Source: Oceanobacillus senegalensis (lineage in GTDB: Bacteria > Bacillota > Bacilli > Bacillales > Amphibacillaceae). From it: a stretch of DNA of 64,000 nucleotides. The stretch covers positions 1,081,049 through 1,145,048 of the forward strand of contig NZ_LT839648.1 in NCBI RefSeq assembly GCF_900176885.1. The letters run 5' to 3'. Both the position numbers and the translations under genes were made by a program. Each line of letters begins with the position of its first letter. Position 1 is the stretch's first letter. Positions 1 through 64,000 of this stretch are shown piece by piece. The notes under the pieces were generated by a model that was not told where the DNA came from, did not search any database, and saw only the letters and a program-made list of their open reading frames with translations.

Positions 1-1
1 A

Positions 2-817
2 ATCATGACAAAGGGTGACCGTATATTAGACGTTACCTTATCAAAGGTTGGTGGGAAAGGTTTGTTTGTCAAAGAGATTGAACAGGCCATGTATAATAAA
101 GAAATCGATATAGCTGTACATAGCATGAAAGATATGCCGTCTGTAATGCCGGAGGGGTTAGTTATTTCATCTATCCCTGTAAGAGAAGATCCACGTGATG
201 CATTCCTTTCTAAAAATAATGTACCACTTATGGATCTTCCGGAGGGATCTATTGTAGGAACTAGTAGTTTACGTCGTGCTGCACAAATCCTAGCAGCAAG
301 ACCAGATGTGTCGATTAAGTGGATTCGTGGAAATATTGAGACTAGAATTCGTAAATTAAAAGAAGAAGACTATGATGCAATTGTACTAGCAGCTTCCGGT
401 TTAAAACGCGCAGGACTAAATGATGATATAGTTACAGAATATTTAGGGGCTGATATAGTAGTACCAGCTGTTGGACAAGGTGCACTTGCTATTGAATGTA
501 GAGAAGATGACAAAGAGGTTCGTGACATGTTAGCGAAAATAAACGATGATTACACAACCAAAACAGTTACAGCAGAGAGAACGTTCTTGCATCTTTTAGA
601 AGGTGGCTGTCAAGTGCCAATTGGTGGTTTTGCTTATCTAGAGAAAGAAGATATTGTGTTATCTGCCTTAGTCGGGACACCAGATGGTAAGACTATACTA
701 AAAGAGATGGTTCGAGGTACTGATCCAGTAGAAGTTGGAAAAGAAGCAGCAAATAAATTAATTAGTCAAGGTGCAAAAGATATAGTTGAAGGAGTTAAAG
801 AGGAGCTTGACAAATAA
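2..817 (+). CDS. hemC: Hydroxymethylbilane synthase HemC, 5' end outside window
   Basis: Joins four porphobilinogen molecules into hydroxymethylbilane on a covalently bound dipyrromethane cofactor, in the cytoplasmic heme pathway. About 271 residues are visible; family members have about 310, so roughly the first 40 lie before the window and the ATG at position 5 is internal. Visible hallmarks are [11 protein letters not shown] near the left end, the AVHSMKD segment, the GTSSLRR arginine-rich site, and [11 protein letters not shown], whose Cys (about nt 608) should anchor the cofactor. The stop shares one base with the hemD start (TAATG), which points to translational coupling in a hemC-D-B-L operon. 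Identity is near certain; only the start is missing. Confidence 0.97.
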
Positions 818-1614
818 TGTCTGGTCCTTTAGAAGCAAAAAAGATTATAGTTACAAGGGAAGAAATAAACAATAGATATTTTGCTAAAAAAATACTGCAA
901 TATGGTGGAACTCCAATTGAAGTACCACTTTTATCGATAACTTGCGAGGATCGTAAAGAAAATAAAACCATCTTAAATGATTTAGATCAATATGAATGGA
1001 TATTTTTCACCAGTGCAAATGGTGTAGAATGTTTTTTTCAGCTTGTGGAAATGTATCATATTCCGTTTAGTAATATTAATAACAAAAAAATAGCTGCGGT
1101 TGGTCGAAAAACGAAAGATAAATTGAATAATTTTGGGATTAAAGTAGATTTTATTCCAACAACATTTAATGCAGAAACAATGGCAAAGGAGTTTTTGTCA
1201 TCCTATTCGGTAACTAAACAAGTATTATTTGTACGAGGTAACCTTTCTAGACCAGTCTTAATCGAGGAATTTGAAAAGGCCGGTGTATCATATCGAACAA
1301 TTGAGGTTTATAAAACAACGATTAAAGAAGAAAATAAGCAATTATTGAATAAAGCAGTTGAAGGACCATATGATTTTATTACCTTTACGAGCCCGTCTGC
1401 TATTGATGCTTTTAATAAATTAACGGAGTATGTAATTACCAAACCATGTGTATGTATTGGTACCACTACCAAACAACGAGCATTGGAAAGAGGGATCACC
1501 AATATATTAATGCCAATGGAAGAGTTCACAATCGATGCAATGATTGAATGTATGGTAAATTACATAAAAGAAAGGCAGGAAGAACAATGGAATTTAAACG
1601 ACATAGAAGATTAA
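817..1614 (+). CDS. hemD: Uroporphyrinogen-III synthase HemD
   Basis: Closes hydroxymethylbilane into uroporphyrinogen III with inversion of ring D, the step after HemC. The 265-residue length fits the family. HemD proteins diverge strongly, so the call rests on fold-level signals (VTREE near the N-terminus, [21 protein letters not shown]) and on its position between hemC and hemB. The ATG overlaps the hemC stop by one base. The 3' end overlaps the start of hemB by 28 bases, so the three genes are tightly packed. Confidence 0.94.
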
Positions 1615-2561
1615 GAACTTCAAGCTCTATGCGTGCTTTAGTTCGAGAAAATCATCTACGTGTAGAGGACTTTATTTATCCTATGTTTGTTATTGAAGGG
1701 GAACATACTAAAAATGAAGTACCTTCTATGCCAGGTGTATACCAGGTTTCCATGGATTTACTGTTGGATGAAGTAAGAGAAGTGTATAATTTAGGAATTA
1801 AATCTATTATGTTCTTTGGTGTTATTTCAGCTAAAGATGAAATTGGCACAGGAGCATTTGTTGATGATGGAATCGTTCAGACAGCTATTCGTTTAGTAAA
1901 GAATGAGTTTCCTGATCTATTGATTATAGCGGATACATGTCTTTGTGAATATACCGATCATGGGCATTGTGGTGTTATTCATGACCATGACGTAGACAAT
2001 GATGAGTCACTAAAATTATTAGCGAAAACAGCAGTATCACAGGCAAAAGCTGGGGCAGATATTATTGCACCTTCCAATATGATGGATGGATTTGTTGCAG
2101 TCATTCGCCAAGCATTAGATGAGGAGGGGTTCAAAAATATCCCTATTATGTCCTATGCTGTGAAATATGCTTCATCCTTTTATGGTCCATTCCGTGACGC
2201 AGCTGATAGTACTCCACAATTCGGGGACCGTAAAACATACCAAATGGATCCTGCTAATCGTATAGAGGCTCTAAGAGAAGCAGAGTCCGATATTCAAGAA
2301 GGCGCGGATTTTATAATGGTTAAACCAGCGCTATCTTTTCTAGATATAGTTAGAGATGTTAGAAACCGCTTTGATGTTCCGGTTGTTGCTTATAATGTTA
2401 GTGGAGAGTATGCAATGATTAAAGCTGCTGCACAAAATGGCTGGATAAATGAAAAAGAATTAGTCTTGGAAATGTTGACATCCATGAAACGTGCAGGTGC
2501 AGATATTATTTTGACATATTTTGCTAAAGATGTAGCAAATTGGTTAAATGAAAATAAATAG
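1587..2561 (+). CDS. hemB: Delta-aminolevulinic acid dehydratase (porphobilinogen synthase) HemB
   Basis: Condenses two 5-aminolevulinate molecules to porphobilinogen. I chose the ATG at 1587 (324 residues) over the longer reading from 1548: it follows a purine-rich site (GGCAGGA) and the protein then begins [16 protein letters not shown], as family members do. The metal-site segment [14 protein letters not shown] is present, as are the two active-site lysine segments ([14 protein letters not shown] and [13 protein letters not shown]). The start lies inside hemD, which indicates coupled translation. Genes of later heme steps are not in this window. Confidence 0.97.
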
Positions 2562-2577
2562 CTTGAGGTGATGTTTG

Positions 2578-3861
2578 ATGAAGAACCAAAAATCTAGAGG
2601 AATTTTTAATGAAGCGGTTGAATTAATGCCAGGTGGTGTCAACTCTCCTGTTCGAGCATTTAAATCTGTTGACATGGAACCTATTGTAATGGAATCAGGT
2701 AAAGGTTCAAAAATCCATGATGTAGATGGTAATGAATATATTGACTATGTCCTAAGCTGGGGGCCACTTATTCTAGGTCATGCTGACGAGAGAGTCGTTG
2801 GCAAATTAAATGAAATGGTAGTAAAAGGTACTAGCTTTGGTGCAAACACTGAAATGGAAAATAAATTAGCTAAACAAGTCATTGATCGAGTACCATCCAT
2901 CGAAATGGTGCGGATGGTTAACTCTGGAACAGAAGCAACTATGAGTGCCATTCGTCTTGCAAGAGGATATACAGGGAAAGATATTATTATGAAATTTGAA
3001 GGTAGTTACCATGGACACGGAGATTCCTTACTGATTAAGGCGGGTTCGGGGGTGGCTACATTAGGTTTACCTGATAGCCCTGGAGTTCCAAAGTCTGTTG
3101 CTAGCAATACAATAACAGTACCATTTAATGATTTAGAGAGTGTCAAAGTAGCATTTGAAAAATATGGAGATAATATAGCAGCAGTTATTATGGAACCTGT
3201 ATGTGGAAACATGGGTGTTATTCCACCGAAAGAGGGTTTCTTAAAAGAGATGAGAAAAATAACGGAGCAAAATCAGTCTTTATTAATTTTTGATGAAGTA
3301 ATGACAGGTTTTCGTGTTGGTTATCATTCCGCACAAGGTTATTTTGATATTAATCCAGATTTGACTTGCTTAGGTAAAGTAATAGGTGGAGGATTACCAG
3401 TGGGTGCGTTCGGTGGAAAACGGGAAATTATGGAGCAAATTGCACCAGCTGGACCGATTTATCAAGCAGGTACACTTTCAGGGAATCCACTTGCGATGAC
3501 TGCTGGCTATGAAACTGTTTCTGCACTAAATAAGGCATCATACGAAGAAATTAACAAAAAAGTGGATCGATTAATGGAAGGATATAGACAAGCAGCGGAA
3601 GAATATAATATACCACTTCACATCAATCGTGCTGGGTCTATGTTTGGCGTATTCTTCACGAACGAAGAAGTGATTAATTTTGAAACAGCAAAAACTTCAA
3701 ATTTAGATTATTTCTCTCAATATTATCGTGTCATGATTGAGGAAGGAATCTTCTTACCACCTTCACAGTTTGAAGGGTTATTCGTATCCACAGCACATAC
3801 AGAGGAAGATATTGATAAAACCATTCAAGCAGTACGTGTTGCCTTTTCTAAAATTAAATAA
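2578..3861 (+). CDS. hemL: Glutamate-1-semialdehyde 2,1-aminomutase HemL
   Basis: PLP enzyme that makes 5-aminolevulinate from glutamate-1-semialdehyde, the last step of the C5 route that feeds HemB. The protein has 427 residues from the ATG at 2578; a TTG one codon earlier is also possible. The site GAGGTG lies 8 bases before the ATG. Family hallmarks are [16 protein letters not shown], the [15 protein letters not shown] cofactor segment, and [17 protein letters not shown] containing the Schiff-base lysine. It closes the heme operon and is followed directly by a terminator. Presence of HemL implies the C5 pathway rather than an ALA synthase. Confidence 0.97.
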
Positions 3862-3865
3862 ATTC

Positions 3866-3900
3866 AAAGCTATTTCCTCATAGTAGGAAGTAGCTTTTTT
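3866..3900 (+). terminator. Rho-independent terminator after hemL
   Basis: A stem of about 13 bp (AAAGCTATTTCCT with AGGAAGTAGCTTTT) is followed by a T run and starts five bases after the hemL stop. It should end the heme operon transcript. Confidence 0.85.
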
Positions 3901-3981
3901 CATTTGGCTTTTTTCGTGTGTTCTGTTGTTTTTTTACCTCGCATTTGAAGGATTATGTGACGTAACTAGGTAAAGTTTGCC

Positions 3982-4412
3982 GGTGCGCGCTGATTTCCAC
4001 TGCGGGCAGTCGCGGACCTTAGGGCACGGCTTCAGCCTACGTAGCGGAAGACCACCGCTTCGTAGTCTTTAGATACCTGCTATTCCCACAGGACAAGGAA
4101 GGCTTCGTCAGCGTTACATCTTCGTTAGAAAATTGAAATTCACATTCAAGGAGTCGACTGTTCTCTCTTCCAATCAACCATGATTATGGCTGAAATAATA
4201 ATAGGAGATTATGCTCAAAATAGCGGAGGAAATACACGGAGACTCCTCGAAAATAAAGTTCAATTTTCTTCGTGCGATGCGTTGCTGCCGTAGCGTTCCT
4301 TGTCCTGCGGGATGAAAAGCCTAGGTGAGACCACGTAGTGCGACAGCACGGAGGGGGCTCAGCAGCTCCCTAAGGTCCGCGTAGTGTATTTCCGTAGCGA
4401 TATTTACGCACC
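3982..4412. repeat. Gene-free 431-bp element with long imperfect inverted ends
   Basis: The segment begins GGTGCG and ends CGCACC. Read inwards from both ends the arms share GCGGACCTTAGGG (4012-4024 against the complement of 4368-4380), CAGGACAAGGAA (4089-4100 against 4296-4307) and GAAAATTGAA (4128 against 4264 region). The base composition is clearly richer in GC than the surrounding intergenic DNA. No convincing reading frame with a ribosome binding site lies inside. The right arm resembles, from memory, a GC-rich intergenic repeat common in Bacillaceae genomes. It fits a non-autonomous MITE-like or palindromic intergenic repeat; a related single end occurs at 19250-19314. Mobility is inference. 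Confidence 0.6.
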
Positions 4413-4633
4413 TTTTTTCGTATTAGGTTACTGCGCATTATATCTATTTTGTGCAAAAAACAACAATCTTTTAGAAAATATAAGTTTTATTGGATTGAAC
4501 TACAACAAGATATTGAATTTCTCTATTTTGGGTAAAATTCATGTTTTTCGCATGCATAACCTAAATATCCTCCTCATATAGATAATTTAGACGTATAAAG
4601 CAAATGGGTTAGCGCTAGAAGGGAGGAAGTCAA

Positions 4634-5746
4634 TTGTCTGGTGAACAATCGGTATTTACTTTTGAATTGAATGAGTCCCTCCATTTTGAAAAGGGACAGG
4701 AAGTAGCCGAAATGCGTGGAATATCATTAGATCCTGAAATTTCTATTCAAACATTTAATGACTATATTTCTATAAGAGGAGTTATAGAATTACAAGGTGA
4801 TTATGAAAAAATTGTAAGTTCGAGCGAACAAGTAGATGAAAATCTTACTGATATTGGGAATATGGAAGCAAAGCGTTTTGTAGAGAAGGTAGAGGAAAAG
4901 GAAGATAATTTAGCTGAATTTAGTCATCAATTTCCTGTTGAAATCTCCGTACCTACGTATCGTATCTCAGATATAAACGATGTCCGTGTCAGTGTGGACA
5001 CCTTTGATTACGAATTGCCAGAAGAAGGACAATTAAAGCTGTTTTCTACCATTGCTATTCACGGTATAGATCAAGAAGTAGAGCAGTCTAGAGAGATAGT
5101 GGACATAGAAAAAGAGGAAGAATTAGTAGATGAAAAACCAGAAAAGTTGGAAATGCCATCAGATTCAAATGAAACAGAACCAGCTAATTTGGAGAGGGAA
5201 GAGGAGTCCTTTGAATTTGAAATCAAACAAAAACAAGAGGAAAAATATAGTGAAGATGAAGACCTTTTAACTCTTTCCGAGGCGCCAAAATTGGTGGAGG
5301 AAGAGTCTACTAAGGAGGATGAAAAAGAAGATCGATGGCCCTTTAAGAAACACTCCCAATCCTTATCAGACTTTTTTGCAAAAGACGAAGTATCAGAGGA
5401 AGAATATGTAGAAGAGGATAATAGTGACGATTTTTATGAAGACGATGTTGATGATGATTTTGAATACGATGATAACAATCATCACACACACCGTACAGAA
5501 ATTACCTATGAAAACACATCTCGCTCATCTGAAAATGAGGATATAAGCTATCTAGCTGATATTTTTAGAGAATCAGAGGCAGAGGAGTATACAAAGATGA
5601 GAATTTGTATCGTTCAAAAAGAAGATACGATAGAAACAATTTCTGAACGGTTTGAAGTCAGTCCTCTTCAGCTTATTAAACAGAATCAATTAGAAGATGA
5701 CTTTGATGTAACGGAAGGACAATTATTATATATACCTAAAAAATAA
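4634..5746 (+). CDS. spoVID: Spore coat assembly protein SpoVID
   Basis: Spore morphogenetic protein that drives encasement of the forespore by the coat and works with SafA. The start is TTG at 4634, eight bases after GGGAGG. Residues about 5-60 form the conserved N-terminal region (FTFELNESLHFEKGQEV, ISLDPEI). The middle, about 160-290, is strongly acidic and probably disordered. Residues about 320-370 form a LysM domain. This is the same arrangement as the Bacillus protein, but shorter. The ysxE gene follows, as in B. subtilis. A sigma-E promoter would be expected upstream, but I could not define one with confidence. Confidence 0.93.
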   Translation: MSGEQSVFTFELNESLHFEKGQEVAEMRGISLDPEISIQTFNDYISIRGVIELQGDYEKIVSSSEQVDENLTDIGNMEAKRFVEKVEEKEDNLAEFSHQFPVEISVPTYRISDINDVRVSVDTFDYELPEEGQLKLFSTIAIHGIDQEVEQSREIVDIEKEEELVDEKPEKLEMPSDSNETEPANLEREEESFEFEIKQKQEEKYSEDEDLLTLSEAPKLVEEESTKEDEKEDRWPFKKHSQSLSDFFAKDEVSEEEYVEEDNSDDFYEDDVDDDFEYDDNNHHTHRTEITYENTSRSSENEDISYLADIFRESEAEEYTKMRICIVQKEDTIETISERFEVSPLQLIKQNQLEDDFDVTEGQLLYIPKK

Positions 5747-5779
5747 GATTACCGAACTCATTATCGGATGCAACATAAT

Positions 5780-5805
5780 TACCCCTTGAAAAATTTCAAG
5801 GGGTA
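5780..5805. other. Hairpin between spoVID and ysxE
   Basis: A near-perfect palindrome, TACCCCTTGAAA with TTTCAAGGGGT, lies in the 82-bp gap between the two coat genes. The bases after it (ATCTAAC) do not form a proper T run, so it may be an attenuating or RNA-stabilising hairpin rather than a full terminator. Confidence 0.5.
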
Positions 5806-5828
5806 TCTAACTTTTAGGTGGTGAAAAA

Positions 5829-6836
5829 ATGGAAAGAATCCCCCACGTGTTGCAGGCATACGGTGTTCGAGCTGAAAAGGTGGAAGAGATAACTCCGAGG
5901 CTCTATAAAGTGTTTGGACAACAACAAGTGTTTGCTTTAAAGCGTAGTTCCTTAGTGGAGACCACAAAGAGAAATTGGGAAAATGCACTTCGGTTAGCTG
6001 ATTCCATGAATTTATCCTTTATAACACCAGTATTTTTAACGAAGGATGGTCAGCTCTATTACGAGTACAATAAATCCATTTATTATATGTGTCCATGGAT
6101 TGAAGAAAATGGACGAAAGGATCAAGAATCATGGATTGTAAATTTCTATGAGACGATAGCTGAAATTCATAGGAAAACAAGAAAGGTGCAGAGGATACCC
6201 TTTGATAATATATCCAAATCATTTATAACTTTTCGCTCCTACTGTAGTGATTTAAGACAACATTTGCTAACCTTCGTGCAACAATTTGAGAAAAATAGAT
6301 ACATGTCTCCATTTGAATTACTTGTTTGTACACAATACCGGGACATAGACTTTACACTTAACGAGGTTGAAAAACGCGTTACATCTTTTTTACACGAAAT
6401 GGATGACAATAATGTCGAATGGAGCTATACATTATGTCATGGTAACCTAAATACGAGACATGTAAAAAATGGATATTTTATTAATTGGGAGAAGACAAAT
6501 TTAAATAATCCGGTTTTAGATTTGGTTACTTTTTTCAAAGAGGAAATTGGAAGCTATAATCCCAATAATCGTCAATATATTGATTTATTCTCAACATATA
6601 TGAAAATAAATGAATTAACACTACCGGAGTTACATCTGTTTTTGATCTATCTATTATCACCTGGAGAGTATATACAGACGATTTCTGAATATGTGAATGC
6701 CGATAGAAACAAGTCCATGGTTCAATTTATAGAGAAGTTGCAACACGAGTATCGTAAGGTTTTGTTTGGTATAGAGTGGTCTGAATATATCGAAAAGGAA
6801 TACGAACAAGTTGATTTAGATGATTGGGATAGTTAA
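5829..6836 (+). CDS. ysxE: YsxE-type spore coat protein, CotS-like kinase fold
   Basis: Protein of 335 residues with the aminoglycoside phosphotransferase / CotS-like fold found in several coat proteins. The segment LCHGNLNTRHVK near residue 202 matches the catalytic-loop position (HGDLHxxN in active enzymes). The Asp is replaced by Asn, and INWEKTN stands where IDWExA would be expected, so kinase activity is doubtful. It lies directly downstream of spoVID as in B. subtilis. The ribosome binding site is AGGTGG. Its TAA shares bases with the TAA of the convergent small gene on the other strand. Confidence 0.87.
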   Translation: MERIPHVLQAYGVRAEKVEEITPRLYKVFGQQQVFALKRSSLVETTKRNWENALRLADSMNLSFITPVFLTKDGQLYYEYNKSIYYMCPWIEENGRKDQESWIVNFYETIAEIHRKTRKVQRIPFDNISKSFITFRSYCSDLRQHLLTFVQQFEKNRYMSPFELLVCTQYRDIDFTLNEVEKRVTSFLHEMDDNNVEWSYTLCHGNLNTRHVKNGYFINWEKTNLNNPVLDLVTFFKEEIGSYNPNNRQYIDLFSTYMKINELTLPELHLFLIYLLSPGEYIQTISEYVNADRNKSMVQFIEKLQHEYRKVLFGIEWSEYIEKEYEQVDLDDWDS

Positions 6837-7021
6837 ATCCATTTGAGGTAAAAAGCGATTAATAAGCCGACTAGGATTCCTAATAAAATTAAATCAAAAG
6901 TTGTAGGGAAAAAGATAGTTCGTATTAATTGGAATAATAAAATTGGTAATGTTACCTTTTCTAAAATAAAAATACATTTTCGTGCCCATGGTGGTAGTTT
7001 GTACCGATAATATCTACCCAT
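6833..7021 (-). CDS. Small membrane protein, function unknown
   Basis: A 62-residue protein on the minus strand. I chose the ATG at 7021 because GAGG lies eight bases before it; in-frame GTG and ATG codons further upstream overlap that site. After a basic N-terminus (GRYYRYKLPPWARK) come two hydrophobic stretches, about residues 17-35 and 40-60, so it should span the membrane twice. The stop overlaps the ysxE stop in a shared TTAA. I do not recognise a named family; its convergent position between ysxE and valS may be conserved among relatives. Confidence 0.6.
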   Translation of the reverse strand: MGRYYRYKLPPWARKCIFILEKVTLPILLFQLIRTIFFPTTFDLILLGILVGLLIAFYLKWI

Positions 7022-7191
7022 TATCATCACCTCATTTCATTTAAATTTTTATCCCCTTCATCTTCGTTCTTATCATCTTGATGAAAATAAATAGTATATA
7101 AAAATGACTTCCTTAACGGGCACTACCATCATGCTTTATGAAATATAATATGTATACATACCCTTGTTTTGTGAAAGAATAATCATAAATA

Positions 7192-7220
7192 TTGACGTTT
7201 TTGAATCTTAACTATAAAAT
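7192..7220 (+). promoter_or_regulatory. Probable sigma-A promoter for the valS leader
   Basis: TTGACG and TAAAAT are separated by 17 bases. Transcription would start near 7227, just upstream of the T-box leader. Confidence 0.6.
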
Positions 7221-7261
7221 ATTGATAGTTAAGAGGTTTTAAATTAAATTATTTTAAATGT

Positions 7262-7517
7262 AAATGCAGGGATTGGGAAGAGTACAATTCGGAAACCTTT
7301 AGAGAGGGAAATCTAGCGCTGAAAATTTCCTAGGATTTTTGATTTGGAAGGTCGCCCATGAAGCAGCTTCTTTGAAAATAATAGTAGAAGAAGCCGGTAA
7401 CAGCCGTTATTGGAATAAGTGTACAGGTTCATGTAATACATATAATCTGTAAACAAAGGTGGTACCACGGAAGTTAGACCCTTTTCGTCCTTTTATGGAT
7501 GAAAGGGGCTTTTTTGA
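7262..7517 (+). promoter_or_regulatory. T-box leader of valS (valine-specific)
   Basis: Uncharged tRNA binds this leader and lets transcription continue into valS. The conserved antiterminator sequence AAAGGTGGTACCACGG is at 7455-7470. It is followed by a terminator whose arms are GACCCTTTTCGTCC and GGATGAAAGGGGC with a T run (7478-7517). In the specifier loop, GGAAG-GTC-GCCC places a Val codon, GTC, at 7351-7353, followed by a purine as usual. The GCTGAA and GAGAGGG segments near 7300 belong to stem I. The leader ends 54 bases before the valS ATG. Confidence 0.92.
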
Positions 7518-7571
7518 TTTCCAGAATCTACACCATCTATCAAGATATTTTTTTAAGGAGGTTTTCATCAG

Positions 7572-10223
7572 ATGAGTGAGAAGGAGTTTACGGCACTTCC
7601 ACCAAAGTACAATCCTCAGGAGGTGGAAAAAGGCCGTTATCAATTTTGGTTAGAGGGTAAATTTTTTGAGGCACCAAATGATCCAGAAAGAGAGCCATAT
7701 TCGATAGTTATTCCACCCCCAAATGTAACAGGAAGATTACATTTAGGCCATGCTTGGGATACAACGATGCAGGATACCATTTCAAGAATGAAGCGTATGC
7801 AAGGATATGATGTATTATGGCTTCCTGGAATGGACCATGCGGGAATTGCAACACAAGCTAAAGTAGAAGCAAAATTAAAAGAACAAGGGACCAATCGTTA
7901 CGATCTAGGGAGAGAAAAGTTTCTAGAGAAGGCTTGGGAATGGAAAGAGGAATATGCTGATTTTATCCGTTCTCAGTGGGAGAAACTTGGACTAGGACTG
8001 GATTACTCACGTGAACGCTTCACATTAGATGAAGGATTATCAGATGCTGTAAAAGAAGTATTTATAAAGTTATATGAAAAAGGACTTATCTACCGTGGGG
8101 AGTATATTATTAACTGGGACCCATCAACAAAAACAGCTTTATCTGATATAGAGGTTATTTATGAGGAAGTTCAAGGAAAATTTTATCACATGAACTATCC
8201 AATTAAAGACAGTGAGGAAACAATCGAAATTGCTACGACTCGTCCAGAAACGATGCTTGGAGATACTGCCGTAGCAGTGCATCCAAAAGACGAGCGCTAT
8301 CAACATTTAATTGGGAAAACAGTTATCTTGCCAATTGTTGGTCGTGAGATTGAAATTGTTGCTGATGAATATGTAGATATGGAATTAGGTTCTGGGGCAG
8401 TAAAGATTACCCCAGCACATGATCCAAATGACTTTGAAATTGGAAATCGTCATAATTTAGAGCGAATACTAGTTATGAATGAAAATGGAAGCATGAATGA
8501 AAATGCTGGAAAATATCAAGGAATGGATCGTTTTGAATGTAGAAAACAAATTGTAAAAGATTTACAAGATATGGGTGTACTATTTGAGATTGAAGAACGT
8601 GTGCACCAGGTTGGGCATTCGGAACGGAGTGGTGCAGTTGTTGAACCATACCTTTCAACCCAATGGTTTGTAAAAATGCAGCCTCTTGCAGATGCTGTAA
8701 TAGAAATGCAAGAAGGAGAAGGAAAAGTAAACTTTGTTCCGGATCGTTTCGAACGTACTTATTTAAATTGGATGGAAAATATTCGGGATTGGTGTATTTC
8801 ACGACAATTATGGTGGGGGCATCGTATTCCAGCATGGTACCATAAAGAGACTGGTGAGATTTATGTTGGAAAAGAAGCTCCAAAGGACGCAGAAAATTGG
8901 GAACAGGATGAAGACGTATTAGATACATGGTTCTCTTCAGCGCTATGGCCGTTTTCAACAATGGGCTGGCCTAATACAGATGCAGAAGATTTCAAAAGGT
9001 ACTTCCCAACAGATGTACTTGTAACAGGATATGATATTATCTTCTTCTGGGTTGCTAGAATGATATTCCAATCGAAGAAATTCACAGGGGAAAGACCATT
9101 TAAAGATGTTTTAATACATGGTTTAATTAGAGATTCCGAAGGCCGTAAAATGAGTAAATCATTAGGTAATGGTGTAGATCCAATGGATGTTATTGAAAAA
9201 TATGGTGCGGATTCCTTAAGATACTTCCTCCTTACCGGTTCTACACCTGGACAAGATTTACGCTTTTATTGGGAAAAAGTTGAATCCACCTGGAATTTTG
9301 CAAATAAAGTTTGGAATGCATCAAGATTTTCTATCATGAACATGGAAGGATTTACTTATGATGATATCGACCTTACAGGTGAACTAACACTTGCAGATAA
9401 ATGGATCTTAACAAGACTTAATGAAACCATTGAACATGTTACGAAGAATAACGATAAATATGAGTTTGGAGAATCAGGTCGCCACTTGTACAATTTTATT
9501 TGGGATGAACTATGTGATTGGTATATCGAAATGGCTAAACTCCCACTATATGGGGATGATGAAGACAAGAAAAATACAACACGTTCTGTTCTTGCTTATG
9601 TACTCGATCAAACGATGCGTATGTTACATCCATTCATGCCTTTTATTACCGAGGAAATTTGGCAAAAACTTCCTCATAAAGGTGAGTCTATAACAGTTGC
9701 TAAATGGCCACAAGTAAGAAAAGAATTTCATGATGAAAAAGCAGCCAGTGAAATGAAACGTTTAGTGTCTATTATTAAATCTGTACGTAATATTCGCGCT
9801 GAGGTAGATACACCGTTATCCAAACCAATTAAAATGATTATCGAAGCAGAAAACGAAACGGTAGTTAGTGAATTAGAAGCCAATCGAGTTTACTTAGAAA
9901 ATTTCTGTAATCCTAGTGAATTATCTATTACTACAAATGTGGACGTCCCAGATAAGGCAATGACAGCAGTAGTAACAGGTGCAGAAATATATTTACCTCT
10001 AGAAGGCTTAATCGATTTTGATAAGGAAATCAAACGATTAGAAAAAGAATTAGATAAATGGAATAAGGAAGTAGAACGCGTTCAGAAGAAGCTTTCTAAT
10101 CAAGGATTTGTTAGTAAAGCACCACAAAAATTAGTTGATGCAGAACGGAAAAAAGAAGAAGACTATCTTGATAAACAAGCAAAAGTGAAAGCAAGACTGG
10201 AAGAACTACAGAACCAAAAATAA
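7572..10223 (+). CDS. valS: Valyl-tRNA synthetase
   Basis: Class I synthetase of 883 residues that charges tRNA-Val in the cytoplasm. The HIGH-type motif is HLGH at residues 57-60 and the KMSKS motif is at 526-530. The editing (CP1) domain contains [17 protein letters not shown]. The last 70 or so residues are charged and form the usual C-terminal coiled coil ([20 protein letters not shown]). The ribosome binding site AAGGAGG precedes the ATG. The gene has its own promoter, T-box leader and terminator. In B. subtilis folC follows; here it does not. Confidence 0.98.
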
Positions 10224-10230
10224 TTTTAGT

Positions 10231-10263
10231 AAAGCAGAGCATAACGATTGCTCTGCTTTTTCT
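10231..10263 (+). terminator. Rho-independent terminator after valS
   Basis: AAAGCAGAGC and GCTCTGCTTTT form the stem around ATAACGATT, followed by a T-rich tail. Confidence 0.85.
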
Positions 10264-10594
10264 AATGTACTATTTGTTTAGCAATATAAAAGTTCATTGT
10301 TAACTGTATAAAAATCTATAGAATGATCATTAATTTCATTTGGTAATTTCAAATGTGAAAATCAAACAACAAAAATCACAAAATGTCAAGAACCTTGGTA
10401 TAGAGGATATAAACGATATAAAAGTGGTGATAAATTTTTATATTAGAGTATTGTACTTGAATTTTGCGGTATAGCCAGGAAATTTGTAACTGTATGTCAA
10501 ACGATTTTTTAATAGAGCGACAGTATTCGTCTTACTTTTCATTTTCACTGTGCTAGAGTATAACAAACGACTCTAGTAAAGGAAGGGGACAAAT
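10264..10594. other. Gene-free interval between valS and spoIIB
   Basis: I see no coding region here. A small inverted repeat (CTAGAGT at 10553-10559 with ACTCTAG at 10570-10576) lies just before the spoIIB ribosome binding site and overlaps a TATAAC that could be a -10 element. In B. subtilis folC and comC occupy this position; neither is present. Confidence 0.5.
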
Positions 10595-11494
10595 ATGGAC
10601 GAGAAGAATCAAATTATCGTCAAGGAAAATGGTAAGGTAATCAACAAATATCCGGACCAATCCATCCAATCATCTAATCTTGAGTCAGCGGCAACCCTTC
10701 AGGAGTCAGATGAACCGGTGCAGCCATTTGATCGAAAAACTGACTTATCTAATGTTACCTTACAGAATAAAACTAGTAAATTTAAAATGTTTAAACCTGT
10801 AATTATTGCTATAGCTTCAGCAATCCTAATAGGATCTATTTTAAGTGTGATTATGTTTCAAATCTTAATTGATGTTGAATCGGACATCACCGGTCAAAGT
10901 TTGACGGCTCTTCCAGCTAGTTCCGATGAAGCTGAAAGTGATGAGAATGTAAATCATAATGGAAATGAAATGTCAAAATACTCATTAGAGCCAATTAGCG
11001 GATTTGTACTACAAGCCGGTGTTTTCTCAGAAATGGAAAACGCGGAGGCTTGGGCAGCTAATTTTAGTAGTCTCGGACTACCAACAATAGTCTGGCAACG
11101 CAATAACCAATATTATCTTTTGTTAGGAATTACTGCTACAAAGGAAAAGGCAACTAACCTGGCAGAGGAACTTAATACAGGAGAATTTGACGTATATGTC
11201 AAAGAATGGTCTACAAAAAGTCAAGAATTGCAACTAACAGAAGCAGAGTATAGTTGGTTACAGCAATTTCAGCAATCATGGCAGACGGTACTCGAGTCTC
11301 TAATATCATCGAACAGCCTTTCCAAAGATAATTGGAATAGCTTAACTAATAATCAAGTTAGTGAATCTAATACACTTTCTAAATTACTAGGCTTAACACT
11401 TAATACAGAAACACTAAGTGGCTTAGAAGCCCATCAGCAAATGCTAGAAATAATGTATGCTTATGAAAATATAAAAGAAGGAACAGATAACTAG
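10595..11494 (+). CDS. spoIIB: SPOR-domain sporulation protein, SpoIIB-like
   Basis: SpoIIB helps bring the septal peptidoglycan-dissolving DMP machinery to the sporulation septum. The 299-residue protein has a soluble N-terminus, one membrane span at about residues 69-92 (FKPVIIAIASAILIGSIL) and an extracytoplasmic SPOR-type domain at about 130-205 (GFVLQAGVFSEMENAEAWA). It therefore has a single-pass, N-in topology like SpoIIB. Sequence identity to SpoIIB is low in general, so the call also relies on its position between valS and radC. The ribosome binding site is AAGGAAGGGG. The maf gene, which follows spoIIB in B. subtilis, is absent. Confidence 0.82.
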   Translation: MDEKNQIIVKENGKVINKYPDQSIQSSNLESAATLQESDEPVQPFDRKTDLSNVTLQNKTSKFKMFKPVIIAIASAILIGSILSVIMFQILIDVESDITGQSLTALPASSDEAESDENVNHNGNEMSKYSLEPISGFVLQAGVFSEMENAEAWAANFSSLGLPTIVWQRNNQYYLLLGITATKEKATNLAEELNTGEFDVYVKEWSTKSQELQLTEAEYSWLQQFQQSWQTVLESLISSNSLSKDNWNSLTNNQVSESNTLSKLLGLTLNTETLSGLEAHQQMLEIMYAYENIKEGTDN

Positions 11495-11516
11495 AAAAAG
11501 TTGTCTGTTTTTTTAT
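11482..11516 (+). terminator. Terminator overlapping the spoIIB stop
   Basis: AACAGATAACT (including the TAG region) pairs with AGTTGTCTGTT, followed by seven T. The stem therefore includes the last codons of spoIIB. Confidence 0.75.
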
Positions 11517-11667
11517 TTTAGACAAGAAATATATCTAAAAATAGCAATTTTTTTTAAGCAAATTTACATTTTGACTAGGTATGCCAAAGTAATTTTTTCT
11601 ATTTCTCCATTTGTCAGTTTATTTAGTAGTCGTTAATATAGTGGTATCTTAATAGGGAGGAGATAGA

Positions 11668-12216
11668 ATGCCAGCAGAATCAATTATGATTAAGGATGTA
11701 CCTAAAGAAGATAGGCCACGTGAGAGACTATTAAAGTATGGGGCGAATCACTTGTCGAATCAAGAGCTTTTTGCAATTTTGTTAGGTAGTGGTACAAAGG
11801 ATGAATCAGTAATGTCCCTTTCCAATCGTATTTTAATGCATTTTGAGGGTTTAAAACTATTAAAAGATGCAACAATTGAAGAATTGATAGCAATTAAAGG
11901 GATAGGTACTGCGAAAGGGGTGTTACTGTTATCGGCAATAGAAATAGGGAAGAGAATGAATCAGTATCGACCAGATGAAAAATATGTTATACGATCACCT
12001 GATGACGGAGCGGAATTTGTTATGGAGGAAATGAGAAGTTTAAAACAGGAGCATTTTGTTGTATTATTTCTCGATACTAAAAATCAAGTTATCCATAGAC
12101 AAACTATTTTTATTGGTAGTCTCAATGCTTCTATCGTACATCCGCGTGAAGTTTATCGTGAAGCCGTAAAACGGTCTTCAGCTTCAATTATCGTTGTGCA
12201 TAATCATCCCTCGGGA
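11668..12216 (+). CDS. radC: RadC, 5' exon (interrupted by a group II intron)
   Basis: First 183 codons of RadC, a JAMM/MPN+ metalloprotease-fold protein of uncertain cellular role; DNA repair was proposed early and later questioned. The N-terminal helix-hairpin-helix region (ELIAIKGIGTAKG) and the JAB domain up to VVHNHPSG are intact. The intron begins after GGA (Gly183), so the two histidines of the HxHx10D metal motif are here while the aspartate is in the second exon at 14747. Read through without splicing, the frame ends six codons later at 12237, giving a 189-residue protein without the third ligand. The ribosome binding site GGGAGGAG precedes the ATG. Splicing restores 229 residues, the normal length. 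Confidence 0.93.
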
Positions 12217-12791
12217 GTGCGCCTGCAAAGTGCTTAATTTTAGCGATTTCTAAGGAAATCTTGAACTCCTTACAATGTTCTATGGTCAGCATCTTACCTT
12301 AAGGGGAAACCCAAAAAGGGAACAGAGCATGATGTGAAAAGGAGAAAAGACGACTAAGCTATCTATTGGTCGAGTCAGTTCTTCAGACCAAGTGATGTAT
12401 GGTAAAAGCTACACTGCTTGAATTCTAGACGAGTGAGCGATGGGTGCGCCATTGTCTACGGTAGTTAACAGGCAATGAGGGCAAAATGGAGGACGTATCT
12501 CCTGAGCGTCCTTGGGAAATGGCTACTTTCCTATCCATAGTAAGGTTTGTCCTTCAATCCTCGGGCCCCGAGGAAACCGTCAAAAGGGATACCTAACCAT
12601 CACGTATCTAAAATTATATCATAATGCAGGGATTACCTACGTGCAAGTGCCAATTGGCTATTAGACAGCGGTCTAATGATTATGCATATGGTAACGGAGA
12701 CTCCGTAGTACCCAACGTTTGCTTGTAATGAGTTTAGCAGGGGGAAGGGAGACAGGTTGATGTTAACGTTAACTAGAAAGGAGTCATGAAC

Positions 12792-14408
12792 ATGGCAATT
12801 AATCCATTTCGACAGTTAGACGTTATAAGGAATGCTTCTCAAAAAGGAAACATGATTATGGATTGTTACCGACTTATGTATAACAAAGAGTTGTGGATTA
12901 AAGCATATGTAAAACTATATCCGAATCCAGGAAATTTAATAAAAGGAACTTCGAATGAAACAATCGATGATTTCAGTTTACAAAAAGTAGATGACATCAT
13001 AGCGCAATTAAAAGCTGGAACATTCCGTTTTGCACCGATGGTTTACATTCCTAAGTTAAATGGTAAAAAGAGACCGCTTGGAGTTCCTTATTTCAAAGAT
13101 AAGTTAGTACAGGAAGTTATGAGAATGATATTGGAAAATGTTTATGAGCCAAGATTCTCTGAAAACTCACATGGGTTTAGAGAAGGTAGAAGCTGTCATA
13201 CAGCACTTTCTCAAATTAAAAATACATGGAAAGGTCTCACATGGTGTATTGGAGGAGATATGAGGGGTTTCTTCAACCATATTGATCATACGGCATTACT
13301 AAAACTTATATCAAAAAAAATAAAAGATCGTCGTTTCCTACTATTAATTCATAATGCTCTTACTAATGGGGTAATGGAAAATTGGTCATTCCATAAAACC
13401 TATAGTGGCACACCACAAGGAGGTGTCATTTCTCCTATTCTAACCAATATCTATCTTCATGAGTTTGACCTGTTTATGGAAAAACAAATTAAGGGATTTA
13501 ATAAAGGTAAGGTTAGAGTAAGAAATGAGGATTACATCGAGGTTCACTCTAAGATTAGAATACTTTCACGAAAGGTTAAAAGACTAGATGATATAAACCG
13601 GCATAGCCATTGGCAAGGAAGGGAGGAGTTAGTCCTAAATATCCAGGAGCTTAAAGCCAAACTAGTAAACGTTTCTTCTATGGACCTAATGGCTAAAAAC
13701 AATCAAAGAATGAAATACGTCCGTTATGCCGGTGATTTTGTGATTGGAATTGCTGGCTCAAAACAGAGTGCTATAAAAATGAAAGAAACGATTAAATATT
13801 TTCTTGAAAAGGAACTTCATCTAGAGCTTAGTGATGAAAAAACATTTATTACTCATCTAGAAAATCCAATACCCTTTCTTGGATACCAATTTCACAGATG
13901 GAATGAGGCTAAGGTTAAAAGAGCTACCTATAAAAACCAAAAACATCCATTGAAGAAGAGAAGTTTATCAAGTGCGATAAAGTTAAAGATTCCTGAAAAG
14001 AAAATGAAAGAAATGGCAATTAAAAACGGATATGGTAATTTAAACAACTTTAAAATTGTACATAGAGCAAAACTAGTAAACAATTCGGAAGTGGAAATAC
14101 TTCATACCTATAACACTGAATTGTGTGGAGTCGCTAATTACTACAAGTTAGCTAATAACTATCATTATTTAGATAAACTATTTTATTTAGCCGAAAGTAG
14201 TTTCATTAAAACAATCGCTAATAAACGAAGGAGCACATCTATGAAGGTTGCTTCCAGCATGCGAACCCATAAACAAGGGGGTTTATCATTTGTCAGGAAA
14301 AATGAACATGGCAATGAAAAATTACATCAGTTTGTAAAGCTGAAAGATATGCCAAGGCATAAAGGTGCAATCAAAGCAGACTCTCCTGATATTGATATCC
14401 TTAGTTAA
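12792..14408 (+). CDS. ltrA: Group II intron reverse transcriptase/maturase, probably degenerate
   Basis: Intron-encoded protein that normally assists splicing and, by reverse transcription, retrohoming. The ATG at 12792 (538 residues) has AAAGGAG eight bases upstream; another ATG two codons earlier sits too close to it. RT motifs visible, counted from the earlier ATG, are IPKLNGKKRPLGVP (about 88-101), HGFREGRSCHTALSQI, motif A GGDMRGFFNHID with Asp158, and SGTPQGGVISPILTNIYLH. Motif C reads YAGD (314-317), with GGT at 13731-13733 instead of an Asp codon, which removes a metal-binding aspartate. The maturase X region follows. The frame stops before the HNH region usually found, whose remains lie just downstream. 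Confidence 0.9.
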   Translation: MAINPFRQLDVIRNASQKGNMIMDCYRLMYNKELWIKAYVKLYPNPGNLIKGTSNETIDDFSLQKVDDIIAQLKAGTFRFAPMVYIPKLNGKKRPLGVPYFKDKLVQEVMRMILENVYEPRFSENSHGFREGRSCHTALSQIKNTWKGLTWCIGGDMRGFFNHIDHTALLKLISKKIKDRRFLLLIHNALTNGVMENWSFHKTYSGTPQGGVISPILTNIYLHEFDLFMEKQIKGFNKGKVRVRNEDYIEVHSKIRILSRKVKRLDDINRHSHWQGREELVLNIQELKAKLVNVSSMDLMAKNNQRMKYVRYAGDFVIGIAGSKQSAIKMKETIKYFLEKELHLELSDEKTFITHLENPIPFLGYQFHRWNEAKVKRATYKNQKHPLKKRSLSSAIKLKIPEKKMKEMAIKNGYGNLNNFKIVHRAKLVNNSEVEILHTYNTELCGVANYYKLANNYHYLDKLFYLAESSFIKTIANKRRSTSMKVASSMRTHKQGGLSFVRKNEHGNEKLHQFVKLKDMPRHKGAIKADSPDIDILS

Positions 14409-14424
14409 TATAATGAAATATTAG

Positions 14425-14667
14425 AGTAGAACTAAATTTGAACAGCGTTAATTAGCAAACAAATGCGAATCCTGTGGTATAATAGAAGGTCGGATGGAAG
14501 TTTATTCTACATCTCCGAAAGTAAAAGGACTTAAAAAAATATCTACTATACTTGAACAAGAGAATGATAGAAGGAAACAAAACAACCATTGCCTTTGTTA
14601 CAAATTCCAACATGACCATCATGAGAAGCAAATTCTGATTAGTCAACTGGCGAGCCGTATACGCTGA
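14425..14667 (+). pseudogene. Remnant of the maturase HNH endonuclease domain
   Basis: In the +1 frame relative to the maturase, the DNA reads SRTKFEQR, a TAA at 14449, then LANKCESCG, VKGLKK, and NDRRKQNNHCLCYKFQHDHHEK. This is the order seen in C-terminal HNH/zinc-finger domains of LtrA-type proteins (CExCG, HH, RRK, LCxxCHxxxH). A stop in this frame, a frame change near 14400-14422, loss of the expected HH pair after MEV and disturbed final ligands show decay. The original protein would have been roughly 85 residues longer. Confidence 0.7.
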
Positions 14668-14687
14668 AAGGTGTACGTACGGTTCTG
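14652..14687 (+). ncRNA. Domain V of the radC group II intron
   Basis: The catalytic hairpin of the ribozyme: GAGCCGTAT at the 5' side, a GAAAG tetraloop region, and ACGTACGGTTCTG at the 3' side. It appears intact, in contrast to the neighbouring HNH remnant, which supports retained splicing. Confidence 0.85.
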
Positions 14688-14746
14688 AGGGGGGAATTGT
14701 GAAACCTGTTTTGGAAACAAAGTAAGGCGCATGATTCCTACCCTAC

Positions 14747-14887
14747 GACCCAAGTCCTTCTCAAGAAGATATTCATGTTACAAGACGATTAGTTGAATCT
14801 GGAAAAATGATAGGGATTGAATTATTGGACCACCTTATCATCGGTGATCGAAAATTTGTATCGTTAAAAGAGAAAGGATACTTGTAA
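14747..14887 (+). CDS. radC: RadC, 3' exon
   Basis: Last 46 codons of RadC and its stop. They begin [15 protein letters not shown], which completes the JAMM motif started by HNHPSG in the first exon: the Asp of SQED is the third metal ligand. They end [10 protein letters not shown], a typical RadC C-terminus. The segment has no start codon or ribosome binding site of its own and makes sense only when joined to 11668-12216. The phase is exact (183 complete codons before the intron). Confidence 0.92.
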
Positions 14888-14943
14888 CTTATACTATTCA
14901 TTTTAGTATTTTTTTCGTATAATTATATAGAATAATAAAAGCT

Positions 14944-14978
14944 AGCGCCATTTTTCGATAATAATTGAATATGGCGCT
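14944..14978. other. Hairpin between radC and mreB
   Basis: AGCGCCAT and ATGGCGCT flank a 19-base loop. No good T run follows (TATTAAAAT), so terminator function is uncertain. Confidence 0.35.
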
Positions 14979-15093
14979 TATTAAAATGATTGCGTTCGAT
15001 TTGATTAATTGATTGTTTGCAACATCAAGCATTAACCGATATAGTTAATTTACAAAAGGGATTGAATTGTTGAGTTGGAGAGGGAGATTTTTG

Positions 15094-16134
15094 TTGGGAC
15101 GATTAAGTTTTTCGCAAGATTTAGGAATTGACTTAGGAACCGCAAATACATTGGTGTTTGTAAATGGAAAGGACATAGTCGTTAGAGAACCTACAGTAGT
15201 AGCAACAAATTCGGATACTGGTGAGATTGAAGCGGTTGGGATGGCTGCGAAAAATATGATTGGGCGTACTCCAGGGAATATTCAGGTGATTCGACCAATG
15301 AAAGATGGGGTAATAGCCGACTATGATACAACTTCTGTTATGGTGAAATATTACATACAAAAGGCAATGAAAAAGCGTTCCATTTTTGCTAGGAAACCGA
15401 ATGTTATGATTTGTGTTCCCTCTGGTATTACAATGGTTGAAGAAAGAGCAGTCATAGATGCAACTAAACAGGCAGGTGCAAAAGATGCGTATCCAATCGC
15501 AGAGCCTTTTGCTGCAGCAATTGGGGCTGGCCTCCCAGTTTGGGAGCCGACAGGAAGTATGATAGTTGATATTGGCGGAGGTACAACAGAAGTAGCGGTT
15601 GTTTCATTGGGAGGAATTGTAACTAGCCAATCCATTCGTATTGCTGGAGATGATATGGATGAAGCAATCATTAACCATATTCGAAAGCAATATAATTTAT
15701 TAATTGGGGAAAGGTCTGCGGAGTCCGTTAAAATGGATATTGGAACAGCTGGTGAAGTTACCGAAAATCAAGAATTGGACATCCGTGGTAGGGATTTATT
15801 AACCGGCCTCCCTAAAACCGTTACCATTACGTCTAAAGAAATAGCTTCTTCATTAAATGATACGGTAGATCCCATTGTAGAAGCAGTAAAAAATACGTTA
15901 GAAAAGACACCTCCAGAACTAGCAGCAGATATCATGGATCGTGGAATTGTATTATCTGGTGGAGGTGCGTTACTAAGAAATCTAGATAAGGTAGTTAGTG
16001 AGGAGACGAAGATGCCTGTATTTGTTACAGAAAATCCGTTAGACAGTGTAGCAATTGGAACTGGTAAATCGTTGGAGTATATTCAACATTTCCGTTCCCA
16101 TCCCAATGTATCTTCGAGTCTTTTCATTGATTAA
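15094..16134 (+). CDS. mreB: Rod shape-determining protein MreB
   Basis: Bacterial actin that organises lateral-wall synthesis at the inner membrane surface. I favour the TTG at 15094 (346 residues): AGGGAG lies seven bases upstream and the protein then begins [19 protein letters not shown], close to known MreB N-termini. TTG at 15067, also with a purine-rich site, would add nine residues. ATP-binding motifs [22 protein letters not shown] and [12 protein letters not shown] are intact. It begins the mreBCD-minCD cluster. Confidence 0.96.
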
Positions 16135-16146
16135 GAGGGTGTAGTA

Positions 16147-17016
16147 ATGCCATTTTTTCGAAATAAGAAATTATTTGTTTTTTTAATTAGTTTTATTATT
16201 CTTGTCGCATTAATAGGTTATTCCTTAAGGGATAGAGAAAATTTAACAGTGGTAGAGCAATTTATTAATGATACCGTTGGCTGGAGTCAAAATATCATAC
16301 ATACTCCTGTTACTTTTATAACGGATATCTTTTCAAATATTCAAGATTTGAAAAACACGTATAATGAAAATAAAATTTTAAGAGAACAGCTTGGACAATA
16401 TAAGGGGCTAATATACGAAGTTCAAGAAATAAAAGAGGAAAATAAGGAATTAAGAAATGCTTTAGACTTAAAAGAATCTGAGTCATTAAGGGAATATCAA
16501 GTTATACAAGCTACAGTTATATCAAGGTCACCTGAGCAATGGTTAGATGTAGTAACGATTAATAAAGGGAAGCAACATGGGGTAAAAGAAAATATGGTTG
16601 TAATTACTGCGGAAGGAATGATAGGGAAAATACAAACGACACACCCATTTACCTCCAAGGTACAATTACTAACGGGGTTTGACCAATTCAACCGAATATC
16701 AGCAACTATTTCCCGAGAAGGTGAAAGTGATATTTTTGGTGTAATTGAAGGTTTTGATGATGAAACGAATACTTTGATGTTTCGAATTATCGAAGAATCG
16801 GATAAAAATATTAAAGAAGATGAGTTAGTTGTATCTTCTGGTATGGGGGGAGTTTTTCCAGCTGGAATGCCAATAGGTACGGTTAAGGAAGTAGTTCCAG
16901 ACCAATATGGGTTAACACGTACAGCACTAGTAGAGCCCTCTGCAGATATGTACGAAATCAATCATGTTATGGTATTAGATCGAACGCTTACAGAGGTAGA
17001 AGAGGAGGAAGAATAG
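16147..17016 (+). CDS. mreC: Rod shape-determining protein MreC
   Basis: Extracytoplasmic scaffold that links MreB to the penicillin-binding proteins. The 289-residue protein has a short basic N-terminus, a single membrane span at about residues 8-26 (LFVFLISFIILVALIGYSL), a coiled coil at about 65-105 (NKILREQLGQYKGLIYEVQ), and the beta-domain containing VVTINKGKQHGVKENM and SSGMGGVFPAGMPIGTV. The C-terminus is acidic (TEVEEEEE). It follows mreB after 12 bases, and mreD starts two bases after its stop. Confidence 0.95.
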   Translation: MPFFRNKKLFVFLISFIILVALIGYSLRDRENLTVVEQFINDTVGWSQNIIHTPVTFITDIFSNIQDLKNTYNENKILREQLGQYKGLIYEVQEIKEENKELRNALDLKESESLREYQVIQATVISRSPEQWLDVVTINKGKQHGVKENMVVITAEGMIGKIQTTHPFTSKVQLLTGFDQFNRISATISREGESDIFGVIEGFDDETNTLMFRIIEESDKNIKEDELVVSSGMGGVFPAGMPIGTVKEVVPDQYGLTRTALVEPSADMYEINHVMVLDRTLTEVEEEEE

Positions 17017-17018
17017 AA

Positions 17019-17546
17019 ATGAAACGTATATATATCCCTTTATTCCTCTTTCTATTTCTTATTTTAGAAGGGATAGCAATTCAATTTTTACCATCAAATT
17101 TTCTATTAAGGGATTCTTTAATGGTACCTCATTGGATTCTTATCTTATTAATTTTTATTTCTGTCTTTTTTGATCGAACCCATACCTATTATGCATTATT
17201 GTATGCGGTTATATTTGGTTTGTTAGTAGACATTGTTTATACTGGTATACTAGGAGTCTATATGTTTTCTTATGCACTAGTTATTTATATTATTCATGTT
17301 TTGAAGAAATTCCTACAGGGAAATTTTTTCGTTACGTTTCTGTTTAGTATATTAGGACTAATTTTAAGTGATTACGTTATTACATTTATATATAATTTAG
17401 TAGGTATAATTGAAGTGAATTGGGATAACTATTGGTTAAATCGTTTAGTCCCAACAGTGACACTAAATCTAGCATTCTTTTTAATTTTCTATCCGATTCT
17501 CTCAAAAAGACTTTATAAATGGGGAAGAGAAATGAACTGGGATTAA
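17019..17546 (+). CDS. mreD: Rod shape-determining protein MreD
   Basis: Integral membrane partner of MreC in the elongasome. It has 175 residues and five or so hydrophobic segments spread over the whole length. Typical sequence includes the early RIYIPLFLFLFLILEG segment and GLLVDIVYTGILGVYMFSYAL in the middle. It is translated just after mreC with a two-base gap. The family is recognised mainly by topology, length and context. Confidence 0.93.
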   Translation: MKRIYIPLFLFLFLILEGIAIQFLPSNFLLRDSLMVPHWILILLIFISVFFDRTHTYYALLYAVIFGLLVDIVYTGILGVYMFSYALVIYIIHVLKKFLQGNFFVTFLFSILGLILSDYVITFIYNLVGIIEVNWDNYWLNRLVPTVTLNLAFFLIFYPILSKRLYKWGREMNWD

Positions 17547-17601
17547 TAGGCAGGACTAATCAGTTTTAGCTGATTAGAAATGTTAATGAGGTGAACTTAT
17601 T

Positions 17602-18288
17602 GTGCAGGATAAGAAACAGTTAATTACAATAAAAGGTACGAGGGAAGGACTTACTCTTTTTATCGACGAGTTATGTTCTTTTAATGATGCGATTAAAGAA
17701 TTAGATGATAAAATAAAAAATAATAAGCCAAAAAAAGACGAACCGATTGTTTCGGTAAAAGTAAAACTGGGAAAACGCTATTTACTAGAAGAACAAGAGA
17801 ACCAGTTAACCGAGATTATTAATGTAGATAATGGGTTCGAAATAGAATCTGTTGAGTCAGAGGTAATACGTAAAGAGGATGCCCTAAAATGGAAAGAAGA
17901 AAGCAAGGTAAAAGTAATAAATAAAATTATCAGATCCGGACAAGTTCTTGAAGTAAAAGGGGACTTACTATTAATTGGTGATGTAAATCCAGGTGGTAAA
18001 GTTATTTCGACAGGTAATATATATATTATGGGAAATCTATATGGTGTAGCACATGCAGGTTTTGAAGGGGATATGAATACATGCATTGTTGCTTCTTTTA
18101 TGAAACCTACACAACTTAGAATTGCGGATTATATTAGTCGATCTCCAGACTATGAATCTGATGGTGTGTATATGGAATGTGGTCTTGTAGACGAAAAACA
18201 GAACAAGATCATTATTGACAGACTGCAAGTTCTAATACATAAACGGAAAGAACTCGGCAGATTCGAAAGGAGAGTACAAAATGGGTGA
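17602..18288 (+). CDS. minC: Septum site-determining protein MinC
   Basis: Inhibitor of FtsZ ring assembly that acts away from mid-cell when bound to MinD. The start is GTG at 17602 behind GAGGTG. The 228 residues contain the N-terminal FtsZ-inhibiting domain (about 1-105) and the C-terminal beta-helix (about 115-210) with SGQVLEVKGDLLLIGDVNPGG and GNIYIMGNLYGVAHAG, which dimerises and binds MinD. The last eight bases overlap minD, implying coupled synthesis. Confidence 0.95.
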   Translation: MQDKKQLITIKGTREGLTLFIDELCSFNDAIKELDDKIKNNKPKKDEPIVSVKVKLGKRYLLEEQENQLTEIINVDNGFEIESVESEVIRKEDALKWKEESKVKVINKIIRSGQVLEVKGDLLLIGDVNPGGKVISTGNIYIMGNLYGVAHAGFEGDMNTCIVASFMKPTQLRIADYISRSPDYESDGVYMECGLVDEKQNKIIIDRLQVLIHKRKELGRFERRVQNG

Positions 18289-19081
18289 GGCAATAGTTAT
18301 TACCTCTGGTAAAGGCGGTGTTGGTAAAACAACTACATCAGCTAATATTGGTACAGCTTTAGCTTTAATGGAGAATAAGGTTTGTTTAATAGATACAGAT
18401 ATTGGATTACGAAACCTTGATGTTATTATGGGATTAGAAAATAGAATCATATACGATATAGTAGATGTTATCCAAGAACGCTGTAAACTAAAGCAAGCCC
18501 TAATTAAGGATAAGCGATTTGATTATTTATCCTTACTTCCTGCAGCACAAACTAGTGATAAATCATCTGTTACATCTGAAGGAATGAGGAGAATCATTTC
18601 TGAATTAAAACAAGAATATGATTATATTATTATAGATTGTCCTGCAGGTATAGAACAGGGATTCCAAAATGCTATTGCGGGAGCGGATAGAGCGATTGTT
18701 GTTACTACACCAGAAAAGTCTAGTGTTAGAGATGCTGATCGGATTATTGGATTGCTAGAAAAGGAGGATATGAAAGAATCTCCAAGATTAGTTATCAATC
18801 GTATCCGTAATCATATGGTTAAGTCAGGTGATATGATTGATATAGATGATATCGTTCAATTGCTGTCCATTGACTTAATAGGTATTGTTGTAGATGATGA
18901 AGAGGTAATTCGCGCCTCCAATAAAGGAGAACCAGTAGCCCTCCAACCTAAATCTAAATCCTCCATTGCTTATCGTAATATTGCAAGAAGAATCTTAGGT
19001 GAATCCGTACCATTACAATCATTGGAAAATCAAATAGGAATGTTTCAAAAAGTAAAGCGATTCTTCGGAATAAGGTCATAA
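18281..19081 (+). CDS. minD: Septum site-determining ATPase MinD
   Basis: Membrane-associated ParA-family ATPase that recruits MinC. It has 266 residues. The deviant Walker A motif is KGGVGKTT at residues 11-18, and DTDIGLRNLD and IIDCPAGIEQG follow. The C-terminal FQKVKRFFGIRS is the amphipathic membrane-targeting helix expected for MinD. No minE is present; in Bacillus MinJ and DivIVA give spatial control instead. A terminator follows directly. Confidence 0.97.
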   Translation: MGEAIVITSGKGGVGKTTTSANIGTALALMENKVCLIDTDIGLRNLDVIMGLENRIIYDIVDVIQERCKLKQALIKDKRFDYLSLLPAAQTSDKSSVTSEGMRRIISELKQEYDYIIIDCPAGIEQGFQNAIAGADRAIVVTTPEKSSVRDADRIIGLLEKEDMKESPRLVINRIRNHMVKSGDMIDIDDIVQLLSIDLIGIVVDDEEVIRASNKGEPVALQPKSKSSIAYRNIARRILGESVPLQSLENQIGMFQKVKRFFGIRS

Positions 19082-19106
19082 ACTATTAAAGAGAATAATA
19101 GACAAA

Positions 19107-19146
19107 AAGAGATGCATGTAAAGAGGACTTTTCATGCATCTCTTTT
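19107..19146 (+). terminator. Rho-independent terminator after minD
   Basis: AAAGAGATGCATG pairs with CATGCATCTCTTTTT around a 12-base loop. It should end the mre-min transcript. Confidence 0.88.
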
Positions 19147-19249
19147 TATATAATATAAGCTTATTATTTATGCTTTCTAAGTAGCTTGTTTGAAGATTAC
19201 TTCGTAGTTGAAGGATGTTGTGCAATAAGCTATCATTTGAGCACAAATA

Positions 19250-19314
19250 CCGCTACGGAGGCTGAGACCGTGCCCACGGAAAGCGACTGTCCGTAGTGGA
19301 AATCAACCTGCACC
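19250..19314. repeat. Solitary end of the 3982-4412 repeat family
   Basis: CCGCTACGGAGGCTGAGACC through GTCCGTAGTGGAAATCA to GCACC matches the reverse complement of 3982-4047 over about 65 bases, with scattered differences. The matched core includes GCGACTG, then CCG, then AGTGGAAATCA. Only one end of the element is present. It lies in the gene-free interval between minD and spoIVFA; the rest of that interval carries only the minD terminator and the possible promoter at 19400. Confidence 0.6.
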
Positions 19315-19399
19315 ACTATGGAATAGAGTTAATACACATCATATATATTTTGTGACTCAATAACTAATTTTTTAAGAAAACAGCTATTGTAATTGACAA

Positions 19400-19428
19400 T
19401 CATAAGTTAATTCATGTGTTCATATACT
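19400..19428 (+). promoter_or_regulatory. Possible sigma-E promoter for spoIVFA-spoIVFB
   Basis: TCATAAG and CATATACT are 14 bases apart, resembling the mother-cell sigma-E pattern (TCATATT, 14 bases, CATACAAT). The B. subtilis operon is known to be sigma-E dependent. The match is partial. Confidence 0.4.
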
Positions 19429-19460
19429 TGTACAAATGCTGGTGAAGGATAGTGAGGATA

Positions 19461-20228
19461 ATGGATAAGGGAGTTAAAAGAGTACGTAAATCAATTGAGC
19501 GTAGGAAGAAATTAAGGGGGGGGGTTTCAAAAGGCAATCAGATAAGGAAGGTATACCCTAGTTTGCCTCAGGAAGAGGAGAAACATGGGTATTATCCATT
19601 TTTTGCAGATGATAATGGTGATAATACGGGGGAAAACAGCATGGTTGCTGGACTTGTTCTTAAAGGAATGCTATCAGTGATGCTTTTCCTAGGTATTGCA
19701 TTAATGGAACAATCTGATTCACAGGTTCTCGAGACTCCAAAAGCTTGGACAAGTCATGCGTTAACAGAAGAATTTCCTTTTGCCCAGGTGAATGAGTGGT
19801 ACCGTGAAACGTTTGGCAGTCCATTGGGTTTCTCCCCGGAATATCCGCAAACTAATGGATTAAGTGAATCTTTAGTTCTCCCAGTGAGTGGCAGTATTAC
19901 AGAATCATTCCATACTAATGGAAAAGGAATTATGATAACACCTGGAGAAACTACGGAAGTTTCCGCTCTACGTGAAGGAATTGTTATTTTTGCTGGAAAT
20001 GACCAAGAAACCAACAAAACTGTAGTTGTTCAGCATTCAAATGGCACAACCAGTAGTTATGGGCACTTAAGTGATATAGATGTTCATTTATATCAATTTG
20101 TGGCTAATAATCAACCATTGGGTACGTTTAAGCCATCTGTAGATAATGAAATGGTTTACTTTGCTATTGAAAAAGATAATAAATTTATTGATCCAGTTCA
20201 GGTGATTCAAGTCGATGAACAGCCATAG
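19461..20228 (+). CDS. spoIVFA: Stage IV sporulation protein FA (SpoIVFB regulator)
   Basis: Holds and regulates the intramembrane protease SpoIVFB in the outer forespore membrane, delaying pro-sigma-K cleavage. I take ATG 19461 (255 residues); a GTG at 19452 is in frame but too near the AAGGA site. The N-terminus is basic and cytoplasmic, a membrane span lies at about residues 62-82 (VAGLVLKGMLSVMLFLGIAL), and the C-terminal half is a degenerate LytM/M23-like domain (GKGIMITPGETTEVSALREG). A run of nine G at 19516-19524 encodes Arg-Gly-Gly and is a possible slippage site. The last 14 bases overlap spoIVFB. Confidence 0.9.
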   Translation: MDKGVKRVRKSIERRKKLRGGVSKGNQIRKVYPSLPQEEEKHGYYPFFADDNGDNTGENSMVAGLVLKGMLSVMLFLGIALMEQSDSQVLETPKAWTSHALTEEFPFAQVNEWYRETFGSPLGFSPEYPQTNGLSESLVLPVSGSITESFHTNGKGIMITPGETTEVSALREGIVIFAGNDQETNKTVVVQHSNGTTSSYGHLSDIDVHLYQFVANNQPLGTFKPSVDNEMVYFAIEKDNKFIDPVQVIQVDEQP

Positions 20229-21075
20229 TATTCTTCCAAAAATACAAATTCATCCAGTTTTATTAATTTTTATTATCATTTCTATAGTAACAGGAACATT
20301 TATGGAGCTTTTCATTATATTATCCATCGTGCTTATTCATGAACTAGGACATTATATGATGGCCAAATTTTTTAAATGGCGGATTAGAAGAATTATGCTA
20401 TGGGTATTTGGAGGTGTTTTAGATACAGACGAACATGGGAACCGTCCTATAAATGAGGAAGCATTAGTAACCGTGGCAGGACCATTTCAACATGTGGTTA
20501 TACACCTGCTTTTATTTTTTTTGTCTTTTCTAGATACAATACCTTCGGGAATCCTAGAAATAGCATTCTATTATAATTCAATCATTCTTTTATTTAATCT
20601 TTTACCGATATTTCCGCTAGACGGAGGGAAATTTATATTATTGATATTATCAAAATACTTTCCCTATAAGCAGGCATATCATGGGATGATTATTTTCTCT
20701 ATCGTTTTTAGCATCATTTTCATTATTTTGCAATTGACAATATTTTCCTTTACACTCAGTGCTATATTCATTTTGCTCTTTTTACTAATGGAAAACTGGA
20801 CGGAATGGAAGCGAAGATATTACGTATTTATTCGATTTTTATTAAATCGATACGAAGGAGAGTCTCATGTCTCAAAGGTCCATCCGATAACTGTGTCTTC
20901 GGAAAGCACCTTCATGGATGTCTTTTCACGCTTTAGACGTGAGAAAAAACACCCTATCTATATTACTTATCCTGAAAAAGAGCGGATAGCAGTAGATGAA
21001 AATGATTGCCTACACACCTTCTTTAATCGTCATGAACATACTCAACCGATAGGGGACTTTTTTATAGACAACTAG
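20215..21075 (+). CDS. spoIVFB: Site-2 intramembrane metalloprotease SpoIVFB
   Basis: Cleaves pro-sigma-K in the mother cell after the forespore signal. The 286-residue protein has about six hydrophobic segments. The zinc motif HELGH is at residues 42-46, and the third ligand lies in NLLPIFPLDGGKF (Asp136), as in the B. subtilis enzyme. The C-terminal cytoplasmic part (from about residue 220) is CBS-like. The start lies within spoIVFA, so the protease and its inhibitor are translationally coupled. Confidence 0.95.
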   Translation: MNSHSILPKIQIHPVLLIFIIISIVTGTFMELFIILSIVLIHELGHYMMAKFFKWRIRRIMLWVFGGVLDTDEHGNRPINEEALVTVAGPFQHVVIHLLLFFLSFLDTIPSGILEIAFYYNSIILLFNLLPIFPLDGGKFILLILSKYFPYKQAYHGMIIFSIVFSIIFIILQLTIFSFTLSAIFILLFLLMENWTEWKRRYYVFIRFLLNRYEGESHVSKVHPITVSSESTFMDVFSRFRREKKHPIYITYPEKERIAVDENDCLHTFFNRHEHTQPIGDFFIDN

Positions 21076-21281
21076 GCTAAGCATAGAAATAAATTAATTT
21101 CCAAAAAGTATTTTTTACGAATGGTATTCTTAAAAGATTGTTGTTTATGAAATTGGTAAGTACTATCCACATTGATTCAGTGGCCATTTTTGGTTACTGC
21201 ACAATTAATACAATTGCGAGTAGTAATTGTCACAAAGCATAGATAACTCTATTAAAATTAACAAATAAGCTGAACCATTAC

Positions 21282-21309
21282 TTGACAATTATGCAATGTA
21301 AATGATAAT
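21282..21309 (+). promoter_or_regulatory. Probable sigma-A promoter for rplU
   Basis: TTGACA and GATAAT are 16 bases apart. This is the best promoter match in the 340-bp interval after spoIVFB. Confidence 0.6.
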
Positions 21310-21326
21310 ATCATTATGTTATTCAA

Positions 21327-21400
21327 AGTAGCACCAGTGCTACAACCGCACAGAGCAGGTTTCTAAACCATGATAGGTACCTGTATGGCGAGTCTGAGTG
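21327..21400 (+). promoter_or_regulatory. Ribosomal protein L21 leader RNA
   Basis: The transcribed interval before rplU holds a perfect small hairpin (GTAGCACCAGTGCTAC) followed by a structured stretch with AGGTACCTGT and GAGTCTGAG. This is the position of the L21 leader, a known autoregulatory element in Firmicutes. I assign it by position and general appearance; exact base pairs were not modelled. Confidence 0.55.
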
Positions 21401-21418
21401 AATTAAGGAGGTGCAAGT

Positions 21419-21727
21419 ATGTACGCAATTATTGAAACAGGTGGTAAACAACTAAAAGTTGAAGAAGGCCAAGAAATTTACGTTGAAAAAATTGCTGCAG
21501 ATCAAAATGAATCTGTAACATTTGATAAAGTTCTTTTCGTAAGCGGAGACGATGTTAAAGTTGGTGCTCCTTACGTTGAAGGTGCTACTGTAACTGCTAA
21601 GGTTGAAAAACAAGGCCGTCAAAAGAAAGTTACAGTTGTAAAATTCAAACCAAAGAAAAACTATCATCGTAAACAAGGTCATCGTCAGCCTTACACTAAA
21701 TTAGTAATCGAAAAAATTAATGCATAA
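21419..21727 (+). CDS. rplU: 50S ribosomal protein L21
   Basis: Structural protein of the large ribosomal subunit that binds 23S rRNA. The 102 residues start [18 protein letters not shown], typical of L21, and end in a basic segment ([18 protein letters not shown]) that contacts rRNA. The ribosome binding site is AAGGAGG. It is the first gene of the rplU-prp-rpmA operon. Confidence 0.98.
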
Positions 21728-21739
21728 GGATATAAGTAA

Positions 21740-22075
21740 ATGATTCAAGTAACTGTATTAAGGAGAAACAATCGAATAACTGCAATTAAGATGTCTGGAC
21801 ATGCGGATAGTGGTCCATACGGATATGATTTAGTATGTGCAGGTGCTTCAGCAGTATCTATTGGAACGGTTAATGCAGTGATGGAATTATGCGACATCGA
21901 ATTAGATATAGATCAAGGTGCAGATGGTGGCTATTTATACGTTACTATACCTGAAATTCTTGATTCTCAATTGTTGGATAAAGTTCAGCTCTTATTCGAA
22001 GGGATGCTTATTTCTTTAAAGTCAATGGAACTGGAATATGGTCAGTTCATTCAAATTAAAGATACTCAAGGTTAA
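21740..22075 (+). CDS. prp: Ribosomal-processing cysteine protease Prp
   Basis: Removes the N-terminal extension of ribosomal protein L27 in Firmicutes. The 111-residue protein has the conserved catalytic pair in GHADSGPYGYDLVCAGAS: the His of GHA and the Cys of VCAG. It sits between rplU and rpmA, exactly next to its substrate gene, which itself carries the cleavable extension. In B. subtilis the gene was called ysxB. Confidence 0.95.
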   Translation: MIQVTVLRRNNRITAIKMSGHADSGPYGYDLVCAGASAVSIGTVNAVMELCDIELDIDQGADGGYLYVTIPEILDSQLLDKVQLLFEGMLISLKSMELEYGQFIQIKDTQG

Positions 22076-22381
<306 letters not shown>

Positions 22382-22385
22382 AAAT

Positions 22386-22421
22386 AAAACTCCAGCCACT
22401 TTGTTGGTTGGAGTTTTTTTA
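22386..22421 (+). terminator. Rho-independent terminator after rpmA
   Basis: AAAACTCCAGCCA pairs with TGGTTGGAGTTTT, followed by T residues. Confidence 0.87.
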
Positions 22422-22537
22422 TTATGGATACCATGGATATGCTGTGAAGGACTCGTTATCAAGTATAATAATTGTAGGAATATATGGACTTTCGGTTAAT
22501 TTCTGCTATACTTTCATAATAATGGGGGAGGGAGATT

Positions 22538-23050
22538 ATGGTAGAGATAGAAGTTGTACGTCTACTTCAACATTATCGTCATGATCTTATGAATCGTTTG
22601 CAATTAGTTCAAGGATATTTAAGTATGGGGAAAACAGAAAAAGCAGCATCAAAAATGAATGAGTTGTTCTCTTATTTAAATGAGGAACGGAAGCTGATTG
22701 GTTTAGAAGCACCGAATTTTATTTTATGGCTTATACAGTTTAATCATTCTTACAAAAATTTTCGTATGGCTTATACCATACATATTGAAAATGAATCACT
22801 ACATGAGTATGATCAGATTTTATTATCGAAAAGTAAATATATTATGAATTATCTAGAGGAAACATGCAATCCGTCAGAATTATATTACATAGATTTTGTT
22901 TTGCAAGAAAATAATGAATCGAGTGTGATAGAAGGACACTTTCTTGTGGAAGGATTCCACAATCATACTTTTACGATTAATGAAGAAAATATAGACATCA
23001 TTCAAAATGAGGAAGGAATCATTGGTAGATTTCAGCTTCAAAGGAATTAG
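22538..23050 (+). CDS. spo0B: Sporulation phosphotransferase Spo0B
   Basis: Passes phosphate from Spo0F to Spo0A in the sporulation phosphorelay. The 170-residue protein begins with the helical-hairpin segment [20 protein letters not shown]; the His of the RHD triplet is the phosphorylated residue in the family. The rest is a poorly conserved, degenerate HATPase-like domain. It stands directly upstream of obg, as in B. subtilis, where Obg is also needed for the phosphorelay. The ribosome binding site is GGGGGAGGGAG. Confidence 0.92.
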
Positions 23051-23063
23051 TGAGGTGAAAGAA

Positions 23064-24344
23064 ATGTTTGTAGATCAGGTTAGTGTGTACGTCAAAGCTG
23101 GTGATGGCGGGAACGGACTGGTTGCCTACCGGAGAGAGAAATACGTTCCAAAGGGCGGACCAGCAGGTGGCGATGGAGGTAATGGTGCTGACATTGTTTT
23201 CGAAGTGGATGAAGGGTTAAATACATTAATGGAATTTCGGTATAATCGCCATTTCAAAGGTAAACGTGGTGAAAATGGAATGAGCAAAAATCAGCATGGT
23301 AAAAATGCTGATCCATTGGTTATTCCTGTTCCACCGGGAACGACTGTTATTGATGAGGATACAGGAGAAACCATTGCGGATTTAACTTCACATGGACAGA
23401 GGGCTGTAATTGTTCATGGAGGGCGAGGAGGAAGAGGTAACTCTCGTTTTGCTACGCCGAGAAATCCAGCTCCTGAATTTGCTGAAAACGGAGAGCCTGG
23501 TGAAGAAAAAAATATTCGAGTAGAATTAAAAGTAATTGCAGATGTTGGTTTAGTTGGCTTTCCAAGTGTTGGTAAATCAACATTTATTTCGGTGGTTAGT
23601 GCAGCTAAACCTAAGATTGCTGATTATCATTTTACCACTTTATCACCCAATCTTGGAGTAGTTGACACGGAGGATCATCGAAGCTTTGTTATGGCTGATT
23701 TGCCTGGGCTTATTGAGGGGGCTCATGAAGGAGTCGGGCTAGGACATCAATTCCTTCGTCATGTCGAACGCACTCGTTTAATCGTTCATGTTATTGATAT
23801 GGCTGGTATAGAGGGTAGAGACCCGTATGAGGATTTTGAAAAAATTAATAACGAACTGAAAGAGTATGATCCTAGTTTATTAAAACGCCCACAAATCATT
23901 GCAGCTAACAAAATGGACATGCCAGGTGCAGAAGATAATTTGAAAGAGTTTAAAGAAAAGCTCAATGAGGATATACCGACTTATGAAATTTCAGCATTAA
24001 CAAAGGATGGGGTAAGAGCTATTCTCTTTGCAATTGCTGATAAATTAGAAGAGACACCGAAGATTTCACCAGAAATAGATGAACCGGAAAAAGAAGTTGT
24101 GTATCGATATCAAAGAGAAGAAGAACCTTTTGCCATTTCAAGGGATGATGATGGAGCATACGTGCTTTCTGGAACCAAGATTGAGAAACTATTCAAAATG
24201 ACGGATTTTGCAAGAGATGAAGCAATTCAACGGTTTTCTCGTCAACTACGAGGAATGGGTGTGGATGATGCCTTGAGAGAAAGAGGAGCTAAGGACGGAG
24301 ATACCATTCGTTTGCTTGACTTTGAATTTGAATTTGTTGATTAA
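23064..24344 (+). CDS. obg: Obg/CgtA-family GTPase
   Basis: Essential GTPase linked to 50S subunit assembly, the stress response and Spo0A activation. The start ATG at 23064 follows GAGGTG; a longer reading from 23007 runs into spo0B and lacks the family N-terminus [18 protein letters not shown]. The 426 residues comprise the glycine-rich Obg domain (about 1-158), the G domain with GFPSVGKST, the DLPGL switch and NKMD, and the C-terminal OCT domain. Only 13 bases separate it from spo0B. Confidence 0.97.
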
Positions 24345-24386
24345 TAAAATTACTTAATTTTTAGAGAGAAATTAGGGGGAGATTTC

Positions 24387-25241
24387 GTGACAACCATAGG
24401 ATATTTAGGACCAAAGGGAACATTTACTAAAATGGCAGTAGATTCTGTTTTTAATGGGGAAGAAAAAGTGAGTTTTACTACAATTCCAGAATGTATTGAT
24501 GCTGTTGAGCAAGGAACAATAGATATTGGTGTCGTCCCAGTAGAAAATGCTATTGAAGGGACAGTTCAATTAACGGTTGATTATCTTGTCCATCAAGTTC
24601 GGTTACCTATAACAGCAGAAATTGTGGTACCGATAAAACAACATTTGTTAGTACATCCTAATTTTTACGGTGATTTTTCTGATATTAAAGAAATACATTC
24701 ACATAGTCATGCAATTGCACAATGTCACCAGTTTATTCATAGGGATCTTCCTAATGCAGCGATTCAATACTCTTCTTCTACCGGTAGAGCGGCAGAATTA
24801 ATAAGTGAGAAATTAGATGAACCTATTGCAGCTATTGGGAATGAGCTAGCAGCAAAAGAATATAATCTTAAAATTTTAAAGGAAGATATTCATGATTATC
24901 CAAATAACCATACGAGATTTGTTGTTCTTACTAAAGATGAGGAATTATTAAAGATTAAACATAGTAAGGAAGGCGAAAAAACAAGTCTCCTAATTACATT
25001 GCCAGATGACGAATCTGGTGCATTACATCAAATTTTATCTGCCTTTGCTTGGAGAAAGATGAATTTATCCAAAATTGAATCCAGGCCAACAAAAACAGGG
25101 TTAGGAAATTACTTTTTTATAGTGGATGTCGATCAGGAATATGATGATGCCCTATTCCCTGGAGTGAAAGCGGAATTAGAAGCATTGGGCTGTAATGTAA
25201 CAGTATTAGGAACTTATCCAGTTTATAATATGAAATTATAA
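24387..25241 (+). CDS. pheA: Prephenate dehydratase with ACT domain
   Basis: Converts prephenate to phenylpyruvate in phenylalanine synthesis. The GTG start at 24387 follows GGGGGAG. Of 284 residues, about 1-180 are the catalytic domain (GYLGPKGTFT, VPVENAIEGTVQLTVD, NNHTRFVVL) and about 198-275 the ACT regulatory domain with SGALHQILSAFAWR and ESRPTKTGLGNY, where phenylalanine binds. The ACT-domain gene pheB, which lies before pheA in B. subtilis, is absent. Confidence 0.97.
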   Translation: MTTIGYLGPKGTFTKMAVDSVFNGEEKVSFTTIPECIDAVEQGTIDIGVVPVENAIEGTVQLTVDYLVHQVRLPITAEIVVPIKQHLLVHPNFYGDFSDIKEIHSHSHAIAQCHQFIHRDLPNAAIQYSSSTGRAAELISEKLDEPIAAIGNELAAKEYNLKILKEDIHDYPNNHTRFVVLTKDEELLKIKHSKEGEKTSLLITLPDDESGALHQILSAFAWRKMNLSKIESRPTKTGLGNYFFIVDVDQEYDDALFPGVKAELEALGCNVTVLGTYPVYNMKL

Positions 25242-25247
25242 TTCTTT

Positions 25248-25281
25248 CCGTTGATCTTTAAGAAGGTCAACGGTTTTTCTA
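25248..25281 (+). terminator. Rho-independent terminator after pheA
   Basis: CCGTTGATCTT pairs with AAGGTCAACGG around TAAG, followed by TTTTTCT. Confidence 0.85.
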
Positions 25282-25471
25282 AGGGTATTTTTGGAAACTT
25301 TTTGCTCTTACATCGTATTTTGTAGAATTATTATATTGGAGTGCTATAGTAAAAAAATCCTTTCTGTAATATGTTTCTACTCATTTGGTAAACATTTATC
25401 CATTTCTTGCATATGTTGATATAGTAATTAGCCCAGTTTTATAGAAGAAAATGAAAGGAGTATGGTTCATT

Positions 25472-26365
25472 TTGAAGATACACATCGTGCAAAAAGGGGA
25501 TACATTATGGGAATTAGCGAAACAGTATGGTGTGGATTTTGAAGAATTAAAACAAGCGAATTCACAGTTAGCTACTCCGGATATGATTATGCCTGGTATG
25601 AAAATTAAGATTCCAAGTACTACCAAAGCTGTAAAAAAAGAGCAGAAAGTGAAGGAAACACCAAAACCTGTAAAAAAAGAAACGAAGAAACCATACAAGG
25701 ATACTTCACCAAAGCCAATGCCTGTCATTGAAGAAGATGATAAAGAAAAACCAAAAAAAGTAAAACCGGAGATGCCGGTGCAACCGCCACAACTACCAAT
25801 GCAGCCAATTATGCAGGCACCAACAATCATAGATCAAGACTTTGATTTTTACTTTCCTAAGATGCCGAGTTATCCAGAAAAAGAAAAACCAAAGGAAAAA
25901 GCAAAAAAGGAACCTGTAGTTCAACCGAAACCAGAAAAAGAACCAATGCATCATGCTCCAATACAACAACCGATGCATCATCCTATGCCATCTATGCTTC
26001 CATGTTGTTTTTATGTTCATCCATGTCATCATCCATGTCATCACCCATGTCATCCACCTGTACCTCATCCAGCGTTTATGCCTGATATGTTCATGCCAGC
26101 ACAACCAGCTCAAGGGTTTCCAGTAGAATCAGATGATTGTGGCTGTGGTGGTAATTCACCAACGATGACACAAGAAATGCCAATGAATTATTATCCGAAT
26201 CCAGGATTTCAACCAATGATGCCTTCTGAACAGCACATGCAAGGACAAATGTATCCTCCACAATACCAAGGTCAAGACATCTCTTTTAATTATCCAAGTC
26301 CACCAACTTTCCCGAATTTTGCAGGATCACAGCATAGAGAGAATGAAGAAAGTGAAAACGAATAA
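25472..26365 (+). CDS. safA: Spore morphogenetic protein SafA
   Basis: Inner-coat organiser that binds SpoVID and localises to the cortex/coat boundary. I take the TTG at 25472 (297 residues) since the protein then begins MKIHIVQKGDTLWELAKQYG, as SafA does; an ATG at 25451 would add seven residues across the AAAGGAG site. A LysM domain fills residues about 2-47. A Lys/Pro-rich linker follows. Residues about 165-200 are His/Cys/Pro-rich with repeated CHHP units, and the C-terminus is rich in Met, Pro and Gln. In B. subtilis the nad genes lie on one side and coxA on the other. Confidence 0.9.
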   Translation: MKIHIVQKGDTLWELAKQYGVDFEELKQANSQLATPDMIMPGMKIKIPSTTKAVKKEQKVKETPKPVKKETKKPYKDTSPKPMPVIEEDDKEKPKKVKPEMPVQPPQLPMQPIMQAPTIIDQDFDFYFPKMPSYPEKEKPKEKAKKEPVVQPKPEKEPMHHAPIQQPMHHPMPSMLPCCFYVHPCHHPCHHPCHPPVPHPAFMPDMFMPAQPAQGFPVESDDCGCGGNSPTMTQEMPMNYYPNPGFQPMMPSEQHMQGQMYPPQYQGQDISFNYPSPPTFPNFAGSQHRENEESENE

Positions 26366-26401
26366 ATCAGCATTTTTGCTATCTTTTTTTATGGCATTCG
26401 G

Positions 26402-26430
26402 ACCGCTCAGATAAACTGAGCGGTTTTTTT
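26402..26430 (+). terminator. Rho-independent terminator after safA
   Basis: ACCGCTCAG pairs with CTGAGCGGT, followed by seven T. The rest of the 320-bp interval to nadE holds a 37-codon reading frame without a ribosome binding site and a probable promoter. Confidence 0.88.
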
Positions 26431-26605
26431 ACTTTGTAAGAACATTGGACTGCATGATTGGCTTAAAAGGAGTACCTTTTGCTAATACGGGTGTTGAGAC
26501 ATTATTTGGTGGAATTTATGTGGTAGTGTTACTCTATTTTCATCATGAAAGGAAAAGGGACGGTTAAACTATAGACGGAAGGACAATAGCAAAACAGCCG
26601 TTTTT

Positions 26606-26633
26606 TTGAATTTTATTGTATTAATGGTAAAAT
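26606..26633 (+). promoter_or_regulatory. Possible sigma-A promoter for nadE
   Basis: TTGAAT and TAAAAT are 16 bases apart, 55 bases before the nadE start. Confidence 0.4.
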
Positions 26634-26687
26634 TATCTTATACTTCATATTTAATGTTGTTTTACCTTACATAAGGGGGACTTAAGA

Positions 26688-27428
26688 ATGGAAAAGCATG
26701 TGAATGCAATTATAGATTGGCTTAGACAGCAGTTACAGAAGACTGGCGCTAAGGGTTTTGTAGTTGGTGTAAGTGGTGGGATTGATTCTGCGGTAGTTGC
26801 TAATCTTATTAAACAGGCTGCACCAGAAAATTCACTAGGTGTTTTATTACCAATTTATACAAAGCCTGAACATATGACAGATGGCCAAAAAGTTATTGAT
26901 CAGTCTGGTATTTCATCATTAACACTTGATTTGACTGATACGCATGAACTCATGTATGGATATATTAGAAATCAATTGGAAAAAAAGGGAGACTTTAAGG
27001 AGGACACAGACCAAATAGTCGGTGCGAATTTACGAGCAAGGTTACGAATGAGTGCATTGTACACCGTTGCAACGAATTACGGTTATTTGGTGGTAGGTAC
27101 TGACAATGCTGCTGAATGGTACACTGGATATTTTACGAAGTACGGAGATGGTGGTGTAGATATTTTACCGTTAGTTGATTTTACGAAATCAGAAGTTTAT
27201 GAAATGGCAAAACATCTTCATGTACCAGAAACAGTTATAAATAAAGCGCCAAGTGCAGATTTATGGGAAAATCAAACCGATGAGAATGAAATGGGAACAA
27301 CCTATGCTCGTATTGATGCTTATCTTAGAGGAGAAGATATCCCTGAAAAAGATAAGGAAATTATTGAAAGACTTCACAAACGATCTGCCCATAAGCGGGA
27401 AGGTCTGCCACAATTTAGAAGATCTTAA
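26688..27428 (+). CDS. nadE: NH3-dependent NAD+ synthetase
   Basis: Amidates nicotinic acid adenine dinucleotide to NAD+ in the cytoplasm. The 246-residue protein has the ATP pyrophosphatase loop SGGIDS at residues 29-34, the GTDNAAEWYTGYFTKYGDGG segment and PSADLWENQTDE, all typical of the family. There is no glutaminase domain, so ammonia is the likely nitrogen donor. The ribosome binding site is AAGGGGG. Its place between safA and the spore lipoprotein gene differs from B. subtilis, where these two genes adjoin. Confidence 0.96.
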   Translation: MEKHVNAIIDWLRQQLQKTGAKGFVVGVSGGIDSAVVANLIKQAAPENSLGVLLPIYTKPEHMTDGQKVIDQSGISSLTLDLTDTHELMYGYIRNQLEKKGDFKEDTDQIVGANLRARLRMSALYTVATNYGYLVVGTDNAAEWYTGYFTKYGDGGVDILPLVDFTKSEVYEMAKHLHVPETVINKAPSADLWENQTDENEMGTTYARIDAYLRGEDIPEKDKEIIERLHKRSAHKREGLPQFRRS

Positions 27429-27449
27429 ATTTCCTTTAATTAACTGAGT

Positions 27450-27494
27450 AAAACAACTTTCCTAAAACAAACTATTTGTAAGGGAGGTTGTTTT
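27450..27494 (+). promoter_or_regulatory. Inverted repeat that covers the lipoprotein gene's ribosome binding site
   Basis: AAAACAACTTTCCT (27450-27463) pairs with AGGGAGGTTGTTTT (27481-27494) at 12 of 14 positions across a 17-base loop. The right arm holds the AGGGAGG site and ends just before the ATG. The hairpin could limit translation or act as a weak terminator for nadE. Confidence 0.5.
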
Positions 27495-28058
27495 ATGTTG
27501 AAAAAGAAAACGATCTTTATTATAGGTTTTGTACTGACTGTAGCAGTTGGCTGTACAAACCAAGATGAAAATGCTCAAACAAATACAGACACTTTAGATA
27601 CACAGCCGATTCATTATGATTCGAAAAAAGAACATGAATCAAGAAATGTCAGTCCTAACAATCCCACCGCAGAACAGGGTAGATATCCAAAAGGTAAACA
27701 AGATATGATGGATATAGGTAATGTGGATTACCAGGATCCGTTTGTGAATGAAGAAACCCAACGTATTACTAAAGAGTTAACAAAAAATAGGGATATTATC
27801 CAAGCTCAGGTAGCATCTATTGACGATCGAATCATCGTTGCAGTTATGTTAAGAAAGCATTTTAATCATGATGCATCTAATGATTCGGAAGCAATCAAAA
27901 AAGAAGTAGAGAAAATGGTTCCAGATAAACAAATTATTGTGTATACAGATGATATTCAATGGGATCGGATGAAGAATTTTAATGCTCGATATAATGCAGG
28001 GAAAAATGGCGAAAATATAGAAGAATTTTTTGATAATCTTATTAATCAGACCGATTAA
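27495..28058 (+). CDS. YhcN/YlaJ-family sporulation lipoprotein (CoxA-like)
   Basis: A secreted lipoprotein of 187 residues. A basic start and hydrophobic stretch lead to the lipobox VAVGC, with Cys20 as the lipidation site. After a polar linker of about 75 residues, the C-terminal half (TQRITKELTKNRDIIQAQV, DDRIIVAVMLRKHF) fits the YhcN/YlaJ sporulation lipoprotein domain. In B. subtilis the family member coxA follows safA and acts in cortex formation; here nadE intervenes, so orthology to coxA is likely but not proved. The ATG starts inside a strong hairpin. Confidence 0.8.
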   Translation: MLKKKTIFIIGFVLTVAVGCTNQDENAQTNTDTLDTQPIHYDSKKEHESRNVSPNNPTAEQGRYPKGKQDMMDIGNVDYQDPFVNEETQRITKELTKNRDIIQAQVASIDDRIIVAVMLRKHFNHDASNDSEAIKKEVEKMVPDKQIIVYTDDIQWDRMKNFNARYNAGKNGENIEEFFDNLINQTD

Positions 28059-28086
28059 CCTTTGCTTTGGCAAAGGTTTTACTTTT
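28057..28086 (+). terminator. Probable terminator after the spore lipoprotein gene
   Basis: AACCTTTGC and GCAAAGGTT form a nine-base stem with a TTTG loop, followed by TTACTTTT. Confidence 0.7.
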
Positions 28087-28144
28087 ATATGGGCTAAATT
28101 TTTGATATAGTTAAAAAGGAAATTTCAAGAGAGGAGAATGCCCA

Positions 28145-28879
28145 ATGGCTGGTCATTCTAAATGGAAAAATATACAAAAAAGAAAAAATGCTCAGGATGC
28201 TAAAAAAGGAAAAGTCTTTATGCGCCATGCTAAGGATATTTATACGGCTGCCAAACAGGGCGGTGGCGATTTAGCTACTAATGCAGCTTTAAGAACTGCC
28301 GTAGAAAAAGCTAAGGCAGATAATATGCCAAATGATAATATAGAACGTAATATCAAAAAAGCAACAGGGGATTTAGATGGAGCAAATTATGAAGAACTAA
28401 CATATGAAGGTTATGGACCAGGTGGAATAGCCGTAATCCTAAACGTGTTAACAGATAATAAAAACCGAACTGCATCAGAAGTTCGTCATGCCTTCAAGAA
28501 AAACGGTGGGAATCTAGGTGAAAATGGTAGTGTTTCTTTTATGTTTGATAGAAAAGGTTACATTATTGTTAACAATGAAGATGGGGAAGTTGATGAAGAT
28601 GAGTTAACACTAGTGGTTTTAGAAGCTGGTGCAGATGATATCGTTCCACAAGATGGTGCGTATGAAATATTTACAACACCAGAAAATTTTCAAGCTGTTG
28701 TTAATCAATTAACTGAAGCTGGCTATAACGTTGAGGATAGTGAAGTGACATTAATTCCACAAAATTATAACAGTGTTTCTGATGAAGATGCAGAAAAAAT
28801 GCAAACCCTTATTGAAACACTAGAAGATAATGAAGATATTCAGGATATTCATCATAATCTTGAGGAAAGTGATTTATAA
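28145..28879 (+). CDS. yrbC: YebC/PmpR-family regulatory protein
   Basis: A 244-residue member of the YebC/PmpR family (TACO1 in mitochondria). Family proteins were described as transcription regulators and more recently as factors that help ribosomes through proline-rich stretches. The N-terminus [20 protein letters not shown] is diagnostic. Other conserved segments are [27 protein letters not shown] and [15 protein letters not shown]. It stands alone between two terminators, as in B. subtilis near coxA. Confidence 0.95.
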
Positions 28880-28921
28880 GAAAATTTTGGGTGGATCGGC
28901 ATGATTTGCTTAGATTTTACT

Positions 28922-28957
28922 AAACTTCTATTTCTAACTAGAAATAGAAGTTTTATG
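28922..28957 (+). terminator. Rho-independent terminator after the YebC-family gene
   Basis: AAACTTCTATTTCTA pairs perfectly with TAGAAATAGAAGTTT, then TTAT. Confidence 0.8.
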
Positions 28958-29000
28958 TATTATTACAAGTCATGTTAGAATGGGAATAGGAGAGAAGCAG

Positions 29001-29600
29001 ATGATAGCATATATTAGAGGGATTTTAACATCAATTCAAGATGAGTCAATCCTGATTGATGTAAATGGGATTGGTTACGAAATTGTATGCCCGAATCCCT
29101 TTGTTTTTCAAGAGTCTATGAATAAGGAAATAAAGGTAACTACATATCACCATGTACGTGAGGATGCTCAAATACTCTATGGGTTTAAGGATGAAGAGGA
29201 AAAATATCTATTCACAAAGCTTATTTCAGTGTCTGGAATAGGACCAAAGGGGGCATTGGCAGTATTAGGATCTGTTGATATCAATGGATTTGTTGCAGCG
29301 ATTGAGCGAGAGGATGATAAATTCCTAACTAGCTTTCCTGGAATAGGCAAAAAAACAGCACGACAGATTATTTTGGACTTAAAAGGCAAGCTAACCCATC
29401 AGTTTTCTATCACAACTGATTCTGACAATCAAAAAGAAAATTCTGTACCAATCAAGGAAATCGGAGAAGCTATAGAAGCATTAAAGGCGCTGGGCTATAC
29501 AGAAAAAGAGCTTAAACATATTCAGCCTGAATTACAAAAACTTTCTGCTAAAGATACAGATGAGATCATTCGAAAAGCTTTAAGTTTATTAATGAAATAA
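29001..29600 (+). CDS. ruvA: Holliday junction helicase subunit RuvA
   Basis: DNA-binding tetramer that holds Holliday junctions for RuvB-driven branch migration. The ATG at 29001 (199 residues) follows AGGAGA by eight bases and gives the family start MIAYIRGIL; the reading from 28980 contains that site. Helix-hairpin-helix segments are visible as LISVSGIGPKGALAVLG and FPGIGKKTARQIILDL. The flexible C-terminal domain III starts around residue 148. The ruvB gene follows after 24 bases. Confidence 0.97.
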   Translation: MIAYIRGILTSIQDESILIDVNGIGYEIVCPNPFVFQESMNKEIKVTTYHHVREDAQILYGFKDEEEKYLFTKLISVSGIGPKGALAVLGSVDINGFVAAIEREDDKFLTSFPGIGKKTARQIILDLKGKLTHQFSITTDSDNQKENSVPIKEIGEAIEALKALGYTEKELKHIQPELQKLSAKDTDEIIRKALSLLMK

Positions 29601-29624
29601 TAGAGAGAAGGGAGGAGCAAACAA

Positions 29625-30626
29625 ATGGATGATCGTATGGTGACAGGGGAAATGCAAGATGAGGATATAACCATTGAACAAAGCCTAAGACCTAATAATC
29701 TGAATCAATATATAGGACAAGATAAGGTAAAGAAGAATCTAAAGATATTTATCCAGGCGGCAAAGATGCGTGAAGAACCACTTGATCATGTTTTATTATA
29801 TGGTCCACCTGGATTAGGTAAGACTACTCTCGCTGCTATCATTGCTAATGAAATGGGTGTGAGCTTTCGTTCAACGTCTGGTCCAGCAATAGAAAGAGCG
29901 GGGGATTTGGCTGCTATCCTTTCTTCCCTCGAACCGGGTGATGTATTGTTTATTGATGAAATACATCGCTTGCCTCGGACGGTGGAGGAGGTTTTGTACC
30001 CTGCTATGGAAGATTTCTTTTTAGATATTGTAATTGGTTCTGGACCAAGTGCAAGATCCGTTCGAATCGATTTACCACCATTTACCTTAGTTGGGGCGAC
30101 AACTAGAGCCGGACTAATATCAGCCCCTCTTAGAGATCGATTTGGTGTACTTAGTAGGTTAGACTTTTATGAAACGAAGGATCTTTGTTCGATTGTCGAA
30201 CGTACTGCAGAAATTTTTGAAACATCCATCACAAAAGAAGCCGCCCTCGAAGTCGCTAGGAGATCAAGAGGTACTCCAAGGATTGCCAATCGGTTATTAA
30301 AAAGGATTCGAGATATTTCCCAAGTCAAAGGGGAAGAGGAAATAAGCTTTCAATCGACAAAAGAGGCATTAAGTATGTTGCAGGTTGATGATGTTGGCTT
30401 AGACCATACGGATCACAAGTTTTTAAAGGGGATTATGGAAGGGTTCCAAGGTGGACCAGTTGGGTTAGATACGATAGCTGCAACAATTGGTGAAGAACCA
30501 CAGACGATTGAAGACGTGTATGAACCATATCTGTTGCAGATAGGATTTATTCAACGAACCCCAAGAGGAAGAATTGTAACAAATAAAGCGTTTCAACATT
30601 TTGGCATGAAAGGGCATGAGGAATAA
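29625..30626 (+). CDS. ruvB: Holliday junction helicase ATPase RuvB
   Basis: AAA+ motor that drives branch migration with RuvA. It has 333 residues. The Walker A motif is GPPGLGKTT (about 60-68), Walker B is FIDEIHRL, and sensor 1 is VGATTRAG. The C-terminal winged-helix domain ends with [18 protein letters not shown]. Its stop shares bases with the start of the following small gene. Confidence 0.98.
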
Positions 30627-30823
30627 TGGATTTGGGAAAACTTTTTATTGTATTAGGGATTATTTTTCTTGTCATCGGTATAATATGGACATTTATAGGA
30701 AAATTACCAGGAGATATACAATTTAAAGTAGGAAATGTGTCTTTTTATTTTCCAATCGTTACTTCCATAATTATTAGTATCCTCTTAACCTTGATTTTTG
30801 CCATCATTGGTCGTTTTCGTTAA
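30626..30823 (+). CDS. DUF2905 small membrane protein
   Basis: A 65-residue protein with two membrane spans (about residues 6-24 and 42-62) joined by [19 protein letters not shown], the signature of the DUF2905 family. Its function is unknown. The ATG overlaps the ruvB stop (TAATG), so it is translated with ruvAB; the gene often sits at this place in Firmicutes. Confidence 0.85.
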
Positions 30824-30878
30824 CAGCATGTATTTGGAAGGCTCTACTAGCCTTGATTCAATAGATAGGAGATTTACA

Positions 30879-31907
30879 ATGAATATTGAAGATTTTGATT
30901 TCGATTTACCGGAAGAACTTATAGCCCAAACCCCTTTAAAGGATCGAACCTCTTCACGCCTTTTAGTATTAAATAAACATACAAAAGAAATGGAACATCA
31001 GCATTTTTCTGATGTTAAAGATTATCTAAAGCCAGGAGATTGCCTTGTATTAAATGATACAAAAGTACTTCCTGCTCGTTTATACGGTGTGAAGGCGGAT
31101 ACTGGTGCAAAAATCGAAGTTCTGTTACTTCATCAGCAAGAGAACGATACATGGGAAGTACTAACTAAACCAGCTAAAAAGGTGAAAGAAGGTACTGAAC
31201 TTGTATTTGGTGATGGATTATTGCGAGCTACTTGTACAGGGTATAAGGAACATGGTGGGCGTATTTTAGAATTTTCTTATGAGGGTATTTTTTACGAGGT
31301 GCTAGACAAATTAGGAGAAATGCCACTTCCCCCTTATATAAAAGAGCAATTGCAGGAAAAAGACAGATATCAAACCGTATATGCACGTGAGGAAGGTTCT
31401 GCCGCTGCACCTACAGCTGGTCTTCATTTTACGACAGAGTTATTAGAAGAAATTAAAGAGATGGGGGTTACCATCGCATTTATCACACTTCATGTTGGTT
31501 TAGGAACGTTTAGACCGGTAAGTGTTGATAATGTGGAGGAGCATGAGATGCATGCTGAATTTTTCCAAATGACAAAAGAAACAGCGGATATATTGAATAA
31601 AATTAATGACAATGGTGGAAGAATTATTTCTGTTGGAACAACTTCAACAAGAACCTTAGAAACTATTGTAAGAGATCATGATGGAAGATTTGTTGAGTCA
31701 AGTGGTTGGACCGATATATTTATTTATCCACCATATGATTTTAAAGCAATTGATGGTCTAATTACGAATTTTCATCTACCAAAATCAACACTAATCATGC
31801 TTGTAAGTGCATTGGTTGATAAAGAAACAATACTCAATGTGTATAATGAAGCTGTAAAAGAACGATATCGCTTCTTCAGTTTTGGAGACGCTATGATAAT
31901 TATTTAG
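30879..31907 (+). CDS. queA: S-adenosylmethionine:tRNA ribosyltransferase-isomerase QueA
   Basis: Forms epoxyqueuosine on tRNA from 7-aminomethyl-7-deazaguanine and SAM, the step after Tgt. The ATG at 30879 (342 residues) follows AGGAGA and gives [19 protein letters not shown]; the longer reading from 30798 runs into the previous gene. Conserved segments include [23 protein letters not shown] and [10 protein letters not shown]. It pairs with tgt, 16 bases downstream. Confidence 0.97.
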
Positions 31908-31923
31908 AAGAGGACGTATGTAA

Positions 31924-33063
<1,140 letters not shown>

Positions 33064-33097
33064 TTAATCAATAATATTTATAGAAGGAGGGGATATA

Positions 33098-33352
33098 ATG
33101 TATTCCATAATAATGCTTATTCTTATGTTTGTTATTTTCTATTTCTTACTAATTCGTCCACAACAAAAACGACAAAAGAAAGTTCAAGAAATGCAAACGA
33201 GTTTACAAAAAGGGGATGACGTAATTACTATTGGTGGCTTCCATGGTAAGATTCATGCTCTAGATGAAGGTACTGTTGTATTGATTACTGAAAACGGTAC
33301 TAAGCTTACCTATGATCGTACTGCTGTTCGAGAAGTAAAACAACAACAATAA
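33098..33352 (+). CDS. yajC: Preprotein translocase accessory subunit YajC
   Basis: Single-span membrane protein associated with SecDF-YajC. The 84 residues begin with a hydrophobic segment (IIMLILMFVIFYFLLIRPQQKR), the usual YajC signature. The cytoplasmic part contains LQKGDDVITIGGFHGKI. Binding site AGGAGGGG. A terminator follows. The secDF gene lies 2.6 kb further on the same strand. Confidence 0.96.
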   Translation: MYSIIMLILMFVIFYFLLIRPQQKRQKKVQEMQTSLQKGDDVITIGGFHGKIHALDEGTVVLITENGTKLTYDRTAVREVKQQQ

Positions 33353-33383
33353 CAAAAAATTACTTCATACATAGGGAAAGGTA

Positions 33384-33421
33384 AAAAGTTGTCTCACACT
33401 TTTGGGTGGGACAACTTTTTT
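33384..33421. terminator. Terminator between yajC and the convergent membrane gene
   Basis: AAAAGTTGTCTCAC pairs with GTGGGACAACTTTTTT. The A run at the left means it may serve both strands. Confidence 0.85.
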
Positions 33422-33437
33422 GAAATATACTATCAGA

Positions 33438-33821
33438 TTAAGATTCCCTAGTGTCTCCTAGTATATTTACACCAATGACACCTCCTGCTAGTGCTGCAAA
33501 GATGTAACCTAGGTGGTGTAAGGTTTGTTCTAAGGAAAAACCTTGTTGGTACCCAAGATATTGTACAAGGAATGTAAAGACAGTAAAGCCAACCCCGGTT
33601 AGACCTCCGATTATCCAGCCTTTTGTCTTTCCTTTTAATCCACTTATTAAACCACCTACAAATAATGATAGGATGCCAATGACTAACGCAATCCATGAAA
33701 GTAAGCTTTCTTCTAAGGAAGTTACTCTTAGTAAGAAAGCAATAATGATACTAGAAACAAGAATAAGACTTAGTACGACAATCCAACCAAATAATAGACC
33801 ATGAAATAACTGTCTTCTCAT
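33438..33821 (-). CDS. yrzE: TIGR04086 family membrane protein
   Basis: A 127-residue integral membrane protein with four hydrophobic segments (about 10-32, 40-60, 67-88 and 103-120), matching the TIGR04086 family represented by YrzE in B. subtilis. Its function is unknown. AAGGAGG precedes the ATG. It is transcribed towards yajC and away from spoVB. In related genomes it occupies the same place between yajC and spoVB. Confidence 0.83.
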   Translation of the reverse strand: MRRQLFHGLLFGWIVVLSLILVSSIIIAFLLRVTSLEESLLSWIALVIGILSLFVGGLISGLKGKTKGWIIGGLTGVGFTVFTFLVQYLGYQQGFSLEQTLHHLGYIFAALAGGVIGVNILGDTRES

Positions 33822-33964
33822 TTATTTTCCTCCTTTTAGTCTTTGTCCATTTTATATAGACATCTTATTCACAATGTTAAAAAAGTAGAAGAAAAACCTT
33901 TGAGATTCTGTATTCTTTTATGAATAATTTTGAACACAATTGTATTATCATTTTTTCAGTACCA

Positions 33965-35515
33965 TTAAATCCACTTCTGAAGGAAAGGTAATTGTTTTAA
34001 TTCCTCTCTAGTTACAAACCTTAAAAGTATTAAAAATCCAAGGTAGATAATTAATAAAATTAAGAGTGTGAGTAAAAAGAATAAAATATTAGGTTGAAAC
34101 ATATCAAACATTCTTTTCAATAGGGTTCCTGTACCCCACGTTAGTAGTATGAGTAAAATCATTTTACTAATATCTTTAAAAGGAATAGAATATTGAATAG
34201 CATTTTGTAATGTTATTAAGTGTAATAAGGTTATTAATACAACTCCGACACTCATGGAAATCGCGACACCCATAATACCGAAGTTTGGGTTTGATGCTAG
34301 TATAAATAGAACAATAAATTTAACCATTGCACCAATTAGACTATTCCACATCGCTGGTCTAGCTAAATCAAGAGCCTGCAGAGCGGCTTGAAGCGGTGAT
34401 TGAATATATAACAAAATGTAAAAAGGTGCCATTAATACGATGAAAGGGCTAGCACTTCCTGTTCCATACATATAGGTAAGAATTTGTACCGAAAATAAAG
34501 TTAATACAATGGTTGCTATCGCTCCAGATGCAAAGGAAATTCGGATGGATTGATGAATACGATAATGTATAAGTTTGCGATTATTCTTCGCCTCTGCTTC
34601 TGAAATGTTTGGGACTAGTGCAATTGCTAAAGAATGTGTAATAAAAGTAGGGAGGTATAACAAGGGTAATACATAACCGGTTAATTCCCCATATTGCTTG
34701 GTAGCTAGAGTGGTTGTAATTCCCGCAATAGCTAAACTCTGTGCAACGAGTATTGGCTCCAGAAAATTGGATACCGAACCTATCATCCTGCTTCCGGTAC
34801 TAGGCAAAGAAATGGAAAATAACTCTTTTAATGTTCCCTTACTTGATTTAAGATAGGAAAAGAAATTGGTTCGAACTTTTATTCGTTTCTTACGTTTGAA
34901 GCTATTTATCATATATAGCATTGAAACAAATTCTCCTAGAATCACACTTACCATTGCACCGGCAGCTGCAAATTCCACACCGTATGGAAGGAGGAACTTA
35001 ATAAATAAAGCAACACAAGTTATCCGTACGACTTGTTCAATTACCTGTGCAAAACTTTGTGGTTTCATATTTTGCTTTCCTTGAAAGTACCCTCGTAAAA
35101 CAGCAGAAACGGCTGTAATAGGAACAATAGGACTAATTGCTATTAAAGGGTAAAGCGTTCTTTCATCTGTAAGTAATGTTGTGGCAATAAATGGTGCTCC
35201 AATTACCATGATAATGGTAAATAAAATACTCGTAATAGAAGTTATGACTAACGAGACGATTAATATCCTTTTTACTTTCGCCTGGTCACCAATTGCATCT
35301 GCTTCAGCTACTCTTTTAGAAATAGCTACCGGAAGTCCAAGCTGAGTTAAGGTCATAACTAAAAATAGGGTAGGTAATGCCATCATATATAAACCTACAC
35401 CTTCTTCCCCCATTAATCTAGCTACAACAATACGATTAATAAAACCGAGAAATCGCGTTATCATTCCAGCAAATATTAAAATTAGAGCTCCTTTTAAAAA
35501 TGTTTGTTTGGTCAT
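33965..35515 (-). CDS. spoVB: Stage V sporulation protein B (MOP-superfamily flippase)
   Basis: Polytopic protein of 516 residues from the MurJ/MATE-like MOP superfamily, needed for spore cortex synthesis, probably as a lipid-linked precursor flippase. About fourteen hydrophobic segments are visible. The N-terminal KGALILIFAGMITRFLGFIN and LRGYFQGKQNMKPQSFAQVIEQ are typical of SpoVB-type proteins. The start has a weak binding site (AGGCAGGG). The gene stands divergently to comN. Confidence 0.93.
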   Translation of the reverse strand: MTKQTFLKGALILIFAGMITRFLGFINRIVVARLMGEEGVGLYMMALPTLFLVMTLTQLGLPVAISKRVAEADAIGDQAKVKRILIVSLVITSITSILFTIIMVIGAPFIATTLLTDERTLYPLIAISPIVPITAVSAVLRGYFQGKQNMKPQSFAQVIEQVVRITCVALFIKFLLPYGVEFAAAGAMVSVILGEFVSMLYMINSFKRKKRIKVRTNFFSYLKSSKGTLKELFSISLPSTGSRMIGSVSNFLEPILVAQSLAIAGITTTLATKQYGELTGYVLPLLYLPTFITHSLAIALVPNISEAEAKNNRKLIHYRIHQSIRISFASGAIATIVLTLFSVQILTYMYGTGSASPFIVLMAPFYILLYIQSPLQAALQALDLARPAMWNSLIGAMVKFIVLFILASNPNFGIMGVAISMSVGVVLITLLHLITLQNAIQYSIPFKDISKMILLILLTWGTGTLLKRMFDMFQPNILFFLLTLLILLIIYLGFLILLRFVTREELKQLPFLQKWI

Positions 35516-35625
35516 ATTGGTCGCCCTGCCTTCTCAAAAAATAAAAATTCATATACAATGATATATATGCTATTTGTATGGCCAAGCATGACAAGCAAAT
35601 TTTCCAGATAAATAGGAGGGAAATT

Positions 35626-35925
35626 ATGGAAGTCTTTCAACCTGTAAATGAATGGAAACATGAGGTTAAACCGGTATTAGATAGTAAATCAAGGGAATTT
35701 CAGGAATTAGGTTATTCTCAGGCTACAAGTGAAGATATTTGGAAATGTTTAATAGAAAAAGTATGGAAGGGGAATCCTAAAAAACGAATTTACGAAACGG
35801 TTCAGGATATATTTCATTTAGGTTCTAGTGTATACTTAAGTTACTTGACCGTTCATTCATATGAAAATGTTGATTTAATGGCTTCTATTTCCGCATTAAC
35901 GAGCGAAGGAGAAGCAAACGATTAA
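35626..35925 (+). CDS. comN: Post-transcriptional regulator ComN
   Basis: Small protein known in B. subtilis to regulate comE mRNA after transcription and to localise with DivIVA. The ATG at 35626 (99 residues) follows AGGAGGG; the reading from 35578 adds 16 residues that include that site. The sequence is helical and soluble, with LGYSQATSEDIWKCLIEKVW and VQDIFHLGSSVYLSYL. It lies just before secDF and divergent to spoVB, as in B. subtilis. A role in competence here is inference, since comC is missing from its usual site. Confidence 0.85.
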   Translation: MEVFQPVNEWKHEVKPVLDSKSREFQELGYSQATSEDIWKCLIEKVWKGNPKKRIYETVQDIFHLGSSVYLSYLTVHSYENVDLMASISALTSEGEAND

Positions 35926-35959
35926 AGATTGTACATAAGAAGTAGGAGGCAATTCATAC

Positions 35960-38230
35960 ATGAAAAAGAGAGGCAGAATCGTTGCCTTTTTTCTAATCGT
36001 ATTACTATTTGCATTAACGATTGGAACAACGATTACAGGTGTTACGAAAGATATTAATCTAGGACTCGATCTTCAGGGTGGATTTGAAATTTTGTATGAA
36101 GTAGAACCAGTTGATGAGTCTCAGGAGGTTACGAGAAGTCTAATGGAGGGCACGGTGGAAACGTTAAATGACCGTGTCAATCGACTTGGAATAAGTGAGG
36201 CAGTAATTAACATTGAAGGGGACGATAGGATTCGTGTTCAATTGGCAGGAGTTGGGGACCAGTCTGAAGCCAGGGAATTAATTGGAACCTCTGCCCAACT
36301 ATCGTTCCGTGATGTAAATGATAATGTATTATTGAGTGGTACGGATATTGTAGAAGGAAGTGCTTCACAGGATTTTGACCCGACAACAAATGCGCCAATC
36401 GTATCACTACAATTAAAGGATGCCAGTAAATTTGGTGAAGTAACAAGTCAAATTAAAAATATGAATGATCCGCAAACACCATATCCTGATAATCTACTAG
36501 TCATTTGGATGGATTACAGGGAAGGGGATTCATTTGCAGAAGAATTTGGAAAGGCTGACCCTAAATATATATCTGCCCCAAGTGTAAATGAAACGTTAAA
36601 TACTACGAATGTCATGATAAGTGGTAATTTCACTGTGGACTCGGCAAAGCAATTGGCAGATATTATTAATTCTGGTTCATTACCAGTCCATATGACCGAA
36701 ATTTATTCTAATTCTGTTGGAGCACAATTCGGTGATCAGGCATTAAGTGAGACAGTGTTTGCAGGTATTATCGGTGTTGCACTTATAATTTTATTCTTAT
36801 TAGCTGTTTATCGTTTTGCAGGAATTATTGCATCAATAAACTTAATCATTTATACGTATATTGTCTTATTAGTCTTTGAATTGATGAACGGGGTATTGAC
36901 ACTTTCTGGCATTGCAGCACTTATTTTAGGTATTGGAATGGCAGTAGATGCGAATGTTATTACATTTGAACGTATAAAAGAGGAGTTACGAGTTGGAAAA
37001 TCTGTAAAAGCAGCGTTTAAAGCTGGTACGAAAAACTCCTTCACAACAATCCTAGATGCTAATTTAACAACCCTTATAGCAGCAGCTGTATTATTTGTTT
37101 TTGGTACAAGCTCTGTAAAAGGATTTGCAACTATGTTAATTATTAGTATTTTAGTGAGTTTTCTAACAGCGGTGTTTGGTACAAGGTTATTGCTCAGTTT
37201 TTGGGTTCAAAGTGGTTCTTTAAACAAACGTAAAGGCTGGCTTGCAGTAAAAGAGACTGAGATTAAGGATATTGCAGATAACTCAGGTGAGGAACCGAAA
37301 TTATTTAACCGTGACGTAAATGTTGTACAACATCGGACGAAACTTTTTGTTGGGACTAGTCTCATCTTTATCATAGGGGTAATTTCATTTATTGTATTCC
37401 AAATTAATCCCGGAATTGATTTTACTGCCGGATCTCGTATAGAAGTCGTTTCAGATAATAGCTTAACAACGGAGGAAGTTGAACAAGGCTTTGAAGAATT
37501 GGGGTATGAAGCAAAATCTATAGTGTTATCAGGTGATAATAACGAGATTGCAGTATCACGATTTGAAGATGTATTAACGGAGGACAACGTTGCAAAAGTA
37601 CAGGATTATTTTGTCGATAAATATGGACAAACCCCAACTGTCAGTGTTGTTTCTCCAATTGTTGGACAAGAACTAGTAAAAAATGCGATTTATGCAGTTT
37701 CTATTGCAGCCATATTCATCATCATTTATGTAACATTACGGTTTGAATTTTTCTTTGCATTAACTGCTTTAATTGCACTGTTTCATGATGTATTTATTAT
37801 GCTCGCGGTATTTAGCATTACACAAATTGAGTTTGACATAACCATTGTTTCCGCACTCTTAACCATTGTTGGGTATTCGATTAATAATACGATTGTTATT
37901 TTTGACCGAATTAGAGAGAACATCCGATTAGAAAAACGAGTCAAATCCTTTAAGCATCTTGCAACGATTGTAAATAGAAGTTTTATCCAATCGTTTACAA
38001 GAAGCATGAATACAGCAATTACAACCTTAATAGCTGTTTTCGCTTTCTTAATCCTAGGTGCTTCATCTATTACAACCTTTGCTCTTGCGCTAGCAGTAGG
38101 GTTATTAGCAGGTACTTATTCGTCCTTATTCCTTGCTGCGCAGATTTGGCTTGTATGGCGTGGTAAATCTATTAAGGATAAACCACTTGATTTTAGAAAG
38201 AAAAAACGCGTTGATGGTCCACAAGTATAG
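35960..38230 (+). CDS. secDF: Fused protein translocase subunit SecDF
   Basis: Proton-driven membrane protein that aids export through SecYEG. At 756 residues it is the fused form of Bacillaceae: the SecD half (about 1-430) with DINLGLDLQGGFEILYEV and the SecF half (about 460-745) with NPGIDFTAGSRIEV. About twelve membrane spans are seen, with large external loops after the first and seventh. GIGMAVDANVITFERIKEEL and NNTIVIFDRIRENI are the conserved pair. A terminator follows. Confidence 0.97.
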   Translation: MKKRGRIVAFFLIVLLFALTIGTTITGVTKDINLGLDLQGGFEILYEVEPVDESQEVTRSLMEGTVETLNDRVNRLGISEAVINIEGDDRIRVQLAGVGDQSEARELIGTSAQLSFRDVNDNVLLSGTDIVEGSASQDFDPTTNAPIVSLQLKDASKFGEVTSQIKNMNDPQTPYPDNLLVIWMDYREGDSFAEEFGKADPKYISAPSVNETLNTTNVMISGNFTVDSAKQLADIINSGSLPVHMTEIYSNSVGAQFGDQALSETVFAGIIGVALIILFLLAVYRFAGIIASINLIIYTYIVLLVFELMNGVLTLSGIAALILGIGMAVDANVITFERIKEELRVGKSVKAAFKAGTKNSFTTILDANLTTLIAAAVLFVFGTSSVKGFATMLIISILVSFLTAVFGTRLLLSFWVQSGSLNKRKGWLAVKETEIKDIADNSGEEPKLFNRDVNVVQHRTKLFVGTSLIFIIGVISFIVFQINPGIDFTAGSRIEVVSDNSLTTEEVEQGFEELGYEAKSIVLSGDNNEIAVSRFEDVLTEDNVAKVQDYFVDKYGQTPTVSVVSPIVGQELVKNAIYAVSIAAIFIIIYVTLRFEFFFALTALIALFHDVFIMLAVFSITQIEFDITIVSALLTIVGYSINNTIVIFDRIRENIRLEKRVKSFKHLATIVNRSFIQSFTRSMNTAITTLIAVFAFLILGASSITTFALALAVGLLAGTYSSLFLAAQIWLVWRGKSIKDKPLDFRKKKRVDGPQV

Positions 38231-38242
38231 TATATTCAAACT

Positions 38243-38275
38243 AAACCCTTACAGAAAAAACTGTAAGGGTTTGAT
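38243..38275 (+). terminator. Rho-independent terminator after secDF
   Basis: AAACCCTTACAG pairs with CTGTAAGGGTTT around AAAAAA, then TGATTTGTTTTT. Confidence 0.82.
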
Positions 38276-38338
38276 TTGTTTTTAAAGAAAAGGGTAATTT
38301 AAGTAATGGGTATATTAAACTTTTTAGGAGGTTAACGT

Positions 38339-38671
38339 GTGAAAGGACAAACGTATGTTATACTAGCAATCATTTTAGTAATAATAATTACTGTCTTCGC
38401 AATTATGAATGTGGAGCCAGTAGAGGTTAATTTCTTCTTCTGGAATGGAGAAATACCCCTTATTCTTGTCATATTGTTCTCTGTATTAATGGGTGGTTTA
38501 ATTACCGCTGCCGTTGGTGCTATAAAGATGTTTCAATTGCAAAGAGAAAATAAGCGATTGAAGAATACAAACAAAGCCTTAGAAGTGAAACGAGAACATT
38601 ATATGCAAGAAAATCAATTGGAAGAAGTAAAAGAAAACATGGGTAACGTCGAAGGAGAGAAAGAGGAATAG
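38339..38671 (+). CDS. yrvD: LapA-family (DUF1049) membrane protein
   Basis: A 110-residue protein with two membrane spans (about 6-24 and 38-62) around the NVEPVEVNFFFWNGEIPLIL loop, then a charged coiled-coil tail. This is the LapA/DUF1049 pattern, and the position between secDF and recJ is that of B. subtilis YrvD. The start is GTG at 38339 behind AGGAGG. Function unknown; LapA-like proteins in Gram-negatives take part in lipopolysaccharide assembly, which does not apply here. Confidence 0.82.
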   Translation: MKGQTYVILAIILVIIITVFAIMNVEPVEVNFFFWNGEIPLILVILFSVLMGGLITAAVGAIKMFQLQRENKRLKNTNKALEVKREHYMQENQLEEVKENMGNVEGEKEE

Positions 38672-38832
38672 GCCATTTTTATACAGTATGGAAGTTTTAT
38701 GTTGTAATGGAAGTATTATGTGCCGTAATTGGAGTGTATTTTTATAGTGGTATACGATGACATATTATATCTTCATGCCAAAACAGTAACCTTTAAATAA
38801 TGCAGTCACCTTACAAAGGAAAATATTCTTAT

Positions 38833-38861
38833 TTGCTACCCCTGATATGCTCTAGTATAAT
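38833..38861 (+). promoter_or_regulatory. Probable sigma-A promoter for recJ
   Basis: TTGCTA and a perfect TATAAT are 17 bases apart, about 20 bases before the recJ ATG, leaving a very short leader with AGGGGTG. Confidence 0.6.
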
Positions 38862-38882
38862 AGATTAGTCAGGGGTGAATCT

Positions 38883-41195
38883 ATGTTACAAAGTAAATCA
38901 AAATGGAAGTACACGGAAATAGTAAATAAACCAATGCCGTGGATGGAAGAGTTAAATGAATTATCTCCTATTGTGAAGCAACTGTTATTTCAAAGAGGGA
39001 TTAATACAATAGAAGAAGCAAAGCAATTTTTATCACCTGATATTCAAAATTTACATAGCCCTAACCGTTTAAGTTCCATTGATAAAGCAACTGAACGGGT
39101 ACATCAGGCTATTAGGGATAATGAAAGAATACTTGTATTTGGTGATTACGATGCTGATGGGGTTAGCTCAACAACCGTAATGTTAAAAGCATTACTAGAA
39201 TTAGGTGCGGATTGTGACTATTATATACCAAATCGTTTTACGGAAGGGTATGGTCCGAATGAACAAGCCTTTCGAGCAGCATATAAAAATGGATATTCTT
39301 TAATAATAACTGTAGATACAGGTATAGCAGCAATACATGAAGCACAGGTAGCAGTGGAATTAGGTATAGATTTAATTATTACTGATCACCATGAAGTTCA
39401 GGATTTACCAGATTCTTTTGCTATTCTCCATCCAAAATGTTCCCCTGAATATCCTTTCAAGGAGCTTGCCGGTGTCGGAGTTGCTTTTAAATTTGCTGAA
39501 AAACTTTTAGGATACTTTCCAAAGCATTTACTTGAATTCGTTGCTATAGGAACGATTGCGGACTTGGTACCTTTAATAGATGAGAATAGGATTCTTGCCT
39601 TTTATGGACTACATGCATTGACTATATCAAAAAATGCTGGGATAAAGGCATTAAAAAATGTGTGCCAAATTGAAGGTAATGTTACGGAAGAGGATGTTGG
39701 TTTTTCAATAGGTCCTAGGTTAAATGCAGTCGGTCGTCTTCAAGATGCGGATCTTGCAGTTCAACTTCTTATGTCAGATAACATAACAGAAGCTACTGAA
39801 CTAGCCGAAGAGATTCAACTCATAAATGAACGTAGAAAAGAAATAGTAAATGAAATTGTAAAAGAAGCAGAGGAAGTAGTGGAGGCTGATGAAGGGGTTA
39901 TTGTTGTAGCAAAAAAAGGATGGAATGAAGGAGTGCTAGGAATAGTAGCATCAAGATTAGTGAAAAAATATGATCGTCCTGCCATAGTGTTAACAATTAA
40001 ACCTGAATCACAGGAAGCTAAGGGTTCCGCAAGAAGTATTCCGGCCTTTGATTTATTCCAGGGTTGTATGGAGGTCAGAGAACTCTTTAACCATTTTGGC
40101 GGACATGCACAGGCTGCAGGGATGACACTTCCACTGGAGAATCTGGATAAATTAAAAACTAATTTAAATCAAATTATTTTTTCAGAATTACACGAAGAGG
40201 ATTTTAAACAAGAAATTGAGATTTGTAGTAAGCTTTCCATTACAGATATTAATATAGAGTTAATACAAGAAATATCTAGGTTAGCTCCATTCGGAATGAT
40301 GAATCCTAAACCCGTTTTTCAAATTGAAGAAATCCCAAGCGATTTACGGCAAATTGGTAGTGCTAGGGATCATCTTAAAATGCAATTTAAAAAAGATAAT
40401 ATTAAATTAGAAGCAATTGGGTTTGGAATAGGTGATTTATTTTCAAACATTGCCCCAAAAACTCCTATTAAGGTTATCGGGGAATTAGGCATTAATGAAT
40501 GGAATGGAAATAAAAAAGTGCAGATGATGATTCAAGATATAAGAATCGATACTTGGCAGCTATTTGATAATAGAGGAAGAAAATATTTTACTATACCGCG
40601 CGAATTTAACCAAACTGCTTTAGCATTGACTATAGATGGTCAGAGGCGGTTAGATGGAGACATAGAACATATTTCCTATGATATAAATAGCAAAGAATTT
40701 CAACATATCGATATATTATATATTTGTGATTTACCACCTAATCTGAAAGTTTTACGAGACATCGTTCAAGCAACTCGTCCAAAAATTATTCATACCTGTT
40801 ATACTGTTGAAAACAGTGCCTATTTAACAACCTTTCCAACTAGAGATGAATTTATTTGGTATTATGCGCTAATAAAAAAACGTAAAGAACTAGATTTAAA
40901 ACATGAACTAGCGGCTATTATGAATGCTAAGGGATGGAGTAAAGAACGCATTATTTTTATTTCTAAGGTGTTTTATGAATTAGATTTTGTTAGAATAAAT
41001 GATGGAGTTGTTCAGATTAATCCGAACCCAAGTAAACGAGATCTTGCAGATTCAAAACTATACCAGAAACGAATGAATCGCATTGAAATTGAAAAAACGT
41101 TATACTACTCAAATTATGATGAATTAAGGAATTGGTTTTCAAGTTGTATGGATTATACGGAAACCGCCAAGGAGGAAATTTTGAATGGATTATAA
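38883..41195 (+). CDS. recJ: Single-stranded-DNA exonuclease RecJ
   Basis: 5'-3' exonuclease for recombination and mismatch repair. The 770-residue protein has the DHH phosphoesterase core with [11 protein letters not shown] (about 87-97), ITDHHE and [13 protein letters not shown], then a DHHA1 domain with [10 protein letters not shown] and an OB-fold. The last 200 or so residues form the extra C-terminal domain of Firmicutes RecJ. Its end overlaps apt by 11 bases. Confidence 0.96.
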
Positions 41196-41697
41196 ACAGC
41201 ATATAGAGATTGTAGAAAATTATCCGAAAGAAGGAATTCAATTTAAGGATATCACACCATTAATGAATAATGGAGAGGCATACAGAGCTGCGGTTAACGA
41301 TATCGTTGAGTATGCAAAAGATAAAGAGGTTGATATAGTAGTCGGACCAGAGGCTCGAGGATTTATTATTGGCTGTCCTGTTTCCTATGCATTAGGAATT
41401 GGATTTGCTCCAGTAAGAAAAGAAGGAAAATTACCTCGTGAAGTCATAAAAGTAGACTATGGTTTAGAGTATGGAACAAATGTATTAACTATCCATAAGG
41501 ATGCTATTAAACCAGGGCAGCGTGTGTTAATAACAGATGATTTATTAGCAACTGGCGGAACCATTGAAGCAACGATTAAATTAGTAGAAGAACTTGGCGG
41601 TATCGTTGCGGGATGTGCTTTTCTTATTGAATTAAGCTATTTAGATGGAATGGATAAGTTAAAAGATTATGATGTCCTAACACTTATGAAATACTAA
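41185..41697 (+). CDS. apt: Adenine phosphoribosyltransferase
   Basis: Salvages adenine to AMP using PRPP. The 170-residue protein carries the PRPP-binding loop [13 protein letters not shown] and the [18 protein letters not shown] segment typical of Apt. The start lies inside recJ and the ribosome binding site (AAGGAGG) lies within recJ codons. Followed by a strong hairpin, it ends the recJ-apt unit. Confidence 0.97.
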
Positions 41698-41741
41698 ATA
41701 ATACGTAATCTGGGCTTGAATGAGTAAAAAAAATGCAGGTA

Positions 41742-41790
41742 AATAGGTCTGATGATATTGCAAAATTCGTCAGACCTATTATTATATATT
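41742..41790 (+). terminator. Rho-independent terminator after apt
   Basis: AATAGGTCTGATGA pairs with TCGTCAGACCTATT around ATTGCAAAAT, followed after ATTATATA by eight T. The remaining 220 bases to relA contain a probable promoter and nothing else that I see. Confidence 0.82.
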
Positions 41791-41913
41791 TTTTTGTACT
41801 TTACTTTGTTTTATTTTATAAGTTTTTTAATTTAAAATGTTACATTAAAGTTAGTTTAGCCTGATATTACTTATTAGTTGGAATTAATGTTAAAATTATA
41901 GTAGACACAAAGT

Positions 41914-41942
41914 TTGAAAGAACATATAATGAAGGTTATATT
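41914..41942 (+). promoter_or_regulatory. Possible sigma-A promoter for relA
   Basis: TTGAAA and TATATT are 17 bases apart, about 65 bases before the relA start. Confidence 0.45.
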
Positions 41943-42005
41943 TAACAGTATTAAGATATAAGCAGGAAGCAATTATACCTAGGATAGTAGAACAAAGGTG
42001 ATCTT

Positions 42006-44207
42006 ATGGCTAAAGACGATAATTATACAATTGAAGACATTAACGAAGTTGCTGGCAAATATCTATCTGACAATGATATGGCTTTTATTAATAAGGCTTA
42101 TGAATATGCAAAAGAAGCGCACAAAGAGCAGTATCGAAAGTCCGGCGAACCATACATTATCCATCCTATACAGGTTGCAGGAATATTGGTAGACCTAGAG
42201 ATGGATGCTGAAACGATAGCAGGTGGCTTTTTGCATGATGTTGTTGAGGATACAGACTATACATTTGATGATTTAGAGAAAGCTTTTAATCATGAAGTTG
42301 CAGTATTAGTAGATGGTGTTACCAAATTAGGGAAAATAAAATATAAATCTAAACAGGATTTACAAGCCGAGAATCATCGGAAAATGTTTGTTGCAATGGC
42401 AAAGGATATTCGGGTTATTCTTATTAAGTTAGCAGATAGACTTCACAATATGAGAACCCTAAAGCATTTGCCGCCAGAAAAGCAACGGATTAAAGCAAAT
42501 GAAACGATTGAAATTTTTGCACCGTTAGCACATCGCTTAGGAATTTCGACGATTAAATGGGAATTAGAAGATACAGCTTTACGATATTTAAACCCACAGC
42601 AATATTATCGAATTGTGCATTTAATGAAGCAAAAAAGAATAGAACGTGAGAATTATATTCATGAGGTTATAGAGGAGTTAACTAATCAATTAAAAGAAGT
42701 AAACATAGATGCTGAAATGTCAGGTAGGCCTAAGCATTTATATAGTATTTACCAAAAGATGGTGAAACAAAACAAACAATTCAATGAAATTTATGATTTA
42801 TTAGCGGTGCGGATTATTGTTGATAACATTAAAGATTGTTATGCAGCTCTTGGAATTATTCATACGAACTGGAAGCCGATGCCAGGACGTTTTAAGGATT
42901 ATATTGCGATGCCGAAGCAAAACCTGTATCAATCCCTGCATACTACTGTTATAGGACCAAAAGGAGACCCATTAGAGGTTCAAATTCGCACAAAAGAGAT
43001 GCATGAAATTGCTGAATATGGAATAGCTGCACATTGGGCTTATAAGGAAGGGAAGCAACTTAAAAAAGGGACTAAGACTTTTGAGGAAAAGCTTACTTTA
43101 TTTAGAGAAATCTTAGATTGGCAGAGTGATACACATGATGCCGAGGAATTTATAGAATCCCTTAAAGTTGATTTATTCTCTGATATGGTCTATGTCTTCA
43201 CACCTAAAGGGGATGTTATTGAACTTCCTTCAGGGTCTGTTCCGTTGGATTTTGCATATAAAATTCATACTGAAATCGGCAATAAAACTGTCGGTGCAAA
43301 AATTAATGGGAAAATGGAACCATTAGATTATAAATTAAAAAATGGTGATATTATTGAGGTAATGACTTCCAAGCATTCTTATGGACCATCGCAGGATTGG
43401 TTAAAAATTACACAAACATCACAAGCAAAAAGTAAAATTAAACAATTTTTCAAAAAGCAACGAAAAGAAGAAAATGTTCTAAAAGGAAAAGAAGTAGTTG
43501 ATAAGGAAATCCGAGCGCTTAATATTAATCCTAAGGAAGTATTAACGCCTGAAAACCTTCAACGAGTATGTGAGCGATTCAATTTTTCTAATGAAGAGGA
43601 CATGTATGCAGCAGTTGGTTATCAAGGGATTACTGGAGCATTAATTGCTACTCGGTTAACGGAAAAAATTCGTGAAGCAAAACAGAAAGAACAAAATATT
43701 GAACAGACTATTCATGAGGTTAACTCTAGTGTTCGTAACAGAAAGGCACATAAAAAAGATTCGGGTGTTCGTGTTGAAGGTGTGGATAATTTATTAGTTA
43801 GACTTGCTAAATGCTGTAATCCAGTTCCCGGGGATAATATTGTCGGGTATATCACAAAAGGTCGAGGAGTGTCTGTTCATCGTTCGGATTGTCCCAATGT
43901 CCAGTCTGATGAAGCAAAACAACGCTTTCTACATGTAGAATGGGGAAGTTCACAGACTATTGATAAACAATATCACGTTGATTTAGAGGTCTCTGCTTAT
44001 GATCGAAGAGGATTATTAAATGAAGTTTTACAAGCAGTAAATGAGCTGAAGACCAACATAACCCATGTGAATGGTAGGTCTGACCGTAATAAAATGGCGA
44101 TAATACAAATTACCATTCTTATTCATAACACACATCATCTTAGAAAAGTTGTTGAACGAATTAAACAAATTAGGGATGTTTACAGTGTTACCAGAACATT
44201 GCATTAA
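42006..44207 (+). CDS. relA: Bifunctional (p)ppGpp synthetase/hydrolase RelA
   Basis: Makes and degrades the alarmone (p)ppGpp in the stringent response. The 733 residues show an HD hydrolase domain (HPIQVAGIL, FLHDVVEDT), the synthetase domain with GRFKDYIAMPKQNLYQSLHT and VQIRTKEMHEIAEYG, a TGS domain (DMVYVFTPKGDVIELPSGS), a Cys-containing region (LAKCCNPVPGD) and a C-terminal ACT domain. All parts of a long Rel enzyme are present. The dtd gene follows, as in B. subtilis. Confidence 0.98.
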   Translation: MAKDDNYTIEDINEVAGKYLSDNDMAFINKAYEYAKEAHKEQYRKSGEPYIIHPIQVAGILVDLEMDAETIAGGFLHDVVEDTDYTFDDLEKAFNHEVAVLVDGVTKLGKIKYKSKQDLQAENHRKMFVAMAKDIRVILIKLADRLHNMRTLKHLPPEKQRIKANETIEIFAPLAHRLGISTIKWELEDTALRYLNPQQYYRIVHLMKQKRIERENYIHEVIEELTNQLKEVNIDAEMSGRPKHLYSIYQKMVKQNKQFNEIYDLLAVRIIVDNIKDCYAALGIIHTNWKPMPGRFKDYIAMPKQNLYQSLHTTVIGPKGDPLEVQIRTKEMHEIAEYGIAAHWAYKEGKQLKKGTKTFEEKLTLFREILDWQSDTHDAEEFIESLKVDLFSDMVYVFTPKGDVIELPSGSVPLDFAYKIHTEIGNKTVGAKINGKMEPLDYKLKNGDIIEVMTSKHSYGPSQDWLKITQTSQAKSKIKQFFKKQRKEENVLKGKEVVDKEIRALNINPKEVLTPENLQRVCERFNFSNEEDMYAAVGYQGITGALIATRLTEKIREAKQKEQNIEQTIHEVNSSVRNRKAHKKDSGVRVEGVDNLLVRLAKCCNPVPGDNIVGYITKGRGVSVHRSDCPNVQSDEAKQRFLHVEWGSSQTIDKQYHVDLEVSAYDRRGLLNEVLQAVNELKTNITHVNGRSDRNKMAIIQITILIHNTHHLRKVVERIKQIRDVYSVTRTLH

Positions 44208-44236
44208 TGGAATAAAAAGTAAAGAGGAATGATTGA

Positions 44237-44683
44237 ATGAAGGCAGTAATTCAGCGAGCAAGAAATGCACAGGTTTCGGTAGAAAAAGAGATAGTGGGGA
44301 AAATAGATAACGGTTTTGTTGTTCTATTAGGTGTAACCCATGACGATACGGAGGAAGATATTGATTATCTTGTAAACAAAATTGTTAACCTACGTGTTTT
44401 TGAGGATGAAAACGAAAAAATGAATGACTCACTTAAAGATGTAGGTGGTAGTATATTATCTATATCCCAATTCACCTTATATGCAGACACAAAAAAGGGG
44501 AGGAGACCTAATTTCACTAAAGCTGCAAAACCTGATTTTGCTAAACAGATGTACGAGACGTTTAATGAAAAGATTAGAAGTGAAGGTGTATTTGTAGAAA
44601 CTGGTAAATTTGGCGAAATGATGGATGTGTCCCTCACCAATGTAGGGCCAGTTACCCTAATTATTGATAGTAAATCAAGGTAG
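44237..44683 (+). CDS. dtd: D-aminoacyl-tRNA deacylase Dtd
   Basis: Hydrolyses D-aminoacyl-tRNAs. The 148-residue protein has both signature motifs, [17 protein letters not shown] (catalytic SQFTL region) and [10 protein letters not shown] (the cross-subunit GPVT motif). It begins [16 protein letters not shown], typical of the family. It follows relA after 29 bases and shares its transcript. Confidence 0.97.
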
Positions 44684-44726
44684 TCCGAAAGCAAGAAGCG
44701 CCTTTACAGTTCAAGAATGCAGCGTC

Positions 44727-44755
44727 CTAAGGGGCGTTCGTTTTTTAACCTGTAA
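44727..44755. terminator. Possible terminator between dtd and the convergent amidase gene
   Basis: GCGTCC and GGGGCGT can pair around TAAG, followed by TCGTTTTTT. The stem is short and contains G-U pairs. Confidence 0.45.
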
Positions 44756-44774
44756 GAGCGCTATTGTTTTGTAT

Positions 44775-45851
44775 TTATTGATTAGCAAAATGTTTTCTTA
44801 ACCCGTTTATAATTCCATTTACTAGTCGTTTTTGATAGAAGCTTGTCTGAAGTTGTTTTTCGGTATTTTGATTCGAGATAAAGCCAAGCTCAACAAGTAC
44901 TGCAGGTTTAAAATTTTGCCTGAGAACGTAAAAATCGCCAAAACTAGTGCCTCTGTCCTCAGCGTTTGTCGCTTGGATTATACCTTCTTGTATAGCTTGT
45001 GCAAGGGCTTGGTTTTGCTCATGGTAATAGTAAGTTTCAATACCTTTAACATTTTGTTGTCTTGGAAAACTATTATAATGTATACTTATAAAAACATCAG
45101 CGTCTGAGATGTTGGCATAGCTAGCCCGCGATTTTAGGGAGATGAATTCATCATTAGGTCTAGTAAGCAATACATTTGCACCAAGAATAGATAGTTCGTT
45201 TTTCAATTTTAATGTGGTAAAATATGCAAAATCCTTTTCATAGGTTCCAGTTGCTCCAATTGCACCCACGTCATGTCCCCCATGCCCAGCATCTAACACG
45301 ATATTTTTATTTTTAAAACGGAAGTGTCCTGCCTCATTATGACTTTTCGATTTCTGCACTAATGCCTTGTTTAAAAAACCTGTGTACTCGCCATTAGAAA
45401 CTTCAATCCAATTGGTTGTTTGGGAAATAACATTAAATGTTTCACCACGATTAGCAAAAGTGATAATTTCAAATGCAATGGAAGGCCCACTACGTATCTG
45501 GGTGTTATCAAATGGAATGGTTAGCCTTTTTGAGCTAGGTGATTTAAGATTTACTGGTTGGCCAGAAATATTCACATAATCGGCTATAATCCACCCATTA
45601 CTTCCTTTGAATTCAATTTTTATCCAATTATCTTTTATGTCTAGGATAGGATATTGATCATTAGTATTAGCTTGTCCAATCGGTGCAAACTGTGTACCCG
45701 GACCACTACGAACATTTACATGGTCGGCTGTAATGTTGGCATTATCAGCCGATGTTGATTTAGGTGATGAAAAGAAGGCTACTATAATCAGTCCAATGAT
45801 AACGTATGATTTTTTATGTAGCAAAATTAGTTTTCCCCCATATTCTCTCAT
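44775..45851 (-). CDS. yrvJ: N-acetylmuramoyl-L-alanine amidase with two SH3b domains
   Basis: Secreted cell-wall hydrolase of up to 358 residues. A hydrophobic signal peptide (SYVIIGLIIVAFFSS) precedes two bacterial SH3 domains (ITADHVNVRSGPGTQFAPIG and a second with TQIRSGPSIAFEII). The Amidase_3 catalytic domain has zinc-site segments LDAGHGGHDVGA and SIHYNS, and the glutamate in VELGFISN. Translation may start at an in-frame TTG at 45824, nine codons in, since GGGGGA precedes it and the ATG at 45851 has no clear site. It corresponds by position to YrvJ of B. subtilis. Confidence 0.92.
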   Translation of the reverse strand: MREYGGKLILLHKKSYVIIGLIIVAFFSSPKSTSADNANITADHVNVRSGPGTQFAPIGQANTNDQYPILDIKDNWIKIEFKGSNGWIIADYVNISGQPVNLKSPSSKRLTIPFDNTQIRSGPSIAFEIITFANRGETFNVISQTTNWIEVSNGEYTGFLNKALVQKSKSHNEAGHFRFKNKNIVLDAGHGGHDVGAIGATGTYEKDFAYFTTLKLKNELSILGANVLLTRPNDEFISLKSRASYANISDADVFISIHYNSFPRQQNVKGIETYYYHEQNQALAQAIQEGIIQATNAEDRGTSFGDFYVLRQNFKPAVLVELGFISNQNTEKQLQTSFYQKRLVNGIINGLRKHFANQ

Positions 45852-45866
45852 GTAGCGTTTCCACTA

Positions 45867-45895
45867 AGTATAATAAATTTACTCCCTTTAGGCAA
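45867..45895 (-). promoter_or_regulatory. Probable sigma-A promoter for the amidase gene
   Basis: On the minus strand TTGCCT (45890-45895) and TATACT (45867-45872) are 17 bases apart, just before the gene. Confidence 0.55.
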
Positions 45896-45925
45896 AACTA
45901 TAATGACTAAAGGAGGAAGATGTGG

Positions 45926-46099
45926 ATGCGAATGCAAGATAAACAATGGAATGTTGGGAATAGCAAGGATGTATTTGGAGTGGATTTACATCACTTTATG
46001 AACTTAGATGGGCATGCTAATTATATGGAAATTGCCGAGGAATTTGGTATTTCTATTGGTGAAGTAAAAATGTTAAAGAAAAAGTTGAATCGCTCTTGA
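45926..46099 (+). CDS. Small HTH-like protein, not previously listed
   Basis: A 57-residue frame starting at ATG 45926 with a perfect AGGAGG nine bases upstream; another in-frame ATG at 45920 is too close to that site. The product starts MRMQDKQWNVGNSKDVFG and has NYMEIAEEFGISIGEVKMLK, which looks like the first two helices of a helix-turn-helix. It lies between the amidase gene and the hisS leader, where B. subtilis carries a small gene of this kind (yrzK, from memory). Its stop overlaps the -35 of the hisS promoter. Function unknown. Confidence 0.72.
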   Translation: MRMQDKQWNVGNSKDVFGVDLHHFMNLDGHANYMEIAEEFGISIGEVKMLKKKLNRS

Positions 46100-46124
46100 C
46101 AAGATAAAGTATAAAGATTATTAT
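46096..46124 (+). promoter_or_regulatory. Probable sigma-A promoter for the hisS-aspS leader
   Basis: TTGACA and TATTAT are 17 bases apart. The -35 overlaps the stop codon of the small upstream gene. Confidence 0.65.
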
Positions 46125-46194
46125 TATATTCATTCCAGTTGATTTTAGAAAATACAGTTTCAATAGAAGTTTGATAAATGTACCTATGATGGAA

Positions 46195-46417
46195 AAAGTA
46201 ATTAGTAGAACGCTTGGATAGAGAGAAAATGTCGCGGGCTGAAAACATTTTTGCAAGAAGAACTAATGAAAGACATTCCTGAGGTTTTATATTGAAATAG
46301 AGTAGATATAAACGTTTTACAGGCGTTAACTGTAAAGAGCGAATGTATGAATATGCATTAACTAGGGTGGCAACGCGGGTAACTCTCGTCCCTTTTCATA
46401 GGGATGGGAGTTTTTTT
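46195..46417 (+). promoter_or_regulatory. T-box leader of hisS-aspS
   Basis: The antiterminator sequence AGGGTGGCAACGCGGG is at 46364-46379. It is followed by a terminator with arms AACTCTCGTCCC and GGGATGGGAGTT and a run of seven T (46380-46417). Stem I shows GATAGAGAG and GGGCTGAAAA. In the specifier region GAAA-GAC-ATTCC places an Asp codon, GAC, at 46272-46274; a His codon, CAT, overlaps it at 46274-46276. Asp fits the usual geometry best. The leader controls both downstream synthetase genes. Confidence 0.9.
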
Positions 46418-46555
46418 GTTGTCATTTTTAGTATAAAGCAGAAGAAATGCTCAATAGCAATTTATAGTATTAAAAGAGCTATGGCATTTTATAAAGAAAT
46501 GAAGTAGCTTCTATTATACATATTAATTATTTGAAATCAGGAGGTAAGGAAGGAA

Positions 46556-47845
46556 ATGAGTATGAAAGCACCTAGAGGTACGGTAGATATACTGCCTAAG
46601 GATGCAAAGAAATGGCAATATGTCGAAAATAAAATAAAAGACATATGTACCCGATACAATTTTGACGAAATTCGGACACCATTGTTCGAGCATACGGAAG
46701 TATTTCAACGTGGTGTTGGTGATTCAACAGATATTGTTCAAAAAGAGATGTATACCTTTGAGGATAGAGGGGGAAGAAGTTTAACACTTCGTCCTGAGGG
46801 AACAGCAGCCGTTTCCCGTGCATTCGTTGAGAATAAATTGTATGGAGAAGCAAGTCAACCAGTAAAATTATATTATTTTGCACAAATGTTCCGCTATGAA
46901 AGACCACAAAAAGGGAGAATGCGTCAGCTTAATCAATTTGGTGTAGAGGTTTTAGGTAGTGATGATCCTGCAATTGATGCAGAAGTTATTGACTTGGCAA
47001 TGACGGTTTATCAAAGTCTTGGTTTGAAATCATTAAAATTAGTTATCAACTCATTAGGTGATAAAGAAAGTAGAACTAATCATCGGAATGCTTTAATTGA
47101 ACATTTTACACCACATATAGACGAGCTTTGCGACGATTGTAAGGTTCGTTTAAATCAAAATCCACTTAGAGTTTTGGACTGTAAAAGGGATAGAGAGCAT
47201 CCAGCAATGAAGACAGCTCCATCTATTTTAGAGTATTTAAATGATGAATCAAAAACTTATTTTGCACAGGTAAAATCTCATTTAACGTCAATGGGGATTG
47301 AATATGTTGTAGATCCTAATTTAGTACGTGGCCTTGATTATTATAATCATACAGCCTTTGAAATTATGAGTGACGCAGATGGTTTTGGTGCCATTACTAC
47401 CTTAGCAGGCGGTGGGAGATATAATGGATTAATTGAGGAATTAGGGGGGCCTAACACCCCCGGAATTGGCTTTGGAATGGGGTTAGAACGTTTACTTATG
47501 GCCTTAGATGCTGAACATGTAACACTACCAGTAGATGAAAAACTAGATTGTTATTTTATAGCTGTAGGGGATGAAGCGGTGAACGAATCCGTTCGTCTTG
47601 TACATGCATTAAGGGCAAATGGCATTCAAGTAGAAAAAGATTATCTTGGTAGAAAAATAAAAGGCCAGTTCAAAGCTGCTGATAGACTTCAGGCTAAATA
47701 TGTATTAATTCTAGGGGAAAGTGAATTAGAAAATAATATTATTAATGTAAAATCAATGGAGTCAGGAGAACAAATTGAAGTTCCATTAGACCAGTTAATA
47801 GAAACAATGCAGAGAAATCTTCAGGGAGGAAAAAGCAATGAGTAA
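46556..47845 (+). CDS. hisS: Histidyl-tRNA synthetase
   Basis: Class II synthetase of 429 residues (427 from the second ATG at 46562, which has AAGGAAGG at a better distance). The start [12 protein letters not shown] is typical. Motif 2 appears as [18 protein letters not shown], the His-A segment as [15 protein letters not shown], and motif 3 around [15 protein letters not shown]. The C-terminal anticodon-binding domain follows. Its end overlaps aspS by eight bases. Confidence 0.97.
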
Positions 47846-49607
47846 TCGTCTTCTAGCAGGTACATTGACAGAAAACCAAGTTAATCAAGAAGTTTTATTA
47901 AAGGGTTGGGTGCAAAAACGCCGTGACCTTGGTGGATTAATTTTTATTGATCTCCGTGATAAATCAGGACTTGTACAGGTTGTATTTAATCCTGATTTTT
48001 CTGAAGAGGCATTACAAGTAGCGGATAAAATTAGAACAGAATATGTCGTTGAAATTAAAGGTAAGGTAGTTAAAAGAGATGAAGCTACCTATAATACCGC
48101 AATGAAGACCGGTAAGATTGAAGTCATTGCAAATGAAATTATCATCTTAAACAAGTCAAAAACACCGCCATTTACAATCCAAGATGAAACAGATGTTTCA
48201 GAAGATTTACGACTGAAGTATCGATATATTGATTTGCGAAGAAGTTCATTACAAGAAACGTTTCAATTACGTCATCAAACAACTCAAGCAATACGTAACT
48301 TTTTGAATAATGATGGGTTCCTTGAAATGGAAACACCAATTTTGACGAAAAGTACACCTGAAGGGGCACGTGATTATTTAGTGCCTAGTCGTGTTCATCC
48401 GGGGGAGTTTTATGCATTGCCACAGTCCCCTCAATTATTTAAGCAGTTAATTATGATGAGTGGCTTTGAAAAATATTATCAAATTGCTCGCTGTTTTCGT
48501 GATGAAGACCTTCGTGCTGACCGTCAACCAGAATTTACTCAAGTTGATATTGAGACATCCTTTATGACAAGTGATGAGATTATGGAAATGACAGAACGCA
48601 TGATGCAGCAGGTTGTTAAAGAAGTGAAGGATATAGATATTGAATTACCTTTAGAAAGTATGCCATATCAGGAAGCGATGGATCGGTTTGGGTCAGATAA
48701 ACCGGATACTAGGTTCGGACTTGAATTGATTCATGTATCTGAAATTGTTGCAAACTCTTCTTTTAAAGTATTCCAAGGAGCGGTTGAAAATGGTGGAAAA
48801 GTGGCACTGTTAAATGTTCAAGGTGAAGCGAAAAGCTATTCGAGAAAAGATATTGATAAATTAACAGATTTTGTAAAAATTTATGGTGCTAAAGGTCTTG
48901 CTTGGCTAAAGCTAGAAGAGGGCGAGTTAAAAGGACCTATTTCGAAGTTTTTATCAGAGGATGAAAAATCCGGTATAATTTCTAAAGCAAATGCTAAGGA
49001 CGGAGATTTATTATTATTTGTGGCTGATAAAAATTCAATAGTTTATGATAGCTTAGGTGCATTAAGGTTAAAACTAGGTAAAGAGTTGAATCTTATTGAT
49101 GAATCGAAGTTCAACTTTCTATGGGTAACGGATTGGCCACTATTAGAATATGACGAAGAATTAGGCAGATATTTTGCTGCACACCATCCATTCACATCTC
49201 CTGTAGAAGAGGATATGGATAAGCTAGAATCATCTCCAGAAACTGTTCGTGCTAATGCGTATGACCTAGTATTAAACGGGTATGAGCTTGGTGGGGGATC
49301 TGTACGTATCTATCAACGTGATGTTCAAAATAAGATGTTTAAGGCCCTTGGCTTTACAAAGGAAGAGGCAGAGGAGCAATTTGGATTCTTACTAGAAGCA
49401 TTAGAATATGGTGCACCACCACATGGAGGAGTTGCACTTGGACTTGATCGAATTATTATGTTATTAGCCGGTAGATCTAATCTAAGAGATACGATTCTAT
49501 TTCCAAAAACCGCTTCTGCATCTGATTTACTAACAGCAGCGCCTAGTGCAGTTAGCAATGCTCAGTTAAATGAATTGGGTATTCATTTAACGGAAAAAAA
49601 TGATTAA
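47838..49607 (+). CDS. aspS: Aspartyl-tRNA synthetase
   Basis: Class IIb synthetase of 589 residues, the bacterial type. It has an N-terminal OB-fold anticodon domain ([19 protein letters not shown]), motif 2 [19 protein letters not shown], a GAD insertion domain (about 290-420) and motif 3 in [13 protein letters not shown]. The start lies within hisS (ATGAGTAATC behind AGGGAGG), so both synthetases are made together from the T-box-controlled transcript. Whether it also charges tRNA-Asn cannot be told from this. Confidence 0.97.
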
Positions 49608-49717
49608 TTTGTTTAGCTGATGACATACTTTTGTAATGGCTTTTCATAATAATGAATGTTGCGAAAATTACGTTGGCATGTTAATATAAATTTACAAAGT
49701 AAAATAACTTATGTATA

Positions 49718-49892
49718 TATCCTGATATGTACGTCTTTTTAATATATTTTGACCGAACAACTTTACAAATGGGAGCATCGAGTTTTTATGTTGCGTGCAT
49801 GCCATCAAATGGTGGAAGCATAACATGCATAAAATAGGGCACCCACCTGCCAAATGCGGGATCAAAAAATAAGACGGCATTATCGGGATATA
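49718..49892 (+). ncRNA. ssrS: 6S RNA (SsrS/BsrA type)
   Basis: A gene-free interval after aspS contains a sequence whose ends pair as in 6S RNA: ATCCTGATA near 49719 with TATCGGGAT near 49881. Inside are GCATGCCATCAAATGGTGG, AGCATAACATGCA and CACCCACCTGCC followed by AAATGCGGG, which match the conserved 6S-1 core as I remember it. B. subtilis bsrA also lies just downstream of aspS. The RNA binds sigma-A RNA polymerase holoenzyme and mimics an open promoter. A TTTACA/TATATA pair (49691-49719) could be its promoter. Exact ends are estimated. Confidence 0.85.
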
Positions 49893-49982
49893 TATATAAC
49901 AGCTAATTATTGCAATAATTGATAAAATCGAAGCTTATTTTATACTTCACTCTAAACTAAAATTAAATTTTTATAAAGTGTA

Positions 49983-50022
49983 TAAAAAAACTGACTCAAA
50001 TTTATTGAGTCAGTTTTTTTAG
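49983..50022. terminator. Bidirectional terminator between the 6S RNA region and rsfA
   Basis: AAAAAAACTGACTCAA and TTGAGTCAGTTTTTTT form a perfect stem with A and T runs on both sides, so it can work on either strand. Its right edge touches the rsfA stop. Confidence 0.88.
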
Positions 50023-50717
50023 TTCGAACTTTGAGCTACTTGCTCTAAATTACCGTTTTTATCCATTCGGAATGTTGGAGCTTTTATGGTGTCCTTATCA
50101 TCAAAAACGGTCATCTTTCTAGCTCTTTCCATAATCTGGATAAAGGTTTGGTAATCTTCTTTAATAGCATTCATTTCATCTTCGGTTTGTCCTAATTGTT
50201 TTTCTAAACTATTTATTTTTTCTTTTAACATGCTATTCTCTCTTTGCGTTTGCTCTAATGATGCTTTTGATTGATTAGAAGCGTAGTAGTCTTTCTTTAT
50301 TTCTTTTAAATATTGTATGACCATATCTAATGAAATAGCTGGTATTTCTGTTTGTTCTACCTTCTCTGGAAGGGTTATCCGTTCTTCATCAGATGGTAGT
50401 TCTTCAGAGGCAAATTCTTCAAAGTGTGCGCTAGATAGGACAGGAGCTATTGGTTTTCTAAACTGTCCTGATTTTCTTGCCATAGCACGCTTCTTTTCTT
50501 TTCTTTGCCTTTTTGCAAGGTCGATAGCACTATCGTATTTTTGTCTAACTTCTGCATTCCAGCGAAAACCGCAAGCTGCAGATGTTCGATTTAACTTGTC
50601 TCCAACCTCTTCAAAAGCATTTAGTTGTGTACTTCCTTCTCGAATATGTCTTAAAACCGTTTCAGCTAACAATAAATCATCTTCATGTGACCAAGCATCT
50701 TGTCTGACTTTAGCCAT
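50019..50717 (-). CDS. rsfA: RsfA-family transcription regulator
   Basis: Protein of 232 residues related to the prespore-specific regulator RsfA. The ATG at 50717 follows GGAG by nine bases; the TTG three codons upstream is too close. Residues about 4-55 form a Myb/SANT-like DNA-binding domain (RQDAWSHEDDLLLAETVLRH, TSAACGFRWNAEVRQ). A basic stretch (KRQRKEKKRAMARKSG) follows, and about 150-200 form a coiled coil (SMLKEKINSLEKQLGQTE). In B. subtilis rsfA lies elsewhere; here the tcdA-like gene usually found at this site is absent. Confidence 0.85.
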   Translation of the reverse strand: MAKVRQDAWSHEDDLLLAETVLRHIREGSTQLNAFEEVGDKLNRTSAACGFRWNAEVRQKYDSAIDLAKRQRKEKKRAMARKSGQFRKPIAPVLSSAHFEEFASEELPSDEERITLPEKVEQTEIPAISLDMVIQYLKEIKKDYYASNQSKASLEQTQRENSMLKEKINSLEKQLGQTEDEMNAIKEDYQTFIQIMERARKMTVFDDKDTIKAPTFRMDKNGNLEQVAQSSN

Positions 50718-50902
50718 TGTGTTCAACTCCTTTTCCTAGCAGCATAAACAATAGTTTCGTACAGATAGGTATTCTCTTTAACTTGATATAAGTTTAGTAG
50801 GAAATCTATCTGCCCTTGAAAAATGATAATCATCTATGGAAAATAGATTTCCTTCGATGATTGGTGTTACTTTTTAATTATTGTTACCAGGAAAAGTGAG
50901 TT

Positions 50903-52186
50903 TTATACCTTTTTTCTTTTCTGTTGATTAATTTTATCATAGACTTGTTTCAGGGCTTGTTCAAATTTACCAGATTCTTTTGGGGAGTAGTAGTGTTTGT
51001 TTTTTATAGAATCAGGCAAATATTGTTGAATCACCCATCCATTTTCCGAATTATGTGGATATAAGTAGTCAACTCCACGTCCTAGTTTTTGTGCACCTTG
51101 GTAGTGTGCATCCTTAAGGTGGGCTGGTATTTCTCCACCCTTACCACTACGAATGTCGGATAAAGCTGCATCTAGTGCCTTATAAGCTGAGTTGGACTTT
51201 GGCGATAAACATAATTCAATAATAGCAACACTAAGGGGAATACGAGCTTCAGGGAAACCTAAGCGTTCTGCTGCCTGAACAGCTGCAATGGCTCTAGGAC
51301 CTGCTTGTGGATTCGCTAAGCCGATATCTTCGTATGCCGTTACAATCATCCTTCTGGCTATACTGTCTAAATCACCAGCTTCGATTAACCTTCCAAGATA
51401 ATGCAGTGCAGCATCTACATCACTTCCGCGAATTGATTTTTGGAAGGCGGAGATCACGTCATAATGTGCATCACCATTCTTATCATGAGAAAAGCTTTTC
51501 TTTTGCATACATTCTTCAGCTATTTCAAGTGAAATCACCGTTTGATTGCTTGAATCAGATGGTGTAGATGATACAGCTAGTTCCAATCCATTTAAAGCTG
51601 ATCTTAAATCCCCACCTGAGGAATTTGCAAAATGCTCTAATGCCTCATCAGTAATATGTATATTTATGTTTCCATAGCCTTTTTCTTCATCATGAATGGC
51701 TCTGATAAGTGCATTTTTTATATTATCAATCGTAAGGCTATGTAATTCAAATAGATGGCACCGGCTACGAATAGCAGGATTTATGGCATGATATGGATTA
51801 CTAGTCGTACAGCCAATCAAGGTTACTAGATTACTTTCTAAATGAGGTAAGAGAAAATCCTGTTTTGCTTTATCCAGACGATGAACCTCATCCAGTATAA
51901 GTACAATGTTTCCACGCATTTTCGCTTCTTCAACAACGATTTCCATGTCTTTCTTTTTATCAGTGACTGCATTAAGCAATTTAATGGGCAACCCCAAACT
52001 CTTCCCTAAGGCATTGGCCATTGATGTTTTCCCTGTACCTGGTGGTCCAAATAAAATCATGGAAGATAGTTTTTCTGCTTTAATCATGCGATTTAATATT
52101 TTTCCCTCTCCAACAAGATGTTCTTGACCAATAATTTCATCAATATGTGTAGGTCGCATTCGAAAAGCTAATGGTTCTTGTTTCAT
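50903..52186 (-). CDS. rarA: Replication-associated recombination ATPase RarA
   Basis: AAA+ ATPase of the clamp-loader type (MgsA/WRNIP1) that acts at stalled forks. The ATG at 52186 (427 residues) has AAGGACGGAG upstream; the reading from 52234 adds 16 unusual residues. Walker A GPPGTGKTS is at about 47-55, Walker B is LILDEVHRL, and IGCTTSNPYHAINPAIRSRC is the sensor region. The C-terminal tetramerisation domain includes RLGFPEARIPLSVAIIELC. It is divergent from cymR. Confidence 0.96.
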   Translation of the reverse strand: MKQEPLAFRMRPTHIDEIIGQEHLVGEGKILNRMIKAEKLSSMILFGPPGTGKTSMANALGKSLGLPIKLLNAVTDKKKDMEIVVEEAKMRGNIVLILDEVHRLDKAKQDFLLPHLESNLVTLIGCTTSNPYHAINPAIRSRCHLFELHSLTIDNIKNALIRAIHDEEKGYGNINIHITDEALEHFANSSGGDLRSALNGLELAVSSTPSDSSNQTVISLEIAEECMQKKSFSHDKNGDAHYDVISAFQKSIRGSDVDAALHYLGRLIEAGDLDSIARRMIVTAYEDIGLANPQAGPRAIAAVQAAERLGFPEARIPLSVAIIELCLSPKSNSAYKALDAALSDIRSGKGGEIPAHLKDAHYQGAQKLGRGVDYLYPHNSENGWVIQQYLPDSIKNKHYYSPKESGKFEQALKQVYDKINQQKRKKV

Positions 52187-52393
52187 TTTCTCCGTCCTTT
52201 GTATATGATATTTTAGTATAAAGCTTAATTCCAATTCGGGTGAAATGCAAGGAACAAGTCATTCATGATATAATATCATGTACTGCTAAATGAAATAAAT
52301 CTAATTCTCACATGCAAATGACATAAGACGATAACATTCAACTGAAAATATAATAAAGAATCGAAAATAAAAACTACTGAGGTGACAAACAAT

Positions 52394-52813
52394 ATGAAAA
52401 TTTCAACCAAAGGAAGATACGGTTTAACGATAATGATTGATTTAGCAAAAAAAGAAGGGAATGGACCAACATCGCTAAAATCAATTGCTAAGGATAATGA
52501 TTTATCCGAACACTATTTAGAGCAACTGGCATCACCATTAAGAAATGCAGGTCTCATAAAAAGCATTCGTGGTGCTTACGGTGGTTACGTATTAGCAAAA
52601 AATGCGAAGGAAATAAAAGCAGGTGATATTATACGTGTATTAGAGGGTCCTATCACCATTGTTGAAGGGATAGAGGATGAGCAACCAGCCCAGCAAGAAT
52701 TATGGGGTAGAATACGAGATGCAATTAAAGGTGTATTAGATCGAACCACTTTAGAAGACTTAAAAAATCACGATGACGGCGAAAAACAACAAGCTTATAT
52801 GTTTTATATTTAG
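52394..52813 (+). CDS. cymR: Rrf2-family cysteine metabolism repressor CymR
   Basis: Represses sulfur-assimilation and cystine-uptake genes, with CysK as co-regulator in B. subtilis. The ATG at 52394 (139 residues) gives the family start MKISTKGRYGLTIMIDLA; GTG at 52382 overlaps the binding site. The winged helix includes LKSIAKDNDLSEHYLEQL and RGAYGGYVLAKN. The protein has no cysteine, so it is not an iron-sulfur sensor like IscR. It directly precedes a cysteine desulfurase gene. Confidence 0.95.
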   Translation: MKISTKGRYGLTIMIDLAKKEGNGPTSLKSIAKDNDLSEHYLEQLASPLRNAGLIKSIRGAYGGYVLAKNAKEIKAGDIIRVLEGPITIVEGIEDEQPAQQELWGRIRDAIKGVLDRTTLEDLKNHDDGEKQQAYMFYI

Positions 52814-52842
52814 TAGTAATGGACAGAAAGGAATCTGTGAGT

Positions 52843-53985
52843 ATGGAAGCAATTTACTTGGATCATGCAGCAACAACGCCAATTGAAAAAGAAGTACTGG
52901 AAGCTATGTATCCGATTTATGAGCAAACATTCGGTAATCCATCTAGTGTACATTCATTTGGTAGAAAAGCTAGACGTGTTTTAGATGAAGCTAGACGTGT
53001 AATGGCTAAAAGTATCAACGCAAATGAAAAAGAAATTACCTTTACCAGTGGTGGAACGGAAGCGGATAACTTAGCTTTAATCGGAACAGCTCTTGCCAAT
53101 AAGGAACGAGGTAAACATATAATAACAACAGTTATGGAGCATCATGCTACACTTCATACTGCAGAGTATTTGGAAAAACAGGGGTTTGATGTAACTTATT
53201 TGCCCGTATACGAGGATGGTATGATACGTGTAGATGACTTAAAACAAGCATTGCGAGATGATACCATACTAGTTTCGATTATGTATGTAAACAATGAAAC
53301 TGGAATGGTTCAACCTATTGAACAAATTGGGGAAATCTTATTTAATCATCCAGCATTTTTCCATACTGATGCTGTCCAGGCTTATGGTTTATTAGATATT
53401 AATGTAAAGGAGCTGGGAATTGATTTATTATCCGTATCCTCTCACAAAATTTATGGGCCAAAAGGGGTCGGCTTCCTATATGTGAAGGAAGGGGTTCCTA
53501 TTCAAACATTACAATTTGGGGGAGAACAGGAGAGAAAACGGCGTCCTGGTACAGAGAATGTAGTTAGTATAGTCGGTTTCCAAAAAGCGGTCGAACTTTC
53601 AATGGAACGTAAAGAGGAACGTAATCAACAGTATAAAATGTTTAAAAATTTGTTTTTACAAGTGCTTCGGGAAAATGGAGTAACCTTTACTATAAATGGT
53701 GATCCTGATTCACAAATTGCTTCTATTGTAAACCTGAGCTTCCCTGGTGCGAATGTTGAACAATTGTTAACCAATTTTGACCTAGATGGTATTGCTGCTT
53801 CAAGTGGAAGTGCTTGTACGGCGGGAAGTGTGGAGCCTTCACATGTATTAACAGCCATGTTTGGAGAAAATAACCCATGTACAACAAATTCTATTCGATT
53901 CAGCTTTGGAAACTTTAATACTACTGAAAACGTAAAAGAAGCAGCAAATCGTATTGCAAAAATAGTAAAACGGTTAACCTCGTAA
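52843..53985 (+). CDS. yrvO: Cysteine desulfurase (IscS/NifS type)
   Basis: PLP enzyme that takes sulfur from cysteine, here most likely for tRNA thiolation with MnmA. I take ATG 52843 (380 residues, starting MEAIYLDHAATTP); GTG at 52837, closer to AAAGGA, is an alternative. Key segments are TSGGTEADNLAL, HTDAVQAYG, the PLP lysine in SVSSHKIYGPKG, and the persulfide cysteine in SSGSACTAGS. The mnmA gene follows after 35 bases, the standard pairing in Bacillus, where the enzyme is YrvO. Confidence 0.95.
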   Translation: MEAIYLDHAATTPIEKEVLEAMYPIYEQTFGNPSSVHSFGRKARRVLDEARRVMAKSINANEKEITFTSGGTEADNLALIGTALANKERGKHIITTVMEHHATLHTAEYLEKQGFDVTYLPVYEDGMIRVDDLKQALRDDTILVSIMYVNNETGMVQPIEQIGEILFNHPAFFHTDAVQAYGLLDINVKELGIDLLSVSSHKIYGPKGVGFLYVKEGVPIQTLQFGGEQERKRRPGTENVVSIVGFQKAVELSMERKEERNQQYKMFKNLFLQVLRENGVTFTINGDPDSQIASIVNLSFPGANVEQLLTNFDLDGIAASSGSACTAGSVEPSHVLTAMFGENNPCTTNSIRFSFGNFNTTENVKEAANRIAKIVKRLTS

Positions 53986-54014
53986 GGATACTGAAATCAT
54001 AAAAAGGAATGTGA

Positions 54015-55133
<1,119 letters not shown>

Positions 55134-55158
55134 GGGTACACTTAAAAGGAGTTATACG

Positions 55159-55830
55159 ATGGATAAAAATACAAAGGGAATTAAATTTCTAGAGGAGCAA
55201 AAATACGAGGAAGCTGCGAAGCTCTTTAATGAGGTAATAGAAGAAAATCCTAATGATCCATTAGGGTATATTAATTTCGGGAATTTGCTATTACACCTTA
55301 AAGAGTATAAAAAAGCTGAGCGTTTCTTTAATCGAGCAATTGAATTAGATGAAAAAGCGGCTACTGCCTATTACGGATTAGGGAATCTATTTTTCGAACT
55401 GGAAAATTTTAAAAATGCTGCAACACACTTTCAGCAGGCAATTCAACTTGGTTTGGATGAAGCAGACGTTTATTTCATGCTTGGTCTTACATTTGTTAAT
55501 GAGGAGCAATTTAAGTTGGCTCTTCCATACCTATTGAGAGCTACAGAACTAGCACCGAATGATGAAGAAATGCTATTTCAGTATGGACTATCTTTGGCAC
55601 AAAGTGGTACGTTAAAAGATGCAAAGGATATATTTATAAAAGTACTCCATAAAAATGAAAATCATGCAGATGCATGTTATAACTTAGGGGTAATTGAATT
55701 GTATGAAGAGAACGTCAATGAGGCACTTGAGCAATTTAATAAAGCATTAAAGATTCAACCAGATCATTTGTTAGCTATCAATGGAAAGAAAAATATTGAA
55801 AAGTTATTAGAAGAGAACACGGAAGAATAG
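55159..55830 (+). CDS. yrrB: TPR-repeat protein (YrrB-like)
   Basis: A soluble protein of 223 residues made almost entirely of six tetratricopeptide repeats (for example AAKLFNEVIEENPNDPLGY, AERFFNRAIELDEKAATAY, ALEQFNKALKIQPDHLLAI). Such proteins act as binding scaffolds; the partner is unknown. The ATG at 55159 follows AAAGGAG, whereas the reading from 55105 runs into mnmA. The position between mnmA and recD2 is that of B. subtilis yrrB. Confidence 0.9.
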   Translation: MDKNTKGIKFLEEQKYEEAAKLFNEVIEENPNDPLGYINFGNLLLHLKEYKKAERFFNRAIELDEKAATAYYGLGNLFFELENFKNAATHFQQAIQLGLDEADVYFMLGLTFVNEEQFKLALPYLLRATELAPNDEEMLFQYGLSLAQSGTLKDAKDIFIKVLHKNENHADACYNLGVIELYEENVNEALEQFNKALKIQPDHLLAINGKKNIEKLLEENTEE

Positions 55831-55843
55831 TGAGGTTTTAATC

Positions 55844-58204
55844 ATGGGAAACGTTCAGCAAATAGAAGAAAAAAAGTATATAAAGGGAGAATTGTTATAT
55901 ACAATCTTTCACAATGAAGCTGAACATTTTTCCATTGCAAAGGTAAAGGTTCAAGAAACAAATGAGGACTTTAAAGAAAAGGACGTGGTAGTAAAAGGAT
56001 ATTTTTCTAATTTACAAGAAAAAACTACCTACTATTTTTATGGAGAATTTGAGCGTCATGTGAAGTTTGGCTTACAGTATAAGGTTTTATCTTATCAGAC
56101 CTATATTCCAGATACAAAAGAGGGCCTAGTATCTTATCTTTCTAGTGATTTGTTTTATGGTATCGGTAAGAAATTAGCAAAACGTATAATAGATAACTTG
56201 GGTGAGAATGCCGTATCTAAAATCCTAGACCAGCCCGACTGCTTAAAAAAAGTACCTGGTTTAAAGAAGGAAATTCGTGAAAAATTAGCTCAAACTCTTC
56301 AAGAAAATCAAGGATTTGAACACGTAGTCGTGAAATTATCTCAATATAATATTGGTTTAAAAATGTCCCAGAAAATTTATGAAGTTTATAAAGACGAATC
56401 GATTAATAAATTAGAAGAAGATCCATATCAATTTGTATTTGATATTGACGGATTTGGATTTCAAACAGCCGATGGGATTGCTAAACAAAATGATCTTCCC
56501 ATGTCACATCCCAATCGAATTGGAGCCGGTTGTATTTACGTACTGCAAAAGAGTGTTCAAGACGGTCATGTATTTCTTCCAATAGATTATTGTGTTAATG
56601 AGGTTATAAACTTACTAACTGTTCATCACGAACTAACCCCATCTGTCATTGTAGATAGACTAGAAGAATTAAATACGGAGAAAAAAGTTATTATTTACGA
56701 TGGTAATATCTATTTGCCGTCCTTATATTATGCGGAAGACGGCTTTTCTTCCCATTTAGATCGCATAATTCAAAAGAATGTGGATAATGAGATTGATATT
56801 GCTGAATTAATGAAGATTATTGGAGAAATAGAAGAAGAAGAGATATTAAGCTATGGTAAAGAACAATTTGAAGCAATTCACCAAGCTATTCATTCTAAAT
56901 TAATGATTTTAACAGGTGGACCCGGGACAGGGAAAACAACAGTAATTAAAGGAATCATTAAAGCCTATGCTTCTAATTATGATCTTTCATTAGATCAAAA
57001 AGATTATAAAAGTAAATCAGATTTTCCATTTGTTTTGGCTGCCCCAACCGGACGCGCTGCTAAACGATTAACGGAATCAACTGGATTACCTGCCTCTACC
57101 ATTCATAGATTATTAGGATGGAATGGCAATAATGGTTTTGATAAGGACGAACATGAGCAATTGGATGGAAAGTTTTTAATTGTCGATGAGTTTTCTATGG
57201 TTGATATTTGGTTAGCGAATAGTTTATTTAAAGCAATTCCAGACGATATGCAAGTTTTATTAGTAGGTGATGAGGATCAACTTCCATCTGTCGGACCTGG
57301 TCAAGTTTTATCTGACCTACTAATGAGCGGTGCGATACCTTCAGTAAGTTTAAGTGAAGTTTATCGTCAAAAAGAAGGATCTAAAATTATTCAGTTAGCA
57401 CATGAAATTAAAAATGACACATGTACTGCTGAATCTTTAAAGAATGCTACAGACTTCAGTTTTATTAATTGTCATGAACATCAAATGATTGATGCCATAA
57501 CAACTATATTTGAAAGGGCAAAAGATAAAGGCATTGATTTACGAGAAATGCAGGTATTGGCTCCAATGTATCGCACACAGGCAGGAATAACAGAGATTAA
57601 CAAACACTTACAGCAATTAGTAAATCCTAAGTCTAAGGGAAGACGGGAAGTAAAGGCCAATGATGTTATATTCCGAGTAGGAGATAAGGTTATTCAATTA
57701 GTAAATCAACCTGAAGATGGTGTTTATAATGGAGATATTGGTGAAATTGTAGCCATTTTTAAAGAGAATGAAAATATGGAGAATGAAGAACAAATCGTGA
57801 TTTCGTTTGATGATAAAGAGATTGCATACATGCGCAAAGAGTATGTTAATTTTATGCATGCTTACTGTATCTCTATTCATAAGTCACAGGGGAGTGAATT
57901 TCCGATTGTCATTCTTCCGGTTATTTCAGCATATCATCGTATGCTCCGGAAAAATTTGTTATATACTGCGATTACAAGAAGTAAAGATTCTTTAATCATT
58001 TGTGGGGAAAAGAATGCCTTTTTTAAAGGAATCAGTACGATGGATACAAATAAACGTCATACTACCTTGAGAGAACAGCTAAACCGAAAAATTAAATTAT
58101 CCGAAAATGATGAAATACAGTCTGAGAGTGAAGAGGTAGAAATAAAGGGAATGGAAACAAGTGAGGAAACAGAATCACTCTCACCTTATGATTTTATGGA
58201 ATAA
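55844..58204 (+). CDS. recD2: ATP-dependent DNA helicase RecD2
   Basis: Superfamily 1B 5'-3' helicase of the RecD2 type, with roles in repair and fork progression without RecBC. The 786 residues include an N-terminal OB region, helix-hairpin-helix segments (YGIGKKLAKRI, IDGFGFQTADGIA), Walker A GGPGTGKTTVI at about 363-373, VLAAPTGRAAKRL, VDEFSMVD (Walker B) and the C-terminal UvrD-like IHKSQGSEFPIVILP with YTAITRSKD. The long N-terminal part separates it from the shorter RecD of RecBCD. Confidence 0.96.
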   Translation: MGNVQQIEEKKYIKGELLYTIFHNEAEHFSIAKVKVQETNEDFKEKDVVVKGYFSNLQEKTTYYFYGEFERHVKFGLQYKVLSYQTYIPDTKEGLVSYLSSDLFYGIGKKLAKRIIDNLGENAVSKILDQPDCLKKVPGLKKEIREKLAQTLQENQGFEHVVVKLSQYNIGLKMSQKIYEVYKDESINKLEEDPYQFVFDIDGFGFQTADGIAKQNDLPMSHPNRIGAGCIYVLQKSVQDGHVFLPIDYCVNEVINLLTVHHELTPSVIVDRLEELNTEKKVIIYDGNIYLPSLYYAEDGFSSHLDRIIQKNVDNEIDIAELMKIIGEIEEEEILSYGKEQFEAIHQAIHSKLMILTGGPGTGKTTVIKGIIKAYASNYDLSLDQKDYKSKSDFPFVLAAPTGRAAKRLTESTGLPASTIHRLLGWNGNNGFDKDEHEQLDGKFLIVDEFSMVDIWLANSLFKAIPDDMQVLLVGDEDQLPSVGPGQVLSDLLMSGAIPSVSLSEVYRQKEGSKIIQLAHEIKNDTCTAESLKNATDFSFINCHEHQMIDAITTIFERAKDKGIDLREMQVLAPMYRTQAGITEINKHLQQLVNPKSKGRREVKANDVIFRVGDKVIQLVNQPEDGVYNGDIGEIVAIFKENENMENEEQIVISFDDKEIAYMRKEYVNFMHAYCISIHKSQGSEFPIVILPVISAYHRMLRKNLLYTAITRSKDSLIICGEKNAFFKGISTMDTNKRHTTLREQLNRKIKLSENDEIQSESEEVEIKGMETSEETESLSPYDFME

Positions 58205-58282
58205 TTTCCATATTTATGTATATTTTAGAATCTTTCGGGCAAGCCTACCATTGTAAAGTTTTCTAAGAACGAGGTGTTAGAT

Positions 58283-58474
58283 ATGGTAATGCGTTGCCCG
58301 AATTGTAATGGAAAAGATATTGGGAAAATTGGTTCACAAAATTATTACTGTTGGACATGTTTTATTGAAATGACTGTAGTTAACAATGAGTTAGCTGTCC
58401 ATCAAATAGAAGCAGATGGTAGTTTAAGCTCTTTGAACGATTTATTTTCCGATGAGGAACTAAAGTTACAATAA
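58283..58474 (+). CDS. Small zinc-ribbon protein, function unknown
   Basis: A 63-residue soluble protein starting at ATG 58283; a GTG at 58274 is in frame but overlaps the GAGG site. RCPNCNGKDIGKIGSQNYYC with CWTC provides two CxxC pairs, the usual zinc-ribbon arrangement, and the C-terminus is acidic (SLNDLFSDEELKLQ). Comparable small proteins occur between recD2 and the permease gene in related Bacillaceae. Its gap to the next gene contains an inverted repeat. Confidence 0.75.
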   Translation: MVMRCPNCNGKDIGKIGSQNYYCWTCFIEMTVVNNELAVHQIEADGSLSSLNDLFSDEELKLQ

Positions 58475-58513
58475 CCTTCCTTCGCATTAAACTAGTTACT
58501 AGGGAGGGTTATT
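58470..58513 (+). promoter_or_regulatory. Inverted repeat that covers the permease gene's ribosome binding site
   Basis: AATAACCTTCCTT (58470-58482) pairs with AGGGAGGGTTATT (58501-58513) at 12 or 13 positions, allowing G-U, across an 18-base loop. The right arm contains AGGGAGG and ends directly before the ATG. The design matches 27450-27494. Confidence 0.5.
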
Positions 58514-59587
58514 ATGTTTCGGAATGAAAAGCGCATGACGATTATTTATTGGCTGATTCTTGGTATATTATTATTTTTATCTGTGTATTTACTTGTAAAA
58601 ACCTTTCCATACTATGCGGTAGTTTTTGCATTTCTGTGGAAACTATTGACCCCATTTTTAATCGCATGCCTCATTGCTTATTTGTTATATCCAGTTATAG
58701 AAAAATTGCATCAATATAATATCCCTAGAGGTCTAGCTATTTTATTCATTTACCTATTATTTTTCGGTGGGGTCGGTTATCTAGTTTATCGTGTTTATCC
58801 AGCACTAGTTCAACAATTGCGTGATTTAACGGATAACTTTCCGGTGTTTGTGCAAACCTATCAAAGTATTATATACAGCTTGTATGAGTATACATCTTTT
58901 ATGCCGGAAACAGTACATGATAAAATGGATGAATTCTTTATTGGCTTAGAAAGTTCCCTTAATCAAATATTATTCAAGCTTCTCAGTGGATTTACTAGAA
59001 TATTTGATATGATTATTACCATTACAGTAATTCCAGTACTTGTATTTTATTTTCTAAAAGACTTTGATAAAATAAAAACTTCTATAAATCGGTTTATTCC
59101 AAAAAAATATAGGGAAAAAACCAGTAAAATGATTCATGCAATAGATGATAGCCTTGGAGACTATATACGTGGACAATTGATTGTCTGTGTATTTGTTGGT
59201 TTGACGGCATTAATTTTATTTAAATTTCTTAAATTAGAATATGCACTATTATTAGCTATCATTATGGGTATTACTAATATCATTCCATATTTTGGTCCAA
59301 TTATTGGGGCGATACCGGCAATAGTTATATCGTTTACAACAACCAATTCGATAAAAATGGTTATATTTGTTTCTATTGGAATTTTTGTTATTCAGGTTAT
59401 AGAAGGTAATCTTCTATCTCCTTATATTGTAGGAAAAAGTGTTGCCATTCACCCAGTTGCGATTATTTTTGTATTATTATTAGGGGGCCAATTATTTGGT
59501 GTGATAGGGATGATTTTAGCAGTCCCCGTACTATCAATAATTAAGGTGGTTATGAATCATATCTTAGCCTTTCCAGCTAGGCGTTGA
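58514..59587 (+). CDS. yrrI: AI-2E-family (PerM-type) membrane permease
   Basis: A 357-residue membrane protein with about eight hydrophobic segments and the family features VIPVLVFYFLKDFDKIK, SLGDYIRGQLIVC, GITNIIPYFGPIIGAIPA and EGNLLSPYIVGKSVAIHP. The family was named for a proposed autoinducer-2 exporter; many members have other or unknown roles, including sodium/proton exchange. It lies before alaS as in B. subtilis (YrrI). The stop codon lies inside the -35 of the alaS promoter. Confidence 0.9.
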   Translation: MFRNEKRMTIIYWLILGILLFLSVYLLVKTFPYYAVVFAFLWKLLTPFLIACLIAYLLYPVIEKLHQYNIPRGLAILFIYLLFFGGVGYLVYRVYPALVQQLRDLTDNFPVFVQTYQSIIYSLYEYTSFMPETVHDKMDEFFIGLESSLNQILFKLLSGFTRIFDMIITITVIPVLVFYFLKDFDKIKTSINRFIPKKYREKTSKMIHAIDDSLGDYIRGQLIVCVFVGLTALILFKFLKLEYALLLAIIMGITNIIPYFGPIIGAIPAIVISFTTTNSIKMVIFVSIGIFVIQVIEGNLLSPYIVGKSVAIHPVAIIFVLLLGGQLFGVIGMILAVPVLSIIKVVMNHILAFPARR

Positions 59588-59612
59588 CAACGGCTTTGAA
59601 GTTTTTTATACT
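59584..59612 (+). promoter_or_regulatory. Strong sigma-A promoter for the alaS leader
   Basis: TTGACA and TATACT are exactly 17 bases apart. TTGACA contains the stop codon of the permease gene. Confidence 0.72.
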
Positions 59613-59644
59613 CAAAATATGGAAAAGTGTATATCATAAATAAA

Positions 59645-59878
59645 ATGTTGATAGTGATAAGTACATGTTAATTTAGGTTCGAAAGAGAGGGATTTCCATT
59701 AGGCTGAAAGAAATCCGAATCTAATTTCATGGAAAGCTACACTGGAGTGCGGTTAATACCCGCCGGTTTTCAGACCGTTAACATGGATTAAAGTGGTGAA
59801 TGGTTATGTCATTCATTATTAGGGTGGTACCGCGAATAATCTCGTCCCTGCATCAAGCAGAGAGGAGATTTTTTTAGT
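59645..59878 (+). promoter_or_regulatory. T-box leader of alaS (alanine-specific)
   Basis: AGGGTGGTACCGCG at 59821-59834 is the antiterminator sequence. It is followed by a terminator with arms AATCTCGTCCCTGC and GCAGAGAGGAGATT and seven T. Stem I contains GAAAGAGAGGG and AGGCTGAAAG. In the specifier loop GGAAA-GCT-ACACTGGAGT gives an Ala codon, GCT, at 59736-59738, followed by A as expected. Confidence 0.93.
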
Positions 59879-59912
59879 TTTCATAGCAGCTTAAGAAAAA
59901 GGAGGGCTTTAT

Positions 59913-62555
59913 ATGAAGGAATTATCTTCATCAGAAGTGAGACAAATGTTTATTGATTTCTTTAAAGAAAAAGGACATCGTGTGGAACCCAGTGCATCAC
60001 TTGTTCCAAAGGATGATCCAACATTATTATGGATTAACAGTGGTGTTGCTACATTAAAGAAATATTTTGATGGGCGTGTAATCCCTGAAAATCCTCGTAT
60101 TGTCAATGCGCAAAAATCCATTCGAACTAATGATATCGAGAATGTTGGATTTACGGCTAGACATCATACCTTCTTTGAAATGCTTGGTAATTTCTCTATC
60201 GGGGATTATTTTAAAAAAGAAGCAATCGAATGGGCATGGGAATTTTTAACAGGTGAAAGATGGCTAAACTTAGAATCTGAATTATTATCCGTTACTGTAC
60301 ATCCTGAAGACGATGAAGCATACGATATATGGCTAAATGAAATAAAAATCCCTAAAGAACGTATTATTCGTCTAGAAGAAAACTTCTGGGATATTGGTGA
60401 GGGGCCAAGTGGACCAAATACGGAAATTTTCTATGACCGGGGTGAAGCATATGGAAATGACTTGAATGATCCTGAATTGTATCCTGGTGGCGAAAATAGT
60501 CGTTATTTAGAAATATGGAATTTAGTATTTTCTCAATTCAACCATAATCCTGATGACACGTACACACCTCTTCCTAAGAAAAATATTGATACGGGAATGG
60601 GGTTAGAGCGAATCGTTTCGGTTATACAGAATACACCTACAAACTTTGAAACAGATCTATTTATGCCGATTATTCGTAAAGTAGAGGATTTAGCTACTAT
60701 CTCTTATGGTAAATCAGATGAAGCTGATACCGCATTTAAGGTAATTGCAGACCATATTAGAACTGTTAGTTTTGCGATTGGAGATGGAGCACTTCCATCA
60801 AATGAAGGAAGGGGCTATGTACTAAGAAGACTCCTTCGCAGGGCGGTACGATTTGCAAAAGAAATTGGTATTAATAAACCATTTATGTTTGAATTAGTGG
60901 AAACCGTTGGAGAAATTATGAAAGATTTCTATCCTCAAGTAGTAAAACAAAAGGAATTAATTGAATCAGTTGTTAAAGTAGAAGAAGAGCGATTTCATGA
61001 GACATTGAATGACGGCCTTGAAATATTAACAACCATTATGAAAAAAGAAAAGGAAAAAGGTAGTACAGTATTTCCTGGGGAGGAAGTATTTCGTTTATAT
61101 GATACCTATGGTTTTCCTAAAGAACTAACAGAGGAGTATGTGGAGCAACAAGGGTTTACTATTGACGAAGAGGCATATAATAAAGAAATGGAAAAACAAA
61201 GGAACCGAGCTAGAAATGCAAGACAAAAAGTAGATTCTATGCAAGTTCAGAATAGCGCTCTTAGTGAAGTAGATGTAGATAGTACATTTATAGGATATGA
61301 TACACTAGAGACAGAAACGAATCTCGCTGCAATTTTTGATGGGAATCAACTATTGGAACAGCTGAACAAAGGGGATAAAGGTTATATTTTCTTAACCGAA
61401 ACACCGTTTTATGCTGAAAGTGGTGGTCAAATATCAGACCATGGCTGGATATATACGGAAACAGCTTCGGCTTATGTGGAAAATGTACAAAAAGCTCCTA
61501 AAGGACAACACATTCATCAAATTGTTATTAAAGATGGAGAATTACGTACAAATGATAAAGTAAAAGCCATAGTGGATGATGAATTTCGTTCATCGATTAT
61601 TAAAAATCATACTGCAACCCACCTCCTGCATCAGGCGTTGAAAGATGTGCTTGGTTCTCATGTAAATCAAGCTGGTTCATTAGTTACTCCAGAAAGACTA
61701 CGGTTTGATTTTTCACATTTTAATCCAGTAACAGGGGAAGAATTGGAAAAAATTGAGAAAATCGTTAATGAAAAAGTATGGAAAGCACTGCCTGTTGAGA
61801 TTAATCTTAAGAAATTACAAGAAGCTAAAGAAATGGGTGCGATGGCTCTATTTGGTGAGAAATATGGCGAAATCGTAAGAGTTGTCCAAATTGGTGACTA
61901 CAGCATTGAATTGTGTGGTGGTTGTCATGTTCAAAACACTTCTGATATTGGTATATTTAAGCTTGTTTCAGAGAGTGGAATTGGAGCTGGAACACGTAGG
62001 ATAGAAGCTGTAACAAGCAAATATGCTTATTCTCATTTACATTCTAAACTAAGCATTTTAAAGAATTCTTCTAAGCTGCTTAAAGCAAATGAAGAGAAAG
62101 TACCCGAAAGAATTGAGGGCTTGTTTCAAGAAATAAAACAACTTGAGAAGGAAAATGAATCTCTTAGTGCAAAGCTAGCAAGCGCAGAAAGTTCTTCTAT
62201 ACTTGAGCAAGTGGAAACCATTGAGGGTGTTTCAGTCTTAGCTCAACAAGTGAATGTTAAGGACATGAACCAGCTTCGAACAATGATTGATGATTTAAAA
62301 CAGAAACTTACTTCTGGTGTTATCCTGTTGGCAACCGAAAATAATGGTAAAGTACAGCTTGCCTCGGGCGTTTCAAAAGATTTAGTTGATAAAGGATATC
62401 ACGCAGGGAATTTGATTAAACAAGCTGCTAGTGCCTGTGGTGGAGGCGGTGGTGGCCGTCCGGATATGGCGCAAGCGGGTGGAAAAGACCCTAATAAGAT
62501 AAAAGAAGCAATACAAACGGCAAAAGAATATGTTCTAGCTCAAGCTAGTAAATGA
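59913..62555 (+). CDS. alaS: Alanyl-tRNA synthetase
   Basis: Class II synthetase of 880 residues. The catalytic domain starts [17 protein letters not shown] and includes [14 protein letters not shown] and [14 protein letters not shown]. The editing domain holds the metal ligands in [12 protein letters not shown] and [10 protein letters not shown]. The C-terminal part has a coiled coil and the DHHA1-related C-Ala domain ending in [16 protein letters not shown]. The ribosome binding site is AGGAGGG. Expression is set by the T-box leader. Confidence 0.98.
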
Positions 62556-62576
62556 TATAAGAAAAGTTCATCCTTG

Positions 62577-62615
62577 CTAACTTCTAGGAAAACTATCCTA
62601 GAGGTTAGTTTCACT
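62577..62615 (+). terminator. Probable terminator after alaS
   Basis: CTAACTTCTAGGA pairs with TCCTAGAGGTTAG around AAACTA, followed by TTTCACTTT. The stem is strong but the T run is broken. Confidence 0.65.
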
Positions 62616-62720
62616 TTATTGTACTTACATGTTAGAATAGTTACAGTAGAATTTCGCTACGATCATATTTTAATAAAATTACCATATGCTGCAAATAGTG
62701 AAATAGTAGTGTTAATTTTT

Positions 62721-62749
62721 TTCAAACAGCTTAAAGGACGAAGTATAAT
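62721..62749 (+). promoter_or_regulatory. Possible sigma-A promoter for ireB-ruvX
   Basis: TTCAAA and a perfect TATAAT are 17 bases apart, 63 bases before the ireB ATG. Confidence 0.5.
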
Positions 62750-62812
62750 AATAAGCAATTTATTCGCAGAGGAAAGAGCGAATACGAGTCTTTCTAAAAA
62801 TGAGGTGTTAGA

Positions 62813-63079
62813 ATGTCTTCGATTGATAAAACGATGAAGTTTAACTTTTCAGAAGAACCATATGATCAGGATATTAAGGAAATTCTTTTTACGGTACATA
62901 ATGCCTTAAAAGAAAAAGGGTATAATCCAATAAATCAAATTGTTGGCTATCTATTGTCTGGTGATCCGGCTTATATTCCTAGATATAACGATGCTAGGAA
63001 CTTAATACGGAAGGTTGAGCGTGATGAAGTAATAGAAGAATTAGTGAAATATTATCTAGAACAGCAGAAGGCGGATTAA
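62813..63079 (+). CDS. ireB: IreB-family regulatory phosphoprotein (DUF965)
   Basis: An 88-residue protein of the IreB/DUF965 family. In enterococci IreB is phosphorylated by the Ser/Thr kinase IreK and influences cephalosporin resistance. The N-terminal SSIDKTMKF carries the threonine-containing segment phosphorylated there; the body has [24 protein letters not shown]. It is encoded directly before ruvX with no gap, as in B. subtilis (yrzL). Binding site GAGGTG. Confidence 0.92.
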
Positions 63080-63493
63080 ATGAAAACAATGGGACTTGAT
63101 GTTGGCTCGAAAACGATTGGAGTCGCAATAAGTGATGCACTTGGTTGGACTGCTCAAGGCTTAAAAACCATATATTGGGACGAATCTAATATAAAATCGG
63201 CAGATGAGGAACTAAAAGAAATTATAAGAGAACACGAAGTTGGTAAAACTATTATTGGTCTACCCAAAAACATGAACGGAACAATTGGGGAACGAGGCGA
63301 GGCATCGCAGAAGTTTGCAAAACACATAGAGGATACGTTTCATATTCCCACTGTTTTATGGGATGAAAGATTGACCACAATGGCTGCTGAGAGGGTTTTA
63401 CTGGAAGCAGATATGAGTAGAAAAAAACGAAAAAAGGTAATTGACAAAATGGCAGCAGTAATGATATTACAAGGTTATTTAGACCACAAGTAA
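63080..63493 (+). CDS. ruvX: RNase H-fold putative Holliday junction resolvase YqgF/RuvX
   Basis: A 137-residue RNase H-like protein of the YqgF family, connected with 16S rRNA processing and formerly proposed as a Holliday junction resolvase. Its catalytic carboxylates are in [32 protein letters not shown] and [12 protein letters not shown]. It starts immediately after the ireB stop. Named YrrK in B. subtilis. Confidence 0.93.
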
Positions 63494-63506
63494 AAGGGGT
63501 GTAAGT

Positions 63507-63788
63507 GTGTCACTAGAAAGAAAAGAACGAATTATTGTTCCTAATGAAGACGGCGAAGAACATTTATTTGAAGTATTATTTACCTTTGACGTGGATGATA
63601 CGGGAAACTCTTATATTGCAGTAGTTCCTGTTGAGCAATCAGAGGATGAGGAAGTGGAAGTTTATGCCTTTCGCTATGAAGAAAACGAGAAGGAAGATCT
63701 AACACTGTTCCCAATTGAATCAGATGAAGAATGGGATATGGTAGAGGAAATGTTAAATACCTTGTCTGATGAGGAATTAACTGAATAA
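63507..63788 (+). CDS. yrzB: DUF1292 family acidic protein
   Basis: A 93-residue, very acidic soluble protein with the DUF1292 pattern: VPNEDGEEHLFEVLFTFDVD, SYIAVVPVEQSEDEEVEVYA and a final DEEWDMVEEMLNTL. The start is GTG at 63507 after AAGGGG. Function unknown. The ireB-ruvX-DUF1292 order is the one seen in B. subtilis (yrzL-yrrK-yrzB). Confidence 0.9.
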   Translation: MSLERKERIIVPNEDGEEHLFEVLFTFDVDDTGNSYIAVVPVEQSEDEEVEVYAFRYEENEKEDLTLFPIESDEEWDMVEEMLNTLSDEELTE

Positions 63789-63796
63789 ATCAACGG

Positions 63797-63828
63797 ACTG
63801 GTGTCGAAATACGGCATCAGTTTTTCTT
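63797..63828 (+). terminator. Terminator after the DUF1292 gene
   Basis: ACTGGTGTCG can pair with CGGCATCAGT around AAATA (with mismatches), followed by TTTTTCTTT. Confidence 0.65.
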
Positions 63829-63952
63829 TGGTTGCTATTATATTGACGTTAAATGAAAATAATAATAATCTTTATTCTCTTAACTTCCCCAAAAAATATG
63901 GATATTATTGTACTTTTTTAGTATAATAAGTCGAATGAGAGGGGGAAACGGT

Positions 63953-64000
63953 ATGTCCAAAAAGAGAAATAAAGAAGGTTTCAAGGACAATCTCATTAAA
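63953..64000 (+). CDS. mltG: Probable endolytic transglycosylase MltG, only 5' end
   Basis: The first 16 codons of a gene cut by the window end: ATG at 63953 behind AGAGGGGG, reading MSKKRNKEGFKDNLIK. The lysine-rich start suits the cytoplasmic tail of a membrane protein. The identity rests on order alone: in B. subtilis yrrL (MltG/YceG family) follows yrzB. A TATAAT at 63922-63927 may be the -10 of its promoter, but no clear -35 is seen. Confidence 0.5.
   Translation, partial: MSKKRNKEGFKDNLIK

Follow-up and report, generated by a model that had tools for sequence, protein, structure and literature searches.

The gene radC in the 64,000-nt stretch of DNA under study (the window, on whose numbering all coordinates are given) is cut within its JAMM motif by a group II intron, which raises the question of how RadC is still made from this locus and what the intron and the protein encoded in it are now able to do. 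An earlier sequence-only reading had placed the cut in the HxHx10D motif directly after HNHPSG, with the Asp on the 3' side of the intron, and both the coordinates and the boundaries proved to be exact. The interrupted gene is composed of the following parts:

11668–12216, + strand: radC 5' exon, residues 1–183, the last of which are HNHPSG; matches to Pfam UPF0758_N and RadC and to the RadC equivalog of NCBIfam
12217–14746, + strand: group II intron, 2530 bp, GTGCG...CTAC, present in one copy in the genome
14747–14887, + strand: radC 3' exon, 46 residues including the JAMM Asp, plus the stop; under purifying selection in relatives

The 5' exon ends in ...CATAATCATCCCTCGGGA (12216), the intron termini are GTGCGCCTGC...CCTACCCTAC, and exon 2 begins with GACCCAAGT at 14747. 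Translation of the joined exons (11668–12216 and 14747–14887) gave 229 residues in frame followed by a stop, as had been proposed for excision at 12216/14747, and in the unspliced frame a stop is met six residues past the junction, leaving a 189-aa ORF. The joined product carries the UPF0758 N domain and a JAB/JAMM domain with HxHx10D, and this motif is whole only once the exons are joined; the annotation of radC in these bacteria is likewise correct only if they are. Because the intron cuts the JAMM motif, RadC must, as far as gene anatomy can tell, depend on splicing, in agreement with what had been claimed before. A back-up copy of radC was considered and rejected, since a search of the window's genome (4.30 Mb, 99.99% complete) found no second radC. 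The idea that the insert is something other than an intron was also rejected, given the exact boundaries and frame and an Rfam match to domains V and VI.

That match, to Intron_gpII at 14650–14746 (65.4 bits, E 1.3e-10), supported the earlier description of a 2530-base group II intron with a GTGCG start, a domain V and a CTAC end. The 5' end, GTGCG, and the 3' end, AC, conform to the GUGYG and AY of group II introns, and both domain V and a domain VI with a bulged branch A are present. The elements expected to take part in splicing were placed as follows:

12441–12446, + strand: probable EBS2, TGGGTG, pairing at 5/6 positions with IBS2 CATCCC (12205–12210)
12499, + strand: probable delta nucleotide, C, facing G14747, the first base of exon 2
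12500–12505, + strand: EBS1, TCCTGA, pairing with IBS1 TCGGGA (12211–12216) with one G-T wobble
14652–14685, + strand: intron domain V, from the Rfam match and the alignment
14688–14744, + strand: intron domain VI, with the branch-point A at 14740, seventh from the 3' end

A scan for the junction HNHPSG-GTGCG over 84,980 species genomes returned 71 loci, among which 53 start with GTGCGCCT and were kept; the other 18 comprised 11 that read on as ordinary RadC and seven that lack a RadC 3' part. Together with G000, G011 and G008, the last of which we take to be the genome of Oceanobacillus iheyensis HTE831, these made 56 introns (G009 is the same as L089), and 53 complete introns were left after L083, L094 and L110, which have no 3' exon, were set aside. 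The hosts of the 53 GTGCGCCT loci are Bacilli of many genera and one Calditrichia metagenome bin (L125). In 42/53, mreB lies at most 2 kb downstream, which indicates that this is mostly the ordinary radC locus; mreB was not found in five with at least 600 bases of flank, and six were too short to judge.

In the window's family, the junction pattern was found at the exact site in 28/159 genomes and 19/46 genera, and the reversed pattern, used as a control, gave zero matches in the same 159 genomes. The earlier view that such an insertion is uncommon found no support in this count or in the precedent published in PMC4424553, and, judged by these sequence comparisons, the radC junction after HNHPSG is a recurrent group II homing site. 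The uninterrupted site is also seen in relatives, as 118/159 family genomes (counted by hand from the match rows) have a radC that is matched over its length without a break. The remaining 13 include three with a different intron nearby (G001, G004 and G027), two with an intron after HPREV (G002 and G056), two in which radC is partly visible (G042 and G129), five with other inserts (G061, G117, G074, G143 and G118), and G046, where the 5' junction of the radC intron is damaged. In a plasmid collection, 92 records had distant matches, none of which covered 80% of the query. The upstream break of radC in L072 (G064) is a large insertion, and a break upstream in radC was also observed in L084.

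The alignment of the 53 complete introns was used to examine the exon-binding sites. In the best column for EBS1, all six bases match the exon 1 end in 33/53 introns, compared with 6 for the next column. When exons were shuffled 10,000 times among the 53 introns, a test whose statistics ignore kinship, the 268/318 EBS1-IBS1 positions that pair in the real set compared with a shuffled mean of 221 and a maximum of 249, and the 81/106 that pair at codon-wobble positions -1 and -4 with a shuffled mean of 46.7 (maximum 65). The pairing is not a product of chance, because it lies above every one of the 10,000 shuffles. The wobble bases of exon 1 vary between species because the exon end consists of Ser and Gly codons, and A-T, C-G and T-A pairs all occur at -1 and -4, the intron following the exon. 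EBS1-IBS1, with 6/6 positions paired in the window, covaries across the introns, and EBS2-IBS2, with 5/6, is weaker: its column is fully paired (6 nt) in 18/53 introns, and the single positions pair in 21, 50, 49, 50, 47 and 42 of 53. The base adjacent to EBS1 on the upstream side is C in 45/53, and the first base of exon 2 is G in 48/53 and A in 4/53, three of which have T next to EBS1. The domain V pairs are unbroken in 51/51 aligned introns; domain VI shows compensatory changes, with several pairs failing in some introns (12/51 for the worst pair), and the branch A is at -7 in 52/52. The domain V/VI alignment covers all but L122 and L125, and the branch count all but L122, whose 3' end was misassigned.

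Exon 2 is readable only once splicing has taken place, and selection on it bears on whether these introns are still removed. In pairs of radC genes with degenerate introns, exon 2 had a dN/dS of 0.00–0.08 in 6/8, with two saturated, and in uninterrupted copies, where three of five pairs were estimable, it was 0.00–0.04. This purifying selection, the strongest evidence to hand for splicing in the cell, indicates that splicing of the degenerate introns very probably works, and the window intron very probably splices as well. It also argues, together with the presence in the window of the splice elements that were sought, with stop-free exons and with a joined protein 89% identical to the empty-site copy in G006, against the alternative that the intron no longer splices and that radC is a pseudogene. 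Such loss does occur in the group, as relatives have a radC broken by other elements (G064, G074 and G143) and the damaged splice junction of G046 shows that radC can be lost; for the window it is nevertheless very unlikely.

The intron contains one long ORF and the remains of a further domain:

12786–14408, + strand: intron-encoded protein, 540 aa, with RT fold and domain X; best solved relative LtrA
13725–13736, + strand: YAGD in place of YADD, the first Asp of the RT active site being changed to Gly
14401–14664, + strand: HNH endonuclease remnant, in a frame different from that of the ORF and with two stops, found by tblastn with the O. indicireducens protein

The RT was detected by both Pfam and NCBIfam and the maturase domain by Pfam, and the NCBIfam group II equivalog scored 261.5, under its cut-off of 300. 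A search of solved chains gave LtrA with E 8.5e-107, followed by the GsI-IIC RT with E 8.7e-40, and by this likeness of its protein among solved chains the intron is probably of the LtrA-like class (mitochondrial-like, IIA-type). LtrA, the protein of Ll.LtrB of Lactococcus, is an active RT, maturase and endonuclease, and the window intron presumably shares both the GTGCGCC start and the class of LtrB. LtrA keeps YADD, whereas the window protein has YAGD, which aligns to the YADD of LtrA and of the relatives with RYADD; the Gly codon is at 13731–13733. The endonuclease remnant is 59% identical to the O. indicireducens protein (E 5.8e-22). Both the altered active site and the broken endonuclease domain had been missed in the sequence-only reading, and with them the window intron lacks the YADD/YxDD motif and the in-frame DNA endonuclease domain of an active mobile intron. 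The frame of the ORF has stayed open past the active-site change, domain X is kept, and the protein retains 84–97% of the positions conserved among RYADD proteins in every bin through the end of domain X. Because the active site reads YAGD and the endonuclease tail is broken but the RT scaffold and domain X are kept, the protein is most likely a splicing-only maturase that has lost its mobility functions.

The good preservation of the rest of the RT, with 84–97% of conserved positions unchanged per bin, and a dN/dS of 0.15 between the ORF and the O. indicireducens protein could also be taken to favour an intron that is still an intact mobile retroelement, in which YAGD and the endonuclease lesions would be sequencing errors or strain variation; the YAGD call is one base in one assembly. 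This is very improbable, as the lesions are independent of each other, one altering the active site and the others shifting the frame of the endonuclease remnant and placing two stops in it, the genome holds a single copy, and in the intron L129 this motif carries a different point change (YAED).

The intron in radC of O. indicireducens (L089) occupies the same site, is 2535 bp long and encodes a protein 82% identical to that of the window; unlike the window's, this protein has RYADD and an HNH endonuclease, and the intron is probably still mobile. Silent sites of the window and O. indicireducens differ by 0.43 in the intron ORF and by 0.85 in radC. Because divergence at silent sites is much lower in the intron than in radC, the intron appears to have reached the window horizontally, and the values fit transfer between species after the species split. 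Among the 15 introns with full-length proteins, the silent difference of the ORF was below that of radC in 98/105 pairs. In 276 degenerate pairs it was lower in 214, at values near saturation, and nine close degenerate pairs had similar values for ORF and radC, such as 0.41/0.31 in G008–G011 and 0.51/0.46 in two Halolactibacillus, which fits joint vertical descent. Protein and RadC identities were correlated in the full-length introns (Spearman 0.47, p 0.006) and weakly in the degenerate ones (0.24, p 0.016), indicating that the movement of the intron is not free of host relatedness. In the tree of intron-encoded proteins (IEP tree), a supported clade of eight unites those of Amphibacillus, Halolactibacillus and Streptohalobacillus, and the RadC tree recovers seven of the eight as a group (support 94; L142 did not enter that tree); the RadC tree was poorly resolved, took in 6/20 uninterrupted Oceanobacillus copies and was used for host clades alone, and the deeper order of the IEP tree is unsure because of long branches.

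The 53 complete introns consist of 15 with RYADD, 33 with a damaged active site or a mostly eroded RT domain, one with YSDD, one with an ORF for domain X alone and three without an ORF. An HNH motif is present in 11/15 of the RYADD introns, and the ORFs of six RYADD pairs had a dN/dS of 0.06–0.12, compared with 0.22–0.50 in 12/16 degenerate pairs, several with dS >1; the other four were saturated. RYADD is missing from 34 introns with an ORF of 230 residues or more, namely that of the window (YAGD), L129, L115 (YADI), L076 (YSDD) and 30 that are more eroded. On rechecking, YxDD was missing from the aligned position and its neighbours in 32/34. Of the other two, L138 carries a YLDD displaced by one column and keeps a fraction of 0.00–0.20 of the conserved RT positions per RT bin, and the RT of L076 is, from its YSDD, possibly active. 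None of the 34 has an intact in-frame endonuclease domain, the best keeping 0.36 of the conserved positions. The order of loss seems to have been the endonuclease first and then the stretch around YADD, because the endonuclease is already lost or truncated in the RYADD proteins of L097, L108, L116 and L123. The domain X core is ungapped in 32/34, and in the other two (L079 and L133) domain X lies in another frame. The Halolactibacillus introns encode proteins of 234–252 residues, in Gracilibacillus halophilus (L141) the domain X part alone was found, in an ORF of 151 residues, and L093, L095 and L102, with lengths of 1067, 705 and 552 bp and each with a domain V/VI match, contain no ORF >80 residues. 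Changes on the IEP tree were counted as five, three of them forced, a rough figure because the most eroded proteins sit on long branches that come together.

In the same introns, 20/53 miss at least one of the six EBS1 pairs, including 12/15 with RYADD. Perfect EBS1 pairing was found in 30/38 introns without RYADD (a set that includes L076) and in 3/15 with it (Fisher p 0.0001, ignoring kinship), and one transcript must yield the maturase in one form and RadC in another. Both facts could suggest that the intron has been kept as a regulator of RadC through splicing, for instance by how much maturase the unspliced message yields. They are also explained by compensation for a parasite that is tolerated, and 118/159 family genomes do with an unbroken radC; a regulatory role is unlikely.

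The account that very probably holds, on the comparisons above, is that an LtrA-like intron homing to the radC site entered the window by transfer, lost its mobility and now persists as a splicing-only intron. The ribozyme and its own protein would excise the intron from the radC mRNA and thereby restore RadC. The protein, from its YAGD and broken tail, would have lost RT and endonuclease activity while keeping the RT scaffold and domain X, so that it would now serve as a splicing-only maturase of an intron that is stuck in place. Transfer from another species would have come first and loss of mobility later. The window intron would then stand near the beginning of a series of decay that related genera show at this site, in which the endonuclease is lost, followed by the RT active site and most of the RT domain, until domain X is left, with a few species having no protein. 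The simplest account is that a conserved site captured a mobile intron, which was then tamed.

We lean slightly towards a broader reading, in which radC of Bacillaceae and their kin parallels in bacteria what introns underwent in organelles, mobile introns repeatedly entering the one site, losing first the endonuclease and then the RT, turning into vertically inherited, splicing-only residents and being left with a domain X maturase or none, with exon and intron co-adapting and the window at the point where mobility has just been lost. If this is true, the proteins of Halolactibacillus and Gracilibacillus halophilus are shrinking towards a domain X maturase, and such small domain X proteins are candidate minimal maturases. 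With 33 introns of the damaged or eroded RT kind, one of the domain X kind and three ORF-less ones among the 53 at one site in one gene, the locus offers a natural series in which to test the passage from mobile ribozyme to fixed splicing-only intron that has been proposed in organelles and as the source of spliceosomal introns.

A radC intron with a degenerate protein is already known from the available part of PMC4424553 (2015), which describes O.i.I2 of O. iheyensis as the sole known bacterial intron with a degenerate RT protein, assigns it to class ML and states that its exons code for RadC. O.i.I2 resembles the window intron in being a group II intron in radC, of class ML in print, whose protein lacks YADD (PMC4424553, available part). 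The genome presumed to correspond, G008, contains a degenerate ORF of 442 aa at precisely the radC site of the window; its protein lacks YADD and much of the RT, whereas that of the window is almost complete in length, with a single residue of the active site altered and the endonuclease broken. As presented in the same part of PMC4424553, the trnK intron of plant chloroplasts and MatK are also similar, with an eroded RT domain, a retained domain X and an intron in a host gene, but MatK binds several introns in an organelle, whereas each eroded protein here resides in a bacterial radC. The recA intron of Geobacillus kaustophilus, cited there too, likewise belongs to group II and lies in a repair gene on the chromosome, in a genus related to that of the window; the gene is a different one. 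Among the open PMC full texts searched, a group II intron in radC was described in PMC4424553 alone, to the extent that these texts were available; the available parts of PMC368164, PMC9203015, PMC11376236, PMC10011109 and PMC11342252 describe no intron in radC, and PMC3552965, on proteins without the endonuclease domain, does not mention radC. Within those searches of open PMC full texts, the breadth of the decay series at the radC site is new to print.

Apart from the window's, the only degenerate protein put to Pfam was the 442-aa ORF of G008, which gave no match. The structure predicted for the L080 protein (mean pLDDT 76, built from an alignment that included the window protein) had the LtrA complex as its best match and as the sole match with E<0.001; a retron RT came second, and three more group II proteins were in the top six.

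Two group II introns were found in each of eight radC genes (loci L086, L093, L095, L101, L108, L115, L117 and L142), one at the site occupied in the window, directly after the HNHPSG codons, and the other after the HPREV motif (residue 162), the two being separated by a 63-base exon. The second intron was 735 bp long in L086, 724 bp in L095 and 516 bp in L101, and no open reading frame (ORF) of more than 80 residues was present in the second intron of these three loci; in L142 its 5' junction falls outside the locus. The HPREV intron of genome G002 (L064) was 4990 bp and carried two reverse transcriptase (RT) ORFs of 639 and 608 aa, and this insert is probably an intron within an intron.

Genomes G001, G004 and G027 (L063, L065 and L069), and likewise locus L070, carry a different group II intron, with the ends GTGCGAC...GCTATC, whose insertion point falls within the proline codon of HNHP and lies a few bases 5' of the site occupied in the window. 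The introns of this type in G004 and G027 are approximately 950 bp long and revealed no ORF reaching 100 residues, and a radC paralog in G002 holds a form with a 522-residue RT ORF.

Another type of insert, with the 5' end TTAA(A/C)CATAGTAT, was located after HNHPSGDP in G061, G117 and G042 (L189, L196 and L203), in G042 within a shorter radC-like gene, and these three genomes also contain additional fragments that match the 3' end of radC. Furthermore, radC was interrupted near residues 150-160 in G064, G074, G143 and G118 (L190-L195, L199 and L200), by inserts of approximately 42.8, 43.7 and 9.2 kb in G064, G074 and G143, while the split gene of G118 is spread over two contigs. The larger of these inserts are prophage-like in size, and radC has been described as a place of prophage insertion (PMC4774983). 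In G064, the intron at the window's site was present in addition to the large insert.

In G046 (L187), the 5' junction of the intron at the window's site has been lost beside a tandem repeat, and therefore radC is probably broken in this genome. Two radC genes of one genome (L094 and L110), showing 62% and 41% identity to the window radC in the part before residue 162, each start an intron of the window's-site type; their contigs end inside the intron, as expected for near-identical copies.

Other RNA elements in the window were as follows:
7260-7495, T-box leader
21334-21405, L21 leader
46177-46396, T-box leader
49716-49893, 6S RNA
59639-59852, T-box leader
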